A DNA stretch of 35,381 bases from Bacteroidales bacterium (GTDB lineage: Bacteria; Bacteroidota; Bacteroidia; Bacteroidales; ML635J-15). The stretch covers positions 1 through 35,381 of the forward strand of contig JAQUBO010000017.1 in NCBI GenBank assembly GCA_028686735.1, written 5' to 3'. The notes beneath the pieces are model-generated. The model worked only from the letters and a program-made list of their open reading frames with translations. It had not been told where the DNA came from and ran no database searches. The translations under genes were made by a program, and so were the position numbers. This document shows, piece by piece, positions 1-35,381 of this stretch. Each line of letters begins with the position of its first letter. The first letter of the stretch is position 1.

Positions 1-986
1 ACAACTATGCAAACAATTTTCTCTATATATTTAACAAACCAAATTTGCATCAAAACATTCGCAACATTAAACACCGTATGAAAAATTGACAACGCAATTG
101 GTACGGCAACAACATTTGCATACGGAGAAAATCCTTCTATGCTTTCAGTTAAACTTGCTGTAACAGACAAAATCGGTTTAAACAATACTAAGACCCAAAT
201 AGTCCCAAGCACATTGAATATTAGATGAGCTGCCGCAGCTCTTTTTGCAGATGTATTTGCAATAAGCGAAGCCAAAATTGCAGTTACAGTAGTTCCTATA
301 TTTTGTCCAAGTATCATTGCAGCAGCCATATCAAATCCAATCCAGCCATTATAACACATTACCAATGTTAAAGCAAGAGTTGCTGATGATGATTGTATAG
401 CAACAGTAAGGAGTGCTCCTATAGCAAGAAATATTAAAACACTAACAAACCCGAGATCTGTATATGATTGTAAAAAGATCAAAATATCTGGATTTGCACT
501 TATATCAGGAACCGAATCTTTTAGCATATCCAGTCCTAGAAATAATAATGCAAATCCCATTATTACTTCTCCCCAGGCTTTAAGTTTACTTCTTTTAGAG
601 AAAATTAAAGGAAAGCCAATCCCAATCATTGGCAAAGCAAGGACACTTATTTTAACTTTAAATCCTATCAGTGAAATTATCCAAGCCGTAACCGTCGTCC
701 CCACATTTGCTCCCATAATCACACTTATTGACTCGGTAAGTGTCATTAATCCAGCATTAACAAAACTAATGACCATTACTGTTGTTGCCGATGACGATTG
801 AATAATGGCAGTTATAGCGGCTCCTGTTATTACGCCAAAGAAACGATTTGAGGTCATTGCAGATAAAACTTTTCGTAAATTGTGTCCCGCTACTTTTTGC
901 AGGGCTTCGCTCATAAGTTTCATTCCAAACAGAAACAACACCAACGCTCCCAGCAAAGTTAAAAAGTCAATAATCCCGTATTCCAT
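1..986 (-). CDS. Na/Pi cotransporter family protein (5' part; C-terminus beyond window)
   Basis: Sodium-coupled phosphate cotransporter of the inner membrane (Na_Pi_cotrans / NptA-YjbB type). The minus strand is open from an ATG at 984-986 to the window edge, giving about 328 residues. The protein starts MEYGIIDFLTLLGALVLFLF and is almost entirely hydrophobic segments. The hallmark internal repeat is visible: QSSSATT in the first half and QSSSATL in the second, each followed by a GxNxGTTVTA motif (GANVGTTVTAWI and GQNIGTTVTAIL). That duplicated QSSS signature is diagnostic of the family. The C-terminal part, which often carries a cytoplasmic PhoU-like helical domain, would lie outside the window. 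It is divergent from the RND exporter operon, with about 150 bp between the starts. Family is secure; the in vivo substrate is inferred. Confidence 0.9.
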   Translation of the reverse strand, partial: MEYGIIDFLTLLGALVLFLFGMKLMSEALQKVAGHNLRKVLSAMTSNRFFGVITGAAITAIIQSSSATTVMVISFVNAGLMTLTESISVIMGANVGTTVTAWIISLIGFKVKISVLALPMIGIGFPLIFSKRSKLKAWGEVIMGFALLFLGLDMLKDSVPDISANPDILIFLQSYTDLGFVSVLIFLAIGALLTVAIQSSSATLALTLVMCYNGWIGFDMAAAMILGQNIGTTVTAILASLIANTSAKRAAAAHLIFNVLGTIWVLVLFKPILSVTASLTESIEGFSPYANVVAVPIALSIFHTVFNVANVLMQIWFVKYIEKIVCIV

Positions 987-1086
987 TAAGATATATATTT
1001 AATCTTACAAAAAAACACATTTAATTAGAATTAGCAAAAAAATAATAACATGAAAATCGTAATACAAATTTTTGTTTTAATTTTTA

Positions 1087-1117
1087 TTGCGTTATTATAG
1101 TATTAATCTTACTTTTG
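1087..1117 (+). promoter_or_regulatory. Bacteroidota-type promoter for the RND-SDR-polyprenyl synthase operon
   Basis: TTG at 1087-1089, a 20-nt spacer and TACTTTTG at 1110-1117 match the Bacteroidota consensus TTTG / TAnnTTTG. Transcription would begin near 1124, about 12 nt before the ATG at 1136, so the leader would be very short. Assigned by pattern only. Confidence 0.5.
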
Positions 1118-1135
1118 CTGCCTTAAACAAATATT

Positions 1136-3538
1136 ATGTGGCATAAAATAGCAGGTATTATTTTACGAAACAGAATTGCTCTGCTTATTGCAGTAGCGAT
1201 AATCACTGCATTTATGGCATGGCAGGCAACAAAGATAGAAATGGACTATCATTATGCCAACATGTTATCAGAAAAAGACCAAGTTTATACCGATAAAGTT
1301 AAATTTCAAGAAATTTTTGGCGATGAGGCAAATGGTATTGTAATTGGTTTTGCAGATACAAACCTATTTAACTTTGACAGATTTTTAGCATTTCAAAAAT
1401 TATGCGAAAATCTTAAAGAAATAGAAAATGTGGCTTCTGTGTTAACTGTTTCAAAGGCAATTAATGTACATCAAATTACAGCAGTTGATGAAAATGGAAA
1501 CAAAAAAAGAGAATTTGAATTTTACCCTGTGTTTCCTGAAGATATATCCTCACAGACCGAACTTGATAGTATAAAAAACGTTTTCTTTTCTTTACCTTTT
1601 TATAATGGCATGCTTTATAATTCGAGTAAAGACGTGTTTTTAATGAGCGTCGCTTTAAACAAAGAAATACTAAACAGCAAGGCTCGAATACCTGTTGTTC
1701 AGGAAGTAGAAAAAGTTCTTAATGAATATGCTTCTCAAGAAAATGTTGAAATACACATCTCAGGCTTACCATTTATTAGGACAAAAATGATGGATCTTAT
1801 TAAAACAGAAATTGTTTTATTTATTATCCTTGCAGTTTTAATAGTAATAATAATATTGTACTTATTTTTCCGATCTTTCAAAGTTATTGGTGTAGCTATG
1901 ATTGTTGTTGGCGTTAGTGTAATCTGGGCACTGGGGCTAATGGGCATATTAGGTTTTAAAATCACTGTTCTAACTGGAATGATACCGCCTCTACTAATTG
2001 TAATAGGAATTCCGAACACTATATTTTTACTTAATAAATATCACAGTGAAACTGTTGCCCATGGGAATAAAATACTTGCTTTGCAAAGAGTTATTTCTCG
2101 AATTGGAAGTGCGGTTTTTTTAAGCAATTTAACAACCGCAGCTGGATTTGGAACTTTCACAATCACTAACACCTCTTTACTAGTGCATTTTGGAATTATT
2201 GCTTCATCTGGAATTATTTTTGCCTTTATTTCGGCACTTATCATAATACCATCAGTATTTAGTTTTTTACAACCACCTTCAAACAAATACACCAAACATC
2301 TTAAAAGCAAACTAATAACAAATGTAATAAGTGTATTAAACAAAATAGTTACAAACCATAGACCCAAAGTTTATATTGCAGTTGTCATAATATTTTTAGT
2401 TGCTTCGTTCGGTGTAACACTAATTGAAAGAACTGGATATATTATGGACGACGTACCCGAAAGTGCTGAACTTTCTTTGGATTTAAAATACCTAGAAAAG
2501 CATTTTAGAGGTGTTAGTCCTCTTGAAATTGCTGTTCAATCAAAAGACTCGCTAAAGGGAACAGAAATGATTTATCAAATCGAAAAGATTGACTCTTTAC
2601 AACAAAGACTCAGTGCTTACAATGAATTATCACGATCTTTATCGGTAGCCGATGCCATCAAATTTTTATACCAAGCATATAGCAAAGGTAAAGAAGAAAA
2701 ATACTGTCTTCCTCCCAATCCAAAAACATACGAAACCATATTATCACGACTTCCAAAAGACGGTAACGCAGATTTGGCAAAATCATTTATTGACAGCTCT
2801 TTTACTATCACTAGAATTAGTTTAAACATTGCAGATATAGGAACAAACCGAATGAAAGACTTATTACCCAAAATAAAAAAAGATATTTTTGAAATTTTCC
2901 CTAAAGATAAATACGATGTAATTATAACAGGCTCTACCGTTGTTTACTTTACAGGTACAACTTACTTAATAAACAATTTATTTATCAGTTTATCTCTAGC
3001 CTTACTTATAATAACTTTACTAATGTATGCATTGCAAAGATCCACAAAAATGGTTCTTATAGCATTAGTTCCGAACATAATTCCTATGCTTATAACTGCT
3101 GCATTAATGGGATATTTTGGCATTCCTATTAAACCCTCAACTATTTTAGTTTTTAGTATAGCTTTAGGAATTTCAGTTGATGGTACCATACATTTTCTCA
3201 CAAAATATCGTCAAGAATATATGCACAATAATTGCGATATGGGTACTTCGGTACGTAAAGCTATGCAAGAAACTGGTACCAGCATGATGTACACTTCTGC
3301 TGTACTTTTCTTTGGGTTTTTAATTTTTACAGCATCAAGTTTTGGCGGAACAAAAGCCTTAGGACTTTTGATTTCTGTAACACTCTTAGTAGCAATGATT
3401 TGCAACCTAGTTGTACTTCCAACAATGCTATTATCCCTCGAAAATAAATTAAATAAAAAAGTTTATAGAGAACCTCTACTCCAAATATATGACGAAGAAG
3501 ACGAGTTAGATCTTGATGAACTTAAAATCAAAAAATAA
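1136..3538 (+). CDS. RND superfamily exporter, MMPL/SSD type
   Basis: An 800-residue inner-membrane transporter of the RND superfamily, in the MMPL / predicted-exporter branch rather than the AcrB multidrug branch. It shows the two-fold RND layout. There is one membrane segment near residues 12-29, a soluble periplasmic loop, and a hydrophobic cluster from about 226 to 375. A second single segment near 411-430 is followed by another periplasmic loop and a last cluster at about 611-770. The segment with GMIPPLLIVIGIPNTIFLLN, and its counterpart FSIALGISVDGTIHFLTKY, correspond to the conserved TM4/TM10 regions; the D in the second copy fits a proton-relay position. The C-terminus is short and acidic. 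Members of this branch export lipids or hydrophobic metabolites in other bacteria. The substrate here is unknown, but the polyprenyl synthase two genes downstream makes an isoprenoid-linked cargo plausible. Confidence 0.85.
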   Translation: MWHKIAGIILRNRIALLIAVAIITAFMAWQATKIEMDYHYANMLSEKDQVYTDKVKFQEIFGDEANGIVIGFADTNLFNFDRFLAFQKLCENLKEIENVASVLTVSKAINVHQITAVDENGNKKREFEFYPVFPEDISSQTELDSIKNVFFSLPFYNGMLYNSSKDVFLMSVALNKEILNSKARIPVVQEVEKVLNEYASQENVEIHISGLPFIRTKMMDLIKTEIVLFIILAVLIVIIILYLFFRSFKVIGVAMIVVGVSVIWALGLMGILGFKITVLTGMIPPLLIVIGIPNTIFLLNKYHSETVAHGNKILALQRVISRIGSAVFLSNLTTAAGFGTFTITNTSLLVHFGIIASSGIIFAFISALIIIPSVFSFLQPPSNKYTKHLKSKLITNVISVLNKIVTNHRPKVYIAVVIIFLVASFGVTLIERTGYIMDDVPESAELSLDLKYLEKHFRGVSPLEIAVQSKDSLKGTEMIYQIEKIDSLQQRLSAYNELSRSLSVADAIKFLYQAYSKGKEEKYCLPPNPKTYETILSRLPKDGNADLAKSFIDSSFTITRISLNIADIGTNRMKDLLPKIKKDIFEIFPKDKYDVIITGSTVVYFTGTTYLINNLFISLSLALLIITLLMYALQRSTKMVLIALVPNIIPMLITAALMGYFGIPIKPSTILVFSIALGISVDGTIHFLTKYRQEYMHNNCDMGTSVRKAMQETGTSMMYTSAVLFFGFLIFTASSFGGTKALGLLISVTLLVAMICNLVVLPTMLLSLENKLNKKVYREPLLQIYDEEDELDLDELKIKK

Positions 3539-3539
3539 T

Positions 3540-4511
3540 ATGAGAACAAATATTTCAAGACACTCATTCAAACGCAAAATTCTTATTACTGGTGGTGCTG
3601 GTTTTATTGCAAGCTCACTAGCTAACAAACTCGCAAAGGATCCCGAAAACTTAGTAATTATAATAGACAACCTCTCAACAAGTACTTATAACAAACTCCC
3701 CGACCAAACACAGAACTTAAGGTTTATCAAAGGCGACGTAAACGACTACAAAGAGATACTTGAGGTAATGCTATCTTTTCAGTTTCATTACGTTTTCCAT
3801 TATGCAGCAATGGTTGGAGTGCAACGAACACAAGAAAATCCCGTTAGCGTTCTTAGAGATATTAGAGGTATCGAAAATATTTGTAGAATTAGTAAAAATA
3901 TTGGAGTCCGAAGAGTTTTTTATGCATCCTCATCAGAAGTTTACGGAGAACCTGTCGAATTTCCACAAAATGCACATACAACACCGCTAAACTCCAGATT
4001 ACCTTATGCTATAGTCAAAAATCTTGGTGAAGCATATTTACGCTCATACTCAAAAGAATATAATTTAGATTTTACAATATTTAGATTTTTTAATACTTAT
4101 GGACCAAAACAAAGTAAAGATTTCGTAATCAGTAAATTCTTAATAGCAGCCCTAAACGATAAAGATATTACGATTTATGGCCAAGGACAACAAACCAGAA
4201 CGTTTTGCTACATTGATGACAATATTGAAGCAACAACAAAAATTGCATATAACGATCTTTTTATTAATGATGTAGTAAATATTGGCAACTCAATAGAAAC
4301 ACCAATTATAGACCTCGCTAGATTAATTATAAAAATAACAAATTCGCAATCTAAGATTATACACTTGCCGCCATTAAAAGACGGAGATATGACAAGACGG
4401 CTACCAGATAATTCGGAAATGATTAAAATACTAGATAGACCTCCAATAAGCTTAGATCAAGGCTTAAAGAAAATATTAGACAAAGGTTTGTTTGAACTTA
4501 ACAATTTATAG
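3540..4511 (+). CDS. NAD-dependent epimerase/dehydratase (extended SDR)
   Basis: About 323 residues with the extended short-chain dehydrogenase fold, which acts on nucleotide sugars or related substrates. The N-terminal Rossmann motif reads ITGGAGFIAS (G18, G21, A24); the third position is usually Gly, so Ala is a small deviation. The catalytic signature SSSEVYGEP and the YxxxK pair (Y156, K160 in PYAIVK) are intact, followed by FRFFNTYGP, typical of sugar-nucleotide epimerases, dehydratases and decarboxylases. The start at 3540 lies one base after the stop of the exporter gene. In-frame TTG 3513 and ATG 3516 would add residues overlapping the upstream gene and are less likely. The close spacing implies translational coupling. 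Exact substrate cannot be assigned. Confidence 0.85.
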   Translation: MRTNISRHSFKRKILITGGAGFIASSLANKLAKDPENLVIIIDNLSTSTYNKLPDQTQNLRFIKGDVNDYKEILEVMLSFQFHYVFHYAAMVGVQRTQENPVSVLRDIRGIENICRISKNIGVRRVFYASSSEVYGEPVEFPQNAHTTPLNSRLPYAIVKNLGEAYLRSYSKEYNLDFTIFRFFNTYGPKQSKDFVISKFLIAALNDKDITIYGQGQQTRTFCYIDDNIEATTKIAYNDLFINDVVNIGNSIETPIIDLARLIIKITNSQSKIIHLPPLKDGDMTRRLPDNSEMIKILDRPPISLDQGLKKILDKGLFELNNL

Positions 4512-4515
4512 TTAT

Positions 4516-5487
4516 ATGCAAAATAGTCAAGAACTCATAGAGCGTTTTAACCAAGACTTATCTAAATTAGATTTTGGTAAAACACCAAAAAACTTATACG
4601 ATCCTATCTATTATTCAATAAATGTTGGAGGTAAAAGAATTCGTCCTTTACTATGCTTAATGGCTAATGAACTGTTTGAAGGCAAATATGAAGACGTTAT
4701 AAACGCTGCATTAGGGATTGAGATATTCCATAACTTTACTCTCTTACACGACGATATGATGGATAAAGCACTTGTCCGTAGAAATAAACCTGTGGTACAT
4801 GTTAAATGGAACGAAAACATAGCATTACTAAGTGGCGACGCAATGTCAGTAATTGCGTATAAATATATTTGCAAATCAAAAAATAACTTACGTGATATTT
4901 TAGATGTTTTTTCTACAACAGCCTTAGAAATATGTGAAGGGCAACAATACGACATGAATTTTGAAACAACTTCAAATGTAAGTGAAGCACAATACCTTAA
5001 AATGATCAGATTAAAAACGGCTGTTTTATTAGCTGCGAGTCTTAAAATTGGAGCAATATGTTCAAACACAACTAAAAACAACATAGAAAACATTTACGAT
5101 TTTGGCGAAAATCTAGGGCTAGCATTTCAATTACAAGACGATTTGCTAGATACTTTTGGAAATCCTAAAATATTTGGAAAAAAAATTGGAGGAGATATAC
5201 TTGCTAATAAAAAAACATATTTACTAATTAAAGCTCTTGAATTAGCAAATAAAGAACAACAAAAGGATCTTAACTACTGGATATCTAACAAAAATTCTAA
5301 GCCAACAGAAAAAATCAAATCTGTAACAAAAATATATAAAGAATTAAATGTACATAAGCACTCTAAAGACCTCATGAACAAGTACTTTAAAACTGCCTTT
5401 AAGAGTTTTGAAAAATTAGAGGTTGCGTCTTCAAAAAAGCAGGTTTTATATAATTATGCTCTTTCGCTAAAACAACGCGACTCCTAA
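4516..5487 (+). CDS. polyprenyl (trans-isoprenyl) diphosphate synthase
   Basis: A 323-residue prenyl chain-elongating enzyme that condenses isopentenyl diphosphate with allylic diphosphates, in the IspA/IspB family. It has the GGKRIRP substrate-binding motif, the first aspartate-rich motif DDMMD (residues 79-83) followed by RRNKPVVH, the KTA motif, and the second aspartate-rich motif DDLLD (208-212) preceded by FQLQ. All catalytic metal-binding residues are present. Product chain length is not certain from sequence by eye. The ATG at 4516 is 4 nt after the SDR stop, making this the last gene of a three-gene operon. A longer in-frame start at 4492 would overlap the previous gene and adds nothing conserved. 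Confidence 0.92.
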   Translation: MQNSQELIERFNQDLSKLDFGKTPKNLYDPIYYSINVGGKRIRPLLCLMANELFEGKYEDVINAALGIEIFHNFTLLHDDMMDKALVRRNKPVVHVKWNENIALLSGDAMSVIAYKYICKSKNNLRDILDVFSTTALEICEGQQYDMNFETTSNVSEAQYLKMIRLKTAVLLAASLKIGAICSNTTKNNIENIYDFGENLGLAFQLQDDLLDTFGNPKIFGKKIGGDILANKKTYLLIKALELANKEQQKDLNYWISNKNSKPTEKIKSVTKIYKELNVHKHSKDLMNKYFKTAFKSFEKLEVASSKKQVLYNYALSLKQRDS

Positions 5488-5576
5488 ACAATTAGACACA
5501 AAATCACATTTTATTAAAGATTTTTAAATACTATAAATTAGTATGATTATATAATTTTATGTTAAAATTATTATAA

Positions 5577-7157
<1,581 letters not shown>

Positions 7158-7159
7158 TT

Positions 7160-7396
7160 ATGAAAGTAGAAATAATAACACCAGAAAAAAACCTATTTGC
7201 CGGAGAAACTACTATGATACGAGTACCGGGGACTAAAGGCTCTTTTCAAATACTTAACAATCACGCTCCTATCGTCTCAACTCTCGAAAAAGGTGTTATT
7301 ACCATTCGCAAACCAGATGACCAAGAAATTACTTTTGATATTAATAGCGGATTAGTTGAGTGTAAAAAAAATAAAATTATTATCCTCGTTGAATAA
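7160..7396 (+). CDS. atpC: F0F1 ATP synthase subunit epsilon (short form)
   Basis: A 78-residue epsilon subunit consisting of only the N-terminal beta-sandwich: MKVEIITPEKNLFAGE, then GSFQILNNHAPIVSTLEKG and a final strand GLVECKKNKIIILVE. The C-terminal two-helix domain, which regulates ATP hydrolysis in longer homologues of about 130-140 residues, is absent. This short form is usual in Bacteroidota and not a truncation. It starts 2 nt after atpD, so the two are co-transcribed and probably translationally coupled. It sits in the central stalk next to gamma. Confidence 0.93.
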   Translation: MKVEIITPEKNLFAGETTMIRVPGTKGSFQILNNHAPIVSTLEKGVITIRKPDDQEITFDINSGLVECKKNKIIILVE

Positions 7397-7465
7397 ATCA
7401 TCACTATTTTTAAACCTTTTAAAGACTTTTCGGTCTAAGTAACTTAATCATATTCTCAAAAATTA

Positions 7466-9931
7466 ATGAAACATTTATTTATTTTAAGTTTAGCGATACT
7501 ATTTTTCAATCTCAGTTTCGCACAAAAAGCTCACAACGCAAATCAAAATAACAAAAAAACACCTGAGGGTGTTGTTACAGGCTATGTATTAGAAAAAAAG
7601 AATGGCTCTCCTATCGAATTTGCGAATATAGTAATCTACAGTAAAAAAGACTCAAGTATAGTAAGCGGCGGCATCACAAACAAAAATGGTTATTTTAGAA
7701 TTGATAAAATTAAATACGGTAAGTTTTTTGTTGAAATAAATTTTATTGGTTATGGCAAACATATTATTCCAGAAATACTTATCAAACCAGATAACAAAGA
7801 ATTAAACCTAGGTAAGATAAACCTTGCAATCAATGCCGAAATGCTTAATGAAATTAATATTGAAGCAAATGTAAATCATGTTGATTATCGCTTGGACAGA
7901 AAAGTAGTTAATGTAAATCAGGATATTATTTCTGCTGGTGCTAGTGCGGTAGAGGTTTTAGAAAACGTACCTTCAATAGAAACCGATATGGACGGTAATG
8001 TAAGCCTCAGAGGAACAGAGAGTTTTCTTGTTCTAGTTGATGGCCGACCAAGTCCTATACAAGGGAGCGAAGCTCTTCAACAAATTCCTGCAAACACAAT
8101 TGAATCAATAGAAATTATAACCAATCCTTCGGCAAAATATGAAGCAGACGGAGTTGGAGGAATTATAAATGTTGTCTTGAAAAAAGATAAACGTCAAGGC
8201 TATAATGGTCAAATATCTGCAAACTACGGAACATATAACTCCTATGGAGCAAATGCTCTTTTTAATTTTAGAACAGAAAAAATAAATTTCTTTGTTGGTG
8301 GAGAATATGGAAACAGAATATTTGAAGGAGATGGCATAAGTAATAGTGAAACTTTCCTCGGAGGAGACACTAGCTTTAACTTAAACAATACATCTAGTAA
8401 TTATCACAGAAGACAATCGGGCAGTGGTAGAGCTGGTTTAGATATTTATTTAAATGATAATGAAATTATTACAATTTCGGGTCGCTATGGGATTAGTGGG
8501 TTTGGCAGAGGTGGAGACACTTGGGCAGAATCATTTTATCTCGCTGGTGAAAACCAATTTAACCAATATTACTACCTTTCGGACAACTCATTACTTGCTC
8601 AAAGATCATATTTTTCAGGCGATATAAATTATATGAAAAAATTTAAAGACCCTGGACACGAATTACAAATTTATGGTAGTATTTCTGGAGATGCCAAAGA
8701 CGAGAATAGCACTTACAACGAAGAAGTAACAGATGCAGAAGCCAATCCATTAGGAAATATAATATCTGAATACCGCAATATAGAAATTGGTAATGGCAAA
8801 ACATTAACAGGAAAAGCAGATTATGTTCTCCCTTTATTTGAACAAGCTAAATTTGAAGCTGGCTATCAAATAAAATATTCAGCAGAAGACAATGACTATC
8901 GTTTACAAACATTAAGTGCAACAGAATGGATAGATGACACCACTCAATTAAATCCTTATACATACTCACAAAACATACAATCCGGATACCTAATGTTTTC
9001 AAATTTTTGGAACAAACTTGGATATCAGTTTGGTCTGCGAACCGAATATACCGATAGATTATTTCATCAAACATCAACCGATCAAAAATGGCAATACGAC
9101 AAGTTTGACTTTTTTCCGTCAGTACACTTGTCTTATCAATTACCTGCCGATATGCAGTTATTAGCAAGTTACAGTCGGCGTTTAGAACGTCCCAGAGGAT
9201 GGTATCTGGATCCTTTTGTAAAACTTATAGACCCTAATAATATTAGAAAAGGTAACCCGAATTTATTGCCTGAATATACTAACTCTTTTGACTTAAGCCT
9301 TCAAAAGAAATTTGGTGCAAACTTTATTTCACTAGAGGGATATGCACGTCAAACGAATAATAAAATAGAACGCATAACACAAGTTTACGAACCCGACCCA
9401 AGTATATATTTAATGTCGTTTGATAATATTGGTGAAGATTTATCAATAGGAGGTGAACTAATGGCAAACTTAAACCTCACAAGTTGGTATAATTTGAATT
9501 TAAGCGGTACAGTTTACTACTATGAGATAATATCTGAACTATACGACTCTAAAAACACTATTACTTGGCGAACACGTTTAAACAATACATTTCGCCTAAA
9601 AAAATCGGGGACAAGCATTCAAGTAGGAGCATTTTACCGAGGCCCTTCGATTTCGGCTCAAAGTACTCGCGAAGCAATGTGGATGGCAAATATTGGCGTG
9701 AGACAAGAGTTCCTTGATCGCAAACTGTCTGTTAGCATAAATGTACGAAATGCTTTTTTAACTATGAAACGCGAAACTACCACAGAAACCGCAAATATTT
9801 ATTCATACAGCCTAAGACAGCCAAAAATGCCAATGTTTAATATCTCAGTTACATACAAAATTAACGATTTTAAAAAAAGAAGCGACAACGGTGGAGAACA
9901 AATAATGGAAGGTGCTGATAACGGTATGTAA
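7466..9931 (+). CDS. outer-membrane TonB-dependent-receptor-like protein with CarboxypepD_reg domain
   Basis: An 821-residue outer-membrane beta-barrel. It has a cleavable signal peptide (first ~19 residues, ending LSFAQ). A carboxypeptidase-regulatory-like beta domain (about 36-115, GYVLEKKNGSPIEFANIVIY, then GGITNKNGYFRI) comes next. The TonB plug is at about 130-235 (VEVLENVPSIETDMDGNVSLRG, VLVDGRPSP, IESIEIITNPSAKYEADGVGGIINVVLKK). The barrel resembles the OMP_b-brl_3 family and contains YSRRLERPRGWYLDP and RKGNPNLLPEYTNSFDLSL, which are typical. The substrate is unknown. No SusD partner or TonB/ExbBD gene is adjacent, so it appears to be a stand-alone receptor. It ends with a short hydrophilic tail rather than a terminal aromatic residue, which is usual for this subfamily. 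Confidence 0.9.
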   Translation: MKHLFILSLAILFFNLSFAQKAHNANQNNKKTPEGVVTGYVLEKKNGSPIEFANIVIYSKKDSSIVSGGITNKNGYFRIDKIKYGKFFVEINFIGYGKHIIPEILIKPDNKELNLGKINLAINAEMLNEINIEANVNHVDYRLDRKVVNVNQDIISAGASAVEVLENVPSIETDMDGNVSLRGTESFLVLVDGRPSPIQGSEALQQIPANTIESIEIITNPSAKYEADGVGGIINVVLKKDKRQGYNGQISANYGTYNSYGANALFNFRTEKINFFVGGEYGNRIFEGDGISNSETFLGGDTSFNLNNTSSNYHRRQSGSGRAGLDIYLNDNEIITISGRYGISGFGRGGDTWAESFYLAGENQFNQYYYLSDNSLLAQRSYFSGDINYMKKFKDPGHELQIYGSISGDAKDENSTYNEEVTDAEANPLGNIISEYRNIEIGNGKTLTGKADYVLPLFEQAKFEAGYQIKYSAEDNDYRLQTLSATEWIDDTTQLNPYTYSQNIQSGYLMFSNFWNKLGYQFGLRTEYTDRLFHQTSTDQKWQYDKFDFFPSVHLSYQLPADMQLLASYSRRLERPRGWYLDPFVKLIDPNNIRKGNPNLLPEYTNSFDLSLQKKFGANFISLEGYARQTNNKIERITQVYEPDPSIYLMSFDNIGEDLSIGGELMANLNLTSWYNLNLSGTVYYYEIISELYDSKNTITWRTRLNNTFRLKKSGTSIQVGAFYRGPSISAQSTREAMWMANIGVRQEFLDRKLSVSINVRNAFLTMKRETTTETANIYSYSLRQPKMPMFNISVTYKINDFKKRSDNGGEQIMEGADNGM

Positions 9932-9965
9932 AATAATCTGTAAACAAAAAATAAATGATTATTTC

Positions 9966-9996
9966 TTTGGTAATTAAATAATCCTGCTTATCTTTG
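9966..9996 (+). promoter_or_regulatory. strong promoter for rpmE (type B L31)
   Basis: TTTG at 9966-9969, a 19-nt spacer and TATCTTTG at 9989-9996 are a near-perfect Bacteroidota promoter. The start of transcription should be near 10003, which rules out an in-frame ATG-like start at 9994 and supports translation from 10033. The stretch TTATCTTTGCAGCCC recurs exactly at the rpsP promoter on the other strand. Confidence 0.75.
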
Positions 9997-10032
9997 CAGC
10001 CCGAATGTAGAAAAGTTTTAAAATTTTATAAA

Positions 10033-10305
10033 ATGAAAAAAGATACACATCCTGAAAATTATAGATTAGTGGCATTTAAAGACATGTCAAACGATAATGT
10101 TTTTATCACTAAATCAACTGCTCATACAAAAGAGAATATCGAAATTGACGGCGTTGAATACCCATTATACAAACTTGAGATTTCAAACACATCTCACCCT
10201 TTTTATACTGGTAAAATTAAACTTGTTGATACAGCAGGTAGAGTTGATAAATTCCGTAATCGCTATCAAAAACATCTTGACCAAAGAAAAGAAGGTAAAA
10301 ATTAA
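10033..10305 (+). CDS. rpmE2: 50S ribosomal protein L31, type B
   Basis: A 90-residue large-subunit ribosomal protein. The sequence starts [20 protein letters not shown] and contains the [29 protein letters not shown] block typical of L31. It has no cysteine, so it belongs to the zinc-independent type B class, in contrast to the CxxC-containing type A. The start at 10033 is chosen because the promoter -7 box lies at 9989-9996 and the family begins at this Met. It is followed by a strong hairpin terminator. Confidence 0.96.
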
Positions 10306-10319
10306 TTTTCATAATAATA

Positions 10320-10355
10320 TAAAAAAAAAGCTCCTGAATTCGGGAGCTTTTTTTT
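10320..10355. terminator. Rho-independent terminator after rpmE2, possibly bidirectional
   Basis: A run of A, then GCTCCTG-AATT-CGGGAGC (10330-10347; 7-bp stem with one G-T wobble), then eight T. The A run and T run can extend the stem, and the structure is usable on either strand. Only the plus-strand gene needs it here. Confidence 0.85.
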
Positions 10356-10362
10356 ATCTTTG
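10355..10362 (+). promoter_or_regulatory. -7 box for the GlmU-family gene, abutting the terminator
   Basis: TATCTTTG at 10355-10362 uses the last T of the terminator T-tract as its first base. The matching -33 element would fall inside the terminator hairpin, where no good TTTG is seen, so only the -7 half is supported. Transcription would start near 10369, 17 nt before the ATG at 10386. Confidence 0.45.
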
Positions 10363-10385
10363 AACTATACAAATAATAATAAACT

Positions 10386-11552
10386 ATGAATATTATATTG
10401 TCAGACAAAGGATTTTATAAACGTTTTTTACCTCTTTCTTACACTCGTTCAATTGCAGATTATAGAGTCGGAATACTTACTATCAAAGAAAAGTGGGAGA
10501 AACTTACAGAAGTAAAGCCTGGTATTATTACAGAAAAATATCTCCAAAACAAATACTCTTATTCAATTACTCCAAATTCGATACTTGTACAAGCAAATGT
10601 AATTCCCAATCACAACTTTATCAAAGCTCTTAAAAATCTTAACGACGCGGCACTAACAAAAGATGGTGAAATTATTGCCTATACTCTTACGAGCAAAAAT
10701 ATCGATATTATTCCCGAAAAGCATATTGAATACAATCAAGACTTAACAATAATACAATCAAATACAGATGTTTTTAGTCTTAATGGTCAGATGATTGCAG
10801 AAGACTATAATATAATTTGCTCTGGAAGGAAATCTGCCGAACTTTCTCCAACAAATACAGTATTTGGAAAGCATCCAATTTTTGTTGAAGACGGTTGCTT
10901 TGTTGAATGTACCACAATAAACACCACAGAAGGTCCTGTATATATTGGAAAAAATTCTAAAATCATGGAAGGGTCAAATATTAGAGGTCCATTTGCAATA
11001 TGTGAAAATTCCGAGATTAAAATGGGAGCAAAAATATATGGATCAACTACAATTGGACCAGATTGTAAAGTTGGTGGAGAAATAAATAATTCAGTGTTTT
11101 TTGCATTTTCAAATAAAGCTCACGATGGATTTTTGGGCAATGCAGTAATTGGTGAATGGTGCAATATTGGGGCAGATAGTAACAATTCAAATCTCAAAAA
11201 CAATTATGCTATTGTTAAACTTTGGGATTACGAAAGCGGAAGATTTAAAAATACAGGACTTCAATTTTGTGGTTTAATAATGGGGGATCATTCCAAATGT
11301 GGTATAAATACAATGTTTAATACTGGAACAGTAATTGGATTTTCGGCAAATATTTTTGGAAGCGGATTCCCTCGTAATTTTATCCCCTCGTTTTCGTGGG
11401 GCGGATATGCCGGATTAAGCGAATACAATCTTAAAACAGCTTTTGATGTTATGCAAAAAGTTATGATGCGAAGAAATATAGAACTTACCCAAACAGACAA
11501 AGACATTTACGAACACATATTTAAGCAAACAGCGAGTTATCGTAAATTTTAA
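10386..11552 (+). CDS. GlmU-family sugar nucleotidyltransferase with left-handed beta-helix
   Basis: A 388-residue protein of the GlmU family seen in Bacteroidota. The N-terminal part (MNIILSDKGFYKRFLPLSYT...RVGILTIKEKW) matches the NTP_transf_4 type domain. The C-terminal half (about residue 165 onward) is built of hexapeptide repeats of a left-handed beta-helix (GPVYIGKNSKIMEGSNIRGP, MGAKIYGSTTIGPDCKVGGE, NAVIGEWCNIGADS). Later come GLIMGDHSKCGINTMFNTGT and FIPSFSWGG, as in acyltransferase domains of UDP-GlcNAc synthesis enzymes. The likely role is amino-sugar or sugar-nucleotide synthesis for envelope precursors. The N-terminal domain lacks an obvious classical GxGTR(M) pyrophosphorylase loop, so catalytic identity is uncertain. 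It is a single gene with its own start signal. Confidence 0.8.
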   Translation: MNIILSDKGFYKRFLPLSYTRSIADYRVGILTIKEKWEKLTEVKPGIITEKYLQNKYSYSITPNSILVQANVIPNHNFIKALKNLNDAALTKDGEIIAYTLTSKNIDIIPEKHIEYNQDLTIIQSNTDVFSLNGQMIAEDYNIICSGRKSAELSPTNTVFGKHPIFVEDGCFVECTTINTTEGPVYIGKNSKIMEGSNIRGPFAICENSEIKMGAKIYGSTTIGPDCKVGGEINNSVFFAFSNKAHDGFLGNAVIGEWCNIGADSNNSNLKNNYAIVKLWDYESGRFKNTGLQFCGLIMGDHSKCGINTMFNTGTVIGFSANIFGSGFPRNFIPSFSWGGYAGLSEYNLKTAFDVMQKVMMRRNIELTQTDKDIYEHIFKQTASYRKF

Positions 11553-11679
11553 ACATTTGTACTAAATAAGTGTTTAAGTATTGCTAGCGAGAAACAAACT
11601 TTAAGTAAACAGTCTCTAATAATATGACTTTCAAAACTACTTAAGGTAATTATCGAGTTTTCTTGCAAACACAAAAGTC

Positions 11680-11698
11680 TTGGCATAAGTATTGCCAA
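11680..11698. promoter_or_regulatory. 19-bp dyad upstream of lon
   Basis: TTGGCA-taagtat-TGCCAA is a perfect 6-bp inverted repeat with a 7-bp spacer, 51 bp before the lon ATG. Position and symmetry suit a transcription-factor operator, but it matches no operator I know (it is not CIRCE). The rest of 11553-11749 shows no clear TAnnTTTG promoter. Confidence 0.35.
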
Positions 11699-11749
11699 TA
11701 CATTATAAATATTTTTATAAACAATTTAATGCCATTTTGACATAAAACT

Positions 11750-14206
11750 ATGGGACAAATAAAAAATAACGATTTATTTAACATGATACACGGGAATGAT
11801 GAGCAAGACTCTGATATTATTCCAATAGTAACCAATATTTTTAACGACGACGAAAAAGACTTAAAAGTATATCCCAATGATATACCAATATTACCATTAA
11901 GAAACACTGTATTATTTCCAGGCGTTGTTATTCCTCTTACAATAGGACGTGAAGGCTCCTTTAATCTTATTAGAAGCATCCAAAACAACAGCAAGTTGTT
12001 TGGAGCTGTTTCACAAAAAGAAGCCGAAGTCGAAGAGCCAACACCCTCAGACATAAATGAGATTGGAACAATTGCAGAAATATTGAAAGTTATCGAAATG
12101 CCAGATAACACAATATCAGTAATAATTCAAGGAAAAAGACGTTTCAAAATCGAAGAAATAACACAAACAGAGCCTTTTTACAAAGCTAAAGTAAATTATA
12201 TACCTGAAAATAAACAACACGAAAACGATAAGAATTTTCAGGCAATTGTATCTTCATTAAAAGATTTATCTTTAAAAATTGTAAAACTTAGTGCTACAAT
12301 CCCTCACGAAGTATCATTTGCAATAAAAAATATTGATAATTCATTTTTCTTAATCAATTTTATCTGTTCAAATAGCGATATTCTTCCAGCAGACAAGCAA
12401 AAACTACTAGAAATAGGAGACATAAGTGAACGAGCCGTCAAATTATTAGAATATCTGTCAAACCAAGTTCAAATGCTTAAATTAAAGAATGATATTCAAA
12501 TTAAAGTAAAAAAAGAACTTGATAAACAACAAAAAGAGTACTTGTTGCATCAACAAATGAAAACTATTCAACAAGAACTTGGTGGAGGTCCAGCAGAACA
12601 AGAGAAAAAAGAGCTTAAAGAACGTGCATCAAAGAAAAAATGGACAAAAGAAATATCATCGCATTTTGATAAAGAACTTAAGAAACTCGATCACTTAAAC
12701 CCTGCATCGGCAGAGTTTTCGGTTCAAATTAATTATTTACACACAATGCTTGATTTACCATGGAGCGAATACACAAAAGATAACTTTAATTTAAAGAGAG
12801 CTAAAAAAATTCTTAATGAAGACCATTATGGCTTAGATAAAGTTAAAGACCGAATATTAGAACATCTCGCTGTGTTAAAGCTAAAAGGAGACCTCAAATC
12901 ACCTATTTTATGTTTATACGGACCTCCGGGGGTTGGTAAAACATCATTAGGAAAAAGTATTGCAAGAGCTTTAGATAGAAAGTATGTCAGAATGTCACTT
13001 GGTGGTGTGCATGACGAATCTGAAATTAGAGGACATAGAAAAACCTATATTGGAGCTATGCCCGGACGAATTTTGCAAAATATTAGAAAAGCAAAGTCTT
13101 CTAATCCAGTTTTTGTTCTTGATGAAATAGATAAAGTTGGTAACGATTTTAGAGGAGACCCCTCATCAGCACTGCTTGAAGTACTAGATCCAGAACAAAA
13201 CACAGCTTTTCATGATAATTTTCTCGAAGTAGAATACGACTTATCAAAAGTTATGTTTATTGCTACAGCCAATACAATCACTAGCATAAACCCTGCACTT
13301 CGAGATCGTATGGAGCTTATTGATGTTAGTGGTTATATAGTTGAGGAGAAACTTCAAATTGCAAAAAGACATCTTATACCAAAGCAATTTGATAATCATG
13401 GAATAAATAACACTAACATAAAAATTGAAGATAAAGCAATAGTTGAAATTATTGAAGGATATACTCGTGAGTCTGGTGTTAGAGGATTAGATAAAAACAT
13501 TGCCAAACTTTCGCGTCGAATTGCGAAAAAAATAGGACTTAAAGAAGCCCTCCCCGAAACAATTAGCGAAGAGCAAATATATGAATATCTAGGAGTTGCT
13601 CAATTTCAAAAAGAAAAACATATAGACGAAGATATTGCAGGCGTTGTTACAGGATTAGCATGGACTGCAGTTGGAGGTGAAATTCTTTATGTCGAAACTA
13701 GCCTATCAAAAGGTAAAGGTAATTTAACAATTACTGGTAATTTAGGTGATGTAATGAAAGAGTCTGCAAGTATTGCACTCGAATATATTAAATCAAATTC
13801 TGATTACCTCAAAATAGATAATAAAATATTTGAATCATGGAATATTCACCTACACGTACCTGAAGGAGCAATTCCTAAAGACGGACCATCAGCAGGTATT
13901 ACTATGGCAACAGCATTAGCTTCGGCATACACGCAGCGTAAGGTTAAGAAAAACATCGCAATGACAGGTGAAATTACACTACGAGGAAAGGTATTGCCAG
14001 TAGGTGGAATTAAAGAAAAAATACTAGCCGCTAAACGTGCAGGTATAAACGAAATAATACTATCCGAAGATAATAAAAAGGATATCGCAGAAATAAAAAA
14101 CATCTACATTAAAGGCGTAAAATTTAATTATGTTTCAACAATAAAAGACGTGCTTGATATTGCTTTATTAAAACAAAAAGTAAAAGACGCAAAAAAGCTT
14201 GATTAA
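11750..14206 (+). CDS. lon: ATP-dependent protease Lon
   Basis: An 818-residue cytoplasmic AAA+ serine protease that degrades misfolded and regulatory proteins. The N-terminal substrate-binding domain begins at [20 protein letters not shown]. The Walker A motif GPPGVGKT is at 391-398 and Walker B FVLDEID near 455-461. The protease domain has the Ser-Lys dyad: Ser714 in KDGPSAGIT and Lys757 in GGIKEKIL, spaced 43 residues apart as in E. coli Lon. A 40-residue acidic N-terminal extension ([17 protein letters not shown]) precedes the conserved domain and is common in this phylum. It is a single gene; heat-shock control would be expected but no known operator is seen. Followed by a 617-bp non-coding repeat region. 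Confidence 0.97.
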
Positions 14207-14307
14207 TTGGGATCGTTAATTTTGAGAGCTTTTAACCTAAGGATGATTATCTGCTACTTGCACTTTTTTGACGTATTCAATTAATTTCCTTTTTATTTGT
14301 TTATTCA

Positions 14308-14386
14308 TTAACGTTTATATTACCTTCAATTTACTGACAGAAATAGAATTGGATTTTTATTCGGCAACGTAAAGTCAAAATTCTAC
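14308..14386 (+). repeat. diverged copy of the short repeat also found at 24501-24583
   Basis: Shares AACGTTTAyATTrCC, CAGAAATA and a closing CAAAATTCTAC with 24501-24583. Its terminal inverted repeat is decayed here (cgtttatattacc against ggcaacgtaaag) but well kept in the other copy. The MITE at 14387 is inserted directly after CAAAATTCTAC. Confidence 0.6.
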
Positions 14387-14675
14387 CCCGCATTATTACT
14401 TTCAGTGAGGGCTAAAGCCGTTCATCGCATTATTCTTGGTTGGTTTATAATGAGTTGTTAGTCAGGGGCTTGACAAGATGTTTGTGGTTTTATTATTAGT
14501 CAAATTTTGAGAAAGCTTACAATTATCTTTGTGCATCTGCTTCGTTGCGAAACTCTTGAACCTTTAGCTCACGAACACCTATAAATATAAAAAAAAATGT
14601 GAGTAAATATAAGGATATATCTGCAAGTTTCGACGCCTACCAGCTACACAAAGCTAATCGTATGAATAATGCGGG
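14387..14675 (-). mobile_element. MITE-like element, copy A (289 bp)
   Basis: Begins CCCGCATTATTAC and ends TAATGCGGG. It is flanked by an exact 4-bp direct repeat CTAC (14383-14386 and 14676-14679), consistent with target duplication. Read in reverse it is collinear with 16502-16826: shared blocks are at 14387-14424 (GTGAGGGCTAAAGCCGTTCA), 14520-14574 (TTGTGCATCT...CCTTTAGCTCACGA) and 14643-14665 (CTACACAAAGCTAATCG). About 21 bp of one terminal repeat is missing compared with copy B. It has no coding capacity, so movement would need a transposase from elsewhere. Confidence 0.75.
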
Positions 14676-14790
14676 CTACTATAAGTTTGAGACGAATCTA
14701 TAAATCTGCGGATTGCGGAATTGGGAATAGATTAGGAGTTCTGAAATTTAACATCACTTTAATTTTATTTAAGTTTTGTAAAAAATTTTA

Positions 14791-14798
14791 TACATTTG
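14791..14798 (+). promoter_or_regulatory. -7 box for pabB-pabC
   Basis: TACATTTG matches TAnnTTTG, 25 nt before the pabB ATG. No properly spaced TTTG -33 element is seen (the nearest TTTG at 14775 is too close). It lies to the right of MITE copy A, so the promoter is not inside the element. Confidence 0.45.
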
Positions 14799-14823
14799 CT
14801 CCCGCTTAACACTAACCTACACT

Positions 14824-15801
14824 ATGAAGTTTATCGACACGGAACAAGTTCGCAAGCAAATTAATAAAGCTTCATCGCAACAAACTCCTTTCTTTTTTGC
14901 CATCAACTACGAAATGTCTGAAGGACTATTTATAGACAATCCACTGAACCAAAGCGAAGCACTTTTTCACTTCAAGGGTATTGCTAACAAATCATCGAAA
15001 CAGGCAGTTCGCCAGAACATAGAATTAACGGTTTACCCAATTGCAAAAGAAGAATATCGTTTAATGTTTGAATTAGCTCAACAAGGTTTAAAAAGCGGCG
15101 AGATTAATGTAATTAATCTTACTGCCCGCACACCAATAAGTACAAATATCAATTGTAGTGAAATGTTTTTTCGTAGTCAGTCGCCATATCGTATTTATGT
15201 TCCAGGCAAATTTATATGTTTTTCGCCAGAGCGTTTCGTTAAAATAGAAAACGGCATAATATCCTCAAATCCAATGAAAGGGACCATTGATGCATCAATA
15301 CCAAATGCAGAACAGGTTGTTTTACACGATTCTAAAGAAATAGCAGAACATACTGCCACGGTACAATTAGTTTCCGAAGAACTTAGCTCTGTCGCTCATA
15401 ATGTAGGTATCAAACGATTTAGATATATCGATCAAATTGAATCGCAAAACAGAACGCTGCTTCAGGTTAGTTCAGAAATTGTTGGGAAATTACCAAATGA
15501 CTATATGTCCCGAATGGGGGATATAATATTTTCACTTTTGCCTGCTGCATCAATCACTGGCTCGCCCAAAACTAAGACAATAGAGTACATAAGTTTGGCA
15601 GAGGTACAGCCAAGAGGTTATTACTGTGGAATTGCTGGATATTTTGATGGCAAAACACTAGATACTACTGTACTTATAAGATTTATAGAAATAGACGGTA
15701 AAAACATGTTCTTTAGAAGCGGAGGAGGTGTAACAATTGACAGCATTTGCGAAAAAGAATATCAAGAAGTTTTAGATAAGATATATCTCCCTATTATATG
15801 A
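14824..15801 (+). CDS. pabB: aminodeoxychorismate synthase component I (chorismate-binding enzyme)
   Basis: A 325-residue chorismate-utilising enzyme of the PabB/TrpE fold that makes 4-amino-4-deoxychorismate for folate synthesis. It is a compact form lacking the long N-terminal domain of E. coli PabB. Family landmarks in order are FSPERFVKIENGIISSNPMKGT, KEIAEHTATVQLVSEELS (the region usually EHxMIVDLxRNDL, more diverged here), VSSEIVGKL, PAASITGSPKTKT (S243-K249), PRGYYCGIAGYF, and FRSGGGVTIDSICEKEYQEVLDK. It overlaps pabC by 4 nt (ATGA), so the two are translationally coupled. The glutamine amidotransferase partner PabA is not in the window. Isochorismate or anthranilate synthase is the main alternative, but pabC next door favours PabB. 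Confidence 0.87.
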   Translation: MKFIDTEQVRKQINKASSQQTPFFFAINYEMSEGLFIDNPLNQSEALFHFKGIANKSSKQAVRQNIELTVYPIAKEEYRLMFELAQQGLKSGEINVINLTARTPISTNINCSEMFFRSQSPYRIYVPGKFICFSPERFVKIENGIISSNPMKGTIDASIPNAEQVVLHDSKEIAEHTATVQLVSEELSSVAHNVGIKRFRYIDQIESQNRTLLQVSSEIVGKLPNDYMSRMGDIIFSLLPAASITGSPKTKTIEYISLAEVQPRGYYCGIAGYFDGKTLDTTVLIRFIEIDGKNMFFRSGGGVTIDSICEKEYQEVLDKIYLPII

Positions 15802-16400
15802 CAGAGCCTATTTTTGTAGAAGTACTAAAGGTAAAAAATGGAACATTTATTGACATTCAAGATCAGCTTGAACGAATTTATCGAACTACATTGCATTTTT
15901 TCTCTAAACCATTAATTGTTAACTTGACAAACAACATTATTCCTATTGATTTGCGGAATAAGTTAGTAAAGTGTAGAATTGTGTATGCCAAAGAAATTAT
16001 TTCTATACATTTTGAAACGTATAAATTACGAAATATCCAAAGCTTGGCCTTAGTAGAGCACAACACTATTGAATACAGCTATAAATACAAAAATCGTGAT
16101 AAAATCAATGAATTATTAAGACAACACAATGAGTGTGATGATATTTTAATAGTGAAGAACTCCCTTGTTACAGATACCTCTTATTCAAATGTCGTTTTTA
16201 AAGATATTGATGGCAAACTTTACACTCCGGCGAGTACTCTATTGGCTGGGACAAAACGACAAAAATTATTGGATACAGGCATTATTTATAAAAAAGAAAT
16301 AAGGATTAATGACATTAAATCTTATGAGGGAGTTTATCTGATAAACGCGATGATAGATATTGAGGACAATGTATTTGTAAACATTGATAATATCAGATAA
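15798..16400 (+). CDS. pabC: aminodeoxychorismate lyase-like, class IV aminotransferase fold
   Basis: A 200-residue PLP enzyme of the class IV aminotransferase fold. It probably releases pyruvate from aminodeoxychorismate to give p-aminobenzoate. The Y-x-Y-K motif near 93-98 (YSYKYKNR) holds the candidate PLP lysine (K96). TDTSYSNVVFKDIDGKLYTP and ASTLLAGTKRQKLLD match the conserved cofactor-binding and TPxxxxLxGTxR motifs. It is shorter than E. coli PabC (about 270 residues) but such compact forms accompany compact PabB in this phylum. Its ATG overlaps the pabB stop. Assignment rests on motifs and on the operon. Confidence 0.82.
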   Translation: MTEPIFVEVLKVKNGTFIDIQDQLERIYRTTLHFFSKPLIVNLTNNIIPIDLRNKLVKCRIVYAKEIISIHFETYKLRNIQSLALVEHNTIEYSYKYKNRDKINELLRQHNECDDILIVKNSLVTDTSYSNVVFKDIDGKLYTPASTLLAGTKRQKLLDTGIIYKKEIRINDIKSYEGVYLINAMIDIEDNVFVNIDNIR

Positions 16401-16501
16401 AATTTAATTAGTGTCTGCAAACAAGTATGCTTCACACGACGAAAAACAAAGTTCAACAATCTTTTTTACTAAGCCTAACAAAGAACGTAAAAATCGAATA
16501 A

Positions 16502-16826
16502 CCCGCATTATTACTTCGTGAAGGCTTCGCCGTTCATGCGATTAGCTTTGTGTAGATACACCTGTGCTGATCCGTTAGCTAACGGAGAAGTAAGGCGCCT
16601 AACTTTGCAGTTATACAAATGTATTTACTCCCTTTGGTCGTGAGCTAAAGGTTCAATAAGTTAGCAACGCAGTAGATGCACAAAGACAATTGCAAGCAGC
16701 ACTAAAATTTGGGTGCATTAATGACTTTTGATAAACAATATAAATGTTTGACAATCTGACATTTACTAACATATTCTACAAAAAACGGTGAACGGCTTTA
16801 GCCCTCACCGAAGGTAATAATGCGGG
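16502..16826 (+). mobile_element. MITE-like element, copy B (325 bp)
   Basis: Both ends carry an imperfect terminal inverted repeat of about 36 bp. Left: CCCGCATTATTAC then TTCGTGAAGGCTTCGCCGTT. Right (reverse complement): CCCGCATTATTAC then CTTCGGTGAGGGCTAAAGCC. The outermost 13 bp are identical. The element is flanked by the 4-bp direct repeat ATAA (16498-16501 and 16827-16830). It is the most complete copy and lies in inverted orientation to copy A, with pabB-pabC between them. No reading frame of note inside. Confidence 0.78.
16571..16586. repeat. perfect 16-bp palindrome inside MITE copy B
   Basis: TCCGTTAGCTAACGGA is its own reverse complement. It is not found in copy A, where the corresponding segment is shorter. 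Confidence 0.6.
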
Positions 16827-17073
16827 ATAAATGCAATATCTTATAAGTATTGATAAATTAATAGCTGATTTTATAAAATAAAAAACACTTATATATAGTG
16901 TCCGCAAAAAAACTATATAACTTCTCAATCTTTTAGGTAATTTAATGTTTCAAGCGAAAAATAGTAATGAAATTACAGTGAATCTAGGTAGTTTTTTAAA
17001 TGGGTTTTTTAATCAAAATAGAAGGATCTGAATACAATAATATTATACAAAAAATAGTCGTTGAGTAGTAAAT

Positions 17074-17236
17074 CCCGTATTATTCTTTTTAGTTTGATTT
17101 GTAAGTTCTACAATTAATAACAAAACAAAGACCAAATAAATTTGGGTGCGGAGAGCACCCAAATTTGCTTACTATAAATAGATTGCCGTCACACTTAAGA
17201 GTAAGCTTTATACCACACAGAAAGTAATAGTGTGGG
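17074..17236. mobile_element. decayed third MITE copy (about 163 bp)
   Basis: The left end CCCGTATTATTC resembles the MITE tip. The right end, read in reverse, is CCC(A)CACTATTACTTTCTGTGTGG followed by TATAAAGC, matching the copy A tip (CCCGCATTATTACTTTCAGTGAGG then GCTAAAGC) at most positions. No target duplication is visible. The middle is replaced by a strong hairpin. Confidence 0.45.
17138..17166. repeat. 12-bp perfect hairpin
   Basis: AAATTTGGGTGC-ggaga-GCACCCAAATTT: 12-bp arms, 5-nt loop, no T-tract, so it is not a classical terminator although it lies between convergent genes. The same 12-mer arm occurs once more in MITE copy B at 16705-16716. Confidence 0.7.
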
Positions 17237-17350
17237 TTATATTACTCAAACACATTAATATGAAAAATGGTTGCATATTTAATCATTAATGTTTAGTAAA
17301 ATATTTGTTTAATTAGGTTAGAGCAAAATCTTAAATTTAAATAATATGGG

Positions 17351-19084
17351 TTAAAACTTAATTAGTTTTTTTATCACAACGTCATTATCAGTCTCAATTT
17401 TTAAAGTAAACAATCCGTTAGAATAGCTTGACATATCAATATACTCAGATGCTCGTTTTGATGTAAAAGATTTCAATAATTTCCCATCAGAACTAATTAG
17501 TGATATAACAGTACTTTTAGACCTTAGATTAGTCAAATTGATAAATTCAGTGCATGGGTTTGGCGAAATATTAATCTCACTATCACAATCTATATAATTT
17601 AATCCGCTAATGTTTATGCCTCCAATATTAAAATTATTTTGAATGCTTTCTGGCGAGTTTTCAGATAATTCTATCATAATTTCATCACTATTTAAGCCAG
17701 CTTTTTCGACAGATACATAATAAATTCCATACTCAAGATTTTGAAAACTATATTTACCCGTCTCGGAGCTTAAACAAAAATCTAATACCTGATGCTGTTG
17801 ATTTTTTAAAAGTACAACAATATTTGCAGCCAATCCTTGTTGAGGGTTAACTGTCTCAATCCATGATGTAGCAAAAACATCTTGCTCATAAGCCGAAAGA
17901 TCGTCGTATAGAACTGTGCCAGAGATTGTACCCAAATTATAATATATATCGTTATACGAATAAAGCTGAGTATTATAAACGGTATCTACAAATAAATTTA
18001 TCATACTGTTATCTTGCCACAAAACAGCATTATCAGAGTATGTAGGCAAATATTTTGGGAAATAAGTCTCATCAGTCTCAAAATGTGGTATCAAATGCGT
18101 AATATACATATTTTCCTTTAACAAATGCTCAAAAACATAATGCCCTTCGCTAATAATAGAATAATCTATTGCAGTAAACACATTATTTTCGACCTTATAT
18201 AAAACTGCTATTCCATCTGGCAGCTGGCTCTCTCCAGCAGTAACATTCCCATGCAAATTAGATGTCGAGGGGTAAGTTTGTCCAACTGTTAATTCTTTAC
18301 AAAACAAATCCTCACAACCATATTGTGTATGCATCTCGAGACAAACATTATATGTCCCAGATTCACTATAAACATGAAGAGGATTATATCCGTAACTATA
18401 GCTTTCGTCTCCAAAATCCCAATAATAAAAATCAGCTAAACCTTGTGAGTTATTTATAAAACGATATGCACCATCTAAAAAAGAAAAAGAAGAGGAATCT
18501 ATTGTAAAAGCAGCATCACAATCATTATCATAACCAATTGTAACACAATTAACGCCATAGCATTGTTCTCCGTTAGTTAGAGTAACACAATACGTTCCAG
18601 GCTCTAAATTATGTATTGTTTCTCCTACCATACCATTACTCCAATAAGCATAATAGCAGCATGGCACGTCTGAGAAGGCATAAACATAAGCTTGCCCATT
18701 ATTGTAATTCGGAGCACTTGCATTTTGTGTTTCAAATAATATTTGGAGTTCACAATAAGGCGAAGTCGGTGGAATACCAACATACACTTTTCGTAACTTA
18801 TAATCATAACACAAATCAGAACTTATCATACTAAGACTTACCGTATATATTCCTGGAATACTATATTCATGACTAGGATTTTTTTCAGCACTTGTTTCTC
18901 CATCTCCAAAATCCCAATAGTAGTGAGTTGTTCCCTGACTTTCGGTTGATGATAAATTAACAAAATTTATTACCATTCCTTCTTCTGGATTTTCAAAATT
19001 AAAATCGGCTTCACAAACCGCCAATAATTTAATAGATATGCCAAATATCAATATTAAAACAATATTTATTTTTACAATACTCAT
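17351..19084 (-). CDS. T9SS-secreted protein with two PKD domains and a type A sorting domain
   Basis: A 577-residue exported protein. The signal peptide is at about 1-22 (KINIVLILIFGISIKLLAV). PKD domain 1 is at about 25-103 (HYYWDFGDGETSAEKNPSHEY, GIYTVSLSM) and PKD domain 2 at about 188-270 (YYWDFGDESYSYGYNPLHVY). Two carboxypeptidase-regulatory / SdrD-like beta domains follow (NLHGNVTAGESQLPDGIAVLY and GTISGTVLYDD to YGIYYVSVEKAGL). The T9SS type A sorting domain occupies the last ~75 residues (INISPNPCTEFINLTN, ISSDGKLLKSF, YSNGLFTLKIETD, KKLIKF). It is therefore predicted to be delivered to the cell surface. Its start overlaps the stop of the putative anti-sigma gene by 1 nt (TAATG), so it is the third gene of the sigma-factor operon. 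Binding target unknown. Confidence 0.85.
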   Translation of the reverse strand: MSIVKINIVLILIFGISIKLLAVCEADFNFENPEEGMVINFVNLSSTESQGTTHYYWDFGDGETSAEKNPSHEYSIPGIYTVSLSMISSDLCYDYKLRKVYVGIPPTSPYCELQILFETQNASAPNYNNGQAYVYAFSDVPCCYYAYWSNGMVGETIHNLEPGTYCVTLTNGEQCYGVNCVTIGYDNDCDAAFTIDSSSFSFLDGAYRFINNSQGLADFYYWDFGDESYSYGYNPLHVYSESGTYNVCLEMHTQYGCEDLFCKELTVGQTYPSTSNLHGNVTAGESQLPDGIAVLYKVENNVFTAIDYSIISEGHYVFEHLLKENMYITHLIPHFETDETYFPKYLPTYSDNAVLWQDNSMINLFVDTVYNTQLYSYNDIYYNLGTISGTVLYDDLSAYEQDVFATSWIETVNPQQGLAANIVVLLKNQQHQVLDFCLSSETGKYSFQNLEYGIYYVSVEKAGLNSDEIMIELSENSPESIQNNFNIGGINISGLNYIDCDSEINISPNPCTEFINLTNLRSKSTVISLISSDGKLLKSFTSKRASEYIDMSSYSNGLFTLKIETDNDVVIKKLIKF

Positions 19085-20754
19085 TAAAATTTGATATATA
19101 CACCAGTTTTTAAGCCATATTTTTGAATTTTCTGACTTATAACATAAGATTTTTGATACTTCGAGTTAATATCTCCTCTCAAGTGTGGTTCGATATAAAT
19201 TGCAAAATGTTTACCTATTTTATATTGTAAATTAATTGCAGCATAATAATCAAACATAAATTTTGTATCAGGACAATTAGCTATCTCTGCAACACTGTTT
19301 TGTGAGATATCATAATATTGTCCACCTTTGGAAATTAAAATACTGGTTATAAGTCCAGCCTTAGGTGTAACAGAAAACTTACCTACATCAAACTCATAAC
19401 CACCTACCAATGGGAAATCAAGAAAATGATATGTATTAGAAATTTTTATATCTTTATTTACCAAAAGAGAGTCGGTATAACTAATAAGTGTGCTATCAGG
19501 AACCATAGCCAGTATCGAATCGTGATATTCTGTATAAACAATATTGCCTTGAATAAACTCATCAATATCTAAAATTAGAATAGTATAAGGCTCCCAAATT
19601 TCCTCAGAAAAATAATTATAATCTTGATGAGTCGTTGTTTCATACATATTAATATTTGCAGAAAAACTTTCATGTAATTGTTGATATGCTATGCCTGTCT
19701 CAAGTCTATATTTATTATAAGAATAAGCAATACCAATACCTGTATTGAATGATATATTAGGATTAATATTATTGTTATATGTGTCAAGATTTGCTTGCAT
19801 TTCGGTGTTTAATAGTGCATTATTGTAATTTTGTAAAAAAGGATTAAAGAAAATATCAATAGCAAAATAAGATTTTTCCGAAATTATAGGTTTCCCTTTA
19901 TAATCAACACCTAGAGTATCATAAGAAATAATATCTAATTTAGGTATTCCTGCCATAAATTCATCAGCAATATCATAAACAGTTGGTGCATAAGTAAGAG
20001 AATAAATGCTATTTAAGGCAAGTTTATTTAATTTATAATAAGTAGTGTTAGGACTATTTTGACTTAACTCGTCTTGATTTTCATTAATATTTGCCCCCAT
20101 ATTCGCTTTAATCTCATTTTGCGTTTCTCCAGTTTGATTAGTATTATCACCAATATTTTGATTAAGTTCTGCGAGTTTTTTTACTTGAAATAAATTAGTG
20201 TCAGTCTGGTTATCAACTCCTTGTTCTTTTGCCTGATATGAATTAGTGTTCTCTTGCTCAAGAATATTATCTACTTGATTATTCGGTTTATCTACTTTAC
20301 CTAACTCAAGTTTTTGGTCGCTTATATCAAAGTAATTGGGTTTAGCATCTCTCAAATTCCAAATATCAAGTTTATTATCAAGATTGTCAATTTTCTCGAT
20401 TTCTATTTGATTAGCAAAGTTATCGCCAAAATGGAAAAAATCCATGTTAGGATTATTATTTACTGTAACAACAGTTCCTACTACAGCGGTAAGAATAATG
20501 CCCAGATAATAGATATTAAAATGGAAAGGACTAAAATGAATAAAGCGATTAAACCATACTGCAGCCGCAATTCTACGCCATGTTTGCTCGGCAGGAGCAA
20601 TTTTAAATCCTTTAAAAGCATTATGGTATAAACTTTCAAGACGTGGTCCAAACATCTTTTTATTGATGTTATTCCACACTTTATCGGACGGTTTTTGAGT
20701 AAAATCCTCAAATTCCGAACGAAAAATGTCTTCTATGTTTTGTTTATTTTTCAC
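19084..20754 (-). CDS. putative dual-membrane-spanning anti-sigma factor with C-terminal outer-membrane barrel
   Basis: A 556-residue protein without a classical signal peptide. Residues 1-78 are soluble and hold two similar motifs, FEDFTQKPSDKVWNNI (15-30) and FKGFKIAPAEQTWRRI (47-62), of the pattern FxxFxxxPxxxxWxxI. A single membrane segment lies at 81-98 (IYYLGIILTAVVGTVVTV). Residues ~100-240 are polar and rich in N, Q, E and K, probably disordered. The C-terminal half looks like an outer-membrane beta-barrel (FNTGIGIAYSYNKYRLETGI, PLVGGYEFDVGKFSVTPKAG, HFAIYIEPHLRGD) and ends in Phe. The start overlaps the sigma gene by 11 nt. The layout matches the dual-membrane-spanning anti-sigma (Dma) proteins described in Bacteroides thetaiotaomicron. 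The anti-sigma role is inferred from layout and operon. Confidence 0.7.
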   Translation of the reverse strand: MKNKQNIEDIFRSEFEDFTQKPSDKVWNNINKKMFGPRLESLYHNAFKGFKIAPAEQTWRRIAAAVWFNRFIHFSPFHFNIYYLGIILTAVVGTVVTVNNNPNMDFFHFGDNFANQIEIEKIDNLDNKLDIWNLRDAKPNYFDISDQKLELGKVDKPNNQVDNILEQENTNSYQAKEQGVDNQTDTNLFQVKKLAELNQNIGDNTNQTGETQNEIKANMGANINENQDELSQNSPNTTYYKLNKLALNSIYSLTYAPTVYDIADEFMAGIPKLDIISYDTLGVDYKGKPIISEKSYFAIDIFFNPFLQNYNNALLNTEMQANLDTYNNNINPNISFNTGIGIAYSYNKYRLETGIAYQQLHESFSANINMYETTTHQDYNYFSEEIWEPYTILILDIDEFIQGNIVYTEYHDSILAMVPDSTLISYTDSLLVNKDIKISNTYHFLDFPLVGGYEFDVGKFSVTPKAGLITSILISKGGQYYDISQNSVAEIANCPDTKFMFDYYAAINLQYKIGKHFAIYIEPHLRGDINSKYQKSYVISQKIQKYGLKTGVYIKF

Positions 20755-21313
20755 TTATTTTATTTTCTCTGGTTTTATCAAATTTTAATGCATTTAAATT
20801 GTTTTGTAATATTACTCTTGCTCTACTATACTGGGATTTTGAAGTGCCAATAGAGATATCAAGCATTTCGGCAATTTCGCGATGTTTATATCCCTCTATC
20901 GCATACATATTAAAGATCATTTTAAATCCTGGGGGCAATTTATTAATACAGCTTAACAATTCCTCCCGATTAAACTCATCGTCGTTTAACTCATAATTTT
21001 CAATATTAGTTTCAAAAATATTATCAAAATCTTTATGAAAATCATGTTTTTGCGATGTTCTATAATGACTTATGGCAGTATTAACCACAATTCTCTTCAT
21101 CCAACCTTCAAAAGAACCTGTTTCATTATACTGATTTATTTTTGTAAGAATTTTCACAAACGATTCTTGCAAAATATCCTCAGCATCTTCTTTCGACTTA
21201 CTATACCTAAATGCAATACCAAGAAACAGAGGAGCATACATATCATATAGACATCGTTGTGCACGTTTCTCCATTTTCTTACAGCCGGCAATTATTTCTA
21301 ATAAGTCTGGCAT
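20744..21313 (-). CDS. ECF-type RNA polymerase sigma-70 factor
   Basis: A 189-residue extracytoplasmic-function sigma factor. Region 2 is at about 25-92 (LFLGIAFRYSKSKEDAEDILQESFVKIL, GSFEGWMKRIVVNTAISHYR). Region 4 is at about 125-175 (LPPGFKMIFNMYAIEGYKHREIAEMLDISIGTSKSQYSRAR), with the HTH intact. It is the first gene of a three-gene minus-strand operon, overlapping the putative anti-sigma gene by 11 nt. It is expected to direct RNA polymerase to a regulon that may include its own operon. A TATATTTG -7 box lies upstream. Confidence 0.95.
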   Translation of the reverse strand: MPDLLEIIAGCKKMEKRAQRCLYDMYAPLFLGIAFRYSKSKEDAEDILQESFVKILTKINQYNETGSFEGWMKRIVVNTAISHYRTSQKHDFHKDFDNIFETNIENYELNDDEFNREELLSCINKLPPGFKMIFNMYAIEGYKHREIAEMLDISIGTSKSQYSRARVILQNNLNALKFDKTRENKISEK

Positions 21314-21371
21314 TTTTATAACTATAACTTGAGACTTTTTAACATAAAAAAAGGTTGCATTACATATATTA

Positions 21372-21379
21372 CAAATATA
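21372..21379 (-). promoter_or_regulatory. -7 box upstream of the sigma-factor operon
   Basis: On the minus strand this reads TATATTTG (TAnnTTTG), 58 nt before the sigma-factor ATG. No convincing -33 TTTG at normal distance, so either a weak housekeeping promoter or a site for another sigma factor. Confidence 0.35.
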
Positions 21380-21421
21380 TGCAATAAATAATTAAAAATA
21401 AAAGAGATAGAAAAGATTGCC

Positions 21422-21958
21422 TCATTTATTAAGATAAATATCAATCAATCCCTCAGGAGCAATGATTTTTACCGTTTTTGTATTAGAATTTATCTCAACA
21501 ATTATATCATCAGCAAAAGGAATTATTATAGTTTTATTATCAAAAGTGGTTTCAAAAACAGGATTTCCAGGAATGTCGTTAAACAAACTAATATTACCAA
21601 TAAAGCCGAACTTTACATCATACACTGCATATCCTATTAATTCTGATTTTGATAATTCTTCTGATTTATTTTCAATTATATCCTTCTCTGTAATCATTAA
21701 ACTAGCACTCCTAAACCGATCTACCTGTTCGCTATTACAAATGTTTTTTAATTTAAGTAAAACATTTCTTCCAGAAGTTTTTACATCTTCAATAAAAAAA
21801 GGAACCGGTATTCCTTCTATTTTTAGAAATACCGGCATTCCAATATTATAAATCTTATTAGAGTAATTCTCGAATGTTTTAATACTAATGTATCCGTTTA
21901 ATCCGTGAGGTTTAATAACACTTGCAACTTCAAACAATTCGAGTTCATCAAATTTCAT
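21422..21958 (-). CDS. rimM: ribosome maturation factor RimM
   Basis: A 178-residue 30S assembly factor that works with S19 and the 16S rRNA 3' domain. The N-terminal RimM barrel begins FEVASVIKPHGLNGYISIKTF (seen as FEVASVIKPHG then LNGYISIK). The C-terminal PRC-barrel-like part contains ELIGYAVYDVKFGFIG, IPGNPVFETTF and IIIPFADDIIVEINSNTKTV, then APEGLIDIYL. It lies 3 nt downstream of rpsP, the classical rpsP-rimM pairing. The usual trmD and rplS neighbours do not follow. Confidence 0.95.
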   Translation of the reverse strand: MKFDELELFEVASVIKPHGLNGYISIKTFENYSNKIYNIGMPVFLKIEGIPVPFFIEDVKTSGRNVLLKLKNICNSEQVDRFRSASLMITEKDIIENKSEELSKSELIGYAVYDVKFGFIGNISLFNDIPGNPVFETTFDNKTIIIPFADDIIVEINSNTKTVKIIAPEGLIDIYLNK

Positions 21959-21961
21959 TCA

Positions 21962-22735
21962 CTATTTTTCTTTTTTGTCTTCTTCTTCGGCTTTTGGCTC
22001 TTCAGCTTTTGGCTCTTCAGCTTTTGGTTCTTCGGCTTTTGGCTCTTCTACCTTTGGCTCTTCGGCTTTTGGCTCTTCTACCTTTGGCTCTTCGGCTTTT
22101 GGCTCTTCGGCTTTTGGTTCTTCGGCTTTTGGCTCTTCTACCTTTGGCTTTTCAGCTTTTGGCTCTTCTACCTTTGGCTCTTCTACCTTTGGCTCTTCGG
22201 CTTTTGGCTCTTCGGCTTCAGTTCCTTCAGTTTGCTCAGCATCTTCAGATTCCGCTTCCTTTTTGTCTTCTAGTTCTTGTGCATATTTTTTAGCAATTGC
22301 CTGTGCTCTTTCTTCCTTGATTTTTGTTTCAATCTCAAGTTTATCTTTCAGTTCAGCACGTTCTTTAGCAGAAAGGTCAGAAATTTTTGATGAAATTTTA
22401 TTTTCTTTTTCATCTAACCATGCTTCAAATCTTTTTTCTGCTTCAATCTCACTAAAAGCACCTTTTTTAACTCCTTCTAAGAGATGTTTTTTCATTAAAA
22501 CACCTTTATAAGATAAAATTCTTCTTACAGTGGGAGAAGGTTGTGCACCTTTAATCATCCATTCTAACGCTTTGTCAAAATCCAACTCGATAGTTGCAGG
22601 ATTAGTTATAGGATTATAAGCTCCTATTCTTTCAATGTATTTTCCATCACGTGGAGTTCTACTGTCGGCAACAATAATGTGATAGTAAGGTTTACTTTTG
22701 CGGCCGTGTCTTGCAAGTCTTAATTTAACTGCCAT
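21962..22735 (-). CDS. rpsP: 30S ribosomal protein S16 with long repetitive acidic C-terminal tail
   Basis: A 257-residue S16. The ribosomal core occupies about the first 80 residues (MAVKLRLARHGRKSKPYYHI, ADSRTPRDGKYIERIGAYNP, LEWMIKGAQPSPTVRRILS). A charged helical segment (about 95-165: KRFEAWLDEKENKI, LSAKERAELKDKLEIETKIKEE, QAIAKKYAQELEDKKEAE) follows. The tail is 15 tandem five-residue units EEPK(A/V) and then EEEDKKEK. C-terminal extensions of S16 are common in Bacteroidota, but this perfect-period PKE repeat is unusual. rimM follows after 3 nt. Expression starts from a TATCTTTG promoter with a hairpin at the predicted mRNA 5' end. Confidence 0.95.
   Translation of the reverse strand: MAVKLRLARHGRKSKPYYHIIVADSRTPRDGKYIERIGAYNPITNPATIELDFDKALEWMIKGAQPSPTVRRILSYKGVLMKKHLLEGVKKGAFSEIEAEKRFEAWLDEKENKISSKISDLSAKERAELKDKLEIETKIKEERAQAIAKKYAQELEDKKEAESEDAEQTEGTEAEEPKAEEPKVEEPKVEEPKAEKPKVEEPKAEEPKAEEPKAEEPKVEEPKAEEPKVEEPKAEEPKAEEPKAEEPKAEEEDKKEK
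21989..22213 (-). repeat. 15-bp tandem repeat x15 in the rpsP tail
   Basis: Fifteen in-frame 15-nt units encode (E)(E/K)PK(A/V). On the plus strand the unit reads like ttcggcttttggctc, with a ttctacctttggctc variant (Ala versus Val codons). Units are nearly identical at DNA level, so copy number may vary by slippage. Because the unit is a multiple of three, the other frames are also open across it. Confidence 0.9.
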
Positions 22736-22764
22736 AATTCATTTAATTTTAGTTATTAAATATT

Positions 22765-22781
22765 CCAGTTTCTCGAACTGG
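22765..22781 (-). promoter_or_regulatory. hairpin at predicted 5' end of rpsP mRNA
   Basis: CCAGTT-CGAGA-AACTGG on the minus strand: perfect 6-bp stem, 5-nt loop. The expected transcription start lies about 7 nt after the -7 box, at about 22779, so the stem would sit essentially at the mRNA 5' end. Confidence 0.5.
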
Positions 22782-22785
22782 GCTG

Positions 22786-22793
22786 CAAAGATA
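22786..22793 (-). promoter_or_regulatory. -7 box of the rpsP-rimM promoter
   Basis: On the minus strand TATCTTTG followed by CAGCCC; identical over 15 nt (TTATCTTTGCAGCCC) to the rpmE2 promoter. No clear TTTG -33 is visible upstream, where the DNA is a long A/T run. Confidence 0.6.
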
Positions 22794-22975
22794 ATACAAT
22801 AATTTAATTTTTATTAAAATTATTAAAAAAATATTTAACAAATACCACAGCCAACATAAGTCTGACAAACCAACCAGCGCAATGCTCACAGCTCTTTTAA
22901 CCTTTTTCGTCTTAATAAATGTTGAAAATCATCTTTACAAATAACAAATATTTTTCAAATAACTGACAATTAATT

Positions 22976-23006
22976 TTTGTTTAATTCAAGAGAAATTGTA
23001 TTTTTG
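22976..23006 (+). promoter_or_regulatory. promoter for kbl
   Basis: TTTG at 22976-22979, a 19-nt spacer and TATTTTTG at 22999-23006 match the Bacteroidota consensus. Predicted start near 23013, leader about 28 nt. Confidence 0.7.
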
Positions 23007-23040
23007 AAGTTCATCTGTAATCACTTAAAAATATACTAAT

Positions 23041-24231
23041 ATGTACAAAGAATTTAAAGAGTTTTTAACGAACGAAATTTCAGATATTAAAGATGCTGGA
23101 TTATACAAGTCCGAAAGGATAATTGTATCCCCACAAGATGCAGAAATAGTAGTAAGCACAGGTAAAAAAGTGCTTAATTTCTGTGCCAATAACTACCTAG
23201 GTTTATCTAACAATCCTAAATTAATTAAAGCTGCTCAAACAGCTTTAGATACTCACGGATATGGTATGTCATCAGTAAGATTTATTTGTGGAACAGGAGA
23301 CCTACATAAAGAACTAGAGAAAAAAATTGCAGAATTTTTCGGAACAGAAGATACAATTTTATATGCATCATGTTTTGATGCAAATGCTGGTGTTTTTGAG
23401 CCACTATTAGGACCTGAAGATGCTATAATTTCAGATTCTCTAAACCATGCTTCAATTATTGATGGCGTTAGACTATGTAAAGCTCAAAGATTTAGATATG
23501 ATAATGCTGACATGAAAAGTTTAGAAGAACAACTACAAGCAGCAAAAGGTACTAAACACAAACTAATTGTAACCGACGGTGTTTTCTCAATGGACGGAAA
23601 CGTTGCTCCATTAGACAAAATTATAGAACTTGCCAATAAATATAATGCAATGGTAATGGTTGACGAGTCGCACTCTGCTGGCGTTGTTGGACATACTGGA
23701 CGCGGAGTTACTGAGCATTTTAACCTAAAAGGTAAAGTTGAAATTATCACAGGAACTTTAGGAAAAGCTTTTGGTGGTGCTATTGGTGGCTTTACTACTG
23801 GAAAAAAAGAAATTGTCGAAATGTTGCGTCAAAAATCTCGCCCATACCTATTCTCGAACTCTATTCCACCTATGGTAGCTGCTGCAGGTATCAAGATGAT
23901 TGAAATGATGAGCGAAACAAATGACCTACAAGACAAATTACATAGTAACACAGAATATTTTATGGAAAAAATGAGTAAAATGGGTTTCGACATCAAGCCA
24001 ACCGCTTCTGCAATTTGTGCAGTAATGTTGTATGATGCCAAACTTGCTCAAAATTTTGCCGCAAAACTTCTTGATGAAGGAATCTATGTTATTGGATTTT
24101 CATTCCCAGTAGTTCCAAAAGATCTCGCTCGAATAAGAGTACAACTATCAGCTGCACACAAAATGGAACATTTAGATAAAGCCATTGCAGCTTTTGAAAA
24201 AATTGGTAAGGAATTAGGAGTTATCAAATAA
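23041..24231 (+). CDS. kbl: glycine C-acetyltransferase (2-amino-3-ketobutyrate CoA ligase)
   Basis: A 396-residue PLP-dependent alpha-oxoamine synthase that interconverts 2-amino-3-oxobutyrate plus CoA with glycine plus acetyl-CoA in threonine breakdown. Visible are VLNFCANNYLGLSNNPKL, YGMSSVRFICGT, the DSLNHASIIDGVRL motif, VDESHSAGVVG, and the PLP lysine K242 in GTLGKAFGGAIGG. Length and the YGMSSVRFICGT motif favour Kbl over 8-amino-7-oxononanoate synthase or serine palmitoyltransferase, which share the fold. Threonine dehydrogenase (tdh) is not adjacent. It has its own promoter and a strong terminator, so it is monocistronic. Confidence 0.92.
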   Translation: MYKEFKEFLTNEISDIKDAGLYKSERIIVSPQDAEIVVSTGKKVLNFCANNYLGLSNNPKLIKAAQTALDTHGYGMSSVRFICGTGDLHKELEKKIAEFFGTEDTILYASCFDANAGVFEPLLGPEDAIISDSLNHASIIDGVRLCKAQRFRYDNADMKSLEEQLQAAKGTKHKLIVTDGVFSMDGNVAPLDKIIELANKYNAMVMVDESHSAGVVGHTGRGVTEHFNLKGKVEIITGTLGKAFGGAIGGFTTGKKEIVEMLRQKSRPYLFSNSIPPMVAAAGIKMIEMMSETNDLQDKLHSNTEYFMEKMSKMGFDIKPTASAICAVMLYDAKLAQNFAAKLLDEGIYVIGFSFPVVPKDLARIRVQLSAAHKMEHLDKAIAAFEKIGKELGVIK

Positions 24232-24269
24232 AATACTTTGTTTACAACATAAAGTTGAGAATACCACAT

Positions 24270-24305
24270 AAAAAGTCGGAAGAAAAATCTTCTGACTTTT
24301 TGTTT
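24270..24305 (+). terminator. Rho-independent terminator after kbl
   Basis: AAAAAGTCGGAAGA-AAAA-TCTTCTGACTTTTT, a 14-bp stem with one G-T wobble and a 4-nt loop, followed by GTTTT. 38 bp after the kbl stop. Confidence 0.85.
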
Positions 24306-24500
24306 TATTATAAAATGAATACTCGATATTTTACCTAAATTATTTATTTTTGCAGTGCAATTAAAGGAACTTTTATTTATGAATCTATTAAATTTTATCG
24401 CCTAGTATTTAGATAAGGTCTTATGAAAGGCTAATGTTTTTTTACTTTCCATCTTTCAATTTTGTGGTTTTGTTTTGTGGTCTTGTTTTGTAATCTTTAC

Positions 24501-24583
24501 TGACGTTTACATTGCCTCAAATTTATTAGCAGAAATAAGATTTGTTTTATTTTTGTCGGCGATGTAAACGTCAAAATTCTACT
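24501..24583 (+). repeat. short repeat with terminal inverted repeat; uninterrupted paralogue of 14308-14386
   Basis: TGACGTTTACAT (24501-24512) pairs perfectly with ATGTAAACGTCA (24562-24573), extended inward by GCC/GGC after one mismatch. The sequence then continues AAAATTCTAC as in the copy near 14.3 kb, and continues past the MITE insertion point without interruption. Confidence 0.7.
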
Positions 24584-24593
24584 GCAAATTTAA

Positions 24594-24803
24594 GACAAGT
24601 CTTTAAACCAGGGAGAATTTCAGCAAGAATACTTGCAGAGCTATCTCAATGAATTTTGTTATATGTTTAATCAATAGTATTTTGGCGAAAAGAAGTTTGA
24701 CAGACTTCTGATAACCGAAATTAGCTATAAAAATGAATTTAGGTATAACATTGAGCAAACATTATTTTTTAATATAAAACAAAAGTTACAAGGTTTACTT
24801 TAA
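24594..24803 (+). pseudogene. IS1595/ISXO2-type transposase, C-terminal relic 1
   Basis: The frame reads FQQEYLQSYLNEFCYMFNQ, a stop (TAG at 24675-24677), then YFGEKKFDRLLITEISYKNE and ends at TAA 24801-24803. This is the C-terminal ISXO2-like signature (YLDEFCYxFNRRYFGExLFDRLL). The N-terminal and catalytic parts are missing, and a stop has replaced an Arg of FNRRYFG. It cannot encode an active enzyme. It lies directly after the inverted repeat at 24501-24573. Confidence 0.8.
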
Positions 24804-25000
24804 ACTGTAATATTTTTCTTAGTACATGACAAAAATTATTAATCAATTATAAACTAAGCTCTTATTAACAATTCATCAATAATAAACAATGCTAAAATCC
24901 TTGCATAAAACTCTCCCATTCAGAACGTTAGGTGTTTTTCTATTTTTGGTTATAAACCCAAAGGAATAAGGGTAAAATAAAACTTTTGCTCACAAGTATT

Positions 25001-25047
25001 GGTTTTCGAGTAACTCGAAAACCAGATTGTGGTCGAACTCGAAAACC
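25001..25047. repeat. hairpin with extra arm copy
   Basis: GGTTTTCGAGT-a-ACTCGAAAACC at 25001-25023 is a perfect 11-bp inverted repeat. A second ACTCGAAAACC follows at 25037-25047 after 13 nt. Two alternative pairings are possible. It lies just before the Y1 transposase relic. Confidence 0.65.
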
Positions 25048-25069
25048 TCAATTAACACCAAAAATTAAG

Positions 25070-25174
25070 TATATAGAAAATCAAAAAGAGCATCATAAAA
25101 AAACTAGTTTTCGAGAAAAATATCTTAAGTTCTTAAAAGAATATGAAGTTGATTTTGATGAACGATATATCTTT
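25070..25174 (+). pseudogene. IS200-like Y1 (REP-associated tyrosine-type) transposase, C-terminal relic
   Basis: The frame contains YIENQKEHHKKTSFREKYLK and FLKEYEVDFDERYIF. This is the typical C-terminal end of IS200-like Y1 transposases and RAYT proteins (IxNQxEHHKKxSFxxEYxxxLxxxxxxxDERYxW). The HUH motif and catalytic Tyr region are missing. The open frame around it (24986-25273) includes repeat DNA on both sides and is not a gene. Confidence 0.75.
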
Positions 25175-25206
25175 AAATCGAGTGAGCAGTTGTTTCAATT
25201 CCAGTT

Positions 25207-25347
25207 GTTTATGCCCTACGGGCAAAATTTTCTAATGAGTATGTTTTTATTGACATATATGTCCGCTAACTAGCGGACAAAAGAAACCGTTTTCAAATCT
25301 AAAACTTTAGCACACAATTGTTATTTTGTAGTCCGTAGGACATAAAC
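25207..25347. repeat. cluster of three REP-like short hairpins
   Basis: GTTTATG-CCC-tac-GGGC (25207-25223) and, inverted, GTCC-gta-GGAC-ATAAAC (25331-25347) are the same element; the two base differences are compensatory and keep the stem. Between them GTCCGCTA-ac-TAGCGGAC (25261-25278) is an 8-bp hairpin. A conserved flank plus small stem next to a Y1 transposase relic recalls REP elements. Confidence 0.6.
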
Positions 25348-25370
25348 ATTTCTGATTTTTTTTTGAAAAA

Positions 25371-25586
25371 GTGGGAGAAGTGTTACCATGGGTTCATATC
25401 GCTATCAGCAATGCTAAAAGGCAGTTGATAAATACGTTTCATGATATTAAACCTGAATTCCTGCAAAAATATCTTGATGAGTTTTGCTATAAATTCAATC
25501 GCAGATACTACGGAGAAGCTCTGTTTAACAGATTATTAGTGGCGAGCGTTAGTTGCAAAAATGAGTTTAGGTATAAAAGCGGATAA
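25371..25586 (+). pseudogene. IS1595/ISXO2-type transposase, C-terminal relic 2
   Basis: A 71-codon open frame with LPWVHIAISNAKRQLINTFH, then EFLQKYLDEFCYKFNRRYYG and EALFNRLLVASVS, the end of an ISXO2-like DDE transposase (about 230-300 residues when complete). The zinc-ribbon and first catalytic acidic residues are absent. It is better preserved than relic 1 (no internal stop) and distinct from it in sequence, so two insertions or a duplication occurred. Confidence 0.8.
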
Positions 25587-25661
25587 TCATTAAATATAAA
25601 TATATAATTGATTTATTAAAGAGCATTATCAAGCAAGAATATAAATTATTATTAAAAAATA

Positions 25662-25716
25662 TTTGCACAATTAAAAATCATTTCGTTATTTTGCGAATAA
25701 GCGAATAAGCGAAATG
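25662..25716 (+). promoter_or_regulatory. ars promoter/operator candidate
   Basis: TTTG at 25662-25665 and TATTTTG at 25687-25693 form a near-consensus promoter (spacer 21, -7 box one base short). Overlapping and following it are GCGAATAA in tandem (25693-25700, 25701-25708), a third partial copy GCGAAATG (25709-25716), and the outer dyad CATTTCG (25679-25685) / CGAAATG (25710-25716). This is a plausible ArsR operator placed to block initiation, 29 bp before the first gene. Confidence 0.5.
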
Positions 25717-25745
25717 AAAACATATTAACATTAAATTTTATAAAA

Positions 25746-25988
25746 ATGAAAAAGGAAATTAAAGTATTAGGTACTGGTTGCCCAAAATGTAAACAATTAG
25801 AAAAAGTAGTAAGAACAGTTGTTGAGGAAAACTCAATTGATGCAGAAATAACAAAGATCGAAGACATAGTTGAAATCATGAATTATGGTATCATGACAAC
25901 ACCCGCACTTATAATTGACGGAAAAATTGTGTTAAAAGGTTATGTTCCAAGCCAAGAAGAAGTCTTAACAAAAATAAATGAATCATAA
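25746..25988 (+). CDS. arsE: small thioredoxin-like protein, ArsE-like
   Basis: An 80-residue redox protein of the small thioredoxin-like family with a CxxC active site (C12-P-K-C15 in GTGCPKCKQLEK) and the cis-Pro region MTTPALIIDGKIVLKG. In arsEFG clusters a protein of this type acts with ArsF in reducing aromatic arsenicals; it could also recycle ArsC. It is the first gene of the operon, directly after the operator region, and ends one base before the arsR start at 25990. The family is clear; the arsE name rests on gene order with arsF and arsG. Confidence 0.75.
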   Translation: MKKEIKVLGTGCPKCKQLEKVVRTVVEENSIDAEITKIEDIVEIMNYGIMTTPALIIDGKIVLKGYVPSQEEVLTKINES

Positions 25989-25989
25989 T

Positions 25990-26307
25990 ATGGCCAATAA
26001 AGTAAAACTTCCTGAAGACATAAAACTATTAGCTGCATATTCAAAAGCACTAAGTCACCCGACTCGATTGTATATTCTTAAAAAACTTTCGGAAATGAAT
26101 GCATGTTGTTATAGTGGCGATTTAGTTGATGAAGTTCCAGTTGGACGCTCAACACTTTCTCAACATCTAAAAGAATTAAAATACTCAGGTTTAATTCAGG
26201 GCGAAACAGAACCTCCTTATATTAAATATTGCCTTAATCGCGAAAACTGGGAAAAAGCAAAACAGCTTTATGCTGAATTATTTCAAATTAATCAAAACAA
26301 CAAATAA
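25990..26307 (+). CDS. arsR: ArsR/SmtB-family metalloregulator
   Basis: A 105-residue winged-helix repressor that should leave its operator when bound by As(III) or a similar metalloid. It shows KALSHPTRLYILKKLSE, then NACCYSGDLVDEVP and the recognition helix VGRSTLSQHLKELKYSGLI. Adjacent cysteines C39-C40 and C81 (KYCLN) are candidate ligands, an arrangement unlike the E. coli ELCVCDL box. The start at 25990, one base after the arsE stop, is preferred. An in-frame ATG at 25978 would overlap arsE by 11 nt and add four residues. Placed second in the operon, giving autoregulation. Confidence 0.93.
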   Translation: MANKVKLPEDIKLLAAYSKALSHPTRLYILKKLSEMNACCYSGDLVDEVPVGRSTLSQHLKELKYSGLIQGETEPPYIKYCLNRENWEKAKQLYAELFQINQNNK

Positions 26308-26324
26308 ATTTTAAACTATAAATT

Positions 26325-26732
26325 ATGAAAAATTTAATTTCTGTAACACTGATAATTATTTCAGTATTTTCTCTCGCAGGATGTAAAAATAATTCTGACA
26401 AAAAAACAGATTCCATTGAGGAGTCAAAAGTTATGGTTTATTATTTTCATGGAGAACAGCGTTGTCCGACCTGTATTGCTGTTGGCGAAGTTTCGCAAGA
26501 GACTGTAAAAGCCGAGTTTGGAGAGAATGAAGATGTTACTTTTAAGGACGTTGATTTCTCTACTGAAGATGGAGAACCAATTAGCGACAAATACGAAATC
26601 GCTAGTAGCAGTTTATTAATTGTAAGCGGCGAAAACATTGTTGATGTAACTGACGATGCTTTTGCATTTGCAAGAAATGACCCTGATAAACTGAAGAAAA
26701 TAATTATTGATCAAATAAACAAAATGTTGTAA
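26325..26732 (+). CDS. arsF: ArsF-like thioredoxin-fold lipoprotein
   Basis: A 135-residue lipoprotein. The signal is at 1-19 with lipobox SLAGC (Cys20), followed by a polar linker and a thioredoxin-like domain starting KVMVYYFHGEQRCPTCIAVG with a C47-P-T-C50 pair. Proteins of this type next to ArsG-type permeases are the ArsF component implicated in reduction of nitro- or pentavalent aromatic arsenicals. The lipid anchor would place it on the periplasmic side, so it may hand reduced substrate to, or take electrons through, the ArsG membrane protein. 17 nt after arsR, 10 nt before arsG. Function inferred from family and order. Confidence 0.75.
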   Translation: MKNLISVTLIIISVFSLAGCKNNSDKKTDSIEESKVMVYYFHGEQRCPTCIAVGEVSQETVKAEFGENEDVTFKDVDFSTEDGEPISDKYEIASSSLLIVSGENIVDVTDDAFAFARNDPDKLKKIIIDQINKML

Positions 26733-26742
26733 ACTTCTATAT

Positions 26743-27456
26743 ATGGAATTCTTACATAATCTTGCCAATAATACAGAATTTCCTCTAATAACAGCATTTA
26801 TCCTAGGACTTATGACAGCTATTAGCCCATGCCCTTTGGCTACGAATATCTCTGCAATTGGATTTATAAGTAAAGATTTGCAAGACAGAAAGCGTGTGTT
26901 TATCAACGGTTTGATTTATACTTTAGGCCGTACAATTGCCTACACTGTTTTAGGAATAATTTTGATTGCGATAATTCGCGAAGGATCAAGCGTATTTAAA
27001 ATTCAAAAAGCTATTAATAACTATGGAGAATATTTTCTCGGTCCAGTTTTAATTTTAATCGGACTCTTTATGCTAGATTTTATTCAGATAAAGTTCAAGC
27101 TATTCTCTAAATTCTTCTCACGAGTTGAAGACAAATCAAAATCGGGAAGCACTTGGGTCTCCTTAATGTTAGGTTTTGTTTTTGCATTAGCATTTTGTCC
27201 TTACAGTGGGGTCCTTTATTTCGGAGCTCTGATTCCATTGTCCGTAACATCATCTGGTGGATATTTCTTGCCTGTAGTTTTTGCAATTGCAACAGGTTTA
27301 CCAGTAATTGTATTTGCTTGGATTCTTGCATTTAGCTTATCTAGTGTTGGAAAATTCTATAACCGTCTTAAGAATTTCGAGATATGGTTTAGACGTGTTG
27401 TTGCAGTAATATTCATACTAGTTGGGATTTATTATATGTGGTTATTTTACTTTTAA
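26743..27456 (+). CDS. arsG: ArsG-type permease (CcdA/DsbD-like)
   Basis: A 237-residue inner-membrane protein with about six membrane segments and the CcdA/DsbD-type duplicated Cys-Pro motifs: ISPCPLATNISAIGF (C30) and AFCPYSGVLYFGALIPL (C152). In DsbD/CcdA such cysteines carry electrons across the membrane; in ArsG they are associated with efflux of trivalent aromatic arsenicals. The preceding CxxC lipoprotein (arsF) and cytoplasmic CxxC protein (arsE) would fit either an efflux or an electron-relay scheme. It is followed by a 101-bp gap containing an inverted repeat before the next gene. Confidence 0.8.
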   Translation: MEFLHNLANNTEFPLITAFILGLMTAISPCPLATNISAIGFISKDLQDRKRVFINGLIYTLGRTIAYTVLGIILIAIIREGSSVFKIQKAINNYGEYFLGPVLILIGLFMLDFIQIKFKLFSKFFSRVEDKSKSGSTWVSLMLGFVFALAFCPYSGVLYFGALIPLSVTSSGGYFLPVVFAIATGLPVIVFAWILAFSLSSVGKFYNRLKNFEIWFRRVVAVIFILVGIYYMWLFYF

Positions 27457-27482
27457 AGTACAGATTAAATTCTAATACGTAA

Positions 27483-27515
27483 GATAATAAAAGTAAATCC
27501 GTTTCTTTTATTATC
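27483..27515. promoter_or_regulatory. 11-bp inverted repeat between arsG and the permease gene
   Basis: GATAATAAAAG (27483-27493) and CTTTTATTATC (27505-27515) are perfect complements around an 11-nt loop, and AAA/TTT in the loop can extend pairing. It may be an mRNA processing or attenuation element separating the two halves of the operon. It lacks a trailing T-tract. Confidence 0.5.
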
Positions 27516-27557
27516 AATGAAATACAGTCGATTTAAACATTAAAAATATTTGAAATA

Positions 27558-28901
27558 ATGGAAACTAAAAAAGAAATAAAAATACTGATTTGGATAGGTC
27601 TTATTTTTGGTGCAGCCTTTTTCCTCCCTATCGAAAGTGCCAGATTTATGACAGCAATTGATGCTACTTTAGATCTTGTAAAATGGTATGCTCGTGAACA
27701 CGTAATATTGTGTTTATTACCAGCATTTTTTATCGCAGGGGTGATATCTATTTTTGTTAGTCAAGGCTCTGTACTAAAGTATTTTGGGGCTAATGCAAAA
27801 AAATGGCTAGCATATTCAGTTGCAGCAGTTTCAGGAACAATTTTGGCGGTTTGTTCTTGTACAATTTTACCTCTATTCTCAAGTATTCACAAACGTGGTG
27901 CAGGATTAGGACCAGCAGTGGCATTTTTATACTCTGGACCGGCAATAAATATTTTAGCAATTATTTTAACTGCTCGTATTCTTGGATTCGAGATGGGAGT
28001 TGCTAGAGTTATTGGAGCAGTTTCTTTCAGTGTAATTATTGGGGGCTTAATGTCATTAATTTATCGAAAAGAGGAAAAAGTAAAACGAGAAGAGCAAATG
28101 CACATCACTCCGCCACCAGAAAAAAGACCAATGTGGCAAACTTCGTTTCATTTCTTTATCTTGATATTAATTTTAGTATTTGCAAACTGGGGAGCACCTT
28201 CTGCTGGAGACACTTCAAGTACTTGGTATTATCTCTGGTTTTATAAATGGCAAATAACTTCATTCTTTGGTTTAGGTTTGGTTTTTTCTTTAATCTATAT
28301 TTTAAAAATCAAATGGCAATGGGTTCTTGCAGCAGTTTTAGCAACTGGACTAGCAGCATTTTTATCCTATACTTTTATTGAAGATGCTAAAATAGCACCT
28401 CTTGTACCTGTTCTTGTCGGAATCGCTGGATTAAGCATAATTACCTTATTAGACAAACGTGACCCAGATAATAAAGAGTGGACATTAGCATCTTGGGGAT
28501 TTGCGAAACAAATACTTCCCTTACTTTTAATTGGTGTAATTACAGCTGGTTTCTTACTCGGATCAACACACGACGGACAAACAATTGCAGGAGTTATTCC
28601 TAATGAATGGATATCGAATCTCGTTGGTGGAAATAGCATTTTCTCGAATTTCTTTGCTTCTATTGTTGGAGCATTTATGTACTTCGCAACTTTAACAGAA
28701 GTTCCAATCTTACAAGGTTTAATAGCAGCTGGTATGGGGAAAGGTCCTGCACTTGCGTTATTATTGGCAGGGCCATCATTATCCTTACCTAATATGTTGG
28801 TAATTAGAGGTGTCATGGGAACTCAAAAAACTATTGTATATATTGTGTTGGTGGTAATAATGGCAACTATTTCAGGGCTAATTTATGGTGGATTGTTTTA
28901 A
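27558..28901 (+). CDS. ArsP-like permease (UPF0718 / ArsP_1 family)
   Basis: A 447-residue inner-membrane permease with about ten membrane segments. The family signature is clear: VCSCTILPLFSSIHKRGAG (C99-S-C101), then GPAVAFLYSGPAINILAIIL, and in the second half TEVPILQGLIAAGMGKGPAL and LAGPSLSLPNMLVIRGVMG, an internal repeat. Relatives export trivalent organoarsenicals (ArsP) or act in other metal efflux. With ArsG next to it, a role in arsenical efflux is likely; the substrate is inferred. A charged cytoplasmic loop (YRKEEKVKREEQ) separates the halves. arsC follows after 38 nt. Confidence 0.85.
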   Translation: METKKEIKILIWIGLIFGAAFFLPIESARFMTAIDATLDLVKWYAREHVILCLLPAFFIAGVISIFVSQGSVLKYFGANAKKWLAYSVAAVSGTILAVCSCTILPLFSSIHKRGAGLGPAVAFLYSGPAINILAIILTARILGFEMGVARVIGAVSFSVIIGGLMSLIYRKEEKVKREEQMHITPPPEKRPMWQTSFHFFILILILVFANWGAPSAGDTSSTWYYLWFYKWQITSFFGLGLVFSLIYILKIKWQWVLAAVLATGLAAFLSYTFIEDAKIAPLVPVLVGIAGLSIITLLDKRDPDNKEWTLASWGFAKQILPLLLIGVITAGFLLGSTHDGQTIAGVIPNEWISNLVGGNSIFSNFFASIVGAFMYFATLTEVPILQGLIAAGMGKGPALALLLAGPSLSLPNMLVIRGVMGTQKTIVYIVLVVIMATISGLIYGGLF

Positions 28902-28939
28902 AAAATGACAAGTTACCATAGTCAAGTAAAACTAAAAAT

Positions 28940-29356
28940 ATGAAAATTCTAATTCTATGTACAGGGAACTCATGTCGATCACAGATGGCACATGGTTTTC
29001 TAAAATACTTTGATGAAAATCTATATGTTCGTTCAGCAGGAACAGAGGCAAGTGGAAAACTTAATCCTGGAGCTGTTGAAGCCATGAAAGAAATCGGAAT
29101 TGATATTTCTCACCACTCATCCGATTCTGTAGATATATTTTTGAATGATGAATGGGATTACGTTATAACCGTTTGTGGTGGAGCAAATGAAGTTTGTCCA
29201 GCATTTATTGGCAAAGTAAAGAACCGTTTGCATATTGGTTTTGATGACCCATCACATGCGGTTGGAAGCGATGATTTTATTAAATCTGAGTTCGTGAGAG
29301 TTCGTGATGAGATTAAAGAAGAGTTTTGGAAACTTTATGTAGAGAAGTTTAAATAA
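28940..29356 (+). CDS. arsC: arsenate reductase, low-molecular-weight phosphatase type
   Basis: A 138-residue thioredoxin-coupled arsenate reductase that converts As(V) to As(III) in the cytoplasm. The P-loop is C7-TGNSC-R13. The redox pair C79 and C86 (VITVCGGANEVCP) is spaced 7 residues, as in Bacillus subtilis ArsC (Cys82/Cys89), and DDPSHA provides the Asp-Pro of the phosphatase fold. All catalytic residues are present. It is the last gene of the operon and is convergent with the giant T9SS gene, 31 bp away; no clear terminator lies between them. Confidence 0.95.
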   Translation: MKILILCTGNSCRSQMAHGFLKYFDENLYVRSAGTEASGKLNPGAVEAMKEIGIDISHHSSDSVDIFLNDEWDYVITVCGGANEVCPAFIGKVKNRLHIGFDDPSHAVGSDDFIKSEFVRVRDEIKEEFWKLYVEKFK

Positions 29357-29387
29357 TACCAATATGACATCAAAATATTTTCAATAA

Positions 29388-32300
29388 TTATTGGGTAATA
29401 AATACTTTCATATTTAATACGCCAACAGAAGATTGTATTCTCAAATAATATGCTCCGGGGGCAATATTATCAAACACTAATCTTTGCGTATCAGAAGCTC
29501 TAAAATTGTCATCTAAAGCGATAATAGCTCCAGAGACCGTGATTAATGTCCAAGAATCAATTTTTCCAATAGCAGATTCAGGCATATTTAATATCAATTC
29601 GAAGCTACCTTTATTTGGATTTGGGAAAACAACTGCATTCTGTTCGACAAACCATTCTTCAATATCAAGATAGAAAGAATATATTTCGGACATAGCAGAA
29701 CATCCATTTTCAAAAATTACTTCAACTTTATATTCTCCTTCTGCAGAAATATTAATGGTTTGGTTATTAGAGTTGCTAAGTGGACTTGAATTAAAATACC
29801 ATTGATAAAATTGTCCTTGAATGGTAGAAAGAGTCATTCCAGATCTACTTATAGTAACCTCAGGTACAGAATCCATTATTAAACTAACAACATCAGAACT
29901 ACAAGATTTTGATTCTTCACGAACGAGACAGACAAAGTTTTTACCAGCAGTGATATCGGTCATTCCCATAAACTGTGTTGCGTTAGTAGGAACTGTTCTA
30001 TTAGTAATTGACTGATCGCCTAATTGTCCGAAATTATTTAGTCCCCATGACCATACACTACCATCATTTTTGATTACAAATGAATTAAAAGAACCAGCTT
30101 CGATTTTCTTTACCCCAGCTATATTTACTTTTTTAAATACTAAACTCTGACTTATACTTTCAATACCAAGTTGTCCTTCATTATTTGCACCCCAAGCAAA
30201 CACTTCTCCTCTTTCGTTAAGAGCCAAAGAGTGATTATTACCACCAGCTACCATCACAATTTTATGTAGATTATTAACTTTAACGGGTGTATTACTTGCG
30301 TTAATACTATTGTGTCCAAGTTGTCCATTATCATTACATCCCCAAGTCCAAACCGTCCCATCGTTACGAACAGCCAAACTAAAATCAGTACCAGCAGCAA
30401 TCATAATTACATTATCAATGCTATTTATTAAAACTGGTTGATTTTGCTCAACAAAATCTCCTGTTCCTAATTGCCCAAAATCATTTGCCCCCCAAGCATA
30501 AACATGTCCATCTGCCGTAAGAGCCAAACTATGATTTTTACCAGTAGCAACGGCCTCGATATCACCTATTGAAGATATTGCCATTGGGAAATTACTTGAG
30601 GCATAAGAACCATAACCCAATTGCCCATACGAGTTTCTTCCCCAAGAAATAAGAGTATTATCATTTGCTATTGCAATAACGTGATTACTTCCAGCAGCAA
30701 CTTGTTTAACATCAGCAATAGACTGTAGCATCACGGGAGTATAAACAGGCGAATATGTACCATTACCGATATTGCCCCAAGCATTATTTCCCCAAGCATA
30801 AATTGTTCCATCTTCGCTAAGTCCGACAGCAAATTCCTCACCTGCTGAAACAGAAACAATTTCATCCTCTATCTGCGTTTGTACAGACACTAAAGATTGT
30901 GCATTATTAACTACACCCAACTGACCAAATGAGTTAGCACCACAAGAAAAAACTCCACCATCAATTCCATTAGTATAATATACCGAATAGTCACCTGCTT
31001 GATATGCTGCATAAGCATTCTCAACAGCACCAGAAATTTCTACGCCATTAAAATACCATTGATTATTCATACTATAATCAGAACTTAACATTACTGAATC
31101 ATATTGACAAAACTGTGTATCAGGGTTAGCAGATATTTGTGGAATTTCAAGCACATCCAATGCAAAATTACCAGTTTTCGCTTTACAGCCAGAACTATTA
31201 TCCGTAACCTCTACACTTACAAAGATATTATCTGACACACTCGATAATATAAGTGTATTAACTGCTAAAGGACCACCTTCAGATATATTATTTACAAAAA
31301 ACTCATACAAATCTCCTCCAGTAGCAGTTAAGGTAACACTTTCCCCATCACATAATATGTTTTGTTCAGGATTAACAGTTATTAGGGCATTTACGTAATT
31401 AATAACTGGAGTCATAATTGTATCTGCAGATGCAAAACAAGCATTATTGTAGCCCACAACCTCAATACTTTGATTTTCTTCTAACCAAGGAATTTGAATC
31501 ATATTTTCAGTAGTCATTTCTCCGTATTCAACACCATCCAGATAAAACTGCCAAGACATTGCTCCACTTACAAAAAATTCTGCAGTATCACCATAGCAAA
31601 TTCCATCAACAGAGACATTTGAGGTGAATACAGGAACAGGAACTTGGTTTACATTTACAAATACTGTATCCAGACTCGGATTAGAACAAATATTCTGATA
31701 CCCTACTACAGTTATATAATCGCCATCTGTTAGAGTAGTTGATGAGAACACATCAACTTCTGAATGAGCCCCTTGCGAAACAGAATTTACAAAAAACTCA
31801 TATTCTACAGCCCCACTAGCCTGAATACTTATTTCGTCTAATTCGCAAACAGAAATAGGAGTAATTGGTGTTAGACTTGAGTTCGGCAAACTGAATACCG
31901 TATAAGTAAAAGTCTCTGGTGCAATAGATACACAGCCATGAGTGCGTCCAAAAACCGCAACTGTCTGATTATTATTTAAATCAGTAGTTGTATATTCAGT
32001 AGTTGTAGAATAAGATCCTGTGGGAAATCCGGATACTGTAAATTGATATTCATCAGCACCCGAAGCAGTAAATGATAAACTTTCGCCTTCACAAATTTGT
32101 GGGTCAGTAACAAGTGCTGTTAAGCTTACATTAGGATAATCATAAACTGTTACGTTAAAAGTATCGAGAGCACTTGCAATACAACCAAATTCAGATGTTG
32201 CCAATGCAGTTAGTTCTTGTCCGTCAGTAAATAAATCGGATGAAAAGTTAGAGAAAACTGATGATGCACCTTGACTAATACCATCAACAAAAAATTCATA

Positions 32301-35300
32301 ATGATAAGAACCACTCGCCGTAAATGATATTTCATCACCTAGACAAATCGTAGTATCACTTTCAGAACATGTAATATTTGCAATTGGTAAAGGGTTAACT
32401 GTTATAAAAATATCCTGAGGTAAACATGCTCCCGAAGTTCCGATAACACTTACACTTTGTCCATCCGTTAAAGTCGTTGTGTTAAACACATTATTTGCCT
32501 CTAAAGATGTTACAGGAACTCCATCTACTAGAAATTGGTAAATTGTATCTCCTGTAGCTGTAAATGTTATATTATCTCCGAGACAAATTGATGTTACGTT
32601 AGAACTCAATTCAATAACTGGATAAACATTAAAAGTTAAACTAGTAGGAGCCATTTCTGTACATGTTCCAATTCTACCTTCTAATGTAATAGTTTGATTG
32701 TGTGATAAAGTATTTGTTATAAAAGTTTCTGAGAACTCAAATACTCCTTGTGGGGTTCCATCAATATAAAAAAGATATTCTTCCGCTCCCGCTCCAGTAA
32801 ATGTTACTTCATCACCAACACAAATGTTCCCATCAGCGTCATTTGAAGTAATACTAGGATTTGGAGATTGATTTACAGTTAAATCTATAGAATTACTTAA
32901 TGACGAGCATCCGTTTAAGTTTATCCCAAAGCATGTAATTATATCATTATCTGTCAAAATAGCTGACTGATAAAAATTCTGAGTTATTGTGTCAGTTTGC
33001 CCAACTCCGTTTACAATAAAACCATATAACTCAGCTCCACTTGCATTAAAGGTAATTTGTTCTCCTTCGCAAATAGTTGGAGGGTTTGGTAAAGACGTTA
33101 AATTAACGACAGGATTTGGTAAAACAGTAACAATATATTCATACGGCAACCACGCTATACATCCAGCTTGGCTTAATGCACGAGCAGTTATTGTATCTTG
33201 ATCAGAAAGAGCATCAGATGTATAAACGCTATCTGCCGAAAATGAACCAAGACTATTGCCATTCAAGAAGAACTCATAATTAAAAGAATCTAATGCAGTT
33301 GCAGAAAAACTAATAGATTCTCCAGCACAAATTGTGGTATCAGCATCTGAACAGTTCAATACTGCAATAGGAGAATTATTTACGGTGAATGTTAAATCAT
33401 TGCTTGATTCTACACAGCCATTATAAATAGCGTCAACACGAATAATATCACCACTTTGAATAGAATCAGTTGGGTATTGTGTTTCAGTTGGATTTCCTAA
33501 ATCAACCCATACATTATTCAAATAAAATTCAAACTCCGTAGCTAAATCACTTGAAGCTGTAAGTGTAACATTATTACCTTCACAGATAGTTAAACTTGGA
33601 ACACTAGAGTTTACAAAAACTGTTTGTTTCTCAATTACTAAATCATTTTCAAAAATATCGAAACAACCAGTAATTGTGTCTGTTGCTTTTAAGCTAATCG
33701 TATATTCTCCTTGTAAATCGAAAATATGTGACATATCTACAATATCAGTTGTATAGTTATTTTCTATCATCCATTCATAAACTAGATTAGTAGTACCGCC
33801 CCACATTGATACTGATTGATTAACAAATGTTAGATTTGTTGAAATACATGCAGGATATGACATTGCAAAATCTGGATCAGCAGCAGGAGTTGAATTAAAT
33901 ATCCAACCGGCATTATTACCCTCATCGACGCTAAGCATTGCAACAGCACCAGCAAGGTTTTCGGCATCAATAATATTTACACATGTTACTGAGTCAGTAA
34001 TAGTTCCATTACTATCAAAGAATGCACGAACGCCATCTTGTGATGATGAAATACTCACATAGTTTTGACAAGTACCTTTCACTATCAAAGCACTATCTAC
34101 TAACTGCGTTTCGCCAGCTTCAGCAAATAATCTGGTTCCATCAAATACAGATAAAATATTATAATTATTCGATCCTAAAATAAATACTATTTCATCACTA
34201 CCACCTTCTTCAGTATTTCCAAAAATACTAACATCATAAAATGTTTGTCCATTTCCAGACAAAAATGAGAACCCTGTTTCATTGCCATGGAATGTAACAG
34301 CCGAACTGTCAGCACTAAATGTTAAAACAGAAGGATTCTGGAATTCTAAATTCCTAATAATATTTATGGTTGATTTTTCAATATTAATTATTTTATCAGC
34401 ATTCGTGCTTGTAAGTAAATTACCGCAACTAATTGTTTTATTTTGAGCTAAAAGGCAGCCACTCATTACATTTAAACTTGCCACAGTATCTATCTGCAAA
34501 TCTGTTGTTAGCGTGATTGTGTCAGTAATATATGATGCGTTTACAAAAACACTTACGCCAATATCAGCCCCAAAAGGTGACATTGTAAATACTGTTGAAT
34601 CAGGGATTATAAAAAATCCATACTCATATCCTGCTGATTCTTCAATATCTGGGATAACAGAATATCTTGCTTGAACAGAATCACATAAAATTAATGCTTC
34701 AGAGATATTAAGATTTTGACTCATTACAATTTTTAAAAGCTTGGTTAAACCCGTTGCAGTAAAGCTATGACAATAAGCATTTTTATCAATTTGTATAATA
34801 TCTGACGGAGCTGTACTAAATATTATTGGATCTATTACAACCGTATCATTAATTGTTGGCAAACAAATGGCTGGTAAACCATCAACTTTCCAATTATTAA
34901 GATCATGCCAATTACTATTTATTCCTTGCCAAACAAAAGTTTTACCAGCAATTGTATCATTAAATACCCATGCATCTACATTACCTGAACGCATTGTCTG
35001 ATTTGCCTCAAACAACTTACCACCAACAGTATCTGCCTGAACATTTTTTAGATAGAAGTTACTTATAGAAAGAGTATCGTATCCTGATTTTTTTAGTACC
35101 GCTGGATTGTTAAATTCTGTTGAGATTAATGATATTGGAAATTCACAAGACGCTACGGCATCGAGAGAATCAACCTGAAGATTAACACCTTCTTGAAGAA
35201 TTAAGGTATTACCAGGATATAATTCCAATCTGTTCAAAATATTATTTCCCCACATTTTTGCATAATCGGATTCAATAATTATGTCGTTATAGGTTATATC

Positions 35301-35381
35301 TGCACCTTTAAATTCTTTTAGAATAGGCGACAATTCAGTAATTCTAATTTCCGAATTAGCAAATGTTGTAGTAAGATTAGA
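29388..35381 (-). CDS. giant T9SS-secreted protein: Ig-like repeats, RCC1 propeller, type A sorting domain (5' end beyond window)
   Basis: The minus strand stays open to the window edge, giving 1997 residues or more; the N-terminus is missing. In protein order, the first ~500 residues are a beta-rich part with FVWQGINSNWHDLNNWKVDG. Next is a PKD-like domain (about 33650-33880), then about ten tandem Ig-like repeats of ~80 residues (about 31150-33620) with the pattern ICxGexxxFtASGaxxYeFfVnG...LtDgqxitv.G...C. One further Ig-like domain is split by a seven-blade RCC1 propeller (about 29915-30963; blades GxNxxGQLG). A last Ig-like segment and the T9SS type A sorting domain (FPNPNKGSFELIL to the C-terminus, about 29391-29640) follow. 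It is a surface or secreted adhesin-like protein; ligand unknown. Confidence 0.9.
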   Translation of the reverse strand, partial: SNLTTTFANSEIRITELSPILKEFKGADITYNDIIIESDYAKMWGNNILNRLELYPGNTLILQEGVNLQVDSLDAVASCEFPISLISTEFNNPAVLKKSGYDTLSISNFYLKNVQADTVGGKLFEANQTMRSGNVDAWVFNDTIAGKTFVWQGINSNWHDLNNWKVDGLPAICLPTINDTVVIDPIIFSTAPSDIIQIDKNAYCHSFTATGLTKLLKIVMSQNLNISEALILCDSVQARYSVIPDIEESAGYEYGFFIIPDSTVFTMSPFGADIGVSVFVNASYITDTITLTTDLQIDTVASLNVMSGCLLAQNKTISCGNLLTSTNADKIINIEKSTINIIRNLEFQNPSVLTFSADSSAVTFHGNETGFSFLSGNGQTFYDVSIFGNTEEGGSDEIVFILGSNNYNILSVFDGTRLFAEAGETQLVDSALIVKGTCQNYVSISSSQDGVRAFFDSNGTITDSVTCVNIIDAENLAGAVAMLSVDEGNNAGWIFNSTPAADPDFAMSYPACISTNLTFVNQSVSMWGGTTNLVYEWMIENNYTTDIVDMSHIFDLQGEYTISLKATDTITGCFDIFENDLVIEKQTVFVNSSVPSLTICEGNNVTLTASSDLATEFEFYLNNVWVDLGNPTETQYPTDSIQSGDIIRVDAIYNGCVESSNDLTFTVNNSPIAVLNCSDADTTICAGESISFSATALDSFNYEFFLNGNSLGSFSADSVYTSDALSDQDTITARALSQAGCIAWLPYEYIVTVLPNPVVNLTSLPNPPTICEGEQITFNASGAELYGFIVNGVGQTDTITQNFYQSAILTDNDIITCFGINLNGCSSLSNSIDLTVNQSPNPSITSNDADGNICVGDEVTFTGAGAEEYLFYIDGTPQGVFEFSETFITNTLSHNQTITLEGRIGTCTEMAPTSLTFNVYPVIELSSNVTSICLGDNITFTATGDTIYQFLVDGVPVTSLEANNVFNTTTLTDGQSVSVIGTSGACLPQDIFITVNPLPIANITCSESDTTICLGDEISFTASGSYHYEFFVDGISQGASSVFSNFSSDLFTDGQELTALATSEFGCIASALDTFNVTVYDYPNVSLTALVTDPQICEGESLSFTASGADEYQFTVSGFPTGSYSTTTEYTTTDLNNNQTVAVFGRTHGCVSIAPETFTYTVFSLPNSSLTPITPISVCELDEISIQASGAVEYEFFVNSVSQGAHSEVDVFSSTTLTDGDYITVVGYQNICSNPSLDTVFVNVNQVPVPVFTSNVSVDGICYGDTAEFFVSGAMSWQFYLDGVEYGEMTTENMIQIPWLEENQSIEVVGYNNACFASADTIMTPVINYVNALITVNPEQNILCDGESVTLTATGGDLYEFFVNNISEGGPLAVNTLILSSVSDNIFVSVEVTDNSSGCKAKTGNFALDVLEIPQISANPDTQFCQYDSVMLSSDYSMNNQWYFNGVEISGAVENAYAAYQAGDYSVYYTNGIDGGVFSCGANSFGQLGVVNNAQSLVSVQTQIEDEIVSVSAGEEFAVGLSEDGTIYAWGNNAWGNIGNGTYSPVYTPVMLQSIADVKQVAAGSNHVIAIANDNTLISWGRNSYGQLGYGSYASSNFPMAISSIGDIEAVATGKNHSLALTADGHVYAWGANDFGQLGTGDFVEQNQPVLINSIDNVIMIAAGTDFSLAVRNDGTVWTWGCNDNGQLGHNSINASNTPVKVNNLHKIVMVAGGNNHSLALNERGEVFAWGANNEGQLGIESISQSLVFKKVNIAGVKKIEAGSFNSFVIKNDGSVWSWGLNNFGQLGDQSITNRTVPTNATQFMGMTDITAGKNFVCLVREESKSCSSDVVSLIMDSVPEVTISRSGMTLSTIQGQFYQWYFNSSPLSNSNNQTINISAEGEYKVEVIFENGCSAMSEIYSFYLDIEEWFVEQNAVVFPNPNKGSFELILNMPESAIGKIDSWTLITVSGAIIALDDNFRASDTQRLVFDNIAPGAYYLRIQSSVGVLNMKVFITQ

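Follow-up and report, generated by a model that had tools for sequence, protein, structure and literature searches.

The two inverted, non-coding repeats that bracket the pabB-pabC pair (herein copies A and B) are, in our assessment, very likely independent insertions of one MITE family that was probably moved in trans by an IS1380-family transposase. They lie in a stretch of 35,381 nucleotides from a Bacteroidales bacterium (contig JAQUBO010000017.1), called the window below. The features of the locus are as follows.

14383..14386, unstranded: CTAC, the left target duplicate of copy A; exact match to 14676-14679
14387..14675, minus: copy A of the MITE (289 bp; subfamily A), with a one-ended module; from tips and own-genome matches
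14398..14422, plus: 25-bp double-hairpin module, left tip of copy A; read from the sequence
14676..14679, unstranded: CTAC, the right target duplicate of copy A
14824..15801, plus: pabB (aminodeoxychorismate synthase component I), start 148 bp past copy A; ORF and family match
15798..16400, plus: class IV aminotransferase, likely pabC, end 101 bp ahead of copy B; ORF and family match
16498..16501, unstranded: ATAA, the left target duplicate of copy B
16502..16826, plus: copy B of the MITE (325 bp; subfamily B), with a module in each end; from tips and own-genome matches
16513..16534, plus: 22-bp module, left tip of copy B
16791..16815, minus: 25-bp double-hairpin module, right tip of copy B
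16827..16830, unstranded: ATAA, the right target duplicate of copy B
17074..17236, unstranded: possible older relative, tips CCCGTATTATT / CCCACACTATTACTTTC, non-matching flanks AAAT and TTAT; from weak local scores

An earlier note on this DNA had described two inverted, related copies, and its coordinates are exact. The tips CCCGCATTATT / AATAATGCGGG that it assigned to both copies are found at 14387 and 14665 (copy A) and at 16502 and 16816 (copy B), and each copy has its own exact 4-bp direct repeat (CTAC for A; ATAA for B). Neither copy contains an ORF of 90 aa or more, as expected from the claimed lack of coding capacity. The imperfect terminal repeats of ∼36 bp reported for copy B are real and consist of an 11-bp tip followed by a module of 22 to 25 bp; that copy A carries the module in one end only had been missed. 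In inverted orientation A and B share four similar blocks, with identities of 81% over 77 nt, 91% over 44 nt, 72% over 43 nt, and 96% over 23 nt, and their best local alignment has 148 identities, 28 mismatches, and 31 gaps. Copy A lies between pabB and a lon-like gene (named from its own sequence) that ends at 14206. The folate pair placed between the copies holds for pabB; its partner is a class IV aminotransferase that, from position and family, is likely pabC. The possible older relative gives local scores of 34 with copy A and 29 with copy B, compared with 17 to 21 for shuffled sequence of different length.

The proposal of a 2.4-kb composite-like block is not supported by the flanks. Transposition as a block would put one shared 4-mer outside A and outside B, the single outer duplication of a composite transposon; the outer 4-mers are instead CTAC and ATAA, and each copy keeps its own matching pair. 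A single inversion through A/B recombination would exchange the flanks on the inner sides and destroy both matching pairs; both are intact, which argues against a net single inversion since the insertions. Recombination is conceivable between two inverted copies that resemble each other in part along much of their length. A composite unit of A, B, and pabBC, whether mobile as one block or flipped by such recombination, is highly improbable in view of these flanks and of a longest ungapped similarity (the 77-nt block at 81%) that is a poor substrate for homologous recombination. Inversions that are even in number, or confined to some cells, would be compatible with the flanks. The A/B layout is explained by two separate insertions.

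Other features of the window were recorded. Ribosomal protein S16 (21962-22735, minus; NCBIfam NF011094) has a long EEPK/VEEPK repeat tail. An ArsR-type regulator, an SO_0444/SaoE-like permease, and an arsenate-reductase-like protein (the latter two below cut-off) follow one another at 25978-29356 (plus) and may perhaps form a metal- or arsenic-stress operon. A 95-aa ORF at 24986-25273 (plus), without matches in Pfam and NCBIfam, contains YIENQKEHHKK, which resembles YIKNQKEHH, a motif of TnpA (Y1) subclass 1.2 in the accessible portion of PMC6006769; the ORF is perhaps a truncated relic of a Y1 transposase.

Copies of the family in the same genome

Searches of the source genome (4.25 Mb, 404 contigs, 95% complete, 7% contaminated) gave 51 match rows with copy B as the query and 46 with copy A, both of which include pieces of single copies and A/B cross-matches. 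The tagged tip YTARCCCGCATTATT (YTAR-flanked) occurs 71 times in this genome and its reversed control pattern 0 times. Tips 150 to 700 bp apart, with no more than two mismatches per tip, were paired in the stretches fetched from the genome, and pairs failing both duplication and tips were removed. The resulting 41 pairs, less two that overlap others (L030 3386-3714 and L058 948-1578), represent 39 complete copies of 219 to 405 bp in 39 distinct flanks; truncated copies exist besides. Omitting the filter adds 17 pairs, none of which was accepted as a copy, because they use pseudo-tips in the interior, a tip that arose by chance, or the possible older relative (17074). One arm motif divides the copies into subfamilies A (12 copies) and B (27 copies).

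An exact 4-bp duplication flanks 33 of the 39 complete copies. All 33 are NTAN and most are YTAR (TTAA, 12; TTAG, 8; CTAA, 6; ATAA, 3; TTAT, 3; CTAC, 1); control 4-mers moved outward by 4, 8, 12, 16, and 20 bp match in 0, 1, 2, 0, and 0 of 39 copies, respectively. The duplications of the other six copies (L011, L013, L020, L040, L059, and L062) are mismatched, which may come from copies being mixed during assembly. The elements are thus MITEs by description: short, multicopy, and transposase-free, with terminal inverted repeats and a target duplication of fixed length. The genome-wide check put forward in the earlier note, which held that absence of other copies, or variable ends without 4-bp repeats, would speak against a transposable element, has therefore turned up many copies with constant ends and 4-bp duplications.

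Placement was assessed with mechanically called ORFs. ORFs are overlapped by 2 of 39 copies at an ORF cut-off of 80 aa and by 0 of 39 at 120 aa. Convergent ORFs flank 12 of 34 copies as against 5 of 54 other gaps of the same stretches (both neighbours known, 80 aa), and 11 of 34 as against 2 of 30 at the 120-aa cut-off. Folding of the 39 whole elements gives z values from -2.6 to -15.5 (40 shuffles each). With 50 nt trimmed from each side the median is -0.15 (minimum -12.7; strong cores are kept in some copies), so that most of the folding is accounted for by the terminal repeats; a structured RNA was rejected on this loss of signal. No Rfam family matches the window at gathering scores.

Smaller elements were seen alongside these copies. 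A 45-bp mini-element, CCCACATTATT...TTAATGTGGG, with TTAA on both sides, occupies L030 3386-3430, 15 bp from a B copy. Within the interior of subfamily B, positions 16572-16585 of the window form the hairpin CCGTTAGCTAACGG; the same place reads CCGTCAGCTGACGG in L009-L011, and a longer hairpin is found at the equivalent place in L030, L038, and L040. This is perhaps a second modular site.

IS1380 elements of relatives and the probable mobilizing transposase

Tagged tips are present in 16 of 149 genomes, the source genome included (G083, 80; source genome, 71; G029, 32; G096, 25; G024, 8; one to three in each of the remaining eleven). The reversed control tip has one match in each of 7 of the 149, so single tip matches may be due to chance. 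Short elements with the same tips and TTAA-type duplications occur in G083, G096, G100, and G026, with interiors largely unlike A and B; G029 contains clear relatives of copy A (193 identities, 16 mismatches, 46 gaps).

Of 393 genomes of the order, 102 have a match to the IS1380 transposase profile PF13701, 57 of them above cut-off. YTAR-flanked tips were counted at IS1380-transposase loci with a degenerate tip composed after L158 and the MITEs had been seen, allowing up to two mismatches; 17 of 31 loci carry them (24 tips), compared with one match for the reversed pattern and one at 27 unrelated loci. Eight distinct IS1380 elements have both tips (L165 repeats L158). Three of the eight have an exact duplication, TTAA/TTAA in each case, and the other five are without an exact pair. 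L158 (1795 bp) has tips that differ from the MITE tip at 3 of 14 positions, each tip of L172 (1623 bp) is 1 of 14 off, and L175 (1570 bp) has one tip identical over 14 bp and a transposase interrupted by stops. The transposases of L158 and L172 score 338 and 317 bits on the NCBIfam IS1380 model (NF033539; cut-off 180).

PF01609 and PF13701 profile searches of the incomplete assembly of the source genome found no autonomous element with MITE tips. Its sole IS1380-like gene, L084 (C315; 177 bits, just below cut-off), was rejected as the partner because its tips, CCCAATTAATGCAG, differ. The seven PF01609 loci were rejected as well, none having a YTAR-flanked CCCGCATTATT tip; L085 is IS1634-like. 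At L075 a B-type tip is followed by an ORF that we read as lipoprotein-like, and no second tip precedes the contig end. The description of A and B as a non-autonomous transposon is supported. Full-length elements that have similar tips and encode a transposase exist in relatives, and none turned up in these searches of the source genome.

IS701 likewise uses YTAR targets. The mobilizer could thus belong to another DDE family with 4-bp, TA-centered targets (for example IS701, or a relative of IS1634/IS4), the likeness to IS1380 tips being convergent, and our wide search covered the IS1380 family alone, with PF01609 searched in the source genome alone. Such an origin is nonetheless improbable given the tips at 17 of 31 IS1380 loci versus 1 of 27 control loci and the lack of YTAR-flanked CCCGCATTATT tips at the seven PF01609 loci. 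Under the preferred reading the mover is probably an IS1380-family transposase, which would act in trans and cut at CCCGCATTATT tips; the cut MITE would then join YTAR targets, most often TTAA, which become duplicated. With dozens of copies in one genome and same-tip MITEs in several relatives, the IS1380-type MITE family is well supported.

The end module within and outside the MITEs

In some MITE ends, 22 to 25 extra bases separate the 11-bp tip from the CA (or TA) that comes next. This module is absent from 17 of the 39 complete copies, on the left only in 10, on the right only in 6, and at both ends in 6, and exact duplications are found in 15/17, 8/10, 4/6, and 6/6 of these, respectively. 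As duplications are still exact whether the module sits directly behind the tip at one end, at both, or at neither, the outermost ∼11 bp alone are probably the essential end. The six of six exact duplications around copies with both modules suggest that long ends, too, seem transposition-competent, unless modules arrived after insertion; such late arrival is disfavored by module types that are constant per arm. Near-identical cores differ in module state: L058, L054, and L056 (support 97/97) have none, right, and both, whereas L010, B, L011, and L009 (support 100/99) have left, both, left, and right. Copies that differ by a precise hairpin module make end recognition by the transposase testable with natural variants.

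Short ends are probably ancestral, and modules would have been inserted later, one type per arm, and then inherited and reassorted among MITE copies. The reverse history, in which the ∼36-bp end came first and was repeatedly shortened by deletion across a hairpin between TT repeats, is possible, though we doubt it. It would fit the TT common to the deletion ends, the confinement of each module type to its own arm, and the frequent changes of state (at least 3 left and 3 right on the A tree; at least 7 left and 5 right on the B tree, few forks being supported). However, ATT is joined straight to CA in most of the IS1380 elements and relatives' MITEs that were read (not, for instance, in L107 of G100 or at one of the two ends in the copies of G024), G029 has 32 tips and zero module matches, and deletion leaves unexplained the 52 module places outside MITE-like tips in five other genomes.

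The module consensus, ACCTTCGGTGAGGGCTTCGCCGTT, is readable as two mini-hairpins, ACC-TTC-GGT and GGC-TTC-GCC. A previous pattern, CCCGCATTATTN{20,50}GCCGTTCA, had 0 matches owing to wrong spacing. The strict core, GTGAGGGCTN{2,3}GCCGTTCA, occurs in 8 of 149 genomes including the source genome (39 matches there), with 0 control matches in any, and in 2 of 395 genomes drawn from the class, again including the source. A second pattern, allowing one mismatch and applied to ten chosen genomes, matches 27 times in the source genome, 22 in G067, 19 in G133, 17 in G047, 3 in G024, once each in G092, G096, and G110, and never in G029 and G714 (controls 0). G714, which belongs to a different order within the class, has the module core inside a longer repeat present in eight copies (L225-L232), most ending in CATCCCAGCCGCAC.

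Loci read from other genomes comprise 55 module rows, of which 3 are in MITE-like tips and 52 elsewhere (G024, G047, G067, G096, and G133). The 52 fall into 21 flank groups (joined at 20 or more of 30 like flank letters; random pairs 0/3000); module places are hence partly non-independent, yet the contexts are many. Taking one place per group, the left flank ends in ATT in 16 and in TTT in 5, and the right flank starts with C in 16 of 21, against a background of 16% C after (A/T)TT in the same DNA. This TT and C may be the target or part of the module. In the first hairpin, the third base pair was read in 42 rows outside CCCGCATTA-type tips (one place counted twice; two rows within MITE-like ends of another type) and is C-G in 32, T-A in 7, T-G in 3, and C-A never (Fisher P = 4e-6, uncorrected for kinship, so that the pattern may stem from few events). 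In L266 and L208 of G067, modules alternate with another small palindrome, CGACCGCAGGTCG, and with short tandem units such as CGTGTAATT and GTCAATT.

The module hairpins are weak as single DNA strands (z of -2.09, -0.14, and 0.63 for three end types); a strong hairpin was rejected, as just one of the three outfolds most shuffles. A target duplication at the module is not claimed: the flank-repeat score is 1.08, against a mean of 0.56 and a maximum of 1.06 in shuffles, but tandem arrays contribute to it. The module pattern has 0 matches in viral contigs, and 13- to 15-letter strings of it were not found in a literature text search.

We tentatively suggest that ACCTTCGGTGAGGGCTTCGCCGTT and its variants could be a bacterial double-hairpin micro-element of ∼24 bp, spreading by itself into (A/T)TT^C sites, including the tips of IS1380-type MITEs behind the 11 bp needed by the transposase, and carried along by MITE transposition. 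Dispersal and precise presence or absence are what point to its mobility. As small dispersed palindromes, modules might instead be REP-like and spread by an IS200-type tyrosine transposase (RAYT), which we consider unlikely. One Y1 transposase ORF of G024 begins ∼95 bp past a one-mismatch module match, and atypical structures adjoin TnpA subclass 2.6 genes of Bacteroidetes (PMC6006769, accessible portion). Yet, in the stretches read around 27 Y1_Tnp loci, a module was present at only 1, G133 combines 19 module matches with just one Y1 hit, a weak one, and the module of G092 occurs alongside zero Y1 hits. If the micro-element reading is true, one transposable element is nested in the end of another.

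Comparison with known systems

An IS1380-type MITE family is of a known kind; the modular end is unusual. No IS1380-type MITE of Bacteroidetes was found in print by a literature search outside which most subscription journals lay. Like the MITEs, the IS1380 family (NCBIfam NF033539, PF13701) has CCYGMATTATTCAT-like tips, YTAR targets, and a 4-bp duplication (exact in 3 of 8 elements); unlike it, the MITEs are transposase-free, have only the ∼11 to 14 terminal bases in common with it, and in many cases carry a module inside the end. In the portions of the sources available, the Porphyromonas gingivalis MITEs BrickBuilt and MITE239/464/700, with IS5-type ends (PMC4596501), and the IS982-type Cardinium MITE (PMC9769881) are likewise non-coding and multicopy with ends resembling a full IS, but belong to other IS families with other tips, and no end module that is present or absent is described there.

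The piggyBac superfamily resembles the MITEs in its TTAA-type 4-bp duplication and CCC-starting tips, and IS1380 transposases form the outgroup of a piggyBac tree (PMC10813416, as far as its accessible text goes); piggyBac is eukaryotic, and the likeness is one of tips and duplication. The module has a counterpart in form in REP/REPIN elements with RAYT, which are dispersed palindromes of 20 to 40 bp (PMC6006769, available part), but is without a consistent RAYT neighbor (1 of 27 loci). It also resembles the mitochondrial double-hairpin elements, GC clusters, and RHE, tiny repeated intergenic units of one or two hairpins (PMC2800124, from the part accessible). Those are organellar and the module is bacterial, and the likeness is in form, with mobility of the module itself a matter of inference; if it is mobile, the module would be a bacterial counterpart of the mitochondrial double-hairpin elements.
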